DNA of 64,000 nucleotides. Origin: Nitrospira sp. Its GTDB lineage: Bacteria; Nitrospirota; Nitrospiria; Nitrospirales; Nitrospiraceae. Numbering within the stretch: the first letter of the stretch is position 1; every line of letters starts with the position of its first letter. Below are positions 1 to 64,000 of this stretch, piece after piece. Under the pieces are notes generated by a model. The model saw only the letters and a list, made by a program, of their open reading frames with translations, made no database searches and had not been told where the DNA came from. The stretch spans positions 558,001-622,000 of the forward strand of contig JARFXR010000001.1 of the NCBI GenBank assembly GCA_029194535.1. The letters run 5' to 3'. The translations under genes and the position numbers were made by a program.

Positions 1-1
1 T

Positions 2-919
2 ACCAGAGCCCGTATCACGAAGGTGACGGCCGAGCGCATCCGTGAATCCTTGGCGAGGGGTATCATCCCCGTCGTGGCCGGCTTCCAGGGGATCAACCAG
101 CAGTCGGACGTTACGACATTGGGACGCGGGGGTTCCGATCTAACGGCGGTCGCATTGGCTGGGGCGCTCAAGGCCGATCGATGCGTGATCTTTACGGACG
201 TCGACGGCGTCTACACCACTGATCCTAATATCGTGCCGTCGGCTCGACGCATCGACAAGATCTCGTATGAAGAAATGTTGGAAATGGCCAGTCTCGGGGC
301 GAAGGTGCTGCAGAGCCGCTCCGTGGAATTTGCAGCGAAGTTCAACGTGCCGCTGGAGGTCAATTCGAGTTTCAAGGAAGGAAAGGGGACGCTTGTGACA
401 CGCGAAGACAGAGACATGGAGGCCGTCGCGGTTTCCGGAGTCACGGGCGACCGGAATCAGGCCAAGATCACGATCGTCGGGGTGCCGGACAAGCCGGGCA
501 TCGCAGCCGGTCTCTTCGGGCCGGTGGCCGAGGCGAATATCCTTGTCGATGTGATCATTCAGAACATGAGTCAGGCGGCCTTGACCGACATCTCTTTTAC
601 GATTCCCCGAGTGGATGTGAAAAAGGCCGTCCCGCTCATTCAGGAGGTGGCCAAGAACATCGGAGCCAAGACCGTCTCTGTTACGGAGGCGATTGCCAAA
701 GTTTCGCTGGTAGGGGTGGGGATGCGTTCCCACTCGGGGGTGGCCGCCAAGATGTTCGAGGTCCTGTCGCAGGAAGGTGTCAACATCATCATGATCAGCA
801 CCTCAGAAATCAAGATCTCCTGCGTCATCGATGAAAAATATCTTGAACTTGCCATGCGGTCACTGCACTCGGCGTTCGGCCTTGACCAGCCTCGGAACGA
901 CGACCGAACGTCGAAATAG
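2..919 (+). CDS. lysC: Aspartate kinase, C-terminal part (5' end outside window)
   Basis: Phosphorylates aspartate at the entry to the lysine, threonine, methionine and diaminopimelate pathways. The frame is open from base 2, so the gene begins upstream; the family is usually about 400-410 residues, so roughly 100 are missing. Visible are the end of the kinase domain ([13 protein letters not shown], then a [11 protein letters not shown] motif) and two C-terminal ACT domains in the second half ([17 protein letters not shown] and [19 protein letters not shown]), which normally bind lysine or threonine for feedback inhibition. A GTG at 23 is internal and not the start. Citramalate synthase follows about 60 bases downstream, so the two amino-acid genes are probably cotranscribed. 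Confidence 0.95.
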
Positions 920-978
920 CCTCGCCAGCCATGATTTGAGTCTCGACAGGATTGCCCCGCGCCTGGTACCCTCTCGTC

Positions 979-2646
979 ATGCCGAAACGTCCTTCAACAC
1001 GCAAACCTCAACGTCGGACCAGCGATCGCTCCGATGTCTCGCTAGCGGCTCTGCCTAAGGCTCCCACGATTGAAATTTATGACACCACGCTGCGTGATGG
1101 TGCGCAGGCCGAGGACGTCAGTTTTTCCGTTGAGGATAAGGTTCGCATCGCGCAGAAGCTGGACGACCTGGGAGTTCATTTCATCGAGGGCGGTTGGCCT
1201 GGCGCCAATCCCAAGGATATCGAGTTTTTTCGTATCATCAAGACCATTCCGCTGCAGCATGCGAGCGTGATCGCGTTTGGCTCCACGCGCAAAGCCAGCA
1301 ATCCAGTGGACAAAGACCCGACGATCCAAGCGCTGCTTTCTGCCGACACCCAGACGATTACTCTGTTCGGGAAAAGTTGGACTTTCCAGGTCACCGACGC
1401 CCTCGGCATCGCACTGAGCAAGAACATCGAGATTATTGAGGATTCGATCGAGTACTTGCAGTCCAAAGGGCGCCGAGTCTTTTATGACGCGGAGCATTTT
1501 TTCGACGGGTACAAGGCCGACCCCGAATACGCGCTGAAAACGATCCGTGCAGCTGTGGCCGCCGGTGCGGCGCGCATCATTCTGTGCGATACGAACGGCG
1601 GATCAATGCCGTGGGAAATCCGCGAAATCTGTCGTGCCGTCCAAGCCGAATGCTCGATTCCTCTTGGAATCCATGCCCACAACGACTGTGAAATGGCGGT
1701 CGCCAATTCCCTTATTGCGATCGAAGCTGGGGTCAGGCAGGTGCAGGGGACGATCAACGGGATCGGAGAACGCTGCGGCAACGCCAACCTCACCTCCATT
1801 GTTCCGAATCTACAGTTGAAGATGAAGCGACCGGCACTAGGAGATCGACTCAGCCGGCTGAAGGACGTGTCGGGCTTTGTCACAGAAATCGCCAACCTCA
1901 TGCCCAACAAGCATCAGCCCTATGTGGGAGATGCGGCGTTTGCCCATAAAGGCGGCGTCCACATCCATGCTGTGCTCAAGAACCCAGCAACCTATGAGCA
2001 TATCGACCCCGCGAGGGTCGGCAATCGACAACGCATGCTTGTTTCCGACTATGCCGGCCGGAGCGGCATCCTGGAAAAAATTGAGTCGTACGGGCTGAAG
2101 ATTGCGAAGGATCATTCCAAGGTCGGGGAGCTCGTTGAAACGCTCAAAGAACGGGAGAATCAGGGCTATCAGTTTGAAGGGGCGGAAGGTTCGTTCGAGT
2201 TGCTCATGCGAAAGGTCATGGGGGCCCATTCTCCTTCGTTTCAGCTGCTGGGATTTCGCGTGGTGGTCGAGAGAAAGCAAGATGACGGGACCTCCAGCTC
2301 TGAAGCCACGGTCACGGTCAAGGTGGGTAAAACCGTCGCACATGCCCGAGGAACAGGCTCCGGACCTGTGAACGCACTGGATCATGCTCTGCGGACGTCA
2401 TTGGAACGCTTTTATCCGGAGCTCCGTGAAGTGAAGTTACTCGACTATAAGGTGAGGGTCCTTTCCGCCAATCGTGGTACGGAATCCAAGGTGCGTGTCC
2501 TCATTGAATCAGGAGATCATAAGGATAAGTGGGGAACGGTCGGGGTCTCTGAGAACATCATGGAGGCAAGTTGGCAGGCCTTGGCCGATAGCATTGAGTA
2601 TAAATTGCTCGCCAGAGACCGGTCGTCCGACCAGTCGTCCTCCTGA
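979..2646 (+). CDS. cimA: (R)-citramalate synthase
   Basis: Condenses pyruvate and acetyl-CoA to citramalate, the threonine-independent entry to isoleucine synthesis. The 555-residue protein has an HMGL/DRE-TIM catalytic barrel (YDTTLRDGAQAED near residue 35; metal-binding HAHNDCEMA near residue 225), followed by a LeuA-type regulatory dimerisation domain after about residue 390. The length and the ending fit the CimA branch rather than 2-isopropylmalate synthase, but only alignment would separate them with certainty. I chose the ATG at 979; an in-frame TTG at 952, preceded by AGG, would add nine residues. It follows lysC closely in the same direction. Confidence 0.92.
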   Translation: MPKRPSTRKPQRRTSDRSDVSLAALPKAPTIEIYDTTLRDGAQAEDVSFSVEDKVRIAQKLDDLGVHFIEGGWPGANPKDIEFFRIIKTIPLQHASVIAFGSTRKASNPVDKDPTIQALLSADTQTITLFGKSWTFQVTDALGIALSKNIEIIEDSIEYLQSKGRRVFYDAEHFFDGYKADPEYALKTIRAAVAAGAARIILCDTNGGSMPWEIREICRAVQAECSIPLGIHAHNDCEMAVANSLIAIEAGVRQVQGTINGIGERCGNANLTSIVPNLQLKMKRPALGDRLSRLKDVSGFVTEIANLMPNKHQPYVGDAAFAHKGGVHIHAVLKNPATYEHIDPARVGNRQRMLVSDYAGRSGILEKIESYGLKIAKDHSKVGELVETLKERENQGYQFEGAEGSFELLMRKVMGAHSPSFQLLGFRVVVERKQDDGTSSSEATVTVKVGKTVAHARGTGSGPVNALDHALRTSLERFYPELREVKLLDYKVRVLSANRGTESKVRVLIESGDHKDKWGTVGVSENIMEASWQALADSIEYKLLARDRSSDQSSS

Positions 2647-2654
2647 ATTTGTCC

Positions 2655-2683
2655 TTGACAGCTCACATAACCTCACGTAACTT
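2655..2683 (+). promoter_or_regulatory. Sigma-70-type promoter for ihfA
   Basis: TTGACA at 2655-2660 is a perfect -35 box. A 17-base spacer leads to TAACTT at 2678-2683. It begins just after the cimA stop and lies about 70 bases before the IHF start, so it probably starts the ihfA-merR transcript. Confidence 0.6.
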
Positions 2684-2750
2684 ATGGTGAAACTAGCTTT
2701 TGTCTCGAAGGAGATGGTCGAGCAGCCCGAGGAGTTGCGTAGGGGGAAGC

Positions 2751-3026
2751 ATGAGAAAGGCAGATATTGCGAACGAAATCTACAAGCAGGTTGGAATTTC
2801 GAAGAATGAGGCGGCGGACATTGTAGAGCTCGTGCTGAACATGCTCAAGGCTGTGTTGCAAAAGGGAGAATCGGTCAAGATTGCTGGTTTCGGAAATTTT
2901 GTTGTCAGGAGCAAAGGTGCACGAAAAGGTCGAAATCCTCGAACAGGCGAAGAAATTGGGATTACGCCCCGTCGTGTCGTGACCTTCCGTCCCAGTCAGG
3001 TATTCAAAAAGTACGTCAATTCATAA
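2751..3026 (+). CDS. ihfA: Integration host factor / HU-family DNA-binding protein
   Basis: A 91-residue nucleoid protein that bends DNA as a dimer. It has the HU/IHF fold with the conserved body GFGNFVVRSKGARKGRNP and the beta-arm tip NPRTGEEI near residue 65. The ATG at 2751 is preceded by AGGGGG at good spacing; an in-frame TTG at 2700 would add 17 residues not typical of the family. A MerR-family regulator follows after 41 bases, an arrangement often seen for ihfA. Assignment to the alpha subunit rests on this context and on the sequence style. Confidence 0.9.
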   Translation: MRKADIANEIYKQVGISKNEAADIVELVLNMLKAVLQKGESVKIAGFGNFVVRSKGARKGRNPRTGEEIGITPRRVVTFRPSQVFKKYVNS

Positions 3027-3067
3027 CCCCGTTACTCACGTCGCAAATCCTGGCACGAGGATCGGTC

Positions 3068-3412
3068 ATGGGGAATGAGCCCCGGCTGGGAAGCAAAGTC
3101 TTCTATAAAATAGGGGAAGTCAGCCAGGTTACGAAGCTGCCCGCATATGTCCTGCGGTTTTGGGAGTCGCAGTTTCCCTTTCTGAAGCCCAAAAAAAGTC
3201 GTGGAAACCAGCGATTGTACGTCAGGCGTGATATTGAGATCGTTCTGGAGATTAAGCGGATGCTCTATGAAGAAGGCCACACGCTTGAGGGAGTGAAACG
3301 GTATTGGGCTAGACGAGGCCGGGTTTCCGCCCAGCGGCTGAAGCCAAAGGAATTGGCGCAGAAGTTGCGGGGCAGTCTCCAAGCCATTTTGAAACTCCTG
3401 GAATCTCAATGA
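3068..3412 (+). CDS. MerR-family transcriptional regulator
   Basis: A 114-residue protein with an N-terminal MerR winged helix-turn-helix. FYKIGEVSQVTKLPAYVLRF at residues 12-31 includes the recognition helix, and RLYVRRDIE matches the wing. A short helical dimerisation tail follows and there is no obvious effector domain or metal-binding cysteine. The gene directly after ihfA in many bacteria encodes this same small MerR type, whose target is unknown to me. It is probably in one transcript with ihfA. Confidence 0.85.
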   Translation: MGNEPRLGSKVFYKIGEVSQVTKLPAYVLRFWESQFPFLKPKKSRGNQRLYVRRDIEIVLEIKRMLYEEGHTLEGVKRYWARRGRVSAQRLKPKELAQKLRGSLQAILKLLESQ

Positions 3413-3446
3413 GCAGACCCTTCCTTCGAGAACCCGACTGTTCTAG

Positions 3447-3476
3447 TTGCAATCGGAGGTCCTCAGAGGAGAGAAT
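3447..3476 (+). promoter_or_regulatory. Possible promoter of tRNA-Pro
   Basis: TTGCAA at 3447-3452 and GAGAAT at 3471-3476 are separated by 18 bases and end 20 bases before the tRNA. The -10 box is a weak match, so this is tentative. Confidence 0.3.
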
Positions 3477-3496
3477 GCGACAACGTTGGCTTCTGT

Positions 3497-3573
3497 CGGG
3501 GCGTGGCGCAGCCCGGTAGCGTACTCGCTTGGGGTGCGAGTGGTCGGCCGTTCAAATCGGCTCGCCCCGACCA
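3497..3573 (+). tRNA. tRNA-Pro (anticodon GGG)
   Basis: Acceptor arms CGGGGCG (3497-3503) and CGCCCCG (3563-3569) pair fully. They are followed by discriminator A and an encoded CCA (3571-3573). The anticodon stem CTCGC/GCGAG encloses loop TTGGGGT, giving anticodon GGG at 3531-3533, which reads CCC and CCU proline codons. The T loop TTCAAAT is standard. Confidence 0.96.
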
Positions 3574-3676
3574 AATAGCCAACATTCATAGTGAACTGCT
3601 GAGTGTCGACGATACGTGTGCCCCCCCGGAGGTGCCAGCAGATTGCTCCGGACATGCGGACCTCTCTGAACGACTG

Positions 3677-3700
3677 AGCTGCCGACGAGCAGCTTTTTTT
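3677..3700 (+). terminator. Rho-independent terminator after tRNA-Pro
   Basis: AGCTGC (3677-3682) and GCAGCT (3689-3694) form a perfect stem with a six-base loop, running straight into a T tract to 3700. It lies 16 bases before the surE start, so surE translation begins beyond the hairpin. Confidence 0.8.
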
Positions 3701-3715
3701 GTGCCCGGTATCCAC

Positions 3716-4516
3716 ATGCGCATTTTGGTGACAAACGACGACGGAATTTCATCGGCAGGACTAACCGTGCTCGCCGAGGCCCTGGGAAAGCTGGGCGAGG
3801 TGTGGGTCGTGGCGCCGGATCGCGAACGGACGGCGGTCGCCCACGCCGTGACACTGCATAAGCCCCTGAGAGTCCATCGGCAGGCAAAGCGTATGTTCAC
3901 CGTCAATGGAACGCCGGTCGATTGCGTCAACCTCGCATTACAGAACATCCTTCCGGCGCCCCCACAGCTCCTGGTTTCGGGGATCAACAAGGGCGTGAAC
4001 CTTGGTGACGATGTGTTGTACTCGGGTACCGTGTCCGCTGCTGTCGAAGGGACTATTCTCGGCATACCCTCGATCGCGGTGTCGCAAGAGGGTCGCGAGA
4101 CCTTCCGCTTTTCGGTGGGCGCCCATCATGCCATACGTATCGCGCGCTTGGTCCTTGAGCAGGGCTTGCCGGAGGAAACGCTCCTCAATGTCAACATTCC
4201 GGATCGTCCCCTCGCACGCACAGTTCACGTCCGCGTGACGTGCCTCAGTCGGCGACGGTTCGATAATCCGATCATAGAGAAAGTCGATCCACATGGTCGA
4301 ACGTACTACTGGATCGCAGGTACCCGGGTGTCGTGGAGTAGAAACAAGGATTCGGATCATGAGGCGATCGCGGAGGGAGCGGTGTCGCTGACGCCCATTC
4401 ATCTCGACAGCACACACTACGACGCAATGGACCGCTTCCGAGCCTGGGAACCACTGCTCAGACGCAGCGATCGCTGGACACAGGCTCGGCGTGCGATTAG
4501 GAAAAGGAGAGGGTAA
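3716..4516 (+). CDS. surE: 5'/3'-nucleotidase SurE
   Basis: A metal-dependent nucleotide phosphatase, linked to stationary-phase survival. The protein has 266 residues. The N-terminal MRILVTNDDGI carries the paired metal-binding aspartates. VVAPDRERTAVAHAVTLHKP, the asparagine in VSGINKGVNLGDDVLYSGT and the SAAVEGTILGIPSIAVS stretch are all family signatures. The ATG at 3716 starts precisely at the conserved N terminus; reading further upstream would run through the tRNA gene. A DedA protein starts 5 bases after the stop, suggesting cotranscription. Confidence 0.95.
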   Translation: MRILVTNDDGISSAGLTVLAEALGKLGEVWVVAPDRERTAVAHAVTLHKPLRVHRQAKRMFTVNGTPVDCVNLALQNILPAPPQLLVSGINKGVNLGDDVLYSGTVSAAVEGTILGIPSIAVSQEGRETFRFSVGAHHAIRIARLVLEQGLPEETLLNVNIPDRPLARTVHVRVTCLSRRRFDNPIIEKVDPHGRTYYWIAGTRVSWSRNKDSDHEAIAEGAVSLTPIHLDSTHYDAMDRFRAWEPLLRRSDRWTQARRAIRKRRG

Positions 4517-4521
4517 GGTAC

Positions 4522-5160
4522 ATGGGAGGGCTGATCGAGGCGATCGTCACATTGTTAGGTCGCTTCGTGATGAATACGATCAGCTCTCTCGGGTACAGCG
4601 GCATTGTTCTGACTATGGCGATTGAGAGCGCCTGCATTCCGTTGCCCAGCGAAATTATCATGCCGTTTTCTGGGTATCTCGTCACCACCGGCCAGTTCAG
4701 CTTGATCGGCGTCACCTTGGCCGGCGCCATCGGTAACGTCGTCGGGTCGATCGTTGCCTATTACGCCGGGGTGTGGGGCGGACGGCCGTTTGTCGAGCGA
4801 TATGGCCCGTATATGTTGGTTTCGCATAAAGACCTTGATCTTGCCGATCGCTGGTTTCAGAAATACGGTGATGCGGCCGTGTTGTTCAGCCGCATGCTGC
4901 CGGTCGTCCGAACCTTCATTTCGTTACCGGCGGGGATCGCCGCGATGAATTTTCCCCGCTTCGTCCTGTTCACGTTCCTCGGTGCGTTGCCCTGGTGCTA
5001 TCTCTTGGCCTACATCGGTGTCAAAATGGGGGAGCAGTGGGATCAACTGCATGACTATTTTCACCAGTTCGATATGGTCATCGGCCTCCTGTTGGTGCTG
5101 GCCGGCGGTTACTTTCTCTGGTCACACTGGCCTCGGCGTGAATACGACCGTCCTTCATAG
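4522..5160 (+). CDS. DedA-family inner-membrane protein
   Basis: A 212-residue polytopic membrane protein of the DedA/SNARE-associated family. Members act in membrane homeostasis and in recycling of lipid carriers such as undecaprenyl phosphate. The family signature is visible: ESACIPLPSEIIMPFSGYL near residue 35, a Gly-rich helix with AYYAGVWGGR, and FSRMLPVVRTFISLPAGIAAMNF near residue 122 with the conserved arginines. Hydrophobic segments cover most of the protein. It lies tightly between surE and cysS (5- and 6-base gaps). The exact substrate cannot be told. Confidence 0.9.
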   Translation: MGGLIEAIVTLLGRFVMNTISSLGYSGIVLTMAIESACIPLPSEIIMPFSGYLVTTGQFSLIGVTLAGAIGNVVGSIVAYYAGVWGGRPFVERYGPYMLVSHKDLDLADRWFQKYGDAAVLFSRMLPVVRTFISLPAGIAAMNFPRFVLFTFLGALPWCYLLAYIGVKMGEQWDQLHDYFHQFDMVIGLLLVLAGGYFLWSHWPRREYDRPS

Positions 5161-5166
5161 TGCGAC

Positions 5167-6585
5167 ATGCTGACATTGTTCAACACCCTCACCGGGAAGC
5201 AAGAATCCTTCAAGTCCTTGGAGCCCAACAGGGTTCGGATGTACGTCTGTGGGGTTACGGTCTACGACTATTGTCACATCGGTCATGCGCGTAGCGCGCT
5301 CGTCTTCGATGTCCTTCGGCGGTATCTGGAGCATATCGGATATCAGGTTGAGTTCGTCAAGAACTTCACCGATGTCGACGACAAGATCATCAACCGCGCC
5401 CGTGAGCGAAGTGTGCCGTACGAGGCCATCACCACACAATTCATCGAGGCCTACTATCAGGACATGGGCAAAGTGGGGGTTGCGCGAGCAACGAAAGAGC
5501 CGCGGGCTACAGAGCACATCGCCGATATCGTTGCGATGGCGGAAAGGCTGATCAAGAATGATCTGGCCTACCACGTTGGCGGCGACGTGTATTTCCAGGT
5601 GAATAGGGACCCTGCGTACGGACGATTGTCCAAACGCAAGCTCGAAGATCTCCAGGCTGGCGCACGTGTGGAAGTAGATGAGCGCAAGCGTCATCCGATG
5701 GATTTTGCATTGTGGAAGAGCAGCAAACCCGGCGAACCATCGTGGCCGAGTCCTTGGGGTATGGGGCGACCAGGCTGGCACATTGAATGTTCGGCCATGT
5801 CAATCAAGTATTTGGGGGAGACGTTCGATATTCACGGCGGCGGCATGGACCTCATTTTCCCGCACCACGAGAACGAAATTGCTCAATCCAGCGGTGCGAC
5901 AGGAAAAGAGTTCGCACGGTATTGGATTCACAACGGGTTCGTCCAGATCAATCACGAGAAGATGTCGAAGTCCTCGGGCAACTTCTTTACGATCAGAGAG
6001 ATTTTTGAAAAGTCGCAATGGTCCGAGGAGGTGACGGGAGAGACTATTCGATACTTCCTGCTCTCAACTCACTATCGTAGACCGCTCGATTTTTCCGATC
6101 AGGCGCTGATGGAATCCAAGAGAGCGTTGGATGGATTTTATGATCTGTTCCTGCGGTTGACTGAGCCAGGACAGGATGAGGAGTTGGATTTTGCAATTGG
6201 TTTTTACCAAGTGGGGTTCGAAAGGGCGATGGAGGACGATCTCAATACTCCGCAGGCCTTGGCCGCACTGCAGGAACTGCGGGGTGAAACGAATAGACAA
6301 CTATTGAAAGGCTTACCGGGCGGCAAGAAAAGAGAGGCACGGGAAACGTTTCGCACGCTGGGGAAAGTGCTAGGGCTGTTTCAGTTGGAACCGAACCAGT
6401 GGCAATTCAATCAGCCCGAAAAGGTCGGATCGACCAATGCAGACGTTGAAGCGAAGATTGCGGAACGGATCGAAGCCAAGAAAAAGAAAGACTTTCAGCT
6501 CGCCGATGCCATTAGGCGCGAGCTTGCAGCTCAGGGCATCACCATCGAGGACAAACCAGATGGCACTAGCCGATGGAAGCGATGA
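5167..6585 (+). CDS. cysS: Cysteinyl-tRNA synthetase
   Basis: Class I synthetase charging tRNA-Cys; 472 residues, a normal length. The HIGH motif is present (CHIGHARSALVFD near residue 36), the KMSKS loop is HEKMSKSSGNF near residue 265, and zinc ligands are expected from the cysteine in MYVCGVT, from IECSAMS, and from FPHHENEIAQS. The C-terminal anticodon-binding helices end with the DAIRRELAAQGI motif. The ATG at 5167 follows the DedA stop by six bases. The end overlaps the next gene by 26 bases, which suggests translational coupling. Confidence 0.97.
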   Translation: MLTLFNTLTGKQESFKSLEPNRVRMYVCGVTVYDYCHIGHARSALVFDVLRRYLEHIGYQVEFVKNFTDVDDKIINRARERSVPYEAITTQFIEAYYQDMGKVGVARATKEPRATEHIADIVAMAERLIKNDLAYHVGGDVYFQVNRDPAYGRLSKRKLEDLQAGARVEVDERKRHPMDFALWKSSKPGEPSWPSPWGMGRPGWHIECSAMSIKYLGETFDIHGGGMDLIFPHHENEIAQSSGATGKEFARYWIHNGFVQINHEKMSKSSGNFFTIREIFEKSQWSEEVTGETIRYFLLSTHYRRPLDFSDQALMESKRALDGFYDLFLRLTEPGQDEELDFAIGFYQVGFERAMEDDLNTPQALAALQELRGETNRQLLKGLPGGKKREARETFRTLGKVLGLFQLEPNQWQFNQPEKVGSTNADVEAKIAERIEAKKKKDFQLADAIRRELAAQGITIEDKPDGTSRWKR

Positions 6586-7345
6586 GCCATCAGAGATCCT
6601 CTACGGATTGCATGCGGTTCGAGAGGCTCTCCGAGCTGGTACCCGACCCATACAGCGTCTTCTGGTTCTGAGACTGGATCGCCAGTTCGGCGACTTGGTC
6701 CAGCGGGCCAAAGAGCACCGCGTTCCCGTACAGCTTGGGCCGTCTGCCGCGTTCGATCGACTCGTCCCCGGCGGAAAGCATCAAGGGGTCATTGCGTTCG
6801 TCGCAGCCAAATCCTACAGCAGCCTTGGTGAGATTCTAGAATCAGCTCGCTTGCGCAAAGAACCTCCGTTCCTTCTCCTCCTTGACGGAGTCGAAGATCC
6901 TCACAACCTAGGTGCGGTGCTGCGCACCGCTGAGGCAGCGGGTGTTCACGGTGTATGCATACCGGAACGGCGGGCGGTAGGCCTGACGTCCGTCGTTGCA
7001 AAAGTTTCCGCAGGGGCGATTGATCATATGCTGGTTTCACGCGTCACGAATCTCACCAGGCTCATGGAAGGTCTAAAAGAAGCGGGAATTTGGGTGTATG
7101 GGGTGGAACCCTCAGCGACAAAGCTCTACACGCAAACCGATTTGACTGGTCCGTTTGCGATAGTCGTTGGCGGCGAAGGCGAGGGTATTCGACCGGGTGT
7201 ACGGAAGGAGTGCGACGAGCTGTTGCGTATCCCGATGATGGGGAAGATTGAATCGTTGAATGTCTCTGCCGCAGTCTCGGTTGTGCTATTCGAAGCAGTG
7301 CGGCAGCGAAGCCGAAACCGAGTGTGTGGTTCTACCGAAGCCTGA
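6560..7345 (+). CDS. rlmB: 23S rRNA 2'-O-methyltransferase RlmB-like (SpoU/TrmH family)
   Basis: A SAM-dependent ribose methyltransferase of 261 residues. An N-terminal substrate-binding domain (EILYGLHAVREALRAG near residue 12) is followed by the SPOUT knot. Motif 1 is DGVEDPHNLGAVLRTAEAAG near residue 112, motif 2 is VVGGEGEGIRPGVRKECDEL, and motif 3 is IPMMGKIESLNVSAAVSVVL near the C terminus. The ATG at 6560 lies inside the end of cysS, a common arrangement that couples the two. An RlmB role (G2251 of 23S rRNA) is inferred from the closest family style; a tRNA target is possible. Confidence 0.9.
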   Translation: MALADGSDEPSEILYGLHAVREALRAGTRPIQRLLVLRLDRQFGDLVQRAKEHRVPVQLGPSAAFDRLVPGGKHQGVIAFVAAKSYSSLGEILESARLRKEPPFLLLLDGVEDPHNLGAVLRTAEAAGVHGVCIPERRAVGLTSVVAKVSAGAIDHMLVSRVTNLTRLMEGLKEAGIWVYGVEPSATKLYTQTDLTGPFAIVVGGEGEGIRPGVRKECDELLRIPMMGKIESLNVSAAVSVVLFEAVRQRSRNRVCGSTEA

Positions 7346-7607
7346 TCATTCCGCCTTGGATTGAGGTTTTCAGCAATTGTGCCGTATTGGAAACGCGGAG
7401 TTTTTTCATCATATTGGCACGATGCGCCTCGACGGTCTTGACGCTGATCTTGAGCCGCTGACCGATTTCCTTGTTCTTGAATCCGGCCCAGATCAACTCA
7501 AGGATTTCTTGTTCCCGACTGGTCAAGGATTCCGGGCGCTTTTTCCGTGGCGGTGGAGTCAAGTCGACGAGGGGCGATCTAGGCTTCGCCTTGATCACGC
7601 GTGTCAT
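7332..7607 (-). CDS. Small LuxR/NarL-type helix-turn-helix protein
   Basis: A 91-residue regulator that consists mainly of a LuxR-type HTH (LTSREQEILELIWAGFKNKE at about residues 27-46, then IGQRLKISVKTVEAHRANMM). A basic, proline-rich 25-residue N-terminal tail replaces the usual receiver domain. The conserved Glu, Val and His of the family are present. The ATG at 7607 has GGAG eleven bases upstream. The stop lies inside the last 14 bases of the convergent rlmB gene. Without a sensor domain it may act constitutively or with a partner; its target is unknown. Confidence 0.85.
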   Translation of the reverse strand: MTRVIKAKPRSPLVDLTPPPRKKRPESLTSREQEILELIWAGFKNKEIGQRLKISVKTVEAHRANMMKKLRVSNTAQLLKTSIQGGMIRLR

Positions 7608-7791
7608 GTTTGCCGTTCTCCTTTGAATGAAAGTAAATTCCGTTGTAATTTTACTGCAGGTGAAAACACCGGAGAACAAACCCTAGTACCCAGAGTGAAA
7701 TTATAGGAGGTCGGTTTGGTCCGTGTAAATCGAAGCTCTATGGCCCTAGTGCAAATACGTACATCAGTCCGTGGCAGCTAGAGGTTGGCCC

Positions 7792-8568
7792 ATGAATATC
7801 CATCTTTATATCGTGGTGGCCGTGCTGGGCTGCCTCGTGGGGAGCTTTCTAAACGTGTGTATTTTTCGGCTGCCTCGTGGTGAATCCGTAGTTTGGCCCG
7901 GGTCGCATTGTCCAGCCTGCGGGAATCCGATTCAATTCTACGACAATATTCCTGTGTTCAGTTATCTCTGGTTGAGAGGACGGTGCCGAGCCTGCCGCGT
8001 GAAGATTCCTTTGCGGTATCCGGCTGTGGAAGCTGCCAACGCGGTGGGGTATGTAGGTATTCTGTGGTTTTTCGGTCCTGGATGGCCGGCCGTTCTCTAC
8101 GGTGTGTTGTTCTCCGCCTTGCTCGTGGTGGTCGGCACCGACCTCTCACACCAGATCATTCCGGATACCATCACATTACCGGGTCTCTTCGTGGGGTTCT
8201 TCGGAGCCGTTACCGTTCTGCCAGTGGGGTGGGTAAATGCCCTTTTGGGAATTCTTATCGGTGGAGGCATCCTTTGGGCACTGGCGTGGATCAGTCCATA
8301 CCTCTTTGGCAAGGAAGGCATGGGTGGGGGGGATATTAAGTTATTGGCCATGATAGGGGCCTTTCTCGGATGGAAGCCGGCTCTATTGACGATCATGGTC
8401 GGTTCCTTGATGGGGTCCCTGATCGGTGTCTCCTTAATCGGCCTTCACGTGATCAGGCGCGATGAGTATATTCCGTTCGGACCGTTTCTTGCCTTTGGGG
8501 CCCTCGTATCGATGTTTTTTGCTCAACCCATTCTTGAGTGGTATCAACGTCTGCTGAGTCCGTCCTAA
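7792..8568 (+). CDS. pilD: Prepilin peptidase / N-methyltransferase
   Basis: An inner-membrane aspartic protease that cleaves type IV prepilin leaders and methylates the new N terminus; 258 residues. A cytoplasmic loop carries the zinc-binding CPACGNPI and CRACRVKIPLRYP pairs (near residues 40 and 65). The catalytic aspartates sit in VGTDLSHQIIPD near residue 120 and in the GxGD motif GMGGGDIKLL near residue 182. About eight hydrophobic helices are visible. The ATG at 7792 follows AGAGG; a GTG at 7771 is an alternative. It heads the pilin region whose products it would process. Confidence 0.95.
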   Translation: MNIHLYIVVAVLGCLVGSFLNVCIFRLPRGESVVWPGSHCPACGNPIQFYDNIPVFSYLWLRGRCRACRVKIPLRYPAVEAANAVGYVGILWFFGPGWPAVLYGVLFSALLVVVGTDLSHQIIPDTITLPGLFVGFFGAVTVLPVGWVNALLGILIGGGILWALAWISPYLFGKEGMGGGDIKLLAMIGAFLGWKPALLTIMVGSLMGSLIGVSLIGLHVIRRDEYIPFGPFLAFGALVSMFFAQPILEWYQRLLSPS

Positions 8569-8782
8569 GTCCTCCCCGCTCGTTCTGTATCTGAACCGGA
8601 AGTCCGTTGTATCCGATCAGATTGCAGGCATCTTCAGTTCTCCGATCCTCAAGAACGACCCTGTGCGTCAACAAGTCACAGCGCTTTCTGGCCACTTCCT
8701 GTGGACAAAGTCGCAGCGACCAGTCTGCCCGAGGACGGCATGAGTCTTGGAAATTACGATTTCTCATCGGACCGACGCTGCC

Positions 8783-9244
8783 ATGTTATCTCTATCCGTC
8801 TTGAGACCGAATTTACAGGAACATGGCGGAAGTCTGCCTGAAGTGTTGATGGTCTTGGTAATCCTGGCCGTAATGGCGGCACTGGCGGGACCGAGCTACA
8901 AGGCGGCGATTGCAAGAGCACAAGCACGATCCGTTGCCGCTGAGATCGCATCAGAGCTTCGTCTGACCAGGCAACTGGCAATGGCCAGACGCGAACGATT
9001 ACTCGTTCAGTTCGACCAACCGCGCTGCTCTCTCACATTCGTGCGCGCGGATTCCGGAGATGTGCTCAATGAATATCACTATGCCGACAAGGGAGTCGTA
9101 CTCGAGGTGCCGAGCGCCGGACCGAACGTACTATTTTACCCGAGCGGGCGCTCGGCTACGGCATCGACCATTGCCATAGTCGACAGCGTGGGGAGAAAAA
9201 TCACATTGACCGTGAGCATCACCGGACGCGTCTCCCTATCATGA
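8783..9244 (+). CDS. Type IV pilin-like protein (GspH/FimT type), cluster 1
   Basis: A 153-residue minor-pilin candidate. The N terminus has a short leader ending HG, then GSLPEVLMVLVILAVMAAL, a hydrophobic helix with the Glu at +5 if cleaved after the first glycine. The mature residue +1 is then Gly rather than the usual Phe. The body resembles GspH/FimT: an amphipathic helix (RSVAAEIASELRLTRQLAMA) and a beta-rich C terminus with LFYPSGRSA. An in-frame TTG at 8747 is a weaker start. The stop overlaps the next start (ATGA at 9241), indicating coupled translation. Confidence 0.82.
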   Translation: MLSLSVLRPNLQEHGGSLPEVLMVLVILAVMAALAGPSYKAAIARAQARSVAAEIASELRLTRQLAMARRERLLVQFDQPRCSLTFVRADSGDVLNEYHYADKGVVLEVPSAGPNVLFYPSGRSATASTIAIVDSVGRKITLTVSITGRVSLS

Positions 9245-9729
9245 CGAAGCGTCCGATCATGACCGATTGTGCCGGAGCCAGCTTCGCGGAGGTCTTGGTC
9301 GCGACGGCAATCTTGCCGTTGGTGCTCATGGGAACCATAGGAGCCTTCCACATAGCCGAGAGAATTATTACGTTGGGAACGTTATCCAGCCGGGCATTGG
9401 CAATGGCTCAGTCGCGTATTGAAGCGAAGCGATCCGTTCGATGGGAACGGCTCCTCATAGACGATCTCAATTACGACGGCATTCCGGAGAGCCTTATGCA
9501 CGATGATGGGCAAGCTGGGGACTTGGTCGGAGGAGATGGAGTCTACTCAGCGACTGCTCAAAGGGATGGTGTGTCCCTCACATGGACGGTGACACCGAGT
9601 CGAACAGGACACCTGTCTGGGGCAGGGTATGTGGTCATCGAGAGCCGAGCCTCATATGAAACCGACCAAGGGCAGCGAGAAGTGAAGCTGGTCGCAGTGA
9701 GAGCGAATCCTGTGTATGTTGGCGAGTAA
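9241..9729 (+). CDS. Minor pilin, PilV-like, cluster 1
   Basis: A 162-residue pilin-like protein whose start overlaps the stop of the preceding pilin. The leader MTKRPIMTDCAG is followed by ASFAEVLVATAILPLVLMGT; cleavage after Gly would place Glu at +5. As in its neighbour, residue +1 is not Phe. The C-terminal part has an acidic DDLNYDGIPESLMHDDGQAG stretch that could bind calcium, which is my inference, and a beta-rich end. Position and N terminus suggest PilV/GspI-like; overall identity is uncertain. Confidence 0.75.
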   Translation: MTKRPIMTDCAGASFAEVLVATAILPLVLMGTIGAFHIAERIITLGTLSSRALAMAQSRIEAKRSVRWERLLIDDLNYDGIPESLMHDDGQAGDLVGGDGVYSATAQRDGVSLTWTVTPSRTGHLSGAGYVVIESRASYETDQGQREVKLVAVRANPVYVGE

Positions 9730-10489
9730 GCATTCCCATGGGTCAAATATGTTGCCGATGTATTCGCGCATCCGCGTCCTTCGTTCTGAACAGAGTGAGT
9801 TCGGGACGACTCTCCTGGAGTTGTTGATCGCCACTGCGGCCGGGCTTATCATCTTGTCAGCCGCCTGGCAGACCTTGTCCTTCTTTCATCGGCAGTTCTC
9901 TCTCCAACAGTCTTCCCTCGCACGGCAGCAAGACCTGCGCCTCGGTCTTGAGGTGCTGGAGCAAGAGATTCACCAGGCTGAGGCCGAATCCGTCTCGGTC
10001 ATGGGACAGGAGGAGTTCGAGTTCTGGGCGAATGTCAACGGTTTGGTCACCACCGTTAGCGGGCCTGTAGCCTCGGGTCAAACCTCGATGCGTGTCGATG
10101 ACGGCAGGGGATGGCCGGAACGAAAGACCATCGTCATCAGTTGGAATAATCAGAACGAAGTGATGACGCTTGCACGGGATGGACAGCGGACATTGCTGAC
10201 ACTCACGCAGCCGGTAGCAACCCCGATTCCGACGGGAGCCTCCGTGTCGGTCCGCAACCGTATTCGTTTCTACATCAAGCAGGACGACCAGGGCAACAAG
10301 AGGTTGTTACGGATGGTCGATGGAGGAGCCAGCGTCCTGGTCGGAGACGTTCAAGCAGCCAAGTTCTCATATTGGGGCGAAGATGGACGGACGGTGAGCC
10401 AACCCAGGCATCTCAAGCGAGTCGTCGTTGAAGTAACTCTGCGTGGGCATGTGGCTAGAGTTATTCGGGAAATCGGTCTGAAATCATGA
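9716..10489 (+). CDS. Minor pilin, PilW-like, cluster 1
   Basis: A 257-residue pilin-like protein. The type III leader ends at Gly, then TTLLELLIATAAGLIILSAA gives Glu at +5 with Thr at +1. A long amphipathic helix (QQDLRLGLEVLEQEIHQAEA) and a beta-rich C-terminal domain follow, as in PilW/GspJ. The ATG at 9716 overlaps the upstream gene by 14 bases; an in-frame ATG at 9749 also leaves the leader intact and cannot be excluded. It is third in the tightly packed first pilin set. Confidence 0.8.
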   Translation: MLASKHSHGSNMLPMYSRIRVLRSEQSEFGTTLLELLIATAAGLIILSAAWQTLSFFHRQFSLQQSSLARQQDLRLGLEVLEQEIHQAEAESVSVMGQEEFEFWANVNGLVTTVSGPVASGQTSMRVDDGRGWPERKTIVISWNNQNEVMTLARDGQRTLLTLTQPVATPIPTGASVSVRNRIRFYIKQDDQGNKRLLRMVDGGASVLVGDVQAAKFSYWGEDGRTVSQPRHLKRVVVEVTLRGHVARVIREIGLKS

Positions 10490-10526
10490 CTCGTGCCTCG
10501 TGCTGTGTCGGACTGAGGAGGTGGTC

Positions 10527-11999
10527 ATGTGCCATCAAATGATAATGAAGTCGGAGCGAGAAGATGGCCATGTGCTCTTGGTCACGCTCATGCTCATGCT
10601 GATTCTCTCCATGCTTGGGATGTCATCGCTGTATCTGGCCGGTCAAGACAGACCAGGAATCTCGGCCATGAAGGAGGAAACAATCGCAGAACAGCTCGCT
10701 GACTCAGCGACGGACTTGGCTATGAACTGGTTTCATGATCCGAGCACCACGCCGGCGACTGTGCGAGAATTGTTGGCCAGACGACAGGGGGATCCCACGA
10801 CCGGTCCTTCCTTCTTCGATGCCGCACTCCGTTCGCAATTTGTTGGAACGGCGGAGCATCCGGATATCCTGTTCGATGCGGCCAACGCTGCAGACAATAC
10901 CATCCTGAACGGGCCGCCAAGCGGATTCGTGGAAGCCCTACGGGGCATCGGGCGTCTCACACGATTCAAATTATATGGTCCCCTTCGCCCCGGATTGCTG
11001 GCTACGATGGAGATAACGGCTTCAACCATTGGGGCAAGGCCCTTGACAAGAACGGTTCAGATTCAGCTTGGTGCTCTGTCTATTCCTCCCATACGGGCGG
11101 CGATACAGGTTGGAGGAGGGCTCGGGACCGCTCAGGCAGACGGGGAATCCCCAGTACGGGTTCATTGGGGAGATCAACGTGTCGAAGGTAACCTGGTCGT
11201 GAGAAGACTAGAGGACATCGCGGTGAAGACTGGCGACGCTCCGGTGACGGGGCAACCCTATGATTTACTCAAGCAAGCGGTCGATCGTTGGGTTGAATAC
11301 TGGATCGGTGGTGAGTTAACAGTGATTGTCCCGCCTCCTGGCCAGAGTGTGAATCCGGTTCCGCCGCAGAGCGTCCACCTTCAACAGTCCCCACTGCCAG
11401 GCGTCCGATTAGACCAGTGGGACTATGAGTCAATGAAACAGACGGCGCTACGCTACGGAGTCTACTATCGACTCGATGGAGAAGGGTTGCTTCATCATCA
11501 GGATGCATCAGAAGGGGAGCGGGGTTTCTCCTCTTCCGAATTGCTTGCCTCTCAGACAGTCGGCGATAATCGTGGCCTAGTATTCATCGATACTATCGAT
11601 GGCGAGCCGCCAAGTCCAAATAATATGGGGACACTGGTGTTAGATGCAGACTATCTTGAGTCCGTGCTGATTGTGCACGGTCACGTGGTCCTAAGGTCGC
11701 AAGGTCCAGGCCGATCATTTCCTGTTCTGACCCCGGCCCAGAACGGAACAAGGGCTCTGGGAACGAGAATACCGGTTCAACTCTCAGGGATCCATTTGCG
11801 TGGCCTCCTCTGGGTAGGTGGGTCAATTACCGTCGAGCAACCAGTAAAACTGTTCGGTGCAGCAAAGGCCGGAGGGACCGTCGTGAGTACAAACCGAGGA
11901 GCAAGTCTCGAGATCTGGTATGACGCCGACTTGGCGCAGGGACTCTTTCGTGGTTTGCCCGTCGTATACAAGGCTCCTCGGAGCTGGCGAGTCTTGTGA
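10527..11999 (+). CDS. PilX-like pilus assembly protein, cluster 1, enlarged
   Basis: A 490-residue protein with an N terminus of PilX type: EDGHVLLVTLMLMLILSMLG is a hydrophobic helix after Gly, without a +5 Glu, as in PilX/GspK-like proteins. A long amphipathic helix with EQLADSATDLAMNW follows. PilX proteins are often 150-250 residues, so the extra 250 or more residues form an additional beta-rich region I do not recognise. The ATG at 10527 has a strong GAGGAGG upstream; a GTG at 10500 is less likely. It may be the tip or surface component of the first pilin set, by inference from gene order. Confidence 0.7.
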   Translation: MCHQMIMKSEREDGHVLLVTLMLMLILSMLGMSSLYLAGQDRPGISAMKEETIAEQLADSATDLAMNWFHDPSTTPATVRELLARRQGDPTTGPSFFDAALRSQFVGTAEHPDILFDAANAADNTILNGPPSGFVEALRGIGRLTRFKLYGPLRPGLLATMEITASTIGARPLTRTVQIQLGALSIPPIRAAIQVGGGLGTAQADGESPVRVHWGDQRVEGNLVVRRLEDIAVKTGDAPVTGQPYDLLKQAVDRWVEYWIGGELTVIVPPPGQSVNPVPPQSVHLQQSPLPGVRLDQWDYESMKQTALRYGVYYRLDGEGLLHHQDASEGERGFSSSELLASQTVGDNRGLVFIDTIDGEPPSPNNMGTLVLDADYLESVLIVHGHVVLRSQGPGRSFPVLTPAQNGTRALGTRIPVQLSGIHLRGLLWVGGSITVEQPVKLFGAAKAGGTVVSTNRGASLEIWYDADLAQGLFRGLPVVYKAPRSWRVL

Positions 12000-12057
12000 A
12001 TTCAGCCGAGAGCGAAGTCTTGACGATCGAACCTGGTCTGGGGCATCAGGGCGATGA

Positions 12058-13857
12058 ATGGAAGACGGCGAAGGTCATTCGGAACTCACTCGCCAACCAG
12101 TAACGAGACTTGTGTCTCGACCTCGGTACGTGCTCGAGCAGAATGTGCTGGATGCTTTGGTGCTTCGAGGGTGCGTTGCTCCGATAGATGTAGAAGCCGC
12201 GATAGAGGAGGCTAAGGGAGGCGAAGACCTAGAAGGAATTCTGCTTGATACGTATCAAGTGCCGAAGGAGGCGGTGGGGACCGCGCTCAGCGAGTTTTAC
12301 CAATGTCCCTACTTGCCCTATGACGAGCGAACGATCATCGACGCCGAGCTATTCAAGACGCTTAATATCGACTACCTCAAGAGAAATTTATGGTTGCCGA
12401 TTGCACGACATGGCACCCTCATAGACGTCCTCACCACCGATCCCAACGATCCTGAAAAGAACTGGGATGTCAGAAGAGCATTCTCGGGCGCCTCGATTCG
12501 TTACAGCGTTGGGCTGAAGCGAGATGTCGAGCAGTTCTTGGCTGCCGTCGCCAGACCGGCAAAGAACACGCTGCTCGGAGAGATTCTGAGCGAACTCGTC
12601 CATGACATTCCTGTCGTTCAACCGCTCGAGAATCCCACCAGCACTGTTGACGAAAATGATTCGGCGATAGTGCGGCTGGCGAATCACATGATCCTGGAGG
12701 CGGATCGATTGAGCGCATCGGACCTCCATATTGAACCCTACGCGGATCGAAAGGATACCGCTGTTCGCTATCGAGTCGATGGGTCGTGCTTTACACACAT
12801 GAAGATTCCGGCGGCGTATCGTCGCGCCATCGTATCGAGACTGAAGATCATGGCCAATCTGGATATCGCTGAACGACGCAAGCCGCAGGACGGAAAGATT
12901 GCATTTAAGCTGTCCACAAGCCGGAATATCGAGCTGCGCGTCGCGACGCTTCCTACCGCAGGAGGTGAGGAGGATGTTGTTCTCCGCCTGCTGACGGCGA
13001 AAGAGCCGATGTCCCTGAATGCGATGGAGTTTTCTGGCGCGACGCTGGAGGCGATCAAAGGTCTCTCCGAAAAGCCTCACGGTCTTCTACTGTGCGTAGG
13101 ACCTACAGGATCGGGAAAGACAACCACACTGCACGCCCTGCTTAGGCATATCAATACCGATGAACGGAAAATCTGGACCGCGGAAGACCCGATTGAAATT
13201 ACGCAAGATGGGCTCAGGCAAGTCCAAGTCCATCAGAAGATTGGCCTGACGTTCTCGACGGCCATGCGCGCATTCCTGCGGGCCGACCCGGATGTAATCA
13301 TGATCGGAGAAATGCGCGACAAGGAGACTGCCGATATCGCGATCGAGGCTTCTTTGACCGGGCACCTGGTATTGAGCACTCTGCATACCAATAGCGCGGT
13401 GGAGACCGTCATCAGACTTCTTGATCTCGGCTGCGATTCCTTTAACTTCGCGGACTCCATCCTTGGTATTCTCGCGCAACGACTCTGTAAGAAGATTTGC
13501 GGCGAATGCAAGGAAGCATATCGACCGTCTCGTCAAGAGTGGGACGAGCTGATGCAGGGTTATGGAGGCCGATTCTTGGCTGAGCTTAATGGGGATGACC
13601 AGAATCGTGCGACCCTACACCGCGGTCGCGGCTGCCAAGCATGCAATCGGACGGGATTTAGAGGACGAGTGGCGATCCATGAGTTCCTGGTCGTGTCTGA
13701 TCAACTAAAGAAGCTTATTCAGTCGAAAGCGCCGGCGAGCGAGATGCTCGGCGTGGCAACGCAGGGAGGCATGGAAACGTTGCTTCAGAATGGCATCACC
13801 AAAGTTCTTCGAGGCTTGACTGTCTATGCTCAGGTGCGGGCCGTCGCAATGAAATAG
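12058..13857 (+). CDS. pilB: Type II/IV secretion ATPase (PilB/GspE family)
   Basis: A cytoplasmic hexameric ATPase that drives pilus extension or pseudopilus assembly; 599 residues. An N-terminal MshEN/T2SSE-N domain lies around residues 30-150. The Walker A motif is GPTGSGKTTTLHALL near residue 347, Walker B is DPDVIMIGEMRDKETAD near residue 411, and the His box follows (HLVLSTLHTNSAVE). A four-cysteine zinc module (CKKICGEC near 478, CQAC near 525) is typical of PilB and GspE. Because it lies with prepilin peptidase and minor pilins I favour PilB, but a GspE-like role is possible. Confidence 0.9.
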   Translation: MEDGEGHSELTRQPVTRLVSRPRYVLEQNVLDALVLRGCVAPIDVEAAIEEAKGGEDLEGILLDTYQVPKEAVGTALSEFYQCPYLPYDERTIIDAELFKTLNIDYLKRNLWLPIARHGTLIDVLTTDPNDPEKNWDVRRAFSGASIRYSVGLKRDVEQFLAAVARPAKNTLLGEILSELVHDIPVVQPLENPTSTVDENDSAIVRLANHMILEADRLSASDLHIEPYADRKDTAVRYRVDGSCFTHMKIPAAYRRAIVSRLKIMANLDIAERRKPQDGKIAFKLSTSRNIELRVATLPTAGGEEDVVLRLLTAKEPMSLNAMEFSGATLEAIKGLSEKPHGLLLCVGPTGSGKTTTLHALLRHINTDERKIWTAEDPIEITQDGLRQVQVHQKIGLTFSTAMRAFLRADPDVIMIGEMRDKETADIAIEASLTGHLVLSTLHTNSAVETVIRLLDLGCDSFNFADSILGILAQRLCKKICGECKEAYRPSRQEWDELMQGYGGRFLAELNGDDQNRATLHRGRGCQACNRTGFRGRVAIHEFLVVSDQLKKLIQSKAPASEMLGVATQGGMETLLQNGITKVLRGLTVYAQVRAVAMK

Positions 13858-14069
13858 ATTCACACACCTCCCCTCTTCTCTGTAGCCAATTATCTTGATA
13901 GGTGTCGACAATGGTGTGACTCAAAATGGAAGGTCTATGGCCAACGCTCATAGTCTGGCGTGGATTTGAACCAGTGGGTTCGAGTTGCAAGTAGGAGTGG
14001 AGATTGTCAGCAGGATGCCAGATTGCGACTCTGTGACAAGGTAAGTAGACCGTGCTTCAGGTGTGAAGC

Positions 14070-15050
14070 TCACCGACATCCTTGCAATTCCGCTAGCTGC
14101 TGATCGGTTGCAAATCGAGGGACTCTGGCGCGTTCCTGTTTGAGCTGGTACTGACCTTCCACCTCTTCTTGTAAGGGAGTGGATTCCAAAAGTTCACAGC
14201 AAGGGTCCATCGGAGTCTTCCTGCCTGATGCGCTGTGAGGATGATGCCAGTAACATAAGAACTGCCAATCCGCGAGAAGGTCAGGCAGCGACGGATCCTT
14301 ACGTCCATCGCGGAATACAATTCGGCCCAATCGGATTGCTGAGAACGCTCGACCTTACCCTTTGAGGTGGAGAGTTCGTGAGCGGCTAGGTCTGAACTTG
14401 AAGCAAGAGCGTTGCAAGGCCTCCTGGAAGACCATGCCGAAAAGTCCCCATCGCGATCTGTCTTGACTCGCTGGATCGGAAACAGAGACTGTTCGCTCAT
14501 GCGACGCTCCAGGAAGCGAACCGCATGGTTGGCGGTACGCCAGGGATGCAGGCCGAGCACCTGAAGGCGTGTGCAGTCGTCGGTGGCAGCATACTGGAAG
14601 CGGTCGGCGCTGACTTTCATCGTATCGACTTAAACGCGGTCTCCAGGCACTGGACGGCTATAGCATCGTGGGTTCTCCGGTGGTCGGCTGAGGGCCAGGG
14701 GGGCTTGCTCGTGCGGATGAAGAACCTTCCAGATTGTGGCAGTGGACAGGCGAAGCTCATGATGGCGTAGTAATTCAGCTTGGATGCCTTTTGCCCCAGG
14801 CTAGCGCTCATCTTGTATGACTAAAATCAGGCCGATGCGTTTCTGATCGAGGAGGCGGCGCGTGAAGGATGCGGGGTCCGGTTCAGGCTGACTAGTTCTG
14901 CGTCCCAGTTCGATACAATTTCTTCCAACCACAGCCGTAAGGTGGGACTGCCGATGCCGTAACGCCGACAGACCAAGTCCACATCCTTGGTTTCGGCATC
15001 GAGCTGAACCCAGATTCGTCGGTGTCGAAGCTATTCCTGATCGCCATTCA
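14070..15050 (-). pseudogene. Decayed IS481-type transposase
   Basis: Reading the minus strand in three frames recovers the parts of an IS481-family transposase in the right order. The N-terminal helix-turn-helix region (VCRRYGIGSPTLRLWLEE) is near 14910-15000. A linker (GQKGIQAELLRHHEL) follows near 14780. The DDE catalytic core has YAATDDCTRLQVLGLHPWRT, then RVKTDRDGDF and KGKVERSQ at 14330-14600. The C terminus (KTPMDPCCELLESTPLQEEV) lies at 14100-14260 in another frame. Several frameshifts and stops separate these blocks, so no functional protein is made. I found no convincing terminal inverted repeats. It sits between the two minor-pilin clusters. Confidence 0.85.
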
Positions 15051-15468
15051 TGGAGCGGGAATACACATCGGTTCATTGGAAGTACGTGTGTGATCCCTAC
15101 AGTTCAGACAGTCGCGGCGACGACATCCACCCGCTTCTCATCTCCCCTCGAGGCAAACTAGGAGTCAATCATACATACATACCTTAGGGCTTCTGAAGTT
15201 CTTGAAGCTTTGCGCGGCTCCATTGCACGATAGCATCTCTGGGGTGTGACGCGTCCCGTGGCAACTTGCGACATTTCAAATCGCGCGCAAAATCAGAACT
15301 TCCATGACGAAATTTGTCTGCTCTCGTCCGAGATTCTGAGGCAGCGTAGAGTGAAGAAGACCGATTAATCCAATGCTTGAATGGGTTTGGCTGCGCGTGA
15401 CGAATGGCATAATGCTTGCTCACCCTCGTGGGGACCTTTCGATGAACTTGCACAAGTAGTGAGCGGAT
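15051..15468. other. Intergenic region upstream of pilin cluster 2
   Basis: About 420 bases with no convincing gene. It separates the transposase remnant from the second pilin cluster and contains the sigma-54 promoter near its right end. I see no further open frame with a ribosome binding site here. Confidence 0.5.
15405..15420 (+). promoter_or_regulatory. Sigma-54 (RpoN) promoter
   Basis: The 16-mer TGGCATAATGCTTGCT matches the -24/-12 consensus TGGCAYRNNNNTTGCW at every fixed position. It ends 48 bases before the start of the first pilin gene of cluster 2. Pilin genes are classic sigma-54 targets, so this probably drives the second minor-pilin operon. Confidence 0.8.
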
Positions 15469-15936
15469 ATGAGCAATAAGAATGGTAGAGAAAACGGATT
15501 TACGATGGTCGAATTGATGATTGTGGTGGCGATCATCGGTATTGCCTCAATCATCGCTGTTCCTGCCATCAACGAATGGCTAGCGCGTTACCAATTGAAC
15601 CAGGCCATGAGTGAAATCACGGGGGACCTGAATCTGGCGAAGTTAGTGGCGATGAATAGGAATAGACAGGCAAGCGTTACGATTCAAGCGTCGGGAGCAC
15701 TGATCGAGGTGAGCGGTGTTTCAGGTGGCCAACAGATTTTCCCCACGCGCACGTTGATGCCCCGCGTAACGACCCTTCCTGGTGGACCGGCTACGGTGAA
15801 CTTCTCTTCCATGGGATTGAGCACAACGGCAGCGTCTCAAACGATCCAGATACAGAATGAGCGGGGACTTATTTACACACTCTTGGTATTGCCCTCCGGG
15901 AAGGTGAGTTGGTGTGCAAAGACTTCATGTTCATAG
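15469..15936 (+). CDS. Minor pilin, FimT/FimU (GspH) type, cluster 2
   Basis: A 155-residue prepilin with a classical type III leader. After ENG comes FTMVELMIVVAIIGIASII with Phe at +1 and Glu at +5, then INEWLARYQLNQAMSEITGD as the continuing helix and a GspH-like beta domain (ARNRNRQASVTI-like region, VNFSSMGLS). It would be cleaved by the prepilin peptidase at 7792 and act in priming pilus assembly. It is the first gene after the sigma-54 promoter. A gap of 17 bases separates it from the next pilin start. Confidence 0.9.
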   Translation: MSNKNGRENGFTMVELMIVVAIIGIASIIAVPAINEWLARYQLNQAMSEITGDLNLAKLVAMNRNRQASVTIQASGALIEVSGVSGGQQIFPTRTLMPRVTTLPGGPATVNFSSMGLSTTAASQTIQIQNERGLIYTLLVLPSGKVSWCAKTSCS

Positions 15937-15953
15937 CTGAATCGGAGTCACGC

Positions 15954-16457
15954 ATGGCCAAGGGAATCGTAAGCGAAAGCGAGTGTGGATTTACACTGAT
16001 CGAGAGCATGGTGGCGGCCTTGATACTAGCCGTCGGATTGCTTGCTCTATCCGGAATGCAAGCCATGTCGCTGAAGAGAAACATTAACGGAAATGAGATG
16101 ACGCGGGTAAGCAATCTTGCCGCCGATATAGTCGAGCGAATTCAATTCAACCGACGTAATGTTACTGCCTATCACAACGTAAATGTTAGTTCCGCGGTCA
16201 CGACATGTCCAACGGTAATTGTGAACGTTATGGCTAACGGCGATTGCGTCCAGTGGAGGACCTTGCTGCTCAATTCAGGTCTCAACAACATTACAGGCAC
16301 AGTGGTCTTGAATCCGGCTCCTCCTACATTGGATCCGCTGGGGCTCACGCGCAGCACCGTCACCGTGAGGCTCGACTGGACGGCTAACTCAAACATTGGA
16401 AGCGCTTCTCTTATGCCAAAGAGCATCACCCTGGTGACAGTGATCGCCCCGGAGTGA
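15954..16457 (+). CDS. pilV: Minor pilin PilV, cluster 2
   Basis: A 167-residue prepilin. The leader ends ECG and the mature part starts FTLIESMVAALILAVGLLAL, with Phe +1 and Glu +5. The following LSGMQAMSLKRNINGNEMTR and NLAADIVERIQFNR stretches are characteristic of PilV/GspI. The ATG at 15954 has GGAG upstream; a GTG at 15909 would overlap the previous gene and give an overlong leader. It lies second in the order FimT-PilV-PilW-PilX-PilY1 known from Pseudomonas-type minor-pilin operons. Confidence 0.88.
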   Translation: MAKGIVSESECGFTLIESMVAALILAVGLLALSGMQAMSLKRNINGNEMTRVSNLAADIVERIQFNRRNVTAYHNVNVSSAVTTCPTVIVNVMANGDCVQWRTLLLNSGLNNITGTVVLNPAPPTLDPLGLTRSTVTVRLDWTANSNIGSASLMPKSITLVTVIAPE

Positions 16458-16476
16458 AGGTAAGGACATCGTCGCC

Positions 16477-17601
16477 ATGAGTACTCGACACCGAAGACAC
16501 TCGCAACATGGCATCACGTTGGTGGAGTTGATGATCGCACTTGCCGTGACAGGCATAATTGTGACAGCAGGTTTCACGGTGCTGACAACGACCGATAAGT
16601 CCACTAAAGCAAATGAACAAGCGGCAGGTACCCAGCAGAATGCCCGATTGGCTATGGAACTGATCGCCCGCGACGTCAAGCTGGCTGGTTTCCGAATGCC
16701 GTTGTCTCCCAATGCGCCTGTCGGAGGTACTGCGGGAAACTGTGCTCCCGGGGCAACAAGTTCAGCGATCAGACCTGTTGATAAGGTTTCGACCCCCTCG
16801 GCCCTCCCGAATGACGATGGCCCGGATACTCTTTCCCTCGTTGTTCCTCGAACCAATCCAGGATGGATCATTTCCCAGGTTGTGCCGGTTGCACCGGCGA
16901 GTTCCTTCTCCGCCATTACTCTTAATGCAGTCGCCGTTTCGGAGATGCAGGCCGAAGGCATGGTGAACGGTTCGAATGCCTATGTCACTGTCGGAGGTGT
17001 TCTGACGGCACAGGTGTCGTCCAGTAGTGGATCCGCGGTGAACTTTAGCAATGGGTTCAATCTGCCTGTTACATTTCCTGTGGGAACCCAAGTCTATCTG
17101 TTGCAGTGCATAACCTACTCGATCGGAGCAGATGCAGCGGCGTGTGGAACAACTGGACCTTGCTTACTCCGAACTGTGGACACAGGAACAGCCTCGCCCA
17201 CGACAACTAATATCGTTGATGGTATCGAGGATATTCAATTCGCGCTTGCCTGTGATGGCTGCAATGCCGCCGTCAAGACAGGTGTGCCTGACGGGGTCAT
17301 TGACGACTGGAACGCGAACAATACATTCGACGTTGGAGACTGGCAGACCAACAGAGTGTGGTCTCCTCTCACATTCGATCCAGCCACCATCAGGCTAGTT
17401 CAGGTCAATGTCGTTGCCAGACAGTCGGTGAGAGACCAGGGGCTTGGTGAGGCCCAGCAGGCTGGAGTATTGACGGCAGGTCCTCTGACAATTAGCGACC
17501 ATATTCATTCCAATGATCCTGGATATGTCCCTTCAACGTATCAGCAGTTCAGACGCCGTCAGTTGACGAGGACGGTGGACGCTCGAAACGTCGAGCAATA
17601 A
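16477..17601 (+). CDS. pilW: Minor pilin PilW, cluster 2
   Basis: A 374-residue prepilin. The leader of about a dozen residues ends QHG, followed by ITLVELMIALAVTGIIVTAG with Ile at +1 and Glu at +5. The PilW signature NARLAMELIARDVKLAGFRM follows near residue 60. A long beta-rich C-terminal domain with paired cysteines (QCITYSIG, ACGTTGPCLL, ACDGCNAA) may be disulfide-stabilised outside the cell. Nineteen bases separate its start from pilV, consistent with one operon. Confidence 0.9.
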   Translation: MSTRHRRHSQHGITLVELMIALAVTGIIVTAGFTVLTTTDKSTKANEQAAGTQQNARLAMELIARDVKLAGFRMPLSPNAPVGGTAGNCAPGATSSAIRPVDKVSTPSALPNDDGPDTLSLVVPRTNPGWIISQVVPVAPASSFSAITLNAVAVSEMQAEGMVNGSNAYVTVGGVLTAQVSSSSGSAVNFSNGFNLPVTFPVGTQVYLLQCITYSIGADAAACGTTGPCLLRTVDTGTASPTTTNIVDGIEDIQFALACDGCNAAVKTGVPDGVIDDWNANNTFDVGDWQTNRVWSPLTFDPATIRLVQVNVVARQSVRDQGLGEAQQAGVLTAGPLTISDHIHSNDPGYVPSTYQQFRRRQLTRTVDARNVEQ

Positions 17602-17619
17602 ATTGGAGCAGGAGTCAAT

Positions 17620-18249
17620 ATGCCAGTCGATGAGGCGAACGGTTTGATCAGAAGTGAGCGAGGCGTGGCCTTTTTGATGGTCATGATCCTCATGCTGATC
17701 CTGACGGTATTGGGTATCGCCGCAATGACTGTCACGGGACTTGAGAACCGCATCGCGGGATTTCAACGGACGACTGAAGTGGCAGCCGATGCTGCGGAGT
17801 CTTGTCTGAGTTCTTCGGTAAAGATCATCCAGCAAACGATCGAGAACGGTTCGGTGCAGGCGGCGGTAGTTAGTTCGAGCGGACCGGTTCCAACTGGAGC
17901 GGAGACTTCAGCCAATCCATCCCTCACCATGGAAATCAACGGCCAAGCCGACAACCACGTGGATACGGTGACAGGGACAGGGGCTTTGGGGCCGGACTAC
18001 GATCAGACAATCAATGGGTACTCCGTGCGAGGTGACATCGACCGTCTGTATCTTCAAGCGAAGGCGGGATCCGGCATGCAGTTCGCCGCAGGCTATGAAG
18101 GAGCGGGATCAGGAAGTGCGGGTGGAGGTGTTGATGTCCTCTATCGAGTGGATTGCAGAGCCACACTCGTGGCGACCGGGACCGAAAGCCGGATCGTTGG
18201 CGTGTACGCTTGCACTCTAACGGGTGAAACCTGTCAGAGAAAACTATAG
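17620..18249 (+). CDS. pilX: Minor pilin-like protein PilX, cluster 2
   Basis: A 209-residue protein. RGVAFLMVMILMLILTVLGI is the hydrophobic N-terminal helix after Gly, lacking the +5 Glu as PilX proteins often do. It continues with AAMTVTGLENRIAGFQRTTE, a strong PilX hallmark, and AADAAESCL. The C-terminal region is Gly/Thr-rich with two cysteines near the end. GGAG lies upstream of the ATG at 17620. It is immediately before pilY1, its usual partner in the pilus tip complex. Confidence 0.88.
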   Translation: MPVDEANGLIRSERGVAFLMVMILMLILTVLGIAAMTVTGLENRIAGFQRTTEVAADAAESCLSSSVKIIQQTIENGSVQAAVVSSSGPVPTGAETSANPSLTMEINGQADNHVDTVTGTGALGPDYDQTINGYSVRGDIDRLYLQAKAGSGMQFAAGYEGAGSGSAGGGVDVLYRVDCRATLVATGTESRIVGVYACTLTGETCQRKL

Positions 18250-18326
18250 CTCTAAGGACGAACCGACGCATGTTGTGGTTGAGGCGAATGAGAGTTGAGA
18301 AAGCTGTAATGAGGAGGGGTAGGATC

Positions 18327-21300
18327 ATGAACAAACTGATGTTAGCTCTCCTGCTCGCCGTTGTCGGTGGCATCGTTGACCACTCCGCCGTCGCTCAAGT
18401 CACGATGAATAACTACACGGCCTATCCACCTTTTATTACCAAGACAGTTCCACCAGCTGTCATGCTAATGATGACCAAAGACCATAGGCTTTTCTTCAAG
18501 GGGTATAACGACATTGTCGATCTGGACAATGGAAAACCTGGCGGGGATGCCGCGGTCGACACGACGTACAAGGACAACATCGATTACGTCGGCTATTTCG
18601 ACCCGAAGAAATGCTACGACTACTCGGGAGGAACGGGATTCGGCGGTACGGGACGCTTCAATCCGGCCGCGGCTGGTGCTGGATCCTATGGTCACTTCTG
18701 CACGGCCAAATGGAGCGGAAACTTTCTCAACTGGGCGACGATGGCGCGGATCGACATCATCCGGAAGGTGCTTTACGGGGGAAAGCGCATCGTGGATGAC
18801 GCCGGTACTTCAACCTCGTCAATGACTGGAAACAACGGCCTAACAGTCTTGGGACGAACCATTACTCCTCGTGATGCACATTCCTGGGCGAAGCCTTACT
18901 CTGGTAGCAACCTGAGTTCTTTGGTGCCGACAACCGCGCTGGGTATCGCCTCCGGCGCCGTCACGATTTGCAATACCAACAGTGCTAGTAGTGAAACAGT
19001 CGGCTACATGATGGTCTTGGACGGGAACTGGCCCGATGCCGATAGTACCGAGGTACGGCAATGTGAGCGAACTGCGAACGGTGTCGGTTTGTTCGGTGGA
19101 GAACTTAAGGTAACTTATCGGGTGGCCGTTAAAGTATGCGATTGGACCGTCGGGCTTGAATCGAATTGCGACACGTACTACGACAACAACACTCCCAGCC
19201 CGACAAGCACGTATACGTATAAGCCGCAGGGTTTGATCCAACGCATGGCGGTGAATTCCAATGGAAGTGTCGGCACCGCGGATGACACAGTGACCATGCG
19301 GTTCGGTCTGATTTCAGGCAGCTATGAGCGCAACTTTAGCGGTGGTGTGCTACGGAGTAAGGCCACCGACCTCTACACCCAGGAGATCAACAAACGAACG
19401 GGGCAGATATTGTCTACTTCAAAGGTCATCAAGACGATCGATATGTTCAGGATCGTTGGATACAATTTTGGCGGCAATAACTACTCTGCCGGTGGGAATG
19501 ATGGGAATTGTAGCGTAGATGGAGGAATTCCCTCGGAAGGTAATTGCAAGAGCTGGGGCGAGCCCTTCGCCGAAATGTTCTATGAAGCGATACGCTATTT
19601 TAGGGGCCTGGCAGGTTCCGGCAATGCAACCACACAGTTTTATAAGACCTCCGGCAACGGCCCCGACAACAGCATTACGAGTTATGCGATTGGAAATGGC
19701 ACATACGCATCCAATACCTTCCCAATCGAATCCAACAATGGATATGGCGATCCATACACGGGGTCGCCACCTATTTGTGAGTACTGCGCGAAGCCCTTCG
19801 TCTTGATGTTCGGGGATGCCTTCCCGTCGCACGACTCAGACCAGTTGCCGGGAGCCCAAGCTTGGACCTCTGCCCCAAACCAGGTCACTCCTACCACAAA
19901 TGACACCGGGATCGACGTTTCAGCCCTGCTCTCCACCTCATCGATGAATACGCTGGATCCGATTAGCTCTGTTTTTATCGGAGAAGTGAATGGCGGCTCC
20001 GCCAATAGTATCTGCTCAGCCAAGGCGACGACGACGTTCTTAAATATCCGAGGCCTCTGCCCGGAAGAGCCGAACAAATATGGATCCTATTACCTTCCGA
20101 TTCTGGCTCACTATGCGAAGACGACGGACCTTCGCGGCGCTCTTGGCAATGATACGGCCAATTTGGTGAAGCAGAACATTACGACATATGCTGTGGTCGC
20201 CAGTGCACCGGTTCCCGTGTTGGAATTTTCCGTAGGGTCCAACAAGGTCCAACTTACCCCGGCCTTTCACAGCGGCTGTCCGGCGGCATCAGGAGGCGCG
20301 CCAGCGAGTGATTCAAATCGCTACAACGGATGCACAACTGCCGGGCAAGGGGCCTGGGCGAGTTCGGCGGGGACCGGAGGAAACAAAGGACAACTGGTGG
20401 CATTCGATATCTGCGTGAATGATGCAGATTGGACCACCGAAACAGGGAACGGCTATACCTCTTGCTACGAAATCATGTGGGATGATGCGACCTATGGTGG
20501 AGACTACGACTTGGATATGCGGTATCGCCTCTACGTCAAGACCAACGGATCTTCCACGATTACAGTAAAGACCAAGCCCATATACTCGAATGCGGGAAAT
20601 GGCAACTGGGCGGGATTCTACATCAACGGAGTGAGTGCGGCCGGTCACAGCGCCACAACTCCAGCAGCAACGTTGAATAATATTCTCACGGGTGCTGGCG
20701 AGTACTATGACGTTCGCTGCGGCGGAAGTATTCCCACCGGATCGGGAAACGGGCAAGAATGCCAACGGTATAACACTACCGGCGGATGGACTTCAGATAC
20801 GTCGTCACCGTATACGAATATTTGGGTCGAGAGAACATTCACGGCCAATGGAACAAACGCCGGCCTACTGAAAGATCCTCTCTGGTATGCAGCCAAATAC
20901 GGAGGGTTCAAAGAGGGCGACAAGTCCGCGACGACGGGCTATAACCTCCCTGATAAGACGTCAGAATGGGATGCGGACGGCGATGGAGTGCCGGACACAT
21001 ACTTTTATGCCCAAAACCCGCTGGAACTCGAAGGCAAGCTCGCTGCCGCCTTCGCGGCGATTCTGAACCAAACGTCATCTGGTACTGCCGCGTCGGTCTT
21101 GTCGTCCTCGACAAGCGGCGAAGGCGCCCTCTATCAGTCCTATTTCTATCCGACCCAGTTCGAAGGAACTCGCGAGGTCAAATACGCCGGATATGTGCAC
21201 GGGCTCTTTGTCGACACGTATGGAAACCTCCGCGAAGATACGAATGGCGACGGCCGCCTGGTGCTCACCGAGGATCGAATTGTTGTGACCCGGTACGACT

Positions 21301-23711
21301 TGGTTAACGACCGCCTGGCTGTTGACATTTTTGTTGATTCGAACGGTGACGGCAAAGCTGACCCAACTAGAGATACGACCGTTCCTCCTGATGGCATTCT
21401 CGACACCGCCTTCTGCGACGACTCACCGCATCAATGCGACAAGGCCATCACCGATATCAATCCAATTTGGGAAGGAGGACGTCGTTTAGCCATCATGCCA
21501 CCCGCGAATCGATACATTTACACCTGGGTGGACATGGACAATGACAAAGTCGTGAGCAGCGCTGGCTCCGCGACACCTTCGGGCGAGTTCATTTCGTTCG
21601 ATACCAGTAATCAGAGCAAGCTCGCCGGTTATCTCAATCTGAGTGGGGCCCCAGCTGCCCTCACAGCGGCCAACGTGATCAATTTTATACGTGGCAACCA
21701 GATCGCAGGTCTTCGAGATCGCACGTTGACAGTGAAGAACGACAGTAACGTTCCCGCTGCGATGGTGTGGAAACTTGGCGATTCAGTCTATTCAACGCCC
21801 GTTATTGTCGGAGATCCTAAAGAGCGATACGACGTGTTGTATGGCGATGCAACGTACACAGCCTTTTTCCAGCAGTACAAGGGACGCCGCCAGGTTGCCT
21901 ATCTTGGAGCCAACGACGGCATGCTTCACGCGTTTAACGTAGGGTTTTATCATAAGGGCGATGATACCAGCGGGTCCGCTCCCGCTGGAAAAATAGAGCA
22001 TGGATGGTTTTCAAATTCCACGACTGCAGACGGTCGAGGTGTGGTTCGTGGCGACGAACTATGGTCGTATATTCCGCAAGAGCTATTGCCGCATCTTCGG
22101 TGGTTGGCGGACCCCAACTACACGCATGTGTACTATGTCGATCTGAAACCGAAGGTGACGGACGCGAGGATATTTGCTCCAGATGCCGACCATCCCAACG
22201 GCTGGGGAACAATTCTGATCGGCGGGTTCCGAATGGGAGGAAGCTGCGGGAATTGCACGGGTGGTCAGGGCACGCCCATGACGTTTGCGGCAGATTTCAA
22301 CAATGACTCCACCGTGGATGCCGCGAGAACCTTCTTCAGCGCATACTTCGTCTTGGACATCACCAACCCAGAGAAACTCCCGAAACTCCTCTGGAGCTAT
22401 TCGGATACGAGCCTTGGGCTGACCATGAGTTATCCGAGCGTGGTCCGGGTTCGCCCGTTGGGCGGCGATAAGACACAGGATAGCGATGCCAAATGGTACG
22501 TGGTGGTTGGGTCCGGCGCAACCAGCTACGATGCTGGTGTCGGGCAGGTGGCAAGGATATACGCTGTCAATCTCAAAGATAGAATAACGTCGGCGGCTTC
22601 AACGACTGTCGCAATCTTCGATGCGGGCGGAACCTTGTCGAGCCCGCCCAATTCATTTATCGGAGACCTATCAACGATAGACAGAGACTTGGACTATCGA
22701 GCCGACGTCATCTACGGCGGAAAGATCATTAGTGCATCCCCGTGGGAAGGTAAATTGCTCCGCCTCACGACCGGTTGTTGGAAAGCATCCACTCCGGTCT
22801 GCAATACGGATCCCTCTTTGTGGGGCGTACCATCAGGTGCAACAGCTCCAGCACCGACAAGAGCCCCATCTGAAATTCTCTATCAATTTAAGAACGCGAC
22901 CGGATCCACAAAAAATACATTGGGCCCTTTGCCCCAGGCTGCAGGTCTTGCATTGGACGAGACGGGTAATACCTGGGTTTTTGCAGGAAGCGGCCGTTAC
23001 TATACTCAATTGAGCGGAACTGGTGACAAGGTCGATACCTCGGTTCAGTTCCTCGTGGGCGTGAAAGATCCGGTGCTGCAAGGTTCGGGCGGATGCAATG
23101 ACGCGACCATCACCGGTTGTCGAATAGACGACAGCTTGAACAATGAGTTGATCGACATGTCAACGGCTACTATCTGTCAACTCGGCAATGGCACATGTGA
23201 CGGTACCACGACACAGCAAGTCACGAGTGTCCCGGCGATGGCAACCGGTGGAACATATGGATCCCTTATTTCATTGGTCCAAAGCAAGAGAGGCTGGTTT
23301 ACGAAACTGACCGTCCTAGCCAGTGGACCAAGTGAACGATCGGTGGCGAATCCAGTGATTCTCGGAGGGATTGTGTTCTTCCCCACTTTCCTGCCGAGCA
23401 GTGATGTCTGTGTGGCGGCGGGATCAAGCAATCTCTATGCGTTGTATTATGTAACGGGCGGACCATACAGTTCACCGATTGTTGGGCTGAGCGGACAGAA
23501 TATCAACAACAAGACAAGTCTCGGTGACGGTTTGGCCACTACCGTCGCTATCCACTTGGGAAGTCAAGGTGATGGTTCCGCTGGCACCGGCAGCTTGAGC
23601 GGTGTGAAAGGATGTTCGCAATCCAGCACCGGCGCCATCAATTGTGTGAATACCGGAACAGCGACGACAGTCGCTAGCCGATATCTCTCATGGATCAATC
23701 AGCGCGATTAG
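18327..23711 (+). CDS. pilY1: Very large PilY1-type pilus tip adhesin
   Basis: A secreted 1794-residue protein, well above the roughly 1000-1200 typical of PilY1. MNKLMLALLLAVVGG is a signal peptide ending near SAVAQ, and GAGGAGGGG precedes the ATG at 18327. The N-terminal half is Gly/Ser/Asn-rich, with cysteines and a region that may be von Willebrand-like (FVLMFGDAFPSHDSD). EF-hand-like calcium loops occur at DADGDGVPD (near residue 883), DTNGDGRL (near 969), DSNGDGKADP (near 1000) and DMDNDKV (near 1066). After about residue 1170 is the PilY1 beta-propeller (MVWKLGDSVYSTPVIVGDP, YLGANDGMLHAFNVG). It is expected to regulate pilus retraction and adhesion in a calcium-dependent way. Confidence 0.93.
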   Translation: MNKLMLALLLAVVGGIVDHSAVAQVTMNNYTAYPPFITKTVPPAVMLMMTKDHRLFFKGYNDIVDLDNGKPGGDAAVDTTYKDNIDYVGYFDPKKCYDYSGGTGFGGTGRFNPAAAGAGSYGHFCTAKWSGNFLNWATMARIDIIRKVLYGGKRIVDDAGTSTSSMTGNNGLTVLGRTITPRDAHSWAKPYSGSNLSSLVPTTALGIASGAVTICNTNSASSETVGYMMVLDGNWPDADSTEVRQCERTANGVGLFGGELKVTYRVAVKVCDWTVGLESNCDTYYDNNTPSPTSTYTYKPQGLIQRMAVNSNGSVGTADDTVTMRFGLISGSYERNFSGGVLRSKATDLYTQEINKRTGQILSTSKVIKTIDMFRIVGYNFGGNNYSAGGNDGNCSVDGGIPSEGNCKSWGEPFAEMFYEAIRYFRGLAGSGNATTQFYKTSGNGPDNSITSYAIGNGTYASNTFPIESNNGYGDPYTGSPPICEYCAKPFVLMFGDAFPSHDSDQLPGAQAWTSAPNQVTPTTNDTGIDVSALLSTSSMNTLDPISSVFIGEVNGGSANSICSAKATTTFLNIRGLCPEEPNKYGSYYLPILAHYAKTTDLRGALGNDTANLVKQNITTYAVVASAPVPVLEFSVGSNKVQLTPAFHSGCPAASGGAPASDSNRYNGCTTAGQGAWASSAGTGGNKGQLVAFDICVNDADWTTETGNGYTSCYEIMWDDATYGGDYDLDMRYRLYVKTNGSSTITVKTKPIYSNAGNGNWAGFYINGVSAAGHSATTPAATLNNILTGAGEYYDVRCGGSIPTGSGNGQECQRYNTTGGWTSDTSSPYTNIWVERTFTANGTNAGLLKDPLWYAAKYGGFKEGDKSATTGYNLPDKTSEWDADGDGVPDTYFYAQNPLELEGKLAAAFAAILNQTSSGTAASVLSSSTSGEGALYQSYFYPTQFEGTREVKYAGYVHGLFVDTYGNLREDTNGDGRLVLTEDRIVVTRYDLVNDRLAVDIFVDSNGDGKADPTRDTTVPPDGILDTAFCDDSPHQCDKAITDINPIWEGGRRLAIMPPANRYIYTWVDMDNDKVVSSAGSATPSGEFISFDTSNQSKLAGYLNLSGAPAALTAANVINFIRGNQIAGLRDRTLTVKNDSNVPAAMVWKLGDSVYSTPVIVGDPKERYDVLYGDATYTAFFQQYKGRRQVAYLGANDGMLHAFNVGFYHKGDDTSGSAPAGKIEHGWFSNSTTADGRGVVRGDELWSYIPQELLPHLRWLADPNYTHVYYVDLKPKVTDARIFAPDADHPNGWGTILIGGFRMGGSCGNCTGGQGTPMTFAADFNNDSTVDAARTFFSAYFVLDITNPEKLPKLLWSYSDTSLGLTMSYPSVVRVRPLGGDKTQDSDAKWYVVVGSGATSYDAGVGQVARIYAVNLKDRITSAASTTVAIFDAGGTLSSPPNSFIGDLSTIDRDLDYRADVIYGGKIISASPWEGKLLRLTTGCWKASTPVCNTDPSLWGVPSGATAPAPTRAPSEILYQFKNATGSTKNTLGPLPQAAGLALDETGNTWVFAGSGRYYTQLSGTGDKVDTSVQFLVGVKDPVLQGSGGCNDATITGCRIDDSLNNELIDMSTATICQLGNGTCDGTTTQQVTSVPAMATGGTYGSLISLVQSKRGWFTKLTVLASGPSERSVANPVILGGIVFFPTFLPSSDVCVAAGSSNLYALYYVTGGPYSSPIVGLSGQNINNKTSLGDGLATTVAIHLGSQGDGSAGTGSLSGVKGCSQSSTGAINCVNTGTATTVASRYLSWINQRD

Positions 23712-23773
23712 CTGGCAACACATGAGACATGTGACATGAGCATCTGGTCTCAATAAGTCGGTAAAGGGGCTTT

Positions 23774-24703
23774 GTGTATCGGATATCTGCAGGTCTGGCG
23801 ATTGTTGTGCTGTTCTTGGATCTCGGGTGTACGTCTGAAGATCACTATGCTGCGGGCACTTCTGCTGGCAATGGTCAGCCTAGCATTCATTCACTCACAA
23901 TAGTACCAAATCCAATTACCCGTCACGGTGTCGTGACCGCGGTCGCTGAAACTAAAGATCCGAACCAAGACGAAGTGACCGTACGATTTCGTTGGTTCGT
24001 GAATGGAACGGAAGTGTCAGGCGAATCTGCGATGACGCTCGATCCGGAGCGACTGAAACGAGGTGATCGGGTTAGCGTGGAAGCGACCCCGCACGATGGG
24101 AAGACCTCGGGTGCCGCTCTTCGCAGCTCAGAGGTGTCTGTGGGGAATACGCTTCCAGTGATCCAGACTCTTACGCTTGAACCAAGACAACCTAAGGCCG
24201 GAGACAATATCAAAGCGGAATTGGAGGGTGGCGACGTCGACGGAGACAGTGTCCAGTACAACTATACATGGCGGCACAATGGCCAAGTGGTGCTAACGGG
24301 AGAACAGTACACGCTCGACAGCACTGGATTTTCTCGCGGAGATACAGTGAGCGTTTCAGTTGCCCCGCATGACCATGGCGGGGAAGGTAAGGAAGCCCGC
24401 TCACAACCCGTGACCATATCTAACAAGCCTCCAAAATTCACATCTTTCGCTTCGCCTGTAGTTGCTGAAGGCAAGCTTGAATATCAAGTCTCCGCGAACG
24501 ATCCGGAAAACGATCCTATTACGTTCTCATTGGAATCCGCTCCTCCTGGAATGACCATCAACGAAAAGACCGGTCAGCTACAATGGTCGATCTTGCCTTC
24601 CACGCAAGGAGTATTCCGCATAAAGATTATGGTACGAGATGACCATGAAGGATGGGCATCGCAGGAGTTCGACATTTCGCCAAAAGTCGAGGCGAAATCC
24701 TAA
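23774..24703 (+). CDS. Probable lipoprotein with repeated Ig-like domains
   Basis: A 309-residue exported protein with a GTG start and an N-terminal hydrophobic stretch ending LDLGC, a plausible but imperfect lipobox at residue 19. Three Ig/cadherin-like repeats follow. The first two share the pattern VRFRWFVNG / YTWRHNGQVV followed by LKRGDRVSVEATPHD / FSRGDTVSVSVAPHD, and the third (PGMTINEKTGQLQW) matches the putative-Ig (He_PIG) type. It begins 62 bases after pilY1 and is probably in the same operon. A role in anchoring or interacting with the pilus adhesin is inference from position. Confidence 0.75.
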   Translation: MYRISAGLAIVVLFLDLGCTSEDHYAAGTSAGNGQPSIHSLTIVPNPITRHGVVTAVAETKDPNQDEVTVRFRWFVNGTEVSGESAMTLDPERLKRGDRVSVEATPHDGKTSGAALRSSEVSVGNTLPVIQTLTLEPRQPKAGDNIKAELEGGDVDGDSVQYNYTWRHNGQVVLTGEQYTLDSTGFSRGDTVSVSVAPHDHGGEGKEARSQPVTISNKPPKFTSFASPVVAEGKLEYQVSANDPENDPITFSLESAPPGMTINEKTGQLQWSILPSTQGVFRIKIMVRDDHEGWASQEFDISPKVEAKS

Positions 24704-24754
24704 CACCCGTGTCCCGCGTTCCAGTCTTTCAATCCGTTCGTCGTCATGAGTTGG

Positions 24755-24784
24755 TTGTCAGCGTCCTCTTCACTCTGATACAAT
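24755..24784 (+). promoter_or_regulatory. Sigma-70-type promoter upstream of phoH
   Basis: TTGTCA (24755-24760) and TACAAT (24779-24784) are separated by 18 bases. They lie between the lipoprotein stop and the phoH start, 36 bases before the latter. It fits independent transcription of the phoH-ybeY-ftsY group. Confidence 0.6.
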
Positions 24785-24820
24785 TAGCTACCAAGCGATT
24801 CAGCTGGCTATCACTATTGT

Positions 24821-25885
24821 GTGAAAAAACTCAAGCTGCGAGAAGGTACCAACACCTCCGTCTTGTTCGGTCACCATGACCGACACCTCAAGCTGATTGA
24901 AGATGATCTCGGCGTGCGTCTTTCAGCGCGCGGCGAGGAACTCACAGTTGATGGAACCCCGGATGCGACTCGCCACGCCGAGCGAGTTCTGACCGAGCTT
25001 GCCGCTCTCGCTAACGAAGGAATGGTTCTTCAGCCTGAAGACATTACGCATGCGCTCTTTGCGCTGAAGCAGAGTCCCGACGCTCCATTGAAGGAGCTCT
25101 TGTCTACAGCCACGACTATTGTCACGAAGAAACGCTTCGTCGCGCCGAAGACTCCGACTCAGAAATCATACATCGAAGCTATTGAAACTCACGACATCGT
25201 GATCGGAATCGGCCCGGCCGGCACAGGCAAGACCTACCTCGCCATGGCTATGGCTGTGAGTGCGTTGATGAAGCGCCAAGTTAGTCGGATTATTTTGGCG
25301 CGTCCAGCGGTAGAGGCTGGCGAGAAGCTCGGGTTTCTTCCGGGCGATATGTACGAAAAGATTAATCCGTACCTGCGTCCTCTCTATGACGCATTGTTCG
25401 ATATGATGGACATGGAACGTGCCACTAGAGCGATCGAGCGAGGCGATATTGAGATCGCACCTTTGGCGTTCATGCGAGGCCGCACGCTGAATGACTCTTT
25501 CGTCATTCTCGATGAGGCTCAGAATGCAACTGCCGAGCAGATGAAGATGTTTCTGACTCGGCTTGGTTTCAGCTCGAAGGCTGTCGTGACGGGAGATATC
25601 ACTCAGATCGATCTGCCGCCTGAGCGGGTATCTGGACTCATCGAAGTCCGTGATATCCTTCGCGACGTGGAAGGCATTCGATTCATCTATTTTGACGAAC
25701 GGGACGTTGTCAGGCACAAGCTGGTGCAGGACATCATCAAGGCCTACGATCAGCATCACGAACGAACTCAGGATCCAATGGCATCACCTCCGGGTCGCCG
25801 ACCTCCACCTTATCCTAACGCTCGAACGTCAACGCCTTCCCCGACACAGCAGTCGCCCAAGTCGTCTTTGGGACAACCACATTAA
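24821..25885 (+). CDS. phoH: PhoH-family ATPase (PhoH-like RNA-associated)
   Basis: A 354-residue protein with a GTG start. A KH-like N-terminal domain is followed by the PhoH P-loop ATPase, with Walker A GPAGTGKTYLAMAMA near residue 130 and Walker B SFVILDEAQNATAEQMKMFL near residue 228. The last 45 residues are a proline-rich disordered tail. PhoH-like proteins are linked to RNA metabolism and ribosome maturation and are commonly found next to ybeY, as here; the exact activity is not firmly known. The stop overlaps the ybeY start (TAATG), so translation is coupled. Confidence 0.93.
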   Translation: MKKLKLREGTNTSVLFGHHDRHLKLIEDDLGVRLSARGEELTVDGTPDATRHAERVLTELAALANEGMVLQPEDITHALFALKQSPDAPLKELLSTATTIVTKKRFVAPKTPTQKSYIEAIETHDIVIGIGPAGTGKTYLAMAMAVSALMKRQVSRIILARPAVEAGEKLGFLPGDMYEKINPYLRPLYDALFDMMDMERATRAIERGDIEIAPLAFMRGRTLNDSFVILDEAQNATAEQMKMFLTRLGFSSKAVVTGDITQIDLPPERVSGLIEVRDILRDVEGIRFIYFDERDVVRHKLVQDIIKAYDQHHERTQDPMASPPGRRPPPYPNARTSTPSPTQQSPKSSLGQPH

Positions 25886-26370
25886 TGTCCGTGTTTGTGG
25901 AAAGCCGGACTCGGATCGTGACGGTGAATCCGATCCTAGTCGGGAAATTCGCATCTATGGTTTTGTCGGCAATGGGAGAGGAGGATTCGGACGTAAGCGT
26001 GACATTCATCGGTGATCAAAGGATGCGCCGATTGAACCGACAGTACCGTCAAAAAGACAACACCACCGATGTTTTGGCATTTGCCTTCAGAGATGCTCGC
26101 TTCCCCATCCGTGCGCATCCGGGTACGGGGCCGCTCGGTGATGTGGTTATTGCTGTGCCCACTGCGATTCGGCAGGCGCGTGCAGCAAGACGATCTCTTA
26201 GGAAGGAAATCGCTGTCTTGCTCATTCACGGAATTCTCCATCTGTGCGGATACGATCACGAACGAAGCGATAGCGAAGCGAGACGCATGCGCCGACGAGA
26301 GCGTACTCTTCTGGAGCAACTAGGAAAACTCGCTCCTCTCGTCAGAATGGCGAGTAAACGTTCGCGGTGA
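25885..26370 (+). CDS. ybeY: Endoribonuclease YbeY
   Basis: A 161-residue single-strand RNA endonuclease needed for 16S rRNA 3'-end maturation and ribosome quality control. The zinc-binding signature HGILHLCGYDHE is at about residues 115-126. The upstream conserved LNRQYRQKDNTTDVLAF (near residue 52) and GPLGDVVIAVPTA (near residue 81) are also present. The start overlaps the phoH stop by one base. Its C-terminal tail is basic. Confidence 0.95.
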   Translation: MSVFVESRTRIVTVNPILVGKFASMVLSAMGEEDSDVSVTFIGDQRMRRLNRQYRQKDNTTDVLAFAFRDARFPIRAHPGTGPLGDVVIAVPTAIRQARAARRSLRKEIAVLLIHGILHLCGYDHERSDSEARRMRRRERTLLEQLGKLAPLVRMASKRSR

Positions 26371-26374
26371 TTTC

Positions 26375-27301
26375 ATGGCATGGCTCCAACGGCTCAATGA
26401 AGGCTTAACTCGAACGCGATCGGCTGTTCGCGGGTCCCTTGATAAGCTCTTAGGCCGTACAGCAGATCCGGCGCTGCTTGAAGAGCTAGAGACGGCTCTG
26501 GTCCTTTCTGATCTCGGTGCACCAGTCGTGAAACGCACAATGGATCAGTTGAAACAGGGACTACTCGGGACCAATGCTTCACAAATCCTCACGGTTCAGA
26601 CCGTCCTGAAGCAGACCCTGCTGCAGGCGCTCACCCCTGCCACAGGGCCCAGGCTCGAAGATCTAATCGCCCAAGGCACTAAGCCATTCGTCATTTTGGC
26701 TGTGGGCGTGAACGGAGTGGGCAAGACGACGACGCTGGCAAAGATCGCGCAGCGACTGGCAAATGGAGGGCTCAAGCCGCTCCTGGTTGCGGCCGATACC
26801 TTTCGCGCTGCGGCAATCGATCAACTGAAGGTATGGTCTGACCGTATCGGCACCGAGTTCGTCTGTCATCGCCGTGGAGCGGATCCGGCCGCCGTGGCTT
26901 TCGATGGCTTAATGGCGGCCAAGGCACGCAACGCAGATGTGGTCCTGATCGATACAGCCGGGCGTCTTCATACGAAATCGAATCTGATGGATGAGTTGAG
27001 GAAGATCAGTCGCGTGCTGAAGCAGGGAATGCCCGAGGCGCCTCAGGAGGTGCTGCTGGTGATAGATGCGACGGTCGGTCAAAATGCTCTTGTCCAAGCG
27101 CGTCAGTTCAATCAGGCTGTCGGGGTCACTGGCCTCGTCCTTACGAAATTGGACGGCACAGCTCGTGGGGGTATTGTGGTCGCCATCGCCGATGAACTGA
27201 AGCTGCCGGTGCGGCTGATCGGGGTCGGTGAGTCACCGGAAGATCTCCAGGATTTCCGGCCCGAGCCATTTGTGGACGCCCTTATCGGCGTACCGGTATA
27301 G
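26375..27301 (+). CDS. ftsY: Signal recognition particle receptor FtsY
   Basis: A 308-residue GTPase that receives the SRP-ribosome complex at the membrane. The NG domain fills almost the whole protein: an N-domain helical bundle (LLEELETALVLSDLGAPVV), G1 GVNGVGKTTTLAKIA near residue 111, DTFRAAAIDQL (I box), G3 VLIDTAGRLHT, G4 TKLDGTARGG, and the closing GVGESPEDLQDF. The long acidic A domain of the E. coli protein is absent, as in many bacteria. The ATG at 26375 is four bases after ybeY. Confidence 0.96.
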   Translation: MAWLQRLNEGLTRTRSAVRGSLDKLLGRTADPALLEELETALVLSDLGAPVVKRTMDQLKQGLLGTNASQILTVQTVLKQTLLQALTPATGPRLEDLIAQGTKPFVILAVGVNGVGKTTTLAKIAQRLANGGLKPLLVAADTFRAAAIDQLKVWSDRIGTEFVCHRRGADPAAVAFDGLMAAKARNADVVLIDTAGRLHTKSNLMDELRKISRVLKQGMPEAPQEVLLVIDATVGQNALVQARQFNQAVGVTGLVLTKLDGTARGGIVVAIADELKLPVRLIGVGESPEDLQDFRPEPFVDALIGVPV

Positions 27302-27398
27302 CGCTGCTCAGATCCCATCATTTGCTTTTTGACGCAGCGGGCTCATGGTACGCTCGCGTGTAAGCGGCAGACGCTCACACTTGGCGACGGACGGTCTT

Positions 27399-28184
27399 AT
27401 GGTCAAACTTCTGATCATTGACGATGATCGTATGAACTGCGATCTCCTGCAGGCCGTCTTTACCCGCCATGGATATGAAGTTCACACCGCGACTAATGGC
27501 ATAGAAGGCCTGACTCTCTTTCGTGAGCATGGACCACGAGTCACCATTCTGGATCTTCGGATGCCAGGGATGGACGGACTCATGATATTGAAGGAAATTC
27601 GAGCCATGGATCCGCACGCACCGGTCATCATTCTTGGGGGGGGTGCGACGGAAACTCAGGAAAATCAAGCTCGGTCGCTACGCGTCACGGACTTCTTGCG
27701 CAAAGGTCTCTCGCTGGATGTCCTTGTTGAAGGCGTCAACCGAGTGGTGCAGCGACCCACGAAGTCCACCGTGGAGACTTCGCAAACCTCATCGGCGGGT
27801 GCAGCGACCGACACCGACGAAACAGTCTTGGTGGTCGACGATGAGCAGTTGGTGCGCGAATTGTTAGTGCAGTTCTTGAGCCTTCGAGGATATCGATCTC
27901 TCGGGGTGAAAGATGCGACGGCCGCCCTCGCGATGATCGATCAAGCTCCTCCGGATTTGATCTTGCTCGATCTTTTCCTGCCTGGCATGAGCGGGGTGGA
28001 GATGATGCATCGACTTCGCCAGAAGGAATTCGGCGGCGCCGTCATTATCATCACCGGAAGTCATGACGAAGAAGTTCTTGAGGAAGCGTGGGCTCTCCAT
28101 CCACAGGAAGTTCTCACCAAGCCGGTCGATCTTGAGCGAATGCTTTCAGTCATCCAGCTTGTGCTTGTTTGTCGCGAATGTTAA
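27399..28184 (+). CDS. Response regulator with two receiver domains, no output domain
   Basis: A 261-residue protein made of two CheY-like receivers joined by a Ser/Thr-rich linker (about residues 122-142). Receiver 1 starts LLIIDDDRMN with phospho-acceptor Asp near residue 51 (ILDLRMPGMDG). Receiver 2 starts VLVVDDEQLV with Asp near residue 190 (LLDLFLPGMSG) and has the conserved lysine in LTKPVD. In receiver 1 the switch Thr/Ser position reads ILGGGA rather than the usual T or S, so it may be a degenerate receiver. There is no DNA-binding or enzyme domain, so it would act by phosphotransfer or protein binding. An in-frame ATG at 27345 is less likely. Confidence 0.88.
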   Translation: MVKLLIIDDDRMNCDLLQAVFTRHGYEVHTATNGIEGLTLFREHGPRVTILDLRMPGMDGLMILKEIRAMDPHAPVIILGGGATETQENQARSLRVTDFLRKGLSLDVLVEGVNRVVQRPTKSTVETSQTSSAGAATDTDETVLVVDDEQLVRELLVQFLSLRGYRSLGVKDATAALAMIDQAPPDLILLDLFLPGMSGVEMMHRLRQKEFGGAVIIITGSHDEEVLEEAWALHPQEVLTKPVDLERMLSVIQLVLVCREC

Positions 28185-28194
28185 AACCTCCTGA

Positions 28195-30453
28195 ATGCTG
28201 ACTGGCAAGGCGCTCCGCTTCGCGCTCGTTCTCCTCACCGCAACAGTGCTTCATGCACAATTCAGTCTGTGCGAGGAGCACCAGTATCAATCTCAGGGAA
28301 CGGCCATTCAACGCCATGAGCTGTTTGTGCAACTCTATCCAGAAACTCACGAACTGATTGGTCGTGACCGCATGACGCTGGCGCTTTCCGAGAAGGAGAC
28401 CGCTATCCGTCTGTCGTTGGCCTCGACACTTGCCGTGCAGCGCATTGCCGGAGGGGTAGATGATTCGACGGGGCGTGAGCCCGATCAGACACTCGCGTTC
28501 TCGATCGAGCATGATACGGCACCGCCACAGGTCCAGCAGATTGTGATTCCGTTGCCAAGCGCCTCCGCCAAGAATATGACGATGACACTTACGATCACGT
28601 ACCAGGGTGTGATTGATGATCCACCCAGAGAGCCTCGACATCTGCGTTTTGTCACGCCGAGCGATACGGCCGGCCACATCGGCCCGGAGGGTGTCTATCT
28701 CAGCAGCGAAAGCCGATGGTACCCTGACAGTCCCGGCTCCCTAAGCGCGTACTCGCTTCGTGTCGCATTGCCGGAAAGCTGGACGGCCGCAACGCAAGCC
28801 ACGGTACACAAGACAACCGCCTGTTTGCCGGATCAATGTCGAGGGGCGAACATGGCGTTGATCGAGTGGAATCCGACAACGCCTAGCGAAGCCCTGACGG
28901 TCGTGGCCAATCGATTCGTCGTCAAACAACGCCCTTGGGTCGCAAAGAGTGGCCAACCAGTGAAACTGACGACATACCTGTTTCCCGAGGACTCGCATCT
29001 CGCGGACGAATATCTGGACGCAGCCAGCCGGTATCTGGATGCCTATATCGGAGTTCTGGGGTCCTATCCCTTTGAGACGTTTGCCGTCATCGAGAATTTC
29101 TTCGCGAGCGGTCTGGGTATGCCCTCGTTTACCCTGCTCGGCAGCGCGATCATCAAGCGGCATTACGTCCAGCCGTATGCGCTTGGCCATGAAATCGTCC
29201 ATTCGTGGATCGGGAACGGGGTGTTCAACCAAACGGACAAAGGGAACTGGGTGGAAGGACTGACCACCTACCTGGCCAATTACTATTGGTACGAACTGAC
29301 TGGTCAGCTGTCTCAGGCTCGTGATCAGCGGCGCCTGTTCGTTCGGTCGTACAATCTGCACGTGCCGCGTGATCGTGACTATCCTGTAAGTCGGTTCATG
29401 CAGAAGCATGACGAGCGCGACAATGCAATCGGATATCAAAAGGTTGCGATGACGCTTCATCTCTTACGGCAAGAGATTGGGGAACAGGCGTTCTGGTCTG
29501 GAATAAAGCGTCTGGTCGCCAGCTATCTCGGTCGGCACGCGGAGTGGCATGATATAGAACTGGTATTCAACGAAACCAGCGGCCGCGACCTTGGTTGGTT
29601 TTTCAAGCAGTGGATTGAGCGAAGCGGTGTGCCGGCACCATCCCTCAGGCGCGCCGTCGCACGCCCTGTCGACGGTGCTGCTGCATTTGACCTTGATGTA
29701 CGCATGGTCCAAGGTGAGCCATTGTTCCGGTTTCCCGTCCAGCTTCGGATCCGGATGGATGACGCACGCGAACATACGCTGGATATTCAGATGGCGGACG
29801 CGGCGCAGTCGGCCACCGTCCGACTCCCAAGTCGTCCCGTGGACGTGCGGCTTGATCCGGAGACAATGCTGATTCGCAGAATCCCACGGCAATCCTTACC
29901 GCCCATGTTGAACCACTATGTCACCGATGCGCGTCGAACGGTCATGCTCGCCGGTTCATTTCCGTCATCTCACCCGTATCAGGAGTTAGCTGCGCGCATC
30001 GAGACTCAGGAGAGTCGCAAGGGAGAATCGGGCCATGTTGCGATCATTCCGAGCGCGACGGCCGCACTGTTTCCGCTCGAGGGGTCGGTGTTACTATTGG
30101 GCAACGACGTGGGGCGAGAGGTCATCCAACCATTGTTGGCGACTCATTGTGGGCAACGAGTCCATCTGACCGAGTCGGGTGTCGCGATAGAAGGCGAGAA
30201 CTATGATGGACCCGGGATGGCCGTCATCGTCACGTGCCATCGCGTTGATCGGCCGGGCAGCGTCCTGTCCCTCTTGTACTCGGCAACCCCGGAGGCCGCT
30301 GCCACCGTCTCTCGGCTGCTGTTTTTTTACGGCTGGAATAGTTTTGTCGTGTTCAAGAACGGGTCTGTCGTCACGCGCGGAGAATGGCCAGGTGAACGTG
30401 ACCCGAGCGAGCAAATGGAGGTGTTCCTCGATGAGAAGCGTGTCATTCGGTAG
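28195..30453 (+). CDS. Secreted M1-like zinc metallopeptidase, atypical
   Basis: A 752-residue exported protein with an N-terminal signal sequence (ALRFALVLLTATVLHAQFSL). The zinc motif HEIVH is at about residue 332, followed by WVEG, giving the gluzincin arrangement. The spacing from the second His to the Glu is one residue shorter than the HEXXH-X18-E of M1 enzymes. The substrate-binding GAMEN motif is not visible; the matching place reads ASGLGMPSF. A beta-rich M1-like N-terminal domain precedes it, and about 280 C-terminal residues form an unrecognised domain. It is followed, with a 23-base overlap, by a TolB-like secreted protein, so the two probably work together in the periplasm. Confidence 0.78.
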   Translation: MLTGKALRFALVLLTATVLHAQFSLCEEHQYQSQGTAIQRHELFVQLYPETHELIGRDRMTLALSEKETAIRLSLASTLAVQRIAGGVDDSTGREPDQTLAFSIEHDTAPPQVQQIVIPLPSASAKNMTMTLTITYQGVIDDPPREPRHLRFVTPSDTAGHIGPEGVYLSSESRWYPDSPGSLSAYSLRVALPESWTAATQATVHKTTACLPDQCRGANMALIEWNPTTPSEALTVVANRFVVKQRPWVAKSGQPVKLTTYLFPEDSHLADEYLDAASRYLDAYIGVLGSYPFETFAVIENFFASGLGMPSFTLLGSAIIKRHYVQPYALGHEIVHSWIGNGVFNQTDKGNWVEGLTTYLANYYWYELTGQLSQARDQRRLFVRSYNLHVPRDRDYPVSRFMQKHDERDNAIGYQKVAMTLHLLRQEIGEQAFWSGIKRLVASYLGRHAEWHDIELVFNETSGRDLGWFFKQWIERSGVPAPSLRRAVARPVDGAAAFDLDVRMVQGEPLFRFPVQLRIRMDDAREHTLDIQMADAAQSATVRLPSRPVDVRLDPETMLIRRIPRQSLPPMLNHYVTDARRTVMLAGSFPSSHPYQELAARIETQESRKGESGHVAIIPSATAALFPLEGSVLLLGNDVGREVIQPLLATHCGQRVHLTESGVAIEGENYDGPGMAVIVTCHRVDRPGSVLSLLYSATPEAAATVSRLLFFYGWNSFVVFKNGSVVTRGEWPGERDPSEQMEVFLDEKRVIR

Positions 30454-31555
30454 CGGTTTGGCGGCGGTGATGATTCTCATCTCCTGTGGTCTGACGAGTG
30501 CCGCGGAGGAGCAGAAGCCGCCTGAGGTGAGACGCCCTCCGACTGGGATGGAACGGCATTTGAAGAATATCCGACAGCTGACGTTCGGCCGGCAGAACGC
30601 AGAAGCCTACTTTTCCTTCGACGGCACAAAGCTGATCTTTCAGTCCACCAACAATTGGATGCAGGAATCCTTTGCCGCAACCTTACGGCCTGCTGAAGCT
30701 GGACTGAATTGCTACCAAATGTACGTCATGGATCTCGAGAGCCAGACGATCCGGCTGGTCAGCACCGGGGCCGGTGTCACGACGTGCGGCTACTTTTTCC
30801 CAGGCGATCGGAGGGTCCTCTTTGCTTCCACTCATGCGGCCGGACCAAATTGTCCAGTCAAACCGAAGCGCGACGGAGCTTATCGATGGGCGTTGGATGA
30901 CTACGATCTGTACGCGGTGCGTATTGACGGACAGGAGATGCAACGGCTCACGACCTCGCCGGGCTACGACGCGGAAGCGACCGTGTCTCCCGACGGCAGG
31001 ACGATCGTCTGGACGTCCATGAGGGACGGGGATCTTGATTTATACGCCATGAACCTTGACGGAACCAAACCACGTCGCTTGACCGATGACGTGGGATACG
31101 ATGGCGGCGCCTTCTTTTCACCGAACAGCAAGCGGATCGTCTACCGAGCGTCACATCCGACGGAGCCGGCTGAGGTGGCTCGGTATAGGGAATTGCTCGA
31201 TCAGCGGCTGGTCGAACCGGGGCAGCTCGAAATCGCGGTGATGAACGCTGATGGCAGTGCCAAGCGACAGGTGACATCCAACGGTGCATCGAACTTTTCG
31301 CCGTTTTTCCACCCGGATGGCAAGCGCATCATCTTTTCCTCCAATGTGGAAACAAGAGGAGAGGGGGGCAGACCAAGTTTTCATCTGTATCTGATTGGCG
31401 ACGACGGAGCAGGATTGGAGCGTTTGACGTTCGAAGGGCAGTTCAATAGCTTTCCCATGTTCTCTCCGGACGGGAAACGTCTCGTATGGATCTCCGACCG
31501 CGACGCGAAGCAACCCGGCGAATTCAACGTGTATCTTGCCGAATGGGTTCCCTGA
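30431..31555 (+). CDS. Secreted TolB-like beta-propeller (PD40/WD40-like repeats)
   Basis: A 374-residue exported protein. The signal peptide is near residues 5-24 (AAVMILISCGLTSAA), possibly a lipoprotein signal at the cysteine. At least five PD40 repeats are visible, such as AYFSFDGTKLIFQS, ATVSPDGRTIVWTS, AFFSPNSKRIVYRA, PFFHPDGKRIIFSS and PMFSPDGKRLVWIS. They alternate with LYAMNLDGT-type strands and form a propeller. GGAGGT precedes the ATG at 30431, which overlaps the end of the peptidase gene. Such propellers bind proteins; linkage to the neighbouring peptidase suggests substrate presentation, by inference. Confidence 0.85.
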   Translation: MRSVSFGSGLAAVMILISCGLTSAAEEQKPPEVRRPPTGMERHLKNIRQLTFGRQNAEAYFSFDGTKLIFQSTNNWMQESFAATLRPAEAGLNCYQMYVMDLESQTIRLVSTGAGVTTCGYFFPGDRRVLFASTHAAGPNCPVKPKRDGAYRWALDDYDLYAVRIDGQEMQRLTTSPGYDAEATVSPDGRTIVWTSMRDGDLDLYAMNLDGTKPRRLTDDVGYDGGAFFSPNSKRIVYRASHPTEPAEVARYRELLDQRLVEPGQLEIAVMNADGSAKRQVTSNGASNFSPFFHPDGKRIIFSSNVETRGEGGRPSFHLYLIGDDGAGLERLTFEGQFNSFPMFSPDGKRLVWISDRDAKQPGEFNVYLAEWVP

Positions 31556-31577
31556 CTAGCCGGGGACGAGGCGTTGC

Positions 31578-32678
31578 GTGACAGGAGACACGTCGGCAAG
31601 ATCATCGGCTGCCGATTCGACCGGAGTTGTCTTTCTTGCCTCCGTCCTTTGCTCAGGTGCGGCCGTCGCGCTGACCCTCTTGGGCTTGCTCGAACTCGAT
31701 GTCCCACTGACGAAGTTTGTTCGGTCGTTGTATCACCCCGTCGGGTATCTTCCGAACCCCTGGCTTGCGTATTTCAGCGATATCGGTGATCGGCTCGGCA
31801 GAGGAGAGTCCTTGGTCGCGCTCAGCCTGCTTCTGCTGCTCGTCGGGGGAAAGCTGAAACGCACAGAGGTGAAGCTCGCCGGGTGGCAAACTCTGGTGGC
31901 TCATGGAATTGTCGCGGCATTGAGCAACCTTATCAAGCACGCGGTCGGTAGACCACGGCCGAAGTTCATCCACACCGGCGCGTTCGATCTCTCTCCCTTC
32001 GGTGGCAGTGGATGGGATTCGTTTCCATCCGGACACGCCACGTCGGCTGTGGCGATCGCCGCCGTCCTCGCGGTCAGATTTCCCAGGGGACGTTGGATCT
32101 TCATCGGAGCGGCCGTAGCCATAGCCGCGAGTCGAATTCTCCGCGGTGCGCATTTTCTGACCGACACGGTTGGCGGTGCGGCGCTTGGCTGGTTGGTCGG
32201 TGTCGTGGCCGCCCATCCTTGGCGAGCCTGGCGATCGTCTCTCGGATCGGCACTGGCGTCTCTCGCTCCGTTCTGCGTTGGCGTGTCGGCCGCCATATGG
32301 GTGATGGGCCGCACTTGCTCGGTTCAATGGCCGGGTCCGCTCCTGATAATCGGCGGGTTTCTGTTGACGGCAGCCACGTTTGCCGGATACGTATGGCTGG
32401 CCGTCAGGCCGATGGTAAGATGGCCTCTTCCGAGAGGTGCGCTCAGAGGGTTGATGGGATTGGGTTTGGTCATGGCCACAGGATCTGCGTGGATGTCGTC
32501 CGCTGCGCTCTGTGCCGGCCTGGCGACTTGGCTCCGATCCTGGACCGTCGCTCCACCGGTTGCAGATGATGGAATGGCCGTTGCTCGGACTCCAGCTGAG
32601 GAGGTGCTCTTCTGTCTGCTCATTCTTTTTGGGCTATGGGCAAGCCTAGAGATGAGAGGACTACTGCCGCTGCCGTAG
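31578..32678 (+). CDS. PAP2-family membrane phosphatase
   Basis: A 366-residue polytopic membrane phosphatase with a GTG start. The three catalytic motifs of the PAP2 superfamily are intact: KHAVGRPRP (near residue 117), PSGHATSAV (near residue 151) and SRILRGAHFLTD (near residue 185). Substrates could be undecaprenyl pyrophosphate, phosphatidic acid or lipid A phosphates. Its C-terminal 130 residues add further hydrophobic helices. Its stop lies three bases from that of the convergent ArnT-like gene, whose glycosyl carrier lipid it might recycle. Confidence 0.9.
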   Translation: MTGDTSARSSAADSTGVVFLASVLCSGAAVALTLLGLLELDVPLTKFVRSLYHPVGYLPNPWLAYFSDIGDRLGRGESLVALSLLLLLVGGKLKRTEVKLAGWQTLVAHGIVAALSNLIKHAVGRPRPKFIHTGAFDLSPFGGSGWDSFPSGHATSAVAIAAVLAVRFPRGRWIFIGAAVAIAASRILRGAHFLTDTVGGAALGWLVGVVAAHPWRAWRSSLGSALASLAPFCVGVSAAIWVMGRTCSVQWPGPLLIIGGFLLTAATFAGYVWLAVRPMVRWPLPRGALRGLMGLGLVMATGSAWMSSAALCAGLATWLRSWTVAPPVADDGMAVARTPAEEVLFCLLILFGLWASLEMRGLLPLP

Positions 32679-32681
32679 GCG

Positions 32682-34427
32682 TCAATGAGGAGAAAGATCG
32701 GAGGGAGGAGGTGCCGCTCCTTGCGGAATGGTCACCATCGGCTGATTTGCCAGCAAGAGATAGCCGTGACGCCGAAGGAGCGGGACCAGCTGATCGGCCT
32801 CGGCTGGAAGGTTCGATCGAAAACGCTCCGGAAGCAAGACCATGGTCCGGCCCGGTTTGGCCAGGGTGAGACGGATCGTCTCTTCTTCGCCAAAGGGCAC
32901 GAAGACGGCCTGTCGTCTGGCGTAGAAGATGGTCGAAGGTCTGGTCGCCCCATAGACCACGAAATGATCGGACGGGCGCAGGTTGACGCCGGCGGCGTAG
33001 GCCAGCTCCTGCGGTGGAGCGATGAAGTAGTGGTTTATCAGAGGCAGGCTGAGCCTGAGGGCGATCAGCGCGACAATGGCCAGCGTCCCACCAGCCGCCC
33101 AGAATGCTCCAGCGCGCCGCTGTTCGTGTAAGCCCCAATACCCAACCAACGCCATTCCGATCAGCAAGACCAGCGCGGCAGCATAGGGCCCCGCATCCCA
33201 CGCGCTGGGGTCGAGAAGTCCGGCAGAGGGGAATTCTTTCAGCATCTTGTCGGACAGGCGGGAATAGATCCACGGAATCGCCGATAGCCCCAGCGCCAAC
33301 AGAAATCCCAAGCCCATCATGAGATGAATCGCGGCGCGCACCCCTTTGGTTGCCGGGTCGACCAAGCTTCGGTGCCAGTAGGCCGCAGCGAGAAGAGCCG
33401 CTGCCGGAAAGAGGGGGGCGATGTAGTGTTGAAGTCTTGTGGAGGAGAGCGTGAAGAACACAAATGACCCGATCACCCAGAGCGTGGCGAACAACTCGAG
33501 TTCGTTGGGTGCAGTCTCGACCCCTGAGGAGGCCAGTTGCGGAGCAGTCATTCCCGTCCTGCGCGACGCCCGCCACGCCTTGAGACAACCGTACAACGAC
33601 ATTGGCAGAAGGGCGCTCCACGGGAAAAATCCCAGCAACAGAACAGGCACGTAGAAGAATAGGCCGAAGCCGTGCCCTTCCATGGGCGCCATGAAACGGC
33701 CCACTGTCTGGGCCTTGGCAATCGTCACATAGTTTGAGCCGTGAATGACCAACATCGTGCCATACCAAGGAAGAGTGAGCAGGAGGAACAGGCCGGTGCC
33801 GAAAAGAGGGTAGCCCTTACGCCAGTATTCCGCCCACCGCCGCGTGAACGAGAGATAGAGGATCATGGTGATTAGTGGGACGATGAAGCCGACCGGTCCT
33901 TTGGCCAGCGTCGCAATACCCATCCCGACATAAAACCACCACATCCAATATCGGCCTCCCATTCCGTGAAAACCTGCCCAGAATGCGAACTGCGCCGTTG
34001 TCGTGAAGAACACCAACACGCTGTCCGTCAGAGCCATGCGATTCAGTCCGATCATCTCAATGTTGAGCAACAGCATGAGGGCGCTGAACAATCCAATATG
34101 GGGGGCCTGCCAACACACGGAGAACCAATATTGGACCAGGATGAGTGCGGTGCCGAACAGCGCGGAGGGAAATCTGGCGGCGAACTCGTTGACTCCGAAG
34201 AGAGAGTAAGATCCGCTCATCAGCCAGTAGACCAGCGCCGGTTTATAGAAGCGCGGTTCATAGTTGAACGTCGGCGTAATCCAATCGCCGGTTTCCAGCA
34301 TTTCTCGACCGGCTTCCGCGTTGCGACCCTCATCCCGGTCGGTGAGTCCGATCGAGCCCAGCCCGATGAAGAGGAGCGTTCCGGCCAGCGCCAGGAGGAT
34401 TGCAAGGTTCACCAGGTGCTTGGCCAT
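32682..34427 (-). CDS. ArnT-like (GT83) membrane glycosyltransferase
   Basis: A 581-residue membrane protein of the dolichyl-phosphate-mannose/ArnT family, which transfers sugars from undecaprenyl-phosphate carriers to lipid A or other targets on the periplasmic face. The first periplasmic loop has the signature TDRDEGRNAEAGREMLETGD and YEPRFYKPALVYW near residues 28-60, containing the catalytic acidic residues. About eleven hydrophobic segments follow and a soluble C-terminal domain ends the protein. An in-frame GTG at 34466 would add 13 residues; the chosen ATG has GGAG upstream. It is last of a three-gene minus-strand operon with LAB_N and GT2 proteins. Confidence 0.88.
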   Translation of the reverse strand: MAKHLVNLAILLALAGTLLFIGLGSIGLTDRDEGRNAEAGREMLETGDWITPTFNYEPRFYKPALVYWLMSGSYSLFGVNEFAARFPSALFGTALILVQYWFSVCWQAPHIGLFSALMLLLNIEMIGLNRMALTDSVLVFFTTTAQFAFWAGFHGMGGRYWMWWFYVGMGIATLAKGPVGFIVPLITMILYLSFTRRWAEYWRKGYPLFGTGLFLLLTLPWYGTMLVIHGSNYVTIAKAQTVGRFMAPMEGHGFGLFFYVPVLLLGFFPWSALLPMSLYGCLKAWRASRRTGMTAPQLASSGVETAPNELELFATLWVIGSFVFFTLSSTRLQHYIAPLFPAAALLAAAYWHRSLVDPATKGVRAAIHLMMGLGFLLALGLSAIPWIYSRLSDKMLKEFPSAGLLDPSAWDAGPYAAALVLLIGMALVGYWGLHEQRRAGAFWAAGGTLAIVALIALRLSLPLINHYFIAPPQELAYAAGVNLRPSDHFVVYGATRPSTIFYARRQAVFVPFGEEETIRLTLAKPGRTMVLLPERFRSNLPAEADQLVPLLRRHGYLLLANQPMVTIPQGAAPPPSDLSPH

Positions 34428-34472
34428 CGGTATCGGCTCCGCTGAGGGGTTCGGGTGCAGTGACACGGTTGA

Positions 34473-34778
34473 TCAGGAGTTACCGACTGAGGATGGGCGT
34501 TGTGCGGTCTGATCGTGAGTGGATCGATGAATCAACATGAGGTTCCGGACATAGACCAGAGCTCCGACTCCTTGCCCGGCAATGAACACGGGATCCCTGC
34601 GATAAATGGCATACGCGAGAGTAATCAGGCCCCCGATAAGACTCATATACCAGAACGCGACCGGGACCTGACTCTTCGCCGTCCGTTCTGAGGCGATCCA
34701 TTGAACGACCCAACGGCCGAAGAACAGGCCCTGGCCCAAGAACCCGATTGCGATCCAGATGGCTTCCGTGCTGGACAT
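34473..34778 (-). CDS. Lipid A biosynthesis N-terminal (LAB_N) domain membrane protein
   Basis: A 101-residue membrane protein consisting of a LAB_N domain, the small module otherwise found at the N terminus of some LpxB proteins. It has WIAIGFLGQGLFFGRWVVQW near residue 7, SERTAKSQVPVAFWYMSLIG near residue 30 and VYVRNLMLI at the end. Three hydrophobic helices are visible. Encoded between a GT2 and an ArnT-like transferase, it could be a partner in moving the sugar-carrier lipid; that is inference from conserved gene order. Confidence 0.88.
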   Translation of the reverse strand: MSSTEAIWIAIGFLGQGLFFGRWVVQWIASERTAKSQVPVAFWYMSLIGGLITLAYAIYRRDPVFIAGQGVGALVYVRNLMLIHRSTHDQTAQRPSSVGNS

Positions 34779-34805
34779 GGCAAATTCTGAATGGTGACCG
34801 CTTGG

Positions 34806-35549
34806 TTACTTGGCGACAGGAGACGATTGATAGCGGTATCGCAACACGCGGTGGTGCATCCACCGGACCGCGATCAGGTCGTAGAGGCTCTTAAACAGCC
34901 GATTGCCGACTCCGTATTTTGACTCTCCATGGATGCGCGGATAATGGCGGACCGGGATTTCCGTGATGGTAAACCCGTGCATTAGAGCCAGCGCCGGAAA
35001 GAAGCGGTGCATACCTTCAAACAGGTAGAGTTTATCCAAAACCGGTCGGCGGAATAGTTTTAGGGGGCATCCCGTATCGTGAATGCCGTCGCGGGTAAAA
35101 ATATTTCTAACGAAGTTGGCGATGCGCGAAGAAAGCTTGCGCACGAGGTTGTCCTGACGGTCTTTCCTCCATCCGCATACGACGTCATAAGCCTCCACGA
35201 GCGGCAGCATCAATAGAATATCGTGGCTGTCTTGTTGGAGATCGGCATCGATATGGATGATGGTTTCCCCAGAGGATTGTTTGAAGCCGGCATCCAATGC
35301 TGCCGTCTTGCCGTAGTTCTGATCAAAATGAATCGCCCGAACTTCAGGGTGCCTCATGGCGAATTGGTCCATCAACTCGCTGCTTCCGTCTGTGCTCCCG
35401 TCATCAATTAGGATGATCTCGAAGGGCCGGCTGCGTGAGTGGCTGTGAGAGCGCATCACCTTGAGGAGGCCCTCAATCAAGGGCGTGAGATTCTCGATCT
35501 CGTCCTTCACCGGAACAAGGACTGAAGCCCATGGATGAGGGGCACTCAT
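34806..35549 (-). CDS. GT2 glycosyltransferase (DPM1/ArnC-like)
   Basis: A 247-residue cytoplasmic or membrane-associated transferase that would load a sugar onto polyprenyl phosphate. It shows the GT-A fold: SVLVPVKDEIENL near residue 10, EIILIDDGSTDGS near 43, the Asp-X-Asp motif in IIHIDADLQQD near 93, and GCPLKLFRRPVLDKL with HGESKYGVGNRLFK further on. There are no C-terminal membrane helices, unlike ArnC, so it is closer to soluble DPM1. The ATG at 35549 was chosen; a GTG at 35573 is possible. First gene of the minus-strand operon. Confidence 0.88.
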   Translation of the reverse strand: MSAPHPWASVLVPVKDEIENLTPLIEGLLKVMRSHSHSRSRPFEIILIDDGSTDGSSELMDQFAMRHPEVRAIHFDQNYGKTAALDAGFKQSSGETIIHIDADLQQDSHDILLMLPLVEAYDVVCGWRKDRQDNLVRKLSSRIANFVRNIFTRDGIHDTGCPLKLFRRPVLDKLYLFEGMHRFFPALALMHGFTITEIPVRHYPRIHGESKYGVGNRLFKSLYDLIAVRWMHHRVLRYRYQSSPVAK

Positions 35550-35841
35550 GCAGAATGGGGAATCGTCGCACACATGAGGAACAACGCGATCACGTGTTCA
35601 TTCTACAGAATGCCTCACGGACCGTCAAACCGTGCCCTGCGGCTGGCTCACTCAATTCAGATGCGAATGACATGACGATCAGTGAAAGTCTCGATGCCAG
35701 AATGGTTGGTGACAAGACCGATCGGCTGATGTGCTTGGAGCATACAGGGCACTGATCATACTGTCGGTCACGAGTTTGGCGCGGACGAGAGTACGAAAGC
35801 GATCTCATCGCACGACAGATGCGGTCTGATGCGCGGGCGGG

Positions 35842-36426
35842 TTACTGCTTCAGATCTGCCACGACCGTGAAGCGCATCGTTCCCATCAACGACACTTCGT
35901 TGATTTGTTCCCCCGCGTGGATTTCGACCTTGTAGCGGCCCGGCTTCCACCCGCCAGCAGGAGGAGTCAGCCGAAGGTAGCCCGATTCGTCCTCGAGTGC
36001 GATATACATGGCGTCTTGGCCGATCATCGTGTCGGGATTCAAACCGGCGACTGCCTCGGGAAAACACCGACCGAAGACCTGGAAGGCTTGATAATGCTGG
36101 TGCAGCTGAAAGACGACAAAAATGCCTGCTGTGCCGGGGAGGAACTTGTCCGTCGGCTTGATCGGCACGATCTCGTGGGTTCGGCGGAATCCAAGTTCCT
36201 CGTCGAATCCTTCTGCCAAGGTGATGTCCCTGAACATGCCTTTCGGCGGGGCGTCGAAGTCGTAGGGCTGGACCTCTTCTGATCGATTCTGAAACTCGGA
36301 AATGGATGAATTCTTGGTGAGGGGAATTTCTTCTCCGACCGCGATCGATAGGGTTTGGAAACACAGGAGGCATCCGACTGAAAACGTCATCGTCAAGCGA
36401 AGGAGAGACCAACTAACCGGGTGCAT
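35842..36426 (-). CDS. Exported protein of unknown function
   Basis: A 194-residue protein with an N-terminal signal-like hydrophobic stretch (LLRLTMTFSVGCLLCFQTLSIA) and no further membrane helix. The remainder is soluble with a beta-rich C terminus (GYLRLTPPAGGWKPGRYKVE, then MRFTVVADLKQ), resembling an immunoglobulin-type accessory module. I do not recognise the family. An in-frame start further upstream at 36567 would prepend 47 residues without signal character. It is divergent from the methyltransferase gene at 36638, so the region between may hold two promoters. Confidence 0.7.
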   Translation of the reverse strand: MHPVSWSLLRLTMTFSVGCLLCFQTLSIAVGEEIPLTKNSSISEFQNRSEEVQPYDFDAPPKGMFRDITLAEGFDEELGFRRTHEIVPIKPTDKFLPGTAGIFVVFQLHQHYQAFQVFGRCFPEAVAGLNPDTMIGQDAMYIALEDESGYLRLTPPAGGWKPGRYKVEIHAGEQINEVSLMGTMRFTVVADLKQ

Positions 36427-36637
36427 GATGATCTCGTACACCGGCAGGTGGAGGCTGTCAAGCTGCGCCCGGAGGTCCGGAGATTCTTGCCGAGTCTGCG
36501 AGTCTGATGGAGCGATGCCCACCCATTGCGACGGTTTTGGGTCATCTGCTAGTATTTGTGATTGCACAGCGTCACGGTGCTCACATAGGTGTCACGACGC
36601 GCGAGTCCTAAGGCGGCGTGTCATAACTTGGTGTACG

Positions 36638-38059
36638 ATGTTGCAAGACGCAGATGCGCTTCCCCAACTGATCGGCGACTACAAGCCAGTTGATCAATGG
36701 CAAGTCCACGTCAATCAGCTCTTCTATAGGTTCCGGAGCAATCAAATCCGGAACTTTTATCAAACCTTTGCATCGGCCGACTATCGGTTGGCCCACGCCC
36801 TTGCTACGGACTATTTTGAGAAGATCTTGAAGCGGGATGCCCCTCTGTCGCGTGCCACGAACGACTCGAACCCTCTGACGGTCATGGAATGGGGGCCCGG
36901 CAACGGGAATCTGGCGGCCTGTTTCCTGTCGCATATCCAGATGCTCGACAAACAAGAGCAGGTCTATCGGCGGATTCGTTATGTGATGGTGGATTGGGAA
37001 CAATCCCTCTTGGATGGAGCGATCGCGTCTCCCGCCTTGGCCCAGCATCGTGATCGAATTGTACCTCTCTGTACGACAGTCGACCGCCTCCCCGGTATCA
37101 CTGAGGGAACGGTGGATCGGATTATCTGCAACGAACTCTGGAACGATTTACCCACCAAGCTGATGTGCCGGCAGGCCGGAGACATCGAGGAAGAATTCCT
37201 GCGTCCCAATCTCAGTGATGCGCTTCATGCCAAGGTCGATGATTGGGCGGCGTTTGTGCGAGCGTTTGATGCGAAGGACGTGGAGACACTCAGACGGTTT
37301 CCTCCGTTTTTCGACGACCTCGTGTGGGAACGGGAGTATCGAACCGTTGACTGGAAGGAGGCTCCTCACCGTAAGACCGTCACGGAATTCCTCCGACGCA
37401 TCGATGAACAAGTCGTCGTCCCGGTCAATATCGGCGCGTTCATGACCTTGAGGGAGGCCAAACGTCTCCTGGCTCCCGATGCAGTGGGATTCAGTAGCTT
37501 CGATGCGGGCAGTACGGACCTCAAGGTGCTCAATGATCCCAATAAGCCGTGCTCCGGCCAGTTCGGGGGGCAGCAGAGCTACATGGTGAATTTCCCCCTT
37601 GTGGAAGCGGTCGGTAAGCAACTGGGCGCGGACAAGGTGATGGTAGAAAGTCAGCGAGAGTTCATCGGGCGTAGCCTGAGAACCAATGTCCTGACCCTCA
37701 TGGATCTCTTGGCGACCCATCCGTCCGCCGGGACGAAGATGGAACCCTGGGAACAGGATCGGTTGATGCTTCAAACCATCCGGGCCCTAGATGAGGTTTA
37801 TCAGAGCCCATACGAGAGGAAGATCGAATTTCCGCTCAGCGCAGACACGCCAGCGGACGAGCGTGACGGCATGCAAGCGCTGGTCGATGGCTTGAAGGCC
37901 ACCGGTGTGTCGGATACGGTCGCGTATCTGACTGAAGAGGAACTGACCGGCGCCTCGAGAAATCTCGAAGAAATTGGCTACGACCCGCACTCTTTTCTCA
38001 TCGCACTCACGGCTCCGCCGAGTCCGGTGGATTACTTTCACCTGCTGATGCGTCGCTGA
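36638..38059 (+). CDS. MidA-like SAM-dependent methyltransferase
   Basis: A 473-residue cytoplasmic protein. The SAM-binding motif is EWGPGNGNLAACFLSH near residue 86, followed by the acidic end of beta-2 (YVMVDWEQSL) and ICNELWNDLPTKL near residue 157, which matches the NE..D.LP motif of the MidA/NDUFAF7 (DUF185) family. Mitochondrial NDUFAF7 methylates an arginine in complex I; the bacterial target is not known. It is longer than MidA (about 360-390), with an extra C-terminal domain after residue 380. The ATG at 36638 lacks a strong ribosome binding site. Confidence 0.65.
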   Translation: MLQDADALPQLIGDYKPVDQWQVHVNQLFYRFRSNQIRNFYQTFASADYRLAHALATDYFEKILKRDAPLSRATNDSNPLTVMEWGPGNGNLAACFLSHIQMLDKQEQVYRRIRYVMVDWEQSLLDGAIASPALAQHRDRIVPLCTTVDRLPGITEGTVDRIICNELWNDLPTKLMCRQAGDIEEEFLRPNLSDALHAKVDDWAAFVRAFDAKDVETLRRFPPFFDDLVWEREYRTVDWKEAPHRKTVTEFLRRIDEQVVVPVNIGAFMTLREAKRLLAPDAVGFSSFDAGSTDLKVLNDPNKPCSGQFGGQQSYMVNFPLVEAVGKQLGADKVMVESQREFIGRSLRTNVLTLMDLLATHPSAGTKMEPWEQDRLMLQTIRALDEVYQSPYERKIEFPLSADTPADERDGMQALVDGLKATGVSDTVAYLTEEELTGASRNLEEIGYDPHSFLIALTAPPSPVDYFHLLMRR

Positions 38060-38238
38060 CTCCTCCCGTCGTTGTTTGCCCGGCCTCGAAAGACCGAAGC
38101 CTTCAAATTAGACTTGACTAATCTGTAATTCTACTATAGCCTCCTCGCCGTTCGCCTGTCGTTTCCCGCGTTTTGTGCCCGTGAGAGTCTCCGGCTTCTC
38201 CCAGGAGCTGTGGGACGAAGAGGAAAGCGAGTACCAGG

Positions 38239-38505
38239 ATGTTCGGGTCGTTCGGATGGATGGAATTGCTCCTGATATTGATCATCGTCTTGATCATTTT
38301 CGGGGCGGGGAAGATTCCACAGCTCGGCGAAGGTCTTGGAAAAGCGATCAAAGGGTTCAAGAAAAGCGTGAATGAGGCGGATGCCATCGATGTCACGCCC
38401 CCGCCCGATGCCCCACCGCCCATACAACAACAAGTCACGCAGAATCACACGACGTCCTCCGCTGATGCTCCGGCGCAGCAGGGACAGCAAGTGAAACAAG
38501 GATAG
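38239..38505 (+). CDS. tatA: Twin-arginine translocase subunit TatA-like (first copy)
   Basis: An 88-residue protein that would form the Tat pore. A short N-terminal membrane helix (MELLLILIIVLIIFGAGKIP) is followed by the FGAGKIPQLGEGLGKAIKGF hinge and amphipathic helix, then a proline/glutamine-rich tail. The helix, the hinge Gly and the Phe-Gly pair are standard TatA. A GAGG ribosome site lies upstream. A second Tat-type gene follows 109 bases later; no TatC is seen in this window. Confidence 0.92.
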   Translation: MFGSFGWMELLLILIIVLIIFGAGKIPQLGEGLGKAIKGFKKSVNEADAIDVTPPPDAPPPIQQQVTQNHTTSSADAPAQQGQQVKQG

Positions 38506-38518
38506 CTTAGAGGAGATG

Positions 38519-38545
38519 TGAAGCGTGAGCGTGAAGCGTGAAGCG
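38519..38545. repeat. Short tandem repeat of GTGAAGC units
   Basis: Three imperfect copies of GTGAAGC-type units follow one another between the two tat genes. Similar short direct repeats are common between genes in this sort of genome, but the function is unknown. Confidence 0.5.
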
Positions 38546-38614
38546 CCAAGAGGAAACCGACGCTTCCCTCTGTTGCTTCTCGCGCGACGCACTCCGTTTT
38601 ACGCATGACCAAGC

Positions 38615-38914
38615 ATGTTCGGGCTGGGTGCCGGCGAAATACTGATTATTCTGGTCATCGCCTTCTTATTGTTCGGCCCTAAACAGTTGCCCGAAGTCGG
38701 TCGACAGGTCGGCAAGGCGGTCAAAGGTTTCAAGGAAACGGCGGAAGACCTCAGAAAATCGGTTGAGCCGGAACTCAACATGATTCAGCAGGAGGTCAAG
38801 ATGGTTGAACAGGATTTCCAGGCCTCGATGAAGGAGGCTGAAGAGGAAATCAATGCGGCCACGACGCCGGTCGAAAAGCCAGCCGGAAGCCCGGGAACCG
38901 GTACTCAGGCTTGA
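38615..38914 (+). CDS. Tat subunit TatA/TatB-type (second copy)
   Basis: A 99-residue protein with the Tat membrane helix (EILIILVIAFLLFGPKQLP) and the FGPKQLPEVGRQVGKAVKGF hinge, followed by a longer acidic amphipathic helix (FKETAEDLRKS, VKMVEQDFQASMKEAEEEIN). The FGP motif and longer helix favour TatB-like, but bacteria with two TatA proteins also exist, so TatA2 remains possible. The preceding gene is a TatA, giving a compact Tat pair lacking TatC here. Export of the cytochromes and oxidoreductases of such bacteria depends on this system. Confidence 0.85.
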   Translation: MFGLGAGEILIILVIAFLLFGPKQLPEVGRQVGKAVKGFKETAEDLRKSVEPELNMIQQEVKMVEQDFQASMKEAEEEINAATTPVEKPAGSPGTGTQA

Positions 38915-39295
38915 CGTACGAATGACGCGGCCCAACGACGAAAGCGGCCGACAATCAACCAGTCAGCAAACCGTTTCTTGCGACGCATGAAGAGGCACGC
39001 AAGGGACATGAATCGTGGGAAGGGGGTGACCACCGCTCAAGTGATCCGACGACGGCAGGGCTGAGTACGGCGTCGTATTCAGGAAACGTGATATTGCTGG
39101 CTCGGGTAGAGCGTTGGTGAGAAAGTAACAGAAAGTGACAGGCGGTGGTAGTAGCGGAAGGCGTGGGCACAGCGGCCTTCCGGGCGAGTAACCGAAAAGG
39201 AAACTTGTCGATATGACACGCAGTTGGATGTCAAGTCGGCAGCCAGGCACTGTCGGTCAGGTGTTGGTTGCTATCCAATTCACAGGAGGAACGCT
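38915..39295. other. Non-coding stretch upstream of the porin
   Basis: About 380 bases with no gene I can support. The right end carries the ribosome site AGGAGGA just before the porin ATG. Some repeated GAAAGTAACAGAAAGTGACA-type runs occur near 39120. I saw no convincing promoter boxes. Confidence 0.5.
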
Positions 39296-40996
39296 ATGAG
39301 AAGTATCCTAGGTCGGACAGGGTGGGCCGGCGTGGCCACCTTCTTCAGCGCGGCCGTCATGGCAGCAGGCATCTCTCTCGTGAGTGTCCCAGCCCAGGCT
39401 GGTTTCGAACTACCGGAAGGTGAACGGATTACGAACCTCCCCGCCATCCCTCGTGCCATGCCGCAAAAGGAAGCTTACGAAATCTACGACCCAGCCATCG
39501 GCCGAAACTTCGATATCAAGAATTTCTGGATGCGCGCCGACGTGCGCGTCCGACCGGAAATGCGGAACGCCGTCTGCTTCGGCAATGCCATGCCGGGCAA
39601 TCCGGGCAACGGTGCCTGTAACTCGTTCGGCGGAAATTTCGCCAACGGCACCCAGGGAAAAGCCAACGACTTCTTCGTGCAACAGTGGGTGCGGCTGGGT
39701 ATCGGTTATGATCTGTCTCCGGACGTGAATTTCTATATGGAAATCATCGATTCCGCGACCTGGGGCGGTAATGGAAGCAATCTGAATGCCGGGAATGGTG
39801 GCGATCCCTTGAATCACAACGGCGGAGTCGCGGGTGGTGGTGGGAACAACGGCCGCCTCGGCGTCCGTGCCGCCTACATGTTGGTCAGGAATCTCGGTGG
39901 CGTGCAGGGTCTGAGCATCAAGGCCGGTCGGCAATATGTCATCTTCGGCAACCATTCGCTGTTCGGGCACTTCGACTGGGCCAACACTGGCTACTCCCAT
40001 GACGGTGTCATGCTGAGCTACAGTACCAAGACCTTCGATTCCTACCTCGGGTGGTTCCGCAATTCGGAGTCTGACATTGGACAGGCTGCTCCTGTAGGTA
40101 GTGGACAGAACAATATTGCTAATCCCGGTGGGAGTACGCTCAACAACGGCAGCGCCAATATCGATGCCGATATGATCATCTTCTATAACCAGTTGAAGTC
40201 GATTCCGGGGTTCCTGATCGAGCCGTTTTACGTGTACTACAAGAACAACTACAACTCGCTGGATAACGGGGGACAGGGTCTCGGTACGGCCAAGCATTCA
40301 AACCAAACCCGTCATATGATCGGCAACCGGATCGAAATGCGGAAGGGCAACTTCGACGCCATCAACGAAGTCGCCTGGCAGTTCGGTCAAATGGGTGCCA
40401 GTGGAGCCAACGCGATTCAGAACGGGTATGGGAACCAGAAGAATCTTCATATCAATGCCTGGGCGACCAGAAACTGGATCGGCTACACACATTATCAACA
40501 TGCCTGGAAGCCCCGTGTGGCCTTCAACTTTGACTACGCTTCCGGCGATGGCAGGTCCAATTGTACTCTCGCGGGAAGCAATACAAACTGCAGCACGGCA
40601 AATACGTTTGAAAACTTCTTCCCCACAAACCACATCCACATGGGCTACATGGACGTCCAGGCCTGGAAAAACATGCTCAGCCCGTCGGCCAACGTTCAGT
40701 TCCGGCCGTCGACTCGGGACCACGTGGAAGTGTGGTACACCAACCTGAACCTGGCAAATGCGCGTGACAACTGGTATCGTGGTGCACAGGGCGTGTACGT
40801 CTTCTCCAAGAACGGCAATACTAAGACGCATATCGGCGATGAATTGGACGTCAGCTGGACCAGGATGTTTGCCGACGGCAAGGTGTCGTTTCAAGCGACC
40901 TACGGACACCTCTGGGCCGGCGGCTACATCGCCGAGAACCTCGGAAACAGCACAGGCCAGGACTGGGCATATGTCCAACTCTGGATGAATTTCTAG
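39296..40996 (+). CDS. Large outer-membrane porin, alginate-export (AlgE) type
   Basis: A 566-residue exported protein. The signal peptide ends AQA near residue 36. Thereafter it is a series of alternating beta strands with aromatic girdles (FDIKNFWMRADVRVRPEMRN, DFFVQQWVRLGIGYDL, GLSIKAGRQYVIFGNHSL, WAYVQLWMNF at the C terminus). The final residues end in Phe, as in outer-membrane barrels. The pattern matches the alginate-export family of large porins, which in many species serve as general or organic-anion channels. Substrate not predictable. AGGAGGA lies eight bases before the ATG at 39296. Confidence 0.8.
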   Translation: MRSILGRTGWAGVATFFSAAVMAAGISLVSVPAQAGFELPEGERITNLPAIPRAMPQKEAYEIYDPAIGRNFDIKNFWMRADVRVRPEMRNAVCFGNAMPGNPGNGACNSFGGNFANGTQGKANDFFVQQWVRLGIGYDLSPDVNFYMEIIDSATWGGNGSNLNAGNGGDPLNHNGGVAGGGGNNGRLGVRAAYMLVRNLGGVQGLSIKAGRQYVIFGNHSLFGHFDWANTGYSHDGVMLSYSTKTFDSYLGWFRNSESDIGQAAPVGSGQNNIANPGGSTLNNGSANIDADMIIFYNQLKSIPGFLIEPFYVYYKNNYNSLDNGGQGLGTAKHSNQTRHMIGNRIEMRKGNFDAINEVAWQFGQMGASGANAIQNGYGNQKNLHINAWATRNWIGYTHYQHAWKPRVAFNFDYASGDGRSNCTLAGSNTNCSTANTFENFFPTNHIHMGYMDVQAWKNMLSPSANVQFRPSTRDHVEVWYTNLNLANARDNWYRGAQGVYVFSKNGNTKTHIGDELDVSWTRMFADGKVSFQATYGHLWAGGYIAENLGNSTGQDWAYVQLWMNF

Positions 40997-41107
40997 TAAC
41001 CGTGAGCAGGTGATTCATGACGAGTAATCGATGCGATGAATCCATATCGCAGGGCTCATCGTCTTTCACTCGTCGCCCGTCACTCGTTATAGAAAGGGAG
41101 ACCGTCT

Positions 41108-41527
41108 ATGAAACATAAATTGATGCTCGTTCTGAGTGGACTGACCCTCGCAGGGTTGAACCTGGTTTCCGTGCCGGTGGTGCGAGCCGATGCCATTTCC
41201 CTGACCAACGACGCCATTGTCGAACTTACCGACGTCCCTGGTGTTGGGAAACGGACGACCGCTGACCTGGGTAAGCGCTGGGGATCGGATGTGTCGGTCA
41301 TCGCCAGCGCAACGGAGAAGTTGCAACAGGCCTTGAACGAGGCAGGGGGTGCCAATCCGCGCGCGCAGCATTTGCTGCAAATGGCGGTGGATTTCGGCAA
41401 GGGAGGTATGCACAAGGAAGCCCGCCTGAAGGCCCAGGGGGCTCTATATAATCTCTGCCAAGCGGCCAACAAGACCGATGCGCCCTGCGGTCAGGTGCCG
41501 AAGTACGGCAGCTACGTGGCGCCATAG
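41108..41527 (+). CDS. Small exported protein downstream of the porin
   Basis: A 139-residue protein with a clear signal peptide (LMLVLSGLTLAGLNLVSVPV, probable cleavage after VRA). The mature part has LTDVPGVGKRTTADLGKRW near residue 41, which resembles a helix-hairpin-helix or a short ComEA-like module, followed by a helical region and two Cys near the end. I do not recognise the family and the match is only by eye. GGGAG is upstream. It is 111 bases after the porin in the same direction, and a hairpin terminator follows. Confidence 0.6.
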   Translation: MKHKLMLVLSGLTLAGLNLVSVPVVRADAISLTNDAIVELTDVPGVGKRTTADLGKRWGSDVSVIASATEKLQQALNEAGGANPRAQHLLQMAVDFGKGGMHKEARLKAQGALYNLCQAANKTDAPCGQVPKYGSYVAP

Positions 41528-41540
41528 CGATCGTTGCGAG

Positions 41541-41576
41541 ACAGGCGGGACGCGGAGAATTGGGCGTCTCGCCTGT
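41541..41576. terminator. Hairpin terminator-like structure
   Basis: ACAGGCGGGACGC (41541-41553) and GCGTCTCGCCTGT (41564-41576) pair with one mismatch. It lies just after the stop at 41527. A pure T run is missing, so termination is likely but not certain. Confidence 0.5.
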
Positions 41577-41852
41577 TGCGCGTTTCGCACAAACAATGAA
41601 CCAAAGCCCCGCTGTGGATCCGGCTAGATCCCTTTTATCGAACGATCTCCGGTGAAACCCTCCGGAGATGTGCTTTCTTCCTATCACCCCTCACCCCGTA
41701 GCCCAGCGGCATACCTACAGTGCAAGCCGGTTTTGAGCGTCGTGAAGCGAGTGGCCATAACCATACCGCTATCCTCCGCCCATTCTGCAAAACTAAGCCT
41801 GCAAGCTGTTCCTCCTAGATCGCCACGTCCGACGTGGTGCGATCAGGTCGGG
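41577..41852. other. Intergenic region with a second hairpin
   Basis: No gene is seen between the convergent genes. ATCTCCGG (41645-41652) and CCGGAGAT (41662-41669) form a perfect eight-base stem, and a further palindromic stretch lies at about 41818-41844. Either could terminate transcription from one side, but neither is followed by a T tract. Confidence 0.45.
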
Positions 41853-42473
41853 TTATGAGGGCAGATGCCCCGCCTTGCTAAATTCCGCCTGCAGCTCTTC
41901 GTACGTCCTTGTGACCGCGAACTCAGGGAACTCCTTGGGGAGGTGATCGGGCGGGCGGAAGAAGAAGCCTGCATCGGCTTCGCCGAGCATGGCGGTGTCG
42001 TTGTAGGCATCTCCTGCTGCTATGGTGAAGAAATTCAATGACTTGAAAGCCGCAACCGAATGCTTTTTTTGGTTCGGCATCCGCATGTGGTGGGCGAGAA
42101 TCTTCCCGTGGCGATCGATCTCCAGCTGATTGCAAAAGAGAGTTGGAAAGTCCAGCTGCCGCATAAGCGGCAGGGCGAACTGATAGAACGTGTCTGAGAG
42201 GATGATGACCTGGCAGCGCTGTCGCAGCCAACCGACAAAAGTGGACGCCCCTTCGAGCGGACCCATCTTTTCAATCACCGACTGAATCTCGGCGATGGTG
42301 ATACCGTGTTGCTCGAGAATCGCCAGCCGGCGTTTCATCAGTGTGTCGTAATCGGGCATCTCACGAGTGGTGATCTTCAATTCCTCAATGCCGGTGTTGA
42401 GCGCCACGTTGATCCAAATTTCCGGTACCAGGACGCCCTCTAGGTCGAGGCAGGCGATGACGGGTTTCTCCAT
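41853..42473 (-). CDS. thrH: ThrH: phosphoserine phosphatase / homoserine phosphotransferase
   Basis: A 206-residue HAD-superfamily enzyme, matching the length of ThrH. It can transfer the phosphate of phosphoserine to homoserine. HAD motif I is CLDLEGVLVPEIW near residue 8. Motif II is VIILSDTFYQF near residue 90, motif III is the basic region before AAFKSLNFFTIAAGDAYNDT, and motif IV is GDAYNDTAMLGEADAG. It may supply serine or threonine together with lysC. ATG at 42473 with AAAGGAGCAGC upstream. Confidence 0.9.
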   Translation of the reverse strand: MEKPVIACLDLEGVLVPEIWINVALNTGIEELKITTREMPDYDTLMKRRLAILEQHGITIAEIQSVIEKMGPLEGASTFVGWLRQRCQVIILSDTFYQFALPLMRQLDFPTLFCNQLEIDRHGKILAHHMRMPNQKKHSVAAFKSLNFFTIAAGDAYNDTAMLGEADAGFFFRPPDHLPKEFPEFAVTRTYEELQAEFSKAGHLPS

Positions 42474-42553
42474 GCTGCTCCTTTCTCTGTGTGTCGACGA
42501 GCGCGGAGCGCTTCCTCACGCGATTGGGGCTCCGGCTCGTCCGGCGGCACACG

Positions 42554-43336
42554 TCACGACTTGGACTTTCTTGCTTCAAATTCCTGACTGAGAAAACGCC
42601 ATATTTTATCGAGCAATTCATCGATCAGCTGTGATCCGGGCCAGGTTCGCCCGGCGGCTTCCTCATGCTTGGCGGCCCAGCCGAGCGCGATTGGTAGAGG
42701 AATGAGCCTGGGAGGGGTCCTGGTCAAGCTCCCCCACAATAGGCCCAGTACAGTTCCGATCCTCATCGAAACAGGTAGTGCAACCACCGGGTTGTTGACG
42801 AGGTCCGCGCAGTATTCCGCCGGGGACGTGACTTGAAGCTCCCGGCAGGCTGCGGGGCGGGCCTCGTAAATGCTGCACATCTCATTTTCGAGGAAGGGAC
42901 AGGCGTGGCGCAGCGCGTAATAGGCCCGGTTGAGCGGGTCCAATTCCTCATCAGGCACGGCACTGTCGGCCTCAGCGACCGCCCACAAGCGCTCCCACAG
43001 CTCATGAGTTTGCAACGTCGCCTGACTCTCGGCGATGCGCTTGGCCACCAAGGTCTGCCGTGCTGCGGGAAGCTGTTCGACGTAGTGTCTGAGGGCGAAT
43101 GCCTCCGGAGGGGAGACCGGCACGAGCATGCGGCAACAGGCGGCACAGCCCATTCGACAGGAGATCGTCCGCCCCCTTTCTCGCGCGTGATGTTCCTCAA
43201 GATGCCCGGCCTCTTCGCCTAATCGACGGGCGATCGGCACGACGGCAGTAATCGGGATGAATTCCGTCGGAACGTCGAGTGCCGTCGTCAAGCGACCGGC
43301 AGGGGTGTTCAACGTGACCTCAAATCGCTCCGTCAT
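42554..43336 (-). CDS. YkgJ-type cysteine-cluster protein
   Basis: A 260-residue protein with the zinc/iron-chelating cysteine cluster of the YkgJ (UPF0153) family. CRMGCAACCRMLVPVSPPEA near residue 59 carries three to four Cys, and the second half shows CPFLENEMCSIYEARPAACREL near residue 146. The family coordinates a metal; its role is not established. The ATG at 43336 has AAAGG upstream; an earlier ATG at 43435 lacks one. It lies 80 bases from thrH in the same direction. Confidence 0.85.
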   Translation of the reverse strand: MTERFEVTLNTPAGRLTTALDVPTEFIPITAVVPIARRLGEEAGHLEEHHARERGRTISCRMGCAACCRMLVPVSPPEAFALRHYVEQLPAARQTLVAKRIAESQATLQTHELWERLWAVAEADSAVPDEELDPLNRAYYALRHACPFLENEMCSIYEARPAACRELQVTSPAEYCADLVNNPVVALPVSMRIGTVLGLLWGSLTRTPPRLIPLPIALGWAAKHEEAAGRTWPGSQLIDELLDKIWRFLSQEFEARKSKS

Positions 43337-43568
43337 GCACCCCTTTCCTGGCCTCCGCTGACTGAACATCCGCGCGCGGCGACCCGCTTTCGATTGGGAG
43401 ACTACCGGTAGCAACTTGCTATCCACGAGCATCATAAGTAACCGTCAGCGAGAGGGTCAACCGACGAAGGGATGTTCGAGAGGAGGCCGAAGCCGGGCAA
43501 TCACATGGCGATCATTTCGTCTTGCTCCGTCTTCAGGCAATCCTCATAATGCCGGACGAGGAGCGGGT

Positions 43569-43931
43569 ATGGCGTGGTCGGGGCATGTGATTGGCTTGTT
43601 GAAAGAGTACATGCATGACCTTGTCGAGCAGGCTCGGCAGGAGTCCAGCGCCGAGGCATCATTCGGGTTCGCGCCCGTTCCGTACCGGTCCGACCAGGCG
43701 ATCTCAGATCTCTTGGCGATTCTCGATGACCGGATCGAGTCCGAGGGTATTCAGGTCGGACTTCCGCCTGATTTTCTTCACGAGATCTGGACCCAGTGCG
43801 AGGAAGGACGCATCTGGGTGGGCCAACGGGTATGGTTGGAGGTCAACAGCGGCGAATCGGTTCTCTCCAAGGCGCGTATTCGTGAGATCACCTACCGAGC
43901 ACTGGTGGATTTTCTTGAGGACAGAAGCTAG
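43569..43931 (+). CDS. Hypothetical protein
   Basis: A 120-residue soluble protein, mainly helical, with no recognised domain. It contains GHVIGLLKEYMHDLVEQARQ at the N terminus and ends LVDFLEDRS. GGAG with good spacing lies upstream of the ATG at 43569. It is divergent from the YkgJ-type gene. Codon use is like that of its neighbours, so it is probably real. Confidence 0.6.
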   Translation: MAWSGHVIGLLKEYMHDLVEQARQESSAEASFGFAPVPYRSDQAISDLLAILDDRIESEGIQVGLPPDFLHEIWTQCEEGRIWVGQRVWLEVNSGESVLSKARIREITYRALVDFLEDRS

Positions 43932-43981
43932 GGCAGGCAGGGCATGAGGGGATGTGAGTAGCTCAGATGCTGCACCCTGTC

Positions 43982-44215
43982 TCAGAGTTGTCCCATCAGG
44001 CGATGCAAGAACGTCCCCGCAATTTCCACCACCGCTTCCCTGGTGTGGAGGATCGCCGAATCCGCAGGCAGGAGTTGGAGCACGTTCAAATCACGGACGA
44101 TATCACCCGGTTGGTTCCTGGCCAAATACCCACAGGGCGCCGGCATGACCTCAAAACCTTGTTTCCTGAACAGCGCGGCCGCCCGCGGATAGTCCGAACA
44201 CGAACGACGTCAGCT
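43982..44215 (-). pseudogene. Remnant of a YdcF/ElyC-like (DUF218) protein C terminus
   Basis: On the minus strand the frame ending at the TGA at 43982-43984 reads YPRAAALFRKQGFEVMPAPC, then ILHTREAVVEIAGTFLHRLM. This is the typical end of the DUF218/YdcF family (envelope-related), where the conserved PRA..LFR..GFEV.PAP motif occurs. The frame is broken upstream near 44215, before the domain's catalytic N-terminal part, and no in-frame start with a ribosome site exists. It therefore looks like a truncated gene. Confidence 0.65.
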
Positions 44216-44296
44216 CCATCGGTCACCTCGATGATGTAGGGCCGTCACGATAACCTACATCTGAACGTACAGGGTCTCATGGCGGGGGAGTGTCGA

Positions 44297-44782
44297 ATGA
44301 CAACATCACGAAGATACTGGCTGGTCAAGTCGGAACCGAGCGTGTTTTCCATTCGGGATTTGGCCCGGTCTCCCAAACGGCGCACGAGTTGGGAGGGGGT
44401 GCGCAACTATCAGGCTCGAAACTATATGCGGCAGATGGCCCTCGGCGACAGGGTGCTGTTTTACCACAGCAATGCCGATCCTCCCTGCGTTGCCGGCATC
44501 GGGGCAGTAGTCCGCACTGCCTACCCCGATGATACACAGTTCGACAAGGCCAGTCATCACTACGATCCGGGCAGCTCAACGGCCAATCCCCGATGGGACA
44601 TGGTCGATATTGGCTATCGGCGGGAGTTCCCCGTGGCTCTCTCCCTGGATCGATTGAGAGGAGAGCCGGATCTTCAACGGATGGAATTGTTGAGGAGAGG
44701 GTCACGACTATCCGTTCAGCCGGTGACACCGTCTGAATGGAATTGCATCCTGCGATTAGCGGGGATCAGAGCAGGAAAATAG
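44297..44782 (+). CDS. EVE-domain protein
   Basis: A 161-residue protein made up of a single EVE (PUA-like) domain. Members bind modified bases in RNA or DNA. The signature YWLVKSEPSVFSI is at the N terminus, followed by TSWEGVRNYQARNYMRQM (near residue 34) and GDRVLFYHSN, ending with VTPSEWNCIL. GGGGGAG lies upstream of the ATG at 44297; an ATG at 44279 is also in frame. It is convergent with the small zincin gene 12 bases away. Confidence 0.92.
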   Translation: MTTSRRYWLVKSEPSVFSIRDLARSPKRRTSWEGVRNYQARNYMRQMALGDRVLFYHSNADPPCVAGIGAVVRTAYPDDTQFDKASHHYDPGSSTANPRWDMVDIGYRREFPVALSLDRLRGEPDLQRMELLRRGSRLSVQPVTPSEWNCILRLAGIRAGK

Positions 44783-44793
44783 AAAGACCTGGC

Positions 44794-45039
44794 TCAACTT
44801 TTGGCCTTTCCATTATCGAGATGGCGGTGTTGCCAGTCCAGCCAGGCATGGCCCAGCTCATGTGCCAGGATGTATCGTCGTCTGGTGACCGGCAGGCGTT
44901 TACGCAAGTAGATCACTTTCGACTCGTCATCCCAGATACCGTCGGCATTGGGGTCCCGCCGGTCCATTTCGGAGTCGGACAGTTGACGCACCGAGATTCG
45001 ATAGCCGAACGGAAGGACCACTCGTGAAGGGATGCGCAT
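44794..45039 (-). CDS. Minimal ImmA/IrrE-like zinc metallopeptidase
   Basis: An 81-residue protein with an intact HEXXH zinc motif (YILAHELGHAWLDWQH) at residues 57-72. It has a preceding beta-rich segment (GYRISVRQLSD, KVIYLRKRLP). This resembles the core of the IrrE/ImmA M78 family, but without the C-terminal parts, so it may be a single-domain relic or a complete minimal member. A third zinc ligand is not obvious. The stop is 12 bases from that of the EVE gene. Confidence 0.6.
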   Translation of the reverse strand: MRIPSRVVLPFGYRISVRQLSDSEMDRRDPNADGIWDDESKVIYLRKRLPVTRRRYILAHELGHAWLDWQHRHLDNGKAKS

Positions 45040-45307
45040 GGGGCGGCTCCTGTGGTCTCAGACAGCCTACCACAAACGGTATCTCGCCGTTCATGCTGCA
45101 TTGCCCTCTAATATCAGATGGTTACGCGGACTGTGATTGCACGAGTCTCTCGACCATCCCTCTACAGGAAAACCAGACAGAAACACCTAGTATTCCTTGC
45201 CATCACCGGTGCAGAAGCAGCCGCCTAAGAACACGTGTGGTGAGACATTCACCGGCTCCCGAGAAGTTCACAGGCATCCAACTTCTCGCCACGCCGGGAA
45301 GCGCGAT

Positions 45308-45520
45308 TCATGAACCTCTCTTCTTGGAGGATTCTCCGGTGAGACTGCGTTCGCTAGGATGACGCCGCTTCCAGGCTCCATAGGCCGATCGGATCACATA
45401 TATGTGATTTTCAATGAAAATTTGCTCAACGATGTCGAGATCCGGATCCTCTTCGAGGAATTCGGTAAGAGATAACGTGCTATACGCGAATTCTGACATC
45501 GACTTATGGCGCTTGGGCAT
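45308..45520 (-). CDS. Hypothetical small protein
   Basis: A 70-residue protein with a mixed composition: an acidic central region (TEFLEEDPDLDIVEQIFIEN), then a basic C terminus (WKRRHPSERSLTGESSKKRG). It has no recognisable domain. The start at 45520 is preceded by AGGAAT; another ATG lies two codons further upstream. It could be real but has little support. Confidence 0.45.
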   Translation of the reverse strand: MPKRHKSMSEFAYSTLSLTEFLEEDPDLDIVEQIFIENHIYVIRSAYGAWKRRHPSERSLTGESSKKRGS

Positions 45521-45868
45521 AATCATTCCTTATGTACAAATGGGCCTACAATACACCCTCCAAACGGATCTAGGGTAAATATTAAAATAAAAATGAGCCG
45601 CTGTGAAGCCCCTTAGAGGCCGGGAGGGCTAATTGATGAAATTTTTTTCCTCAGCCGCCTGTTTTCGAGATAATCTGCGGCGACTGGAAGTACGGTCTCC
45701 ACCCTGAGGGAGACACCGTGCTGGCCGAAGCGGCGGAAACCGAAATGAGAGCCTGCTGAATCCTTTCTCGGTCGGATGACTCTCAGGGGAGGGCGCTCAG
45801 TTCATTTCGCCAGCTCTCTCGATTTGAGGACTGTCACAACAATCACTTATCACAGGAGGTGCCAGGTT
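45521..45868. other. Long leader region upstream of the DUF1264 gene
   Basis: About 350 bases without a gene. AT-rich DNA lies near 45580-45600. A strong hairpin with ACGG-TCTCC and GGAGA-CCGT arms occupies 45692-45719. It is followed by GGCCGAAGCGGCGGAAACC. This looks like a structured 5' leader RNA. I could not match it to a known riboswitch class. A TACAAT at 45552-45557 is a candidate -10 box with no good -35. Confidence 0.45.
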
Positions 45869-46390
45869 ATGAAACAACGACTGCTCACTGTTCTCGCGAT
45901 GGCTGCGATCGGATCGACTTGGCCGCTTCTGACAGAAGCTGTAGGCGGCGAGCCGAAGTCACCGGCCGATGGCTATGAGATTCATGTCATAGCTCCTCAT
46001 GTGATGGCCAACGGGGAGCCCGGGGGCCCATACCACCACTACTGTAAACCGGTCTCAGACGGTAAGGTCTTCCAATGTTTGCTATTTGAGTCGACGGACC
46101 CCAAGGCCAAGTTGGTCGGCATTGAGTATTTCGTTGCGAAGGATCTGACGAGGAAGCTTCCCGCCATTCAGTGGCATCGCTATTTCCACGACCATCGGGT
46201 CGAAATTGCGACGGGGCGGGTCAAGGTATTGGACATGCCGGATGATCAAGCGGCAAAGGTGGCGGAGGCTGCGATGGAGACGGACGGCGTCATCTATCAT
46301 CTGTGGCAGCCGAGCCTGGAATTCCCTGACGGGACTGTATCCTTCCCGCAATCGGTGGGCCACAAGTTTCCAGGCCATTCTGACAAGTAA
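45869..46390 (+). CDS. Exported DUF1264-family protein
   Basis: A 173-residue protein with a signal peptide (residues 1-23). The mature domain fits DUF1264 (related to plant oil-body-associated proteins): GYEIHVIAPHVMANGEPGGP, YHHYCKPVSDGKVFQCLLFE, LVGIEYFVAKDLTRKLP, FHDHRVEIATGRV and a final IYHLWQPSLEFPDG. Several conserved His, Cys and Glu residues could bind metal, my inference. GGAGG precedes the ATG at 45869. The next genes encode a cytochrome c and an outer-membrane barrel. Confidence 0.8.
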   Translation: MKQRLLTVLAMAAIGSTWPLLTEAVGGEPKSPADGYEIHVIAPHVMANGEPGGPYHHYCKPVSDGKVFQCLLFESTDPKAKLVGIEYFVAKDLTRKLPAIQWHRYFHDHRVEIATGRVKVLDMPDDQAAKVAEAAMETDGVIYHLWQPSLEFPDGTVSFPQSVGHKFPGHSDK

Positions 46391-46481
46391 AAGTAAGGTG
46401 TCCTCGGGGGCCGGCAGACTCGCGATCGGGTCGAGCCGGTTCCTGACCGGCAGAGGAGGCTACGGAATACGAGGAGACCCG

Positions 46482-46949
46482 ATGGCTCATTTCATTGTCG
46501 TTCGCTCGAGGTTTGGACTGAGCGCCATGGTGGTCCTTGGTCTCCTACTGGGACTGGGATGGAGGACTCCTGCCCTCGGCACGGACGAGGCGGTCCTGAA
46601 ACCACGAGTGCCACCCGATCAGATCGAGGAGACTCGAAACTTGAAGAGTCCCTTCGAGGCCACCGACGAGAACGTCGAAAAGGGAAAGGCGTTGTTCCAC
46701 GGAAAGGCCTTCTGCGTCACCTGTCATGGCCGCGACGGCAAGGGTTTTGGCGATATCCCTGGGCTCGCGGGAAAGCTGCCGCGCAACTTCACCGACAGAC
46801 TGTGGCAGGCCGCCAGAACGGACGGCGAGCTGTTCTGGATCCTCAAACACGGCAGTCCGGGGACCGACATGGCCTCGTTCGTGCCGCTGGTGCTCACCGA
46901 GGAAGAGGCCTGGTATGTGCTGGTGTACGTCCGCTCGTTCGGCCGGTGA
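46482..46949 (+). CDS. Exported monohaem c-type cytochrome
   Basis: A 155-residue exported cytochrome. After a signal peptide (about residues 12-33) comes the haem-binding CVTCH at about residue 77. Near residue 132 lies GSPGTDMASF, whose Met would be the second axial ligand. It is class I cytochrome c, soluble or tethered by the uncleaved signal. GAGGAG precedes the ATG at 46482. It follows the DUF1264 gene and precedes a beta-barrel protein in the same direction, suggesting a periplasmic electron-transfer role. Confidence 0.88.
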   Translation: MAHFIVVRSRFGLSAMVVLGLLLGLGWRTPALGTDEAVLKPRVPPDQIEETRNLKSPFEATDENVEKGKALFHGKAFCVTCHGRDGKGFGDIPGLAGKLPRNFTDRLWQAARTDGELFWILKHGSPGTDMASFVPLVLTEEEAWYVLVYVRSFGR

Positions 46950-47005
46950 CATGATGACGGGGGAGGGCGCTCGTCGGGCTTCGGGGATCGTTGCAGGTCG
47001 CAACA

Positions 47006-47992
47006 ATGGTGCTGCTGTGGGTGGGGTTGGTCGCGGTCGCCTTCTGCTACTCCGATCTGTCCGCCGCGGAATGGTCGGCCGTCACCGAGGCGCGGGTGCT
47101 CTTCACAGACAACGTCTTCGAGCTTTCTGCGGCGCGCCGGCTTGCTCTCAGTGAAGATCCTAGCCAGCCGGTCATTGTCTCGCTCAGCCAACCATCCGAC
47201 GTCGTGTGGGATCCGTCCGTCGATCTGAAGAGGACGTCCTGGTCGAGTTTCGGAAAGACCGAGTTGTCGTTCAAGGCCCACGGATTTCTGTACACGTACA
47301 ACCCCATCTTCGATCACGGGGACTATCGGGTCCAGATCAATCAGCAGGTGGCCTCGCGCACGTTTGTGTTGCTCCGTTATCGGTATGTGCCCAATCAGTT
47401 TCTAGGGCCGAGTCTCGAGCGTCAGAGCGGGAGTTTTCAGCAAGCGGAAGAGCGCGTTACCTCCCATACCTGGCGCATGCAGCTTGAACAGCAACTCAAC
47501 GACCACTGGAGCGTCACTCTCGTTGGACGATACGGCCTTCGACTCTACAATCAATCGTTCTCGGAGCGGGATACTACCTTCTACACGATTGGACCTCGAC
47601 TCCGCCTTTATCCGACAAGGTGGCTGAGGCTTACGCTCGACTATCTTTACGAGCAGGGCTTCGCCGATGGGCGAGCCCAACCTCAGTACAAGGACGACAT
47701 TTCCTACCGCCAACAATTCGTCTCCTTCGGCGCGATGATCCGACTCCTTGCTCCGCTGTCGCTGGAACTGATCTACGTGTTTCGGGATAAAGAGTTCACG
47801 AGCGATATCGTGGGTGATCCGCTGCGGGGAAATGTCGACAATCTTCATCAGGGGACGGCCGAACTTCACTACGATCTATCCGAGTCCGCCACGGTGACTG
47901 TGGGTTTCCAACGGACCCTGCGGGCATCCAGCGTCGCGTCTCGGGAGTTTTTCAACACGAATGCGTCCCTGGGGGTGCAGTATCGATTCTAG
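47006..47992 (+). CDS. Outer-membrane beta-barrel protein of unknown function
   Basis: A 328-residue exported protein. The N-terminal signal peptide (VLLWVGLVAVAFCYSDLSAA) is followed by many alternating strands (RYRYVPNQFLGP, WSVTLVGRYGLRLY, TWRMQLEQQL, LRLTLDYLYEQGFAD, LGVQYRF). The C-terminal residue is Phe, as in outer-membrane barrels. The strand count by eye is about 14-16. The function is unknown. It follows the cytochrome by 56 bases. An in-frame TTG at 46991 is an alternative start. Confidence 0.7.
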   Translation: MVLLWVGLVAVAFCYSDLSAAEWSAVTEARVLFTDNVFELSAARRLALSEDPSQPVIVSLSQPSDVVWDPSVDLKRTSWSSFGKTELSFKAHGFLYTYNPIFDHGDYRVQINQQVASRTFVLLRYRYVPNQFLGPSLERQSGSFQQAEERVTSHTWRMQLEQQLNDHWSVTLVGRYGLRLYNQSFSERDTTFYTIGPRLRLYPTRWLRLTLDYLYEQGFADGRAQPQYKDDISYRQQFVSFGAMIRLLAPLSLELIYVFRDKEFTSDIVGDPLRGNVDNLHQGTAELHYDLSESATVTVGFQRTLRASSVASREFFNTNASLGVQYRF

Positions 47993-48068
47993 TTACCGGG
48001 CGCCGGTGCTGTCCTGCCATGACAGTTTCGTTCGTATTGAGGGCACTACTGGGAAATTGAGCCTACTG

Positions 48069-48077
48069 TGATACAAT
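48069..48077 (+). promoter_or_regulatory. Extended -10 promoter for the His-rich gene
   Basis: TGATACAAT at 48069-48077 is an extended -10 element with a near-consensus TACAAT. It lies 39 bases before the ATG at 48117. No clear -35 box is seen, typical for extended -10 promoters. A metal-responsive regulator could act here, by inference. Confidence 0.5.
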
Positions 48078-48116
48078 CCGCCTGATGCGTATGGCGGTCA
48101 ACACAGGAGGGGTCCT

Positions 48117-48296
48117 ATGAAAGGCGCTCACGAACATACGCACGAACATACTCATCTACACACGCATGGTGCGGCCGGGTGGCATACCCATGCGCATCAG
48201 CATCAACATGCCCATGAACATAGCCACGGCGAACAGGGCGAGCACGATCACGACCACCAGAGCGACCACGGTGTCCACGATCATCGGCATGCCTGA
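48117..48296 (+). CDS. Small histidine-rich (metal-binding) protein
   Basis: A 59-residue protein with 22 histidines, many as HXH pairs (HEHTHEHTHLHTH near the N terminus; HDHDH further on). It has no signal peptide and no cysteine. Such Hpn- or HypB-like His-rich proteins bind Ni, Zn or Cu ions, and this one is probably a cytoplasmic metal store or sink. GGAGGGG precedes the ATG and an extended -10 box lies 39 bases upstream. It is too short for ordinary gene-length cut-offs and easily missed. The neighbouring cytochrome group could need a metal supply, a speculation. Confidence 0.7.
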   Translation: MKGAHEHTHEHTHLHTHGAAGWHTHAHQHQHAHEHSHGEQGEHDHDHQSDHGVHDHRHA

Positions 48297-48474
48297 ACTT
48301 GCCTCATCCGTCCGGTCACCGTCCTAACATAGATCCCCGCATCAGGACGGAGCCGCTGTCGTAAGCATGCGCCCCGGACCGGTCTGTCCGTTGCGTCAGC
48401 CGGGTGTATGGGTGTCTGCCCAACGGGAGTTGCTGCTTGATTGGCCCGCCTCCGGCATCGCCCAGAAAGCGGGC

Positions 48475-48546
48475 CTAATACCCACCTGCAATGACCGCCA
48501 GCGCCACATATGCGAACAGCCCGATCCGCTTGCGAGGGGGCTTCAT
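48475..48546 (-). CDS. Possible 23-residue membrane peptide
   Basis: The minus strand reads MKPPRKRIGLFAYVALAVIA and three more residues before a stop. It has a basic start and one hydrophobic helix. The start overlaps the stop of the upstream minus-strand frame as ATGA, which suggests coupling. It may be a real small membrane peptide or a chance frame. Confidence 0.35.
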   Translation of the reverse strand: MKPPRKRIGLFAYVALAVIAGGY

Positions 48547-48746
48547 TGGGTCCGAGGATTTCCGATGGCCTGTCGCACAAGTTTCTCACGGTCTAGCGAG
48601 CCGAACGGTGTACCGTTACTCAGTCGTTCCTGATACAACGTTGCCTGAACCGATTGCAGCCCCTCAGGAATGGTGGATCCGTTATGGAGATACGGCAGTT
48701 CCGGCTGAGCCGACGCCAATGTCGGTTCTGCTGAAGAGGCCTCCAT
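48543..48746 (-). CDS. Possible hypothetical small protein
   Basis: A 67-residue frame (ELPYLHNGSTIPEGLQSVQA, then YQERLSNGTPFGSLDREKLV) with plausible composition. Its ATG at 48746 overlaps, on the other strand, the ATG of the YD-repeat gene at 48745. No ribosome site is seen upstream. Its end overlaps the 23-residue frame. I do not recognise the family; it is listed because the ATGA arrangement hints at a real pair. Confidence 0.3.
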   Translation of the reverse strand: MEASSAEPTLASAQPELPYLHNGSTIPEGLQSVQATLYQERLSNGTPFGSLDREKLVRQAIGNPRTQ

Positions 48747-49608
48747 GAAATCGCGCGTCGCATTTGCCTGGCCGTTCCATGTGACGGGTGCCATCGTCGC
48801 ATGCCTCACGTTGAGTGGCGCTGCAGCCCAGGGGACCACAGATAGGGACCGTGACGGTTTCGTCGGTCTGGTTCACCGTGTCGTCAGTACGACGGAAGGA
48901 ACAAGCACGACCAGAACCTACAGTCGCGATGGGGCTCTGCTTGAAACGGTCACGCGTAGTGCCCCTCATCCCGATCGTCCGGATCTGGGCGAGCGGGCGC
49001 AGAAGGCGGTCTATGAGTACGATGCCGATGGCCGGCGCACGCGTGAAATGATCGATGAGGGAGACGGGTTACCGTATCAGTCTCGGGCCTATGCCTACGA
49101 CAAGAGCGGCAGAGTTCTCGCGGAGGCTTCGTACAACATGTGTGGGACGTTCTCGTCGTTGACGCTGTACTCCTACGACGCTGCGGGCAGGTTAAGGGAG
49201 GATCTCTCCTACCGATTTCGTTCTTTGTTCAAACGGACCTATGAATTTGATTCTCATGGAAGGGTCGTCGACAGACGGAATTATAAAAACGATGGGCTCC
49301 TCAGTTCGACAGGCTATCGCTATGATGAGGTGGGGAGACTTGCCGAACAGTTGGAGTACCGTCCCAACGGCGCTCTGGACGGTAAGGTCTCGTATCAATA
49401 TGACCAGCGAGGCAATCAGACGCGCGAGGAGACGACGAATCTGAGCGACTCCTCGTTGAACGGGACACGTCTGTCGAGTTATGAGTTCGACGCGCAGGGA
49501 AACTGGGTCGTGCGGACCATTGGCCGGTCTCTCGCATCCGGTGATGAAGCCGCATCCACCGAAGTAACGCGACGAGCGATTACCTATTACGACAGCTTAT
49601 CTGAATGA
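48745..49608 (+). CDS. Secreted YD-repeat protein (RHS-like, no toxin domain)
   Basis: A 287-residue exported protein. A signal peptide (AFAWPFHVTGAIVACLTLSG) ends near AAAQ. The rest is made of about seven to eight RHS/YD repeats, such as YEYDADGRRTRE, YAYDKSGRVLAE, YSYDAAGRLRED, YEFDSHGRVVDR, YRYDEVGRLAEQ, YQYDQRGNQTRE and YEFDAQGNWVVR. Such repeats build beta-cage shells. There is no variable C-terminal toxin as in full Rhs proteins, so it may be a structural or binding protein. GAGG lies nine bases upstream of the ATG. Confidence 0.8.
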   Translation: MKSRVAFAWPFHVTGAIVACLTLSGAAAQGTTDRDRDGFVGLVHRVVSTTEGTSTTRTYSRDGALLETVTRSAPHPDRPDLGERAQKAVYEYDADGRRTREMIDEGDGLPYQSRAYAYDKSGRVLAEASYNMCGTFSSLTLYSYDAAGRLREDLSYRFRSLFKRTYEFDSHGRVVDRRNYKNDGLLSSTGYRYDEVGRLAEQLEYRPNGALDGKVSYQYDQRGNQTREETTNLSDSSLNGTRLSSYEFDAQGNWVVRTIGRSLASGDEAASTEVTRRAITYYDSLSE

Positions 49609-49610
49609 CG

Positions 49611-49654
49611 CCGCGCCGGCCGAGCTTGACGTCGCACCCCGGAGGACGGCGCGG
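49611..49654. terminator. Inverted repeat between convergent genes
   Basis: CCGCGCC (49611-49617) and GGCGCGG (49648-49654) are complementary with a 30-base loop. It lies between the YD-repeat stop and the convergent arsS stop. No T tract is present; it may be a bidirectional stop signal. Confidence 0.35.
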
Positions 49655-50689
49655 TCAGGTGACGGCGCCGCCACAAGAGGATCCGGCACCGGCGGTGCAG
49701 CCGTAGCAGTGATTGCGGGTCGCGATTTCACGGTGTCGCAGCCGCGCGAGGTCAAAGTGAAGGATGTGAGCAGGGCCCTCCCTGAGCGGAAGATCCAGCA
49801 TTTGGTTGAAGTCGCAGTCGTACAGCACGCCGTCCCACCCGACCGAAATCGTGTAACGGCACATCACCCCGGAGACGGCCGCCGGATTGAACGCGTTGGC
49901 GAGCCGTTCCATGTATCCTTCGTAGTTGCCGCTCTCCAGGAGATATTCCAGGAAGCGGCTGATCGGCATGTTCGTGAGCGTATAGAGACGGTTGAATTCC
50001 ACTCCGTGCCGGGCGCGGAGTTCTTTCCGAAACTGCGCCTCGATGGCCTCTTGTTTGGGAGGAAGAAAGGCGCCGACCGGATTGTACACCAAGTTCAGCT
50101 GCAGGCCGCTGCCGGTTTTCCCATATCCCAGCCGATTGAGCCGCCGCAATCCCTCGAGAGATCGTTCAAACACGCCTTCTCCCCGTTGTGCATCGGTCTG
50201 TCTCGCGCGGAAATACGGCAGTGATGCGATGACTTCGACCTGATGGCGCGCGAGGAATTCCGCGAGGTCCGATTGGGAAGGAACGAGGAGGACGGTCAAG
50301 TTACATCGATCGATGACATGGCGACCAAGATGCCGGGCTTGTTCCACGAGCCAGCGGAAATTCTGACTCAGCTCCGGAGCCCCGCCCGTAATGTCGACGG
50401 TCGGAATATCCGTGCCGGCCAGTACCCGGATGCATTGCTCCGCCGTCTCTCTCGTCATGTGTTCCGGGCGGTCTGGACCGGCATCTACATGGCAATGTCT
50501 GCAGGTCTGATTGCAGAGTTTTCCTACATTGATTTGGAACACGGTGATTCCCGTCGCCTGAAGGGGGAACAGCTTGACCTGCCCGAGCCTTGCATCGAAT
50601 GGAGGGCAGGAGGCTGTCTCCGCCAAGCGCTTTAGCTGCTCGGCGGAGGACGAGAGGGGATTGTTGCGCTTCAATAACGTGAGACCCAT
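49655..50689 (-). CDS. arsS: ArsS-family radical SAM protein (arsenosugar biosynthesis-like)
   Basis: A 344-residue radical SAM enzyme. The iron-sulfur motif CNQTCRHCHVDAGP is near residue 59, followed by the SAM-binding GG motif (DITGGAPEL). The C-terminal domain is DUF3641-like, with MCRYTISVGWDGVLYDCDFN near residue 277 and an extra Cys group (NHCYGCTAGAGSSCGG) at the end that may bind a second cluster. The family name derives from arsenosugar synthesis, where it adds a deoxyadenosyl group to dimethylarsenate. No ArsM gene is adjacent here. GGAG precedes the ATG at 50689. Confidence 0.9.
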   Translation of the reverse strand: MGLTLLKRNNPLSSSAEQLKRLAETASCPPFDARLGQVKLFPLQATGITVFQINVGKLCNQTCRHCHVDAGPDRPEHMTRETAEQCIRVLAGTDIPTVDITGGAPELSQNFRWLVEQARHLGRHVIDRCNLTVLLVPSQSDLAEFLARHQVEVIASLPYFRARQTDAQRGEGVFERSLEGLRRLNRLGYGKTGSGLQLNLVYNPVGAFLPPKQEAIEAQFRKELRARHGVEFNRLYTLTNMPISRFLEYLLESGNYEGYMERLANAFNPAAVSGVMCRYTISVGWDGVLYDCDFNQMLDLPLREGPAHILHFDLARLRHREIATRNHCYGCTAGAGSSCGGAVT

Positions 50690-51147
50690 GCCATCTCCAT
50701 CGACCGTTTGCCATAGTATAGATGAAAGCGTAGGACAAATGGGCGGGAAGCTTGAGTAGTCAGCTTGAGTAGTCGGATAGTGTATGAGATCGATCCCTCG
50801 GAGAGGATTTTAGCGCGTGGGAGGGCTTGTGCCCGATGTCGTGCAGACATACGACCATGTCTGAACCATCAATGCCGTGTAGATCTGCCGGACTCGTGCT
50901 TTGACGCCGGACCTTCATAATGGTAAAGTAACCTACCGGACCTTCCACACCTCGTTTCCGCGCTCCCGTACCGGCGTTCGTTGGTTTGCGCGATCCCAGA
51001 GTTCCGTTGGTCATTCGGTCCCCTGTGTGAATTGGCACCGTCCGCTGCAGAGGAAAGAGATCACTGTGAGGATGGGAGTTGGAGTCTGTGTCATGGTGGT
51101 TGGGTACCGTTGCGGGTTCAGATTGAAATCCAAGAAAGGATTTGCTG
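50690..51147. other. Intergenic region with no firm gene
   Basis: About 460 bases. A short frame from 51072 to 51212 on the plus strand (ending RLEAQHHKEKEKPVDV) has plausible charged composition but overlaps the next candidate gene in another frame, so one of them is false. I see no RNA gene here. Confidence 0.4.
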
Positions 51148-51453
51148 ATGAAGGTCTCAAGCGTTTGGAAGCGCAACACCACAAGGAAAAAGAAAAACCG
51201 GTCGACGTTTAGACCGAAGATTCGGTGGGAATTGCTGGGGTTGTCCGACCCCGATGTGATCGAACCCACTGCGATCGACACGATTAGAAAAACGGTGTCA
51301 TCGCTGGCCAGTCAAGGTCTTGGAGAGAGCACGAAATCAAGGTCCAGAGAGCTGGCGACAAACGGGCGTGGGAATCGTGAGTCCGGCGGGAAAAGAGTCA
51401 GACGCCGTGATGCAATCGGGTCAGGGGTGAACACGCAAAGACCGCGCCAGTAG
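51148..51453 (+). CDS. Possible basic small protein
   Basis: A 101-residue, Lys/Arg-rich frame (MKVSSVWKRNTTRKKKNRST, then WELLGLSDPDVIEPTAIDTI and a long basic tail). Codon use looks coding in the central part. The ribosome site AAGGA is weak. It ends 27 bases before the AUC-start gene, in the same direction. It overlaps an alternative frame ending at 51212. Confidence 0.4.
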   Translation: MKVSSVWKRNTTRKKKNRSTFRPKIRWELLGLSDPDVIEPTAIDTIRKTVSSLASQGLGESTKSRSRELATNGRGNRESGGKRVRRRDAIGSGVNTQRPRQ

Positions 51454-51480
51454 TAGGATTCTCTCTCTAAGGAGGACGCC

Positions 51481-51669
51481 ATCGGACGAGCAGGCAAGAC
51501 TACACTCGCAAAGCGCGACCGGGAAAAGGCATTGCAGCGGCAACGCCAAGAAAAGGAGGCAAAGCGCGCGCTTCGCAAGGCTGAAAAAGCTTCGCGCATT
51601 CCAGGCCCGGAAGGCGAAGATCCAGATTTGCAGGGACTCCGATGGGGGCCTCAGCCCCCGATGGACTGA
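51481..51669 (+). CDS. Small coiled-coil protein with apparent AUC start
   Basis: A 62-residue protein: a basic, Lys/Arg/Gln-rich helix (AKRDREKALQRQRQEKEAKR) followed by a Pro/Gly-rich acidic end (PGPEGEDPDL). An ideal AAGGAGG (51469-51475) lies five bases before the ATC at 51481. No ATG, GTG or TTG occurs in frame between the stop at 51454-51456 and this ATC. The first possible canonical start inside the frame, the TTG at codon 16, lies too far from the ribosome site. The composition resembles small conserved basic coiled-coil proteins of bacteria whose function is unknown. The alternative is a mutated start or sequencing error. Confidence 0.6.
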   Translation: MGRAGKTTLAKRDREKALQRQRQEKEAKRALRKAEKASRIPGPEGEDPDLQGLRWGPQPPMD

Positions 51670-51708
51670 TTCTGCCGATGCCTACGCTCATCACGGCGGG
51701 ACCGCCGT

Positions 51709-52032
51709 TTAGGTTCCACGCACGAAGCGATCGGCCGAAAGTTCATCCCGTAGCCAGCCAGTCACGATGCGGCGATAATCGATGTTTTGCTTCAGTATGA
51801 GGACTACGCCATCTGTATCCGTCAGAACGAGCAATTCCGCCTCCGCGACGAGCAGCCGAGCTGAATCGCCTGTGTTGATACGGTATTGAGTCCGGCCATC
51901 CGGATTTCTGGCCGCTCCCACGATGAATTCAGTCAATCCGTCTACCACACCCTCCTGTCCTCCCTCGGCAAGGCGAACTTTCGTGCCATCGGGAATTCGC
52001 ATCCACTTCTTGCCCGCGTTCAGGTTCGTCAT
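51709..52032 (-). CDS. Hypothetical beta-rich protein
   Basis: A 107-residue soluble protein with an SH3-like pattern (MRIPDGTKVRLAEGGQEGVV, then RTQYRINTGDSARLLVAEAE). It has no recognised family and lacks signals and membrane helices. AAAGGA lies 13 bases upstream of the ATG at 52032. It is 268 bases from the radical SAM gene in the same direction. Confidence 0.65.
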   Translation of the reverse strand: MTNLNAGKKWMRIPDGTKVRLAEGGQEGVVDGLTEFIVGAARNPDGRTQYRINTGDSARLLVAEAELLVLTDTDGVVLILKQNIDYRRIVTGWLRDELSADRFVRGT

Positions 52033-52300
52033 GGCTGGCAGTCATCCTTTCTGGTGACAAAATAGTCTTTCGGGTAGCAGTCTCGGCGCTTGTGCAACGA
52101 TCGTACGGCGATCCTTGAACGAATCTATTGATCTCCGAGTTGAGCCCAACCGTCGAACGCTAAGAACCTACCCAACGTGAAGCGGCCTGCTCGACCTCTT
52201 CTCCCATATGCCGGCTGAAAAAGCACAGGCATAGAGCGGACGATTACTTCAGGTGCGCGGTGTTATGTTAGCGTGTCCAAGATGCGAGCAGAAGAGTTTT

Positions 52301-53926
52301 CTATGAACGCGCCGGAATCACCGGAAGCTCGCGAGGGTTCTCAGCTTCTTCCTGGATGCGCAGCCGTTCTGCTCGCGATACATCGAGCACGCGGTGCAGC
52401 ATCTCATCGGTAAGATGGGTGAGCTGTGCCGCCGCATCTTTGAGTTCCGCGTGCTCAACGGCACGCGAGAGTACCTCCGCCTTCGTCGCGCCTTTGTTCT
52501 GGCCGAGGAAGGGTTTGATGATGAGATAGAGTACATCACGGACCGGCATATAGCGAAGAAACCGACGCAGCAACTTGAATGTCTGAACCGGATAGCGGGT
52601 GAGTTTGTAGAGAAAGAGTCGCTTGAGGCCTTCTTGTCTTATACGGTTTATTGTTTGTCCGGGCAGGCAGGTCGGGTCGATCTCGGAGCATTTGAAGTAT
52701 TTATACCAGTCCGTCGCTTCGGTGACCAAACCCCGCTTCACATACTCTTGCCATAGCGGCGTCCCCCGATAGACACACAGTCGATTAAAGCCGAACGTAT
52801 CAAGAGGCAATTCGGACGCAAAGTCGAATGTCGCCTTCATGTCGTCGGTTGTTTCGTCGGGATTGCCGACCGTGAAAAAGCCATGGACAATTTCAATCCC
52901 GGCTCGCTTCGCATTGGCAACCGCGGTTCGCACTTCTTCGAGGGTCTGCTCTTTGTGCAGCCGGTCCAAGATTTTTTGACTCCCGCTTTCAATCCCAAAC
53001 ATGACGGTTCGACAATGCGCCTTCGCCATGGCTGGGAACAAATGTTGGGCGACCGAATCCACCCGTCCTTCAATGCCCCACTGAATGGTCAGCCCCTCAT
53101 GCGTAATACCGGAGCAAATGGCTTCAATCCGTTTAGGTTGGAGCAAGAAGTGGTCGTCGACAAAGTAGACCGAGCCATACCCGAGTTCTTGAAGGTGCTT
53201 CAGTTCGGCCACGACATGCTGGGCGCTTCGGGCGCGCCATTTCCCTTCGTTAAAAATGGGTATGTCGCAGAAGACACAGGGCCACGGACACCCCCGGGAT
53301 GTTTGCATTGTTGTGAAGCGATCCATGGACAGTACCGCCGGCACGTCAAGGGGCATCGATTCGATGAAATCCAGCATGAGGCTTTCCCGGTCGGGAAAGG
53401 GCCACTGATCGAGGCGCCGTTCTGTGGGACGGCCGGGATTCTGGCGGACCTTGCCGTCTTTCATCCACGTCAGGCCGGCTACCTCTTCAGGATCACTCAA
53501 TCGCGCCAGCAGGTCCAAGATCAGTTGCTCACCATCGCCACGACACACGAAATCGACTTCTGGACATTGCAGCTTGACGAGCGGCGCATTGAGGCTGGCA
53601 AAAACCCCACCAAACGCCAATTTTACCCGAGCATTCACGGCACGAATTTGTCTGGCGAGAATCTTGGCATAGGGGTAGCTAGTGGTACTTAGAAAGCTCA
53701 GGCCGACCAAATCCGGCTGTTCCCGACCAATCTGCTCGATGATGGCCTGATTGGGCGTTTCCGGATTGGCCTGGTCGAACATGACGCACTCGTGTCCTGC
53801 CTGCTTCAAGACCGCTGACAGCGACATGATGCCGATGGGTGGAAACCCCATCACACGAAGATTCCCATTTCGTGCGCGGGTCTTCGCTGGAAGGGCGTAG
53901 AACTGAGGATCGCGAACGTGGATCAA
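52301..53926 (-). CDS. B12-binding radical SAM protein
   Basis: A 541-residue enzyme with an N-terminal cobalamin-binding Rossmann domain (residues 1-140; PIGIMSLSAVLKQAGHECVM, GLSFLSTTSYPYAKIL) and a radical SAM domain with CPWPCVFC near residue 212 (TSRGCPWPCVFCDIP). It is followed by the SPASM-less barrel and a helical C-terminal extension of about 130 residues. Enzymes of this class methylate or rearrange unactivated carbons, for example in hopanoid or lipid synthesis; the substrate here is unknown. The annotated start is TTG at 53926 with no upstream ATG in frame. The typical N terminus MR(I/V)F(L)I would begin four codons upstream at a CTG, reading LRIFLIHVRD. Confidence 0.85.
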   Translation of the reverse strand: MIHVRDPQFYALPAKTRARNGNLRVMGFPPIGIMSLSAVLKQAGHECVMFDQANPETPNQAIIEQIGREQPDLVGLSFLSTTSYPYAKILARQIRAVNARVKLAFGGVFASLNAPLVKLQCPEVDFVCRGDGEQLILDLLARLSDPEEVAGLTWMKDGKVRQNPGRPTERRLDQWPFPDRESLMLDFIESMPLDVPAVLSMDRFTTMQTSRGCPWPCVFCDIPIFNEGKWRARSAQHVVAELKHLQELGYGSVYFVDDHFLLQPKRIEAICSGITHEGLTIQWGIEGRVDSVAQHLFPAMAKAHCRTVMFGIESGSQKILDRLHKEQTLEEVRTAVANAKRAGIEIVHGFFTVGNPDETTDDMKATFDFASELPLDTFGFNRLCVYRGTPLWQEYVKRGLVTEATDWYKYFKCSEIDPTCLPGQTINRIRQEGLKRLFLYKLTRYPVQTFKLLRRFLRYMPVRDVLYLIIKPFLGQNKGATKAEVLSRAVEHAELKDAAAQLTHLTDEMLHRVLDVSRAERLRIQEEAENPRELPVIPARS

Positions 53927-54156
53927 GAAGATGCGCAGACAGACTCCATGGTCGACTCTTTGCCGAGCGAATACTACAACGGTCGGGGAGTGCAGGACGT
54001 GGAAATGGGCAACGTCGGGTGGATTTGTGAGGTCACTATAGCACGGTACTGCTGAAGATGTACAAAGGAAAAGAATATTGAGGAGCGGGCCGGACGGTTC
54101 CGCGAGTGACGCTTGTTAGGTGCTCGATGGCAGACGTGTGTCCGTCAGTGCAAGGA

Positions 54157-54195
54157 AGAGGCTTCGCCGACCAGCGAGGGGCTCTTACGATGAAG
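54157..54195. repeat. Repeat family AGAGGCT, copy 1
   Basis: Imperfect copy of a roughly 37-39-base unit starting AGAGGCTTCGCC and ending TACGATGAAG. Three more copies lie at 54324, 56232 and 56399. Confidence 0.45.
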
Positions 54196-54323
54196 CATGC
54201 GGAGAGCGGAGGTGTTGATCCATGCGCGTCAGGGCACGTACCAGCGATGAAGAACCAACGGGACGCAAGGGACTCGTTAGAAGAAGAGGCTGCTGGAGGT
54301 GTTGGCCCGCCGGCCCAAGGCAG

Positions 54324-54360
54324 AGAGGCTTCGCCTGAATAGCCGGCGACTCTCACGAAG
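54324..54360. repeat. Repeat family AGAGGCT, copy 2
   Basis: Starts AGAGGCTTCGCCTGAAT and ends CTCTCACGAAG. Closely similar to copy 3: by eye seven differences in 37 positions. Confidence 0.55.
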
Positions 54361-54453
54361 TGTAGTTTGTCGATCGTGTCAGGGGCGAACCTATGTATCG
54401 CTGGGTACCATGTGCCGCCTAGTGTGGTGTCCCGTAGGTTCCTGTAATAATCC

Positions 54454-54527
54454 GTTCACCCTGAGCCGGTCGAAGGGCGCCCACTTTCAAAGAGTTTCGT
54501 TCACGGTTCGACAGGCTCACCACGAAC
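54454..54527. repeat. Long inverted repeat, dispersed palindromic type
   Basis: Arms of about 21 bases: GTTCACCCTGAGCC continues to 54475, and TTCGACAGGCTCACC continues to 54527. They are complementary with a few mismatches and a 31-base loop. The sequence (a CCTGAGCCGGTCGAA type palindrome) occurs between genes in many bacteria and could form a hairpin. Confidence 0.6.
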
Positions 54528-54552
54528 GAACTTCTGGGACGCCACGCTAAGA

Positions 54553-54650
54553 TCCTGAGTCTGAACTGCGCGGAATAAGTCCGAGGCATAAAGTTGTCAT
54601 CAGTCAAACAGTTGGCTCCAAGAATTATCATGTGAACTTCAGACTCAGGA
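54553..54650. repeat. Inverted repeat, 13-base perfect arms
   Basis: TCCTGAGTCTGAA (54553-54565) and TTCAGACTCAGGA (54638-54650) are exact complements 72 bases apart. It could be a miniature inverted-repeat element; the interior shows no gene. Confidence 0.5.
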
Positions 54651-55131
54651 CACTAGGATCGATGCGGTTGTCAAAGGTCCTTGACTTTTCGCCGGGAAAA
54701 CTTTTCAAACGTGACCGACATTACAGAAGACAAGCTCTCGGCATGACGCAGTGGCAGGACCTACTGCGACTCACCTTACGTTGACACGTCAGTACCATCC
54801 TTCATCCAGAACGAATCCTCGTGACTATTACTTTGTGATGATCTGCCGACATCCATGGTCCAACCTCGTTGACAGCATCCTCCACCTTCACCTTGAAATT
54901 CAGGAGTTTCTCCGAGCGTCCTGGCGAGCAGTTTCGCTCACCTGGCACAGTGCGACAGTTTGATCCATTGGTGTCCGGCTATCCGTCCCAATCAGGCAAT
55001 CGGAAAGATAGCCTCTAACCCCTGTATTTGGCGTCGCTCTCGCATTCTCCAGATCCAGCGCTCGTCCAGGAAGCATCGGGAATATATCTTGCTCCTTTTG
55101 ACCTTTAGTAAGAAAGGAGCGGAGCGATCAC

Positions 55132-55209
55132 ATGCCTATAGACAGCGAGAAGGAGGACAAACCGATCGAGACACTCCACACAAGGTCTCGGAAAGTAGGT
55201 AACCATTGA
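55132..55209 (+). CDS. Possible 25-residue leader peptide
   Basis: MPIDSEKEDKPIETLHTRSR plus five residues, with AAAGGAG upstream of the ATG and a stop 12 bases before the PilZ gene. It may be a short upstream reading frame for pilZ or chance. Confidence 0.3.
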   Translation: MPIDSEKEDKPIETLHTRSRKVGNH

Positions 55210-55221
55210 GAGGGAAACAAC

Positions 55222-55566
55222 ATGACTCAATTTATTGCCCGGAAAGATCATCGGTTCAGGCGATTGGTGCCGGTGCGGTACCTCGGGGTTTGGATGGCCG
55301 GTGAAGGACTCATTGAAGATCTGTCACTGAGCGGGAGCCACATTAACGGCAATGCATCCGTCTCTCTTGGGATGCCGCTCGCATTGCAAATCTTTGTGCC
55401 AGGCGACCCCAATCTCTTGCGTGTTCAGCGCGCGATCGTGAAATGGGTCAAAGGGTCCAACTTCGGAGTGGAGTTCGATGAACCTGAGCCCAAAGTCGCC
55501 GACCGCATCGGCATGACCATCTCGAGGCTGGCGCAGACAGAGCATGGTGCATTCCGGAATCGATAG
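55222..55566 (+). CDS. PilZ-domain protein (c-di-GMP binding)
   Basis: A 114-residue single-domain PilZ protein. The c-di-GMP motifs are present: the RxxxR-type RKDHRFRRLVPVRY at residues 7-20 and the (D/N)xSxxG motif DLSLSGSHI near residue 34. It ends with a helix and has no other domain. Such proteins link c-di-GMP level to motility, pili or polysaccharide. Its proximity to the pilus genes is too loose to imply a link. GAGGG lies six bases before the ATG. Confidence 0.85.
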   Translation: MTQFIARKDHRFRRLVPVRYLGVWMAGEGLIEDLSLSGSHINGNASVSLGMPLALQIFVPGDPNLLRVQRAIVKWVKGSNFGVEFDEPEPKVADRIGMTISRLAQTEHGAFRNR

Positions 55567-56231
55567 AAAAAGCGGGTAGGCATGTCGTCCCGCCTACTGC
55601 TCGGAGAGATCGGTCTAGGCGTCAGTTGGCGTTGTCTGGCTTCAACCCTCGGCTGTACCGTGCAGATTTCTTATGGGCGTTAGAAGGGTCATGAGCCTAA
55701 CCTTGCGTTTTGTCCTCAAGGAAGTACGCCACGTGTGGAAGCAAATAGTCGCGGCTTTTTCAGCCGTGAGTTTTGTTTCGAGTTTCGGCGGTATCATTAC
55801 CGACGACACGAATGGATGGCGGTGTCTGATCAATTGGCCGACGCGCAATCTTCCCGACACCTGTGAGTTTGCCTGGAGTTGCTGACGCTGGCTCTTTTCG
55901 TTTTCGGTTCTGCCTTCTTCGTATTCGCCTTCCAAGACCTGTTGCGCGCCTGGCTTCACAGGTTGTGCCCCGTCAACGATCTGTCTCGCTACAGATCGCA
56001 GTTAAACATGAGATCACATCTTAGCGAAACCCTTGGATTGGGCTAATTGTTCACCTGCCAGTCTCGTCGCATGCTTCAAATTTGTCCGCCCCATACTGCA
56101 GGATGACTTCCTGACACGATCGCAATTCAAGCGCTGACCCCGCAGAGGTCACTTACGATTCGGGGAGTCAGCATTCCAGGATGCTATGCATGGTTCAGTA
56201 AGTGACTGTGAAGAGGCGGACTCCATAGAAG

Positions 56232-56268
56232 AGAGGCTGCGCTTGAAGAGCCCGCGGCTCACACGAAG
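56232..56268. repeat. Repeat family AGAGGCT, copy 3
   Basis: Starts AGAGGCTGCGCTTGAAG and ends CTCACACGAAG; nearly the same as copy 2. Confidence 0.55.
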
Positions 56269-56398
56269 TGCGGTATCAAAATGAGAGTTACTGCAGAGAG
56301 TTATCCGTGCGCAACAATGGAAGAGGAGCGCACGGCACGAGCGAGCGAAGACATCTTGGGATGAATCACTGGAGGGGTTTATCGGGCGACGGCGATGA

Positions 56399-56435
56399 AG
56401 AGGGCTACGCCAGAAGAGCCGCCGGCACGAGCGAG
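56399..56435. repeat. Repeat family AGAGGCT, copy 4
   Basis: Starts AGAGGGCTACGCCAGAAG, more diverged at its 3' part, which reads GGCACGAGCGAG. It lies directly next to the integration site at 56443. Confidence 0.4.
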
Positions 56436-56442
56436 CTTGGTT

Positions 56443-56487
56443 TGGTGGGCCGTGTAGGGGTCGAACCTACGGCCCGCTGATTAAGAG
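56443..56487 (-). other. tRNA-Lys(CTT) 3' half: integration attachment site
   Basis: On the minus strand this reads from the anticodon loop (CTCTTAATC, anticodon CTT) through the variable loop. It continues through a full T arm (GTAGG TTCGACC CCTAC) to the acceptor end ACGGCCC, discriminator A and CCA. The 5' half is missing, so it is not a gene. A truncated 3' half is the usual scar of integration into a tRNA gene. The tRNA lies on the minus strand, so the full copy should be at the right-hand end of the element. Confidence 0.8.
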
Positions 56488-56702
56488 AAGCTTTCTTGAT
56501 CGGCCCAACCATGTGGAAGCGTTCAAAATGTTTGCTGTGACAGCGGTCTGCTCGATAGCTGCCCACTCCTGACCTCTCGTGTCCAGCGATGCCAGGACAC
56601 CAGTACGGACACTGGCGTCCGACACCTCCCACCCCATAATTTTTCCGATTTCCAAAACCGCGTGGGAAGTGATTCGGTTGGCGCGCAGAATTTTTGACGG
56701 GT

Positions 56703-56735
56703 TCAAAAAGTGTGCGATTTAGGTCGCACCTTTTA
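56703..56735 (-). terminator. Rho-independent terminator of the AlbA_2 gene
   Basis: GTGCGA (56712-56717) and TCGCAC (56724-56729) form a perfect stem with a six-base loop. On the minus strand, after one A-C step, a run of five T follows. It stands 140 bases beyond the stop of the Schlafen-like gene. Both sides have complementary A/T tracts, so it could work in both directions. Confidence 0.6.
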
Positions 56736-56871
56736 CTTCAATATTCCGATTCCGACCCACTTCGATTTTCCCCTTGTCACCTTCACACTAGAAGGCGAAG
56801 CTTGGTCCGCTCGGAGTGTAAGTGGGTGCGGGTGAAAAAGTACAAAACACAGTTCGTTCAGGTAGTAATCT

Positions 56872-58233
56872 TTAGATTGGTCTCGTGTTTTTTTCAATAA
56901 TTAGATCGGGATCAATGAATCGCTGTCCACTTTGGTCAACGCTCGTATATGGAATTTTGTCGTTCTCGAAACTAAACCAATGATAAACGGGGGAGACCAA
57001 CTTAAATGAAGTGTAACTTGGATTCTCTGCGAGTGATGCACGAATCTCGGTGACGAACTCTGATCCAGGTGCGGTCTGCTCCCCATGAGGGAAGGTCATG
57101 AGAGGCCCGGGAAAAAGTATAGGCTTCTTGTCGAAGGCCATGCGAGCAATGCCGAGGCGAAACAATGTGGAGGTTGGTGTTGGGACTGCTTTCTGAAGAA
57201 TCTCTTTCACCAACCTCGCGAAAAGATATGTGCACTCAATCAGCACTAGTTGATTGATCCTCAGTTTGTCCTTCGCCTTATTGCCCCAAGACAGGAAATC
57301 CGCCCCACCCGTGGCTATCATTATCACCGTACCATCACTCCATGCTTCCAACAGCTTATATTTCGGGATGATGGTGCGGCGGCATTTCCCTTCTACTATT
57401 CGAGAGTTAATGCCAGCGTCAGGGCCAAAACCGCTAGGGCGCAATTGGGGCGGGTCTTCTAAGAGTTTTACAGTGTCGGAATTTCGGGCAGAGAAAAGTG
57501 AGGGAAGTTCTATGCTTATCTGTTGAGGTGCAGCGGCAAGGATGAAAACAGGCCAATCCGATAGTTCAACAGCCTTAATTGCTGCCTCCGTCCGCTCACT
57601 GAGACTTTGGGCCACTCGTCCTGCCGCTGTTTCGTCTTCCGCTTGTTGGATGGGCAGCAATGCTCCAGTTCCGACTCGGTATCCGTCACGAAGAAGAGTG
57701 TGGATTTGCTGAACAGACATCGGCACAGACCTTCCCGTTCCTCTTTCTGCATAACCAAAGAGAGTCGTGGAAACCTTGCCGCTTTGCTCAATGCTCCTGG
57801 TTAAAAGGTAGGGACGCCAGGTTTGATCTTGATCGCCTACAATAATCCCCACAAGCCCAAATTTGAGCTTTGCTGATGATTCAAACCACCTGATTTGCAG
57901 ATCCCGAATGGGAGGATATATCCATGCTCCTATAACGGCCAGATACTGCGAAATATTGATTCGGGTATCAGATAACAGTCGGATATCTTGAACTACGTCC
58001 GTTGATCGAGTGGGGTCTGGTTGTGTCTGGACGCCAATCAGAATGAGACCTCCGTGACCATTTGCGAGGGCTGAAACATCTTTTGCGAGTTCTAGTTTTT
58101 GGTGTTCTTCCTCTAGCCTGTAAGGTTCAGCCTTACACTCAAAATGAGCATCCTCGACTACGCCTTTGAGGCCATCAAAACTACCCGATTCCAGAATTGC
58201 AGTGATTTCCGTTGTGCTGAGTGTCTTTGCCAT
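56872..58233 (-). CDS. Schlafen/AlbA_2-domain protein
   Basis: A 453-residue protein with an N-terminal AlbA_2/Schlafen divergent AAA-4-like domain. EDAHFECKAEPYRL is near residue 27, LAKDVSALANGHGGLILIGV near 49, and the FGYAERGTGRSVPMS region near 156. The C-terminal 250 residues, including FPHGEQTAPGSEF, are unrecognised. AlbA_2 proteins are found in transcription and in defence contexts, and some act as nucleases, but catalytic residues cannot be confirmed by eye. First gene inside the element. GTTGCTTTCGCTG precedes the ATG, with no clear ribosome site. Confidence 0.7.
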   Translation of the reverse strand: MAKTLSTTEITAILESGSFDGLKGVVEDAHFECKAEPYRLEEEHQKLELAKDVSALANGHGGLILIGVQTQPDPTRSTDVVQDIRLLSDTRINISQYLAVIGAWIYPPIRDLQIRWFESSAKLKFGLVGIIVGDQDQTWRPYLLTRSIEQSGKVSTTLFGYAERGTGRSVPMSVQQIHTLLRDGYRVGTGALLPIQQAEDETAAGRVAQSLSERTEAAIKAVELSDWPVFILAAAPQQISIELPSLFSARNSDTVKLLEDPPQLRPSGFGPDAGINSRIVEGKCRRTIIPKYKLLEAWSDGTVIMIATGGADFLSWGNKAKDKLRINQLVLIECTYLFARLVKEILQKAVPTPTSTLFRLGIARMAFDKKPILFPGPLMTFPHGEQTAPGSEFVTEIRASLAENPSYTSFKLVSPVYHWFSFENDKIPYTSVDQSGQRFIDPDLIIEKNTRPI

Positions 58234-58511
58234 GGTTGCTTTCGCTGAACAGTAAGCCGCCGGGCTATCTTGGCCTCATATTCACGCTCCTGGAAACATT
58301 CAATTTCTGCAATCGCCCACTATTATCGGCCCATGAGCTTAACCTTTTACGGATGAATTAAGTTCATTTCAAGTGCATCCTTTCAAGAAAGATGCACACC
58401 TTCGGTCACGTCGCTCTTCCGCCGCTTCTTCTGCAACTCTTAATTAGTGTCCAGCTAGTTTGCAAATCTACATCTATCCTAATTGTCAACTTCCAACCAA
58501 AGGAGATCAAC

Positions 58512-58766
58512 ATGGGTAAACGAAAGCCGTCGTGGAAGGCCATTGCGAAGAAACATTTCGGCCAAGACTCAACGTATCGTAGAGGGGATGGTGGTTTCGC
58601 ACTCGTCACTCCATGTAGGGAGGTTCATTTTTCTCTATGGTCAACGCCGGAAGAGGCGCAAGAACAGAAGGCTACAGTAGATAACACGGGGTGCGGAGGA
58701 GACTGTACTCCGTGGAGACATTATGTCCTTGAGCTACAGTCTACGGAAAGCGCGCTGGGGGCTTAA
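58512..58766 (+). CDS. Hypothetical protein
   Basis: An 84-residue soluble protein with a clear ribosome site AAAGGAG seven bases before the ATG. It contains KAIAKKHFGQDSTYRRGDGG near the N terminus and CGGDCTPWRHYVLE near the C terminus. No family recognised. It ends four bases inside the end of the convergent lipoprotein gene. Confidence 0.55.
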   Translation: MGKRKPSWKAIAKKHFGQDSTYRRGDGGFALVTPCREVHFSLWSTPEEAQEQKATVDNTGCGGDCTPWRHYVLELQSTESALGA

Positions 58767-59140
58767 TACTGACGACTTGGCCTGGAGCCGTACGGCGCAT
58801 TGACGCCTGGAATGACGGGAGCTCCGCTGATGCTGGGGGCGATGTATCCAAGGGTTGGGTCCACGTTGTTGATACCGGGAAGGATGGGCGTAGTTGGCGC
58901 TGGTTGTGTCACGATTAGGACGCTGTTTCCACCCATCGGGCGTAAGCCAGTCGCATACTTGTAACAGTTTGCTTCAGTGGTTGAATCCACATTATCGAAT
59001 GTCTTCCCGGCACGGTGGATACAGCTCTTGTAGACTTCATGACCGCCTAACAAAGCGGGGTCCCACCAATACTTACCCGCTGGCGACGTGCATCCGCTGA
59101 GGACCAGCCCCACGAGAAGCACTAACGCCTTCGTATCCAC
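58763..59140 (-). CDS. Probable lipoprotein
   Basis: A 125-residue protein with a GTG start at 59140. The lipobox is LVLSGC (LVLLVGLVLSGCTSP) at residue 17. The mature part has two Cys (YKSCIHRAG, EANCYKYATG) and a Pro-rich end (PTTPILPGINN). An envelope lipoprotein of unknown function. Its start overlaps the end of a small membrane gene, suggesting coupled translation. Confidence 0.65.
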   Translation of the reverse strand: MDTKALVLLVGLVLSGCTSPAGKYWWDPALLGGHEVYKSCIHRAGKTFDNVDSTTEANCYKYATGLRPMGGNSVLIVTQPAPTTPILPGINNVDPTLGYIAPSISGAPVIPGVNAPYGSRPSRQY

Positions 59141-59247
59141 TTTATAAGGTCCTTTCGTTCGACCACTGCGTAATAGATGACCATCCCAACGTACAGCGTA
59201 AACGAAATCGTCGCTATCCAGAACAGGGTATTGACGACGAAGGACAT
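59122..59247 (-). CDS. Small single-pass membrane protein
   Basis: A 41-residue frame on the minus strand: MSFVVNTLFWIATISFTLYV, then GMVIYYAVVERKDLIKWIRR. It has one hydrophobic helix followed by a basic tail. Its end overlaps the start of the lipoprotein gene by 19 bases. Such coupled small membrane/lipoprotein pairs are common in mobile elements (for example spanin- or entry-exclusion-like), but no specific role is claimed. Confidence 0.5.
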   Translation of the reverse strand: MSFVVNTLFWIATISFTLYVGMVIYYAVVERKDLIKWIRRR

Positions 59248-59419
59248 GCCTGAATGATAATCATACGCGCGGACGAGACGCAATCCCTACCTAGTCAGAC
59301 CGCCCGCCCATTAGAAGGCCTCTTATTTGGGGGCACTCCCACCGTCTTCATGTTTATGCCTGGCAGTCTTGACGTTCGAAGCGCTTGCGTTTCGTAATTA
59401 GAGAAACTACCATTTTGAT

Positions 59420-59563
59420 ATGACGCTGATATTAACGCTCGTGCTGTGTTTAGCAACGTGGGGCTATGTGTTCGGTGAGGAAACGAGAGAACAGCAGAAA
59501 GAACGAGCAATCAGTGATGGCCTATATGCACTTTGTATGCAGAGGGTAGGATTTTACTGCTAA
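59420..59563 (+). CDS. Possible small membrane protein
   Basis: A 47-residue frame with one N-terminal hydrophobic helix (MTLILTLVLCLATWGYVFG) followed by a charged tail and three cysteines in all. No ribosome site is clear. It lies between minus-strand genes. Tentative. Confidence 0.4.
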   Translation: MTLILTLVLCLATWGYVFGEETREQQKERAISDGLYALCMQRVGFYC

Positions 59564-59573
59564 TGGGCTGACG

Positions 59574-59762
59574 TTGGAAGCACTAATAGAGAGGGAATTA
59601 CGTCTCCAACAGCACAGCGACGGGTGGCTTGCTATTCAGAAACTGATACGTGAGTATTTTCACCGAGCTGCACACGAAAGGTGCTCGGCTGAACTGGGCC
59701 GAGACTGGCGTCCTGTTCCTCCGGTAAAGAACTGGCCTATAACAGTGGACTTCCCGGACTGA
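59574..59762 (+). CDS. Possible small protein with TTG start
   Basis: A 62-residue, helix-rich frame (EALIERELRLQQHSDGWLAI, then WRPVPPVKNWPITVDFPD at the end). A TTG start at 59574 has no ribosome site. Composition is plausible for a small element gene. Low confidence. Confidence 0.4.
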   Translation: MEALIERELRLQQHSDGWLAIQKLIREYFHRAAHERCSAELGRDWRPVPPVKNWPITVDFPD

Positions 59763-59843
59763 TGAAGCCATACTAGTGTTTCTTCAATTTAAAAGGGTAG
59801 ATCAAAACGCCTAAATGCGCAGCGGCATCAGAGTCTTTAATCG

Positions 59844-60767
59844 TTACACTTTGACCAATTTGAAGCTCACCTGGTAGCGATAAAAGGCAACATTACGGAT
59901 CATGGACAAAGCACGACGGATTCGTTGATCATCAATGTGGGCTATGATTACTCCCAGCACTAACTGACCGTCCTCGGCTAACTCCTCTTGCACGAAACTC
60001 ATGTAGCGAAGGGTCTGACCTACCACGGCGTCACTGGCGCGGCCTTTCTTTAGCTCTAGTACCAATAGTCGTTTCTTGTCTTTGCTTATGGCAAGAATGT
60101 CGAGTGGGCCGGTGTCCGTTTGATACTGTTGTGCTTTCACCCCTTCTTCTTCGTAGATATCGTAGTCCTTTCCAAGTTCGGTATACGCCCAGTTCTTAAC
60201 CAGAAAGTCCTCAAGGTGTTCCTCCAAAGCGAAGGAAGAAGGGTCTTCTACTGAGGGATCAGTCGAAATAAGTTTCGGTGAGGATGCGCCGCCAAGCAAC
60301 CTTTCTATTTCCTCATGATGCTGTGAAACATTACTTACCGTACCGATTGAACCAGTGGAACGCTGCAGTGCCTCGCTCATGGAAGCGCGATCTATGACTA
60401 CGTTAAACCATGAGACGGGACGCCGGTGAAATAGGACCTTATCAGGCTCATAATAGTAATCGCCTGTCACTTCTCCGACCCGATACTTGCCTGTTCCATC
60501 AGGGCATAGCACAATGTCATCTCGTTTGATGCCTTTAGAGACGGTCCACAATGCACCACAAGCAAGGCCTGCACTAATCTTGGTCTTGCCTGGATGAGCG
60601 GCTAGATAAATAGGAATGAACTCCCTATTAAATGCACGCCATTCGTCAGGGAGCTTCTCGCGGAGGTCTTGTGTAATGCCGAAATCAGTACCAATAAAGT
60701 TTCCAATGAAGCATTCCTGAGCATAGGCGCTACCTTGTCCCAGCATGACACGATAAAAACTTTTCAC
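59844..60767 (-). CDS. Nuclease with NucS/EndoMS-like (DUF91) C-terminal domain
   Basis: A 307-residue protein. The C-terminal half (about residues 180-300) has the PD-(D/E)XK-type core of NucS-like nucleases: YEEEGVKAQQYQTDTGPLDI near residue 202, then LLVLELKKGRASDAVVGQTL with E-X-K catalytic residues, and LVLGVIIAHIDDQ. The N-terminal half (YAQECFIGNFIGTDF) is less familiar. It may cut mismatched or foreign DNA; a role in defence or recombination is inference from the setting. ATG at 60767 with AAAAG upstream. Confidence 0.7.
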   Translation of the reverse strand: MKSFYRVMLGQGSAYAQECFIGNFIGTDFGITQDLREKLPDEWRAFNREFIPIYLAAHPGKTKISAGLACGALWTVSKGIKRDDIVLCPDGTGKYRVGEVTGDYYYEPDKVLFHRRPVSWFNVVIDRASMSEALQRSTGSIGTVSNVSQHHEEIERLLGGASSPKLISTDPSVEDPSSFALEEHLEDFLVKNWAYTELGKDYDIYEEEGVKAQQYQTDTGPLDILAISKDKKRLLVLELKKGRASDAVVGQTLRYMSFVQEELAEDGQLVLGVIIAHIDDQRIRRALSMIRNVAFYRYQVSFKLVKV

Positions 60768-61054
60768 TGCAAGACATCTCCGTTGAATACTTTTCTAAAC
60801 ATGTTCTAGCCCAGGGCATACTCCCTGATGCCCGATGTCCACATGCTGAAGAAATACGCTAAGCATCAAGCGGATTAGGATCATTTAGCATTGGTATGTA
60901 GGGATTTTCGACATGCACGTATTTAATAATGTACCCATTTACTTTGAGCTACGAGTAGGATAATAGCCGCAAAGAAACTGTCTTCCATCAGTAATTGACG
61001 CTCACGATCTAGCACTAGCAATATCACTAAAGCCTGGAAATTCCAGATGGGTGC

Positions 61055-61300
61055 TTACTCTTCATCACTTCTGTCAAGTAAGGCCGCAACGCGAAAAACT
61101 TTTAGTTTGCCGATGGACCGGGCGTCGCCTTCGTCTCCAACTGCGAAAACCTTGATGTCGCCGTCCCAAGTATCTACGACGTACACCATCTTGCCGCTGG
61201 ATGTGACCTTAAATCGATGAACATAGAAGTATGTCGAGAGACAGCAACCGATCATAACAGCTGTCAACATAGCCGCTATCGCCCAATGACCAATTTTCAT
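61055..61300 (-). CDS. Small exported or membrane-anchored protein
   Basis: An 81-residue protein with an N-terminal hydrophobic helix (HWAIAAMLTAVMIGCCLST) and a beta-rich C-terminal part (MVYVVDTWDGDIKVFAVGDE). The LSTYF region after two Cys could be a lipobox, though not canonical. AAGGAGG precedes the ATG at 61300 at good spacing. No family recognised. Confidence 0.55.
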   Translation of the reverse strand: MKIGHWAIAAMLTAVMIGCCLSTYFYVHRFKVTSSGKMVYVVDTWDGDIKVFAVGDEGDARSIGKLKVFRVAALLDRSDEE

Positions 61301-61329
61301 CGATTCGTGCCTCCTTACATGAAGAAGCT

Positions 61330-61818
61330 TCAGTCGAGCCATGGGGTTCTTCTTAAGCGGTGAATTCTTACCAACCCCGAACACTTGTCTGAGCAGTACT
61401 TCTTTTTTCCGTGTTCGAACAGGAATAAACTCCCACAAGATTTCCGTCTGCACTTGCGAATCGGATACTGCCCTTCCATGAGTGCTAGCAATAACGCGGC
61501 TTCGTGGATTTCATTCCGTCTGCTAAATCTGCAGACAAGATTCCCTGTCTCAGCGAATTTGACACGAAAACCATAGACATCGATGGGCATCCCGCTCCGA
61601 AGCTTTGTAATCGCCCCGCTGAGATACTTATAAGCCATCTCTGCTTTTTGGTCACCCAACTCGTAGTCGCCGATCTGTTCCTGCAACATTTTCGATAACT
61701 CTTCGCGCACTTTTTCAAGGCCGTCGCGAGACAACGGGGCGAGCGGGCCGGGATCGCCCAAGGTAAAAACCCATTTGAGAAATCTCTCATGGCGGCCCAA
61801 CCTCTTATGTTGAATCAT
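61330..61818 (-). CDS. Protein with CGNR-like zinc finger
   Basis: A 162-residue protein. Its C-terminal 40 residues (IRKCRRKSCGSLFLFEHGKK, then KYCSDKCSGLVR) hold a C-X4-C and C-X3-C zinc finger like that of the CGNR family, whose members are often regulators. The N-terminal part is helical. It ends 29 bases before the start of the small exported protein and is in the same direction. Possible transcription regulator of the element. Confidence 0.6.
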   Translation of the reverse strand: MIQHKRLGRHERFLKWVFTLGDPGPLAPLSRDGLEKVREELSKMLQEQIGDYELGDQKAEMAYKYLSGAITKLRSGMPIDVYGFRVKFAETGNLVCRFSRRNEIHEAALLLALMEGQYPIRKCRRKSCGSLFLFEHGKKKYCSDKCSGLVRIHRLRRTPWLD

Positions 61819-62018
61819 TAGTCAGTCAGATATGTAACGACTTATACAAACAACAGTTACACATAGCATGCGTACTTATCAAGCCTGGTAAGTGCTTAGA
61901 AGCCTGAATATATAGGGAAAACAGAGGGATGGCCCGTCCCAAGGGGTAAGGTATACACATCGCCCGTTGTATCTATGTCGGCACTTTTTGTATCGGTACC
62001 AGAATAAGGGAGTTCCTA

Positions 62019-62219
62019 ATGTCTCAAGTTGCACACGGCATTGGTTCCAAGATTTGTCCAGAATGTGGTCATGCGGGAAGGCCGCTTGATGCTCTATTCT
62101 TCTTGGAATCAGCGGCCATGCTGATTCCGATGACGCTATTCCCGCTTAGGAAGCTCCTGTCCCCTCTAACGCTGAGTTCCCTTAGCTCTACGACAACTAT
62201 CGTCCGACAGTCGCTCTAG
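62019..62219 (+). CDS. Possible small protein with zinc ribbon
   Basis: A 66-residue frame with ICPECGHAG near residue 12 and a hydrophobic C-terminal half. GGGAG lies seven bases upstream. The remainder looks like a membrane segment. Tentative. Confidence 0.4.
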   Translation: MSQVAHGIGSKICPECGHAGRPLDALFFLESAAMLIPMTLFPLRKLLSPLTLSSLSSTTTIVRQSL

Positions 62220-62564
62220 CCTATGGATACAAATCAGAAATCTACCTTAGGGGCTGAATTGACAGGACGGACCACGTTTTTCTAATTCGAAATCTTATGT
62301 CAACCAGCGAGACTGCCAGAGATTACTAACAGCTAGGTCGATCGGGTTGGTGATGATCGGATCGTACATTCTTGAGGGAGGAGGTGACATATGACCTAAG
62401 TCGCACGATCCCTTCGACACTGAGTTCCTCTCTGACGCATCCCGGAAATTTACTGCACAACAACTGAAGGGAGGAAACGTGAGCCAAATTACCCGCCGAT
62501 TGTGCACGTCTAGGCCCACTCGTGTCATAGGATTGCGAGCATCGTGACTGGTAACCAGAAGCCC
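62220..62564. other. Gene-free stretch before the ATPase
   Basis: About 345 bases with no gene I can support. An alternative GTG start of the ATPase at 62544 would shorten it. No clear promoter is visible. Confidence 0.4.
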
Positions 62565-64000
62565 ATGCGACCTAAAGATGAGGACTCAGCGATTCGCACA
62601 TTTCGGAAGCAGGTTCGTCGGATACTGAAAAGGGGGCATGACTTCAGTTGGGTAGATAATGAGGACGATATTACCGAGTATTTGAGAGCGGTTCTACAGC
62701 AGATAGGAGATTTCTATCGGACCGCCGAGGGTGTCCCGCTTTTCTTCCGTAAGCAAAATCGTCGTCTGTATGAGATTAACTCGCGGCCAGAGAGCGAGTT
62801 CAGTCACCTCGTGACCTTCCTGTCAGATCTGAGTTCTAAATTGGCCACAATCTTGCGCTGCGTGGATCGCTTGCGAGCTGATATTTCGCAGAATGCCGAG
62901 ATTGTCACCGTACACTCCCTTGCCTATAACAACGCCGATGCTAGCGTCATTGCAGTGAACGACTTCGGCGGCGGTATGTGGCATCGGAAACGCGGGGGAG
63001 AATGGGAATGGAAACCAAATGGCTCAGAAGGAATTATCTTCTGGCTTCCGGTCAATCATGTGGAGCCCTGGAAGCCAGAAATAGTGGAATCCGATGAGCT
63101 AAGTGCATTGGATTGGTTGCTTAAACAACCACACTTTGCTGAAGATACGCTGACCATCGAAGATCAACAGTTACTCCTTTGTGTGTTGTTTCTGGCTCCG
63201 CTCTTTCCATCAAGAAACAAGGTTCGACCGATCCCCGTGCACTTGGGAGGTGGGAAAGGCCGCTCCTACGACACTGGGAAGACCATGACCGGAAAGATGA
63301 TTGGGGCAGTTTGGGCTGGCAGTGCATTCGAGCCTACTCCCGTTCGACGTGCAGGAGACCGGGGAGAGGAAGATTTACAGCTTACGTTGATGAATCAGCC
63401 CTACGTTCTACTGGATAACGTCGATACCGACCTCAAATGGTTAAATGACTTTCTCGCGACCTATGCCACAGGAGCACGGGCCACGAAACGGATGCTGTAT
63501 CACGATACGGACGTGGTTCACATCGACTACCGGGGTCGCCTAACAATCACGAGCCGTGACCCAAAGTTCAAACGTGAAGACGTGGCATCTCGTCTGATCC
63601 CCCTTCGGTTTCGTCCGATTGAGGATCATGAAAGGAAAGAGGAGTGGGATTTGCTCGCGCCGGTCTTAGATAAGCGCAGCCAAATCTGGGGCAGTATTTT
63701 GACGGTGGCTGGTAAGACGCAAGATGCTCTACCAACATTGATTCCTCCACGGCTACCAGGGCGGTTGGCTGATTTCATCCATTTTGGTTGGGTTGTCTCA
63801 GCCGTGAGAGATAAATCAAGTGCCTGGGAAGAGATGGCTTCCCGGTTGCGAGTGGCCCAAGCGGGATTTGTGATCGACGACGAGCCATTGTTTGCCATCC
63901 TAGGAACCCTTCTGACGAGAGATGACATCAGGGACATCCGAACCTCTGACTTTTATGCATTGGTTCGGACAACGGCACAGGGACTAAAACTTGAGTGGCC
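62565..64000 (+). CDS. Primase/helicase-type P-loop ATPase of the element (3' end outside window)
   Basis: An open frame of more than 478 residues that runs off the right edge. Residues 1-220 are a helical/mixed region (YRTAEGVPLFFRKQNRRLYE near residue 50). Around residue 227 is a glycine-rich P-loop, GGGKGRSYDTGKT, with an unusual spacing, and near residue 279 a Walker B-type PYVLLDNVD. A sensor/arginine region follows (RLTITSRDPKFKREDVASRL). This order fits the phage/plasmid D5-like primase-helicase class, used for element replication. The ATG at 62565 was chosen; a GTG at 62544 in the same frame is possible. Confidence 0.65.
   Translation, partial: MRPKDEDSAIRTFRKQVRRILKRGHDFSWVDNEDDITEYLRAVLQQIGDFYRTAEGVPLFFRKQNRRLYEINSRPESEFSHLVTFLSDLSSKLATILRCVDRLRADISQNAEIVTVHSLAYNNADASVIAVNDFGGGMWHRKRGGEWEWKPNGSEGIIFWLPVNHVEPWKPEIVESDELSALDWLLKQPHFAEDTLTIEDQQLLLCVLFLAPLFPSRNKVRPIPVHLGGGKGRSYDTGKTMTGKMIGAVWAGSAFEPTPVRRAGDRGEEDLQLTLMNQPYVLLDNVDTDLKWLNDFLATYATGARATKRMLYHDTDVVHIDYRGRLTITSRDPKFKREDVASRLIPLRFRPIEDHERKEEWDLLAPVLDKRSQIWGSILTVAGKTQDALPTLIPPRLPGRLADFIHFGWVVSAVRDKSSAWEEMASRLRVAQAGFVIDDEPLFAILGTLLTRDDIRDIRTSDFYALVRTTAQGLKLEW

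Follow-up and report, generated by a model that had tools for sequence, protein, structure and literature searches.

To our knowledge, very few bacterial genes besides infC hold a start codon other than AUG, GUG, or UUG by selection. infC is autoregulated by its product, IF3, and has an AUH start (AUA, AUC, or AUU) behind a strong Shine-Dalgarno (SD) sequence. In Escherichia coli, a second gene with such a start, pcnB (AUU), occurs in the same genome as infC. IF3 discriminates against starts outside ATG, GTG, and TTG (PMC5472188), and weak third-base pairs are excluded by IF3 in vitro (PMC10158994). In Streptomyces, the GTC start of sigR is repressed by IF3, overproduced or mutant IF3 alters SigR levels, and weak starts set the stoichiometry in sigR-rsrA (PMC5472188). 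In Staphylococcus aureus, cvfC1 (AUU) and ccpN (AUA) have conserved starts with an extended SD, seen by Ribo-Ret and reporters, and give ~10% of AUG output (poor medium) (PMC13009471).

We examined a comparable locus in the window, the whole 64,000-nucleotide stretch analyzed here from a contig of Nitrospira sp. It contains a gene for a small basic protein (62 aa plus stop, 51481..51669, + strand). Comparison of homologous sequences established that the gene is real and conserved, and that its only credible start is an AUC codon behind a near-perfect SD. Like infC, the small gene combines an AUH start with a strong SD, and AUC is likewise the start codon of infC in this genome. Its product is not IF3, however, so control by IF3 would be exerted in trans, and the AUH start of infC is far more widespread, being phylum-wide here. 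As with pcnB, infC is joined in its genome by another gene with an AUH start, though the pcnB product and the small protein are unrelated. The small gene shares with sigR a conserved non-canonical start in a gene other than infC, a genome in which infC starts with ATC, and a small operon. It differs in that sigR has a GTC start, encodes a sigma factor, and has a demonstrated IF3 response, whereas the gene described here has an AUC start, encodes an uncharacterized protein, and is known by sequence. With cvfC1 and ccpN it has in common a small or regulatory product, an AUH start, an extended SD, and group-wide conservation, and cvfC1 (61 aa) is almost the same size as the small protein. In contrast, cvfC1 is a putative zinc-finger protein from an unrelated phylum, whereas the small protein is a predicted basic helix, and the staphylococcal starts come from Ribo-Ret and reporters, whereas ours comes from comparison only. 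On this comparative evidence, the small gene adds to the known class of conserved non-canonical start codons. Gene callers limited to ATG, GTG, and TTG would miss it or misplace its start.

Start site of the small gene

The SD sequence AAGGAGG (51469..51475, +) stands 5 nt ahead of the AUC start codon (51481..51483, +), separated from it by the spacer ACGCC, and the frame runs for 62 codons to a TGA at 51667-51669. The earlier note had placed AAGGAGG five bases before the ATC, and this was borne out both by the window sequence and by the recurrence of the spacing in homologues. The gene coordinate it gave, 51469-51669, was correct at the stop end, though 51469 is the first base of the SD and the start codon lies at 51481. 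Upstream, the frame is closed by a TAG at 51454-51456, in tandem with a TAG at 51451-51453. The codons between this stop and the ATC read GAT TCT CTC TCT AAG GAG GAC GCC, confirming the claim that neither ATG, GTG, nor TTG lies between them; the earliest canonical codon inside the frame is a TTG at codon 18 (51532). An SD match as long as AAGGAGG was found for ~3% of called genes (45/1361, in 1.6 Mb of the genome). The small gene is present as a single copy in the source genome, and no conserved RNA structure was predicted around its AUC start.

The same arrangement was seen in homologues with ATC, ATT, or ATA at this codon, referred to as AUH copies (n = 81 here and 79 in other counts, as two loci were added and duplicates were removed slightly differently). 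SD spacing was 5 nt in 77 of these 81 copies, and an SD match of at least 7 nt was present in 61. In 72 of 81, there was no in-frame canonical codon upstream, and 11 contained no ATG, GTG, or TTG anywhere from stop to stop; a canonical start cannot account for the conserved N-terminus of the small protein in the AUH copies. An 18-row alignment showed no conservation upstream of the SD, and the GGAGG and the AT of the start codon were invariant. Protein conservation opens at codon 2, right after the ATC, and the most conserved residues stand directly after it. To find ATC, SD, and 5-nt spacing together in dozens of diverged homologues, with unconserved sequence 5′ of the SD, is more than chance would be expected to produce.

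Codon choice pointed to the same position. Codons 2-4 are almost all A-ending, and mixed codons are used for the same residues further on: among small-gene homologues, Gly2 was encoded by GGA in 38/39 cases versus 30/70 for Gly5, and Ala4 by GCA in 28/29 versus 20/71 for Ala10. A bias toward A-ending early codons is typical just 3′ of a start codon. Elsewhere in the gene, conserved residues are encoded with varying synonymous third positions, which indicates that the frame is under protein selection.

Start codons across Nitrospirales and in infC

Nitrospirales is the order of the main nitrite-oxidizing and comammox bacteria. Homologues of the small protein were found in 166 of the 196 Nitrospirales genomes searched, including 7/7 genomes of the genus group, and 12 loci were present in public genome contigs. 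The ATC codon and its ribosome site were conserved across species. Among distinct copies read at the same codon, 75 had ATC, 3 ATA, 1 ATT, 18 ATG, and 2 GTG. The ATA variants (L106, L107, and L108) all belonged to family f4 and the ATT variant (L090) to family f2. Canonical starts, ATG or GTG, occurred in outgroups, in sister family f3, and in a few lineages of the gene's own family, f1, in which g4 had GTG and g7, g8, g13, g17, and g18 had ATG. A few homologues, namely a deltaproteobacterial relative and divergent paralogues, had ATG at shifted positions. The earlier note had raised the prospect of homologues starting at an upstream ATG; what the comparison returned was 79 distinct copies that keep ATC, ATT, or ATA at the codon itself. 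Collectively, these alignments indicate that AUC, or rarely AUA or AUU, is kept at the start of the small gene across Nitrospirales. The ATG starts of outgroups and f3 suggest an ancestral ATG that later gave way to AUH, on a tree whose resolution is not firm. One genome (G111) carried three copies of the gene (L082, L110, and L111), two with ATC and one with ATG, all with the same kind of SD.

The comparison with infC that had been drawn for this gene held in this organism, where infC begins ATC GTT CCC AAA, preceded by GAGAGGTG. The infC start was ATC in all loci read from f1, f2, and f4, ATG in the f3 loci read, and ATC in class outgroups; in remoter members of the phylum, AUH-type codons predominated there. 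For genomes in which both genes were read, the small gene/infC start pairs in f1 were ATC/ATC in 38, ATG/ATC in 5, and GTG/ATC in 3 genomes. In f2 they were ATC/ATC in 5 and ATT/ATC in 1, in f4 ATA/ATC in 3, in f3 ATG/ATG in 11, and in the outgroup ATG/ATC in 8 genomes. An AUH small gene never occurred with an ATG infC, though the tree has a single change in infC, and independent pairs are too few for significance. The small gene changed between AUH and other starts 6 times on a quick IF3 tree, with 2 of these changes forced by well-supported branches. The ATG shared by infC and the small gene in f3 is one phylogenetic event and gives no independent proof of co-regulation. Since f1 lineages with an ATG or GTG small gene keep an ATC infC, one start codon does not strictly follow the other. 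With the switch of infC from ATC to ATG, IF3 autoregulation via the start codon would be lost in f3. The f3 infC loci (L054, L055, L057, L058, L065, L078, and others) were also observed to have a distinct N-terminus, MSRP.../MTRP..., with no obvious SD.

Possible control by IF3 and other accounts of the weak start

We consider it probable that translation of this gene truly begins at AUC and is held down by IF3, as in infC, Streptomyces sigR, and staphylococcal ccpN and cvfC1. The initiator fMet-tRNA (anticodon CAU) would read AUC with a third-position mismatch and, from established biology, the protein would begin with Met. The strong SD would recruit the 30S subunit to the AUC, and IF3 would usually reject the mismatched codon. 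Output would then lie well below the AUG level and rise when there is little free IF3 per 30S subunit. The likely purpose would be to hold a small basic helical protein at a low, IF3-linked level relative to its ATG-started neighbor or target. As infC of the same genome has an AUC start, a change in IF3 should shift the small gene and infC the same way. The small-gene start falls outside ATG, GTG, and TTG, as expected of IF3-repressed genes, with the discrimination by IF3 taken from the literature. That IF3 actually controls the small gene is what we infer from the general behavior of IF3 and from the precedents (PMC5472188, PMC13009471). Because some f1 lineages and class outgroups combine a canonical small-gene start with an ATC infC, the brake would be dispensable in some lineages. 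The natural AUC, AUA, AUU, GTG, and ATG versions offer a ready comparison for asking what maintains a weak start and whether IF3 controls genes beyond its own. A further suggestion, which we regard as doubtful, is that the small protein may be a ribosome- or RNA-binding factor and that, in Nitrospirales, its gene and infC together may form the center of a small IF3 regulon. If so, infC and the small gene would come on together whenever 30S subunits outrun IF3, and slow-growing nitrite oxidizers would gain a sensor that works in translation, independently of any transcription factor.

Several of the other accounts involve the conserved, uncharacterized upstream gene, up103 (51148..51453, +; about 101 aa, ATG start), which ends in TAG TAG 27 nt 5′ of the AUC. 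It was found 5′ of the small gene in 60/79 AUH copies and in 13/39 others, mostly 18-175 nt from the start codon and in varying frames. Given this distribution, up103 may be an operon partner, probably so in most f1 genomes, but the AUC start does not depend on it. One possibility, on balance unlikely, is that the AUC provides a constitutive low set-point that does not respond physiologically to changes in IF3, fixing the ratio to an operon partner or target. The same sequence evidence would fit it as fits an IF3-dependent brake, as would the ATG-started up103 in the 60 AUH copies. It also has precedents in cvfC1, for which the medium had no effect on an output of ~10% of AUG (PMC13009471), and in the stoichiometry set by weak starts in sigR-rsrA (PMC5472188). 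However, IF3 sensitivity of an AUC start is expected from biochemistry anyway, and because no up103 was detected with 19 of the AUH copies, a fixed ratio to up103 is not the general reason for the weak start.

Drift without function, in which a strong SD tolerates AUC and the codon is inherited with no selection and sometimes reverts, would explain why ATG or GTG appears in several f1 lineages and why about 6 start-state changes fall on the IF3 tree. We nevertheless think it quite improbable, as AUC is found in 75 distinct copies though ATG is one substitution away, synonymous third positions vary freely in the rest of the gene, and the SD is unusually strong. Termination-reinitiation, with ribosomes that finish up103 restarting at the nearby AUC and codon weakness playing a minor part, appears less probable again. 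It draws on the closeness of the up103 stop to the AUC, 27 nt in the window and 18-119 nt in most AUH copies, yet the distance and frame of up103 vary widely, up103 is not detectable in the 19 copies, and a strong SD belonging to the small gene itself is present in almost all copies. An artifact or another start is scarcely credible and has nothing in its favor except the unusual codon: the sequencing correction to ATG envisaged in the earlier note failed against dozens of independent assemblies that agree on the start, homologues rule out an upstream ATG or internal start (internal canonical codons are scattered in position or absent, and the best-conserved residues directly follow the AUC), and readthrough or frameshift from up103 is ruled out by the differing frames and distances and by the absence of up103 from some copies.

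AUH starts elsewhere, the protein, and its neighbors

We surveyed AUH starts in 1.6 Mb (40%) of the genome, in which about 1361 genes were called. SD-preceded ATC, ATT, or ATA codons before gene starts or in intergenic frames showed no excess over other codons in this 1.6 Mb, and general use of AUC starts in this genome is not supported. infC was recovered as the positive control. Most AUH candidates were searched in five relatives, where infC and the small gene were the conserved ones; the query covered 2642 of the 3443 prepared residues, ending before the final ATT candidate and the intergenic ATA set, and the search has low sensitivity for short N-terminal extensions. Other conserved candidates, where inspected, were antisense or repeat-like, including one that lies antisense to a reading frame for a probable membrane transporter. 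An ortholog scan of two genomes (G000 versus G003) gave 25 pairs, too small a set. The small gene had a codon-usage score of 0.01 per codon; a score that misses this gene will not recover every gene of such a kind. ARAGORN returned no tRNA with a GAU anticodon that could serve as an AUC-reading initiator among the best 30 of 42 tRNA loci or in the 1.6 Mb, a weak result as ordinary tRNA-Ile was also missed. Our literature search found no paper on such starts in Nitrospira.

The small protein had no convincing match to Pfam or NCBIfam models and no solved structural relative, the best being a PDB chain at E 0.62. The earlier note had described a convincing coiled coil; this was half right, in that AlphaFold2 predicted a helix at residues 9-38 with moderate confidence (pLDDT 74), and the prediction is of one helix. 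The C-terminal motif GEDPDLxGLxWGPQ is conserved and acidic.

Downstream, a conserved convergent gene of 107 aa (51709..52032, - strand) has homologues near many copies of the small gene and, as far as is known, lies outside the proposed mechanism. Neither it nor up103 matched a Pfam family. Elsewhere in the window, at 48117-48296 (+), we also note a histidine-rich frame of 59 aa (HEHTHEHTHLHTHGAAG...), which is possibly metal-binding.
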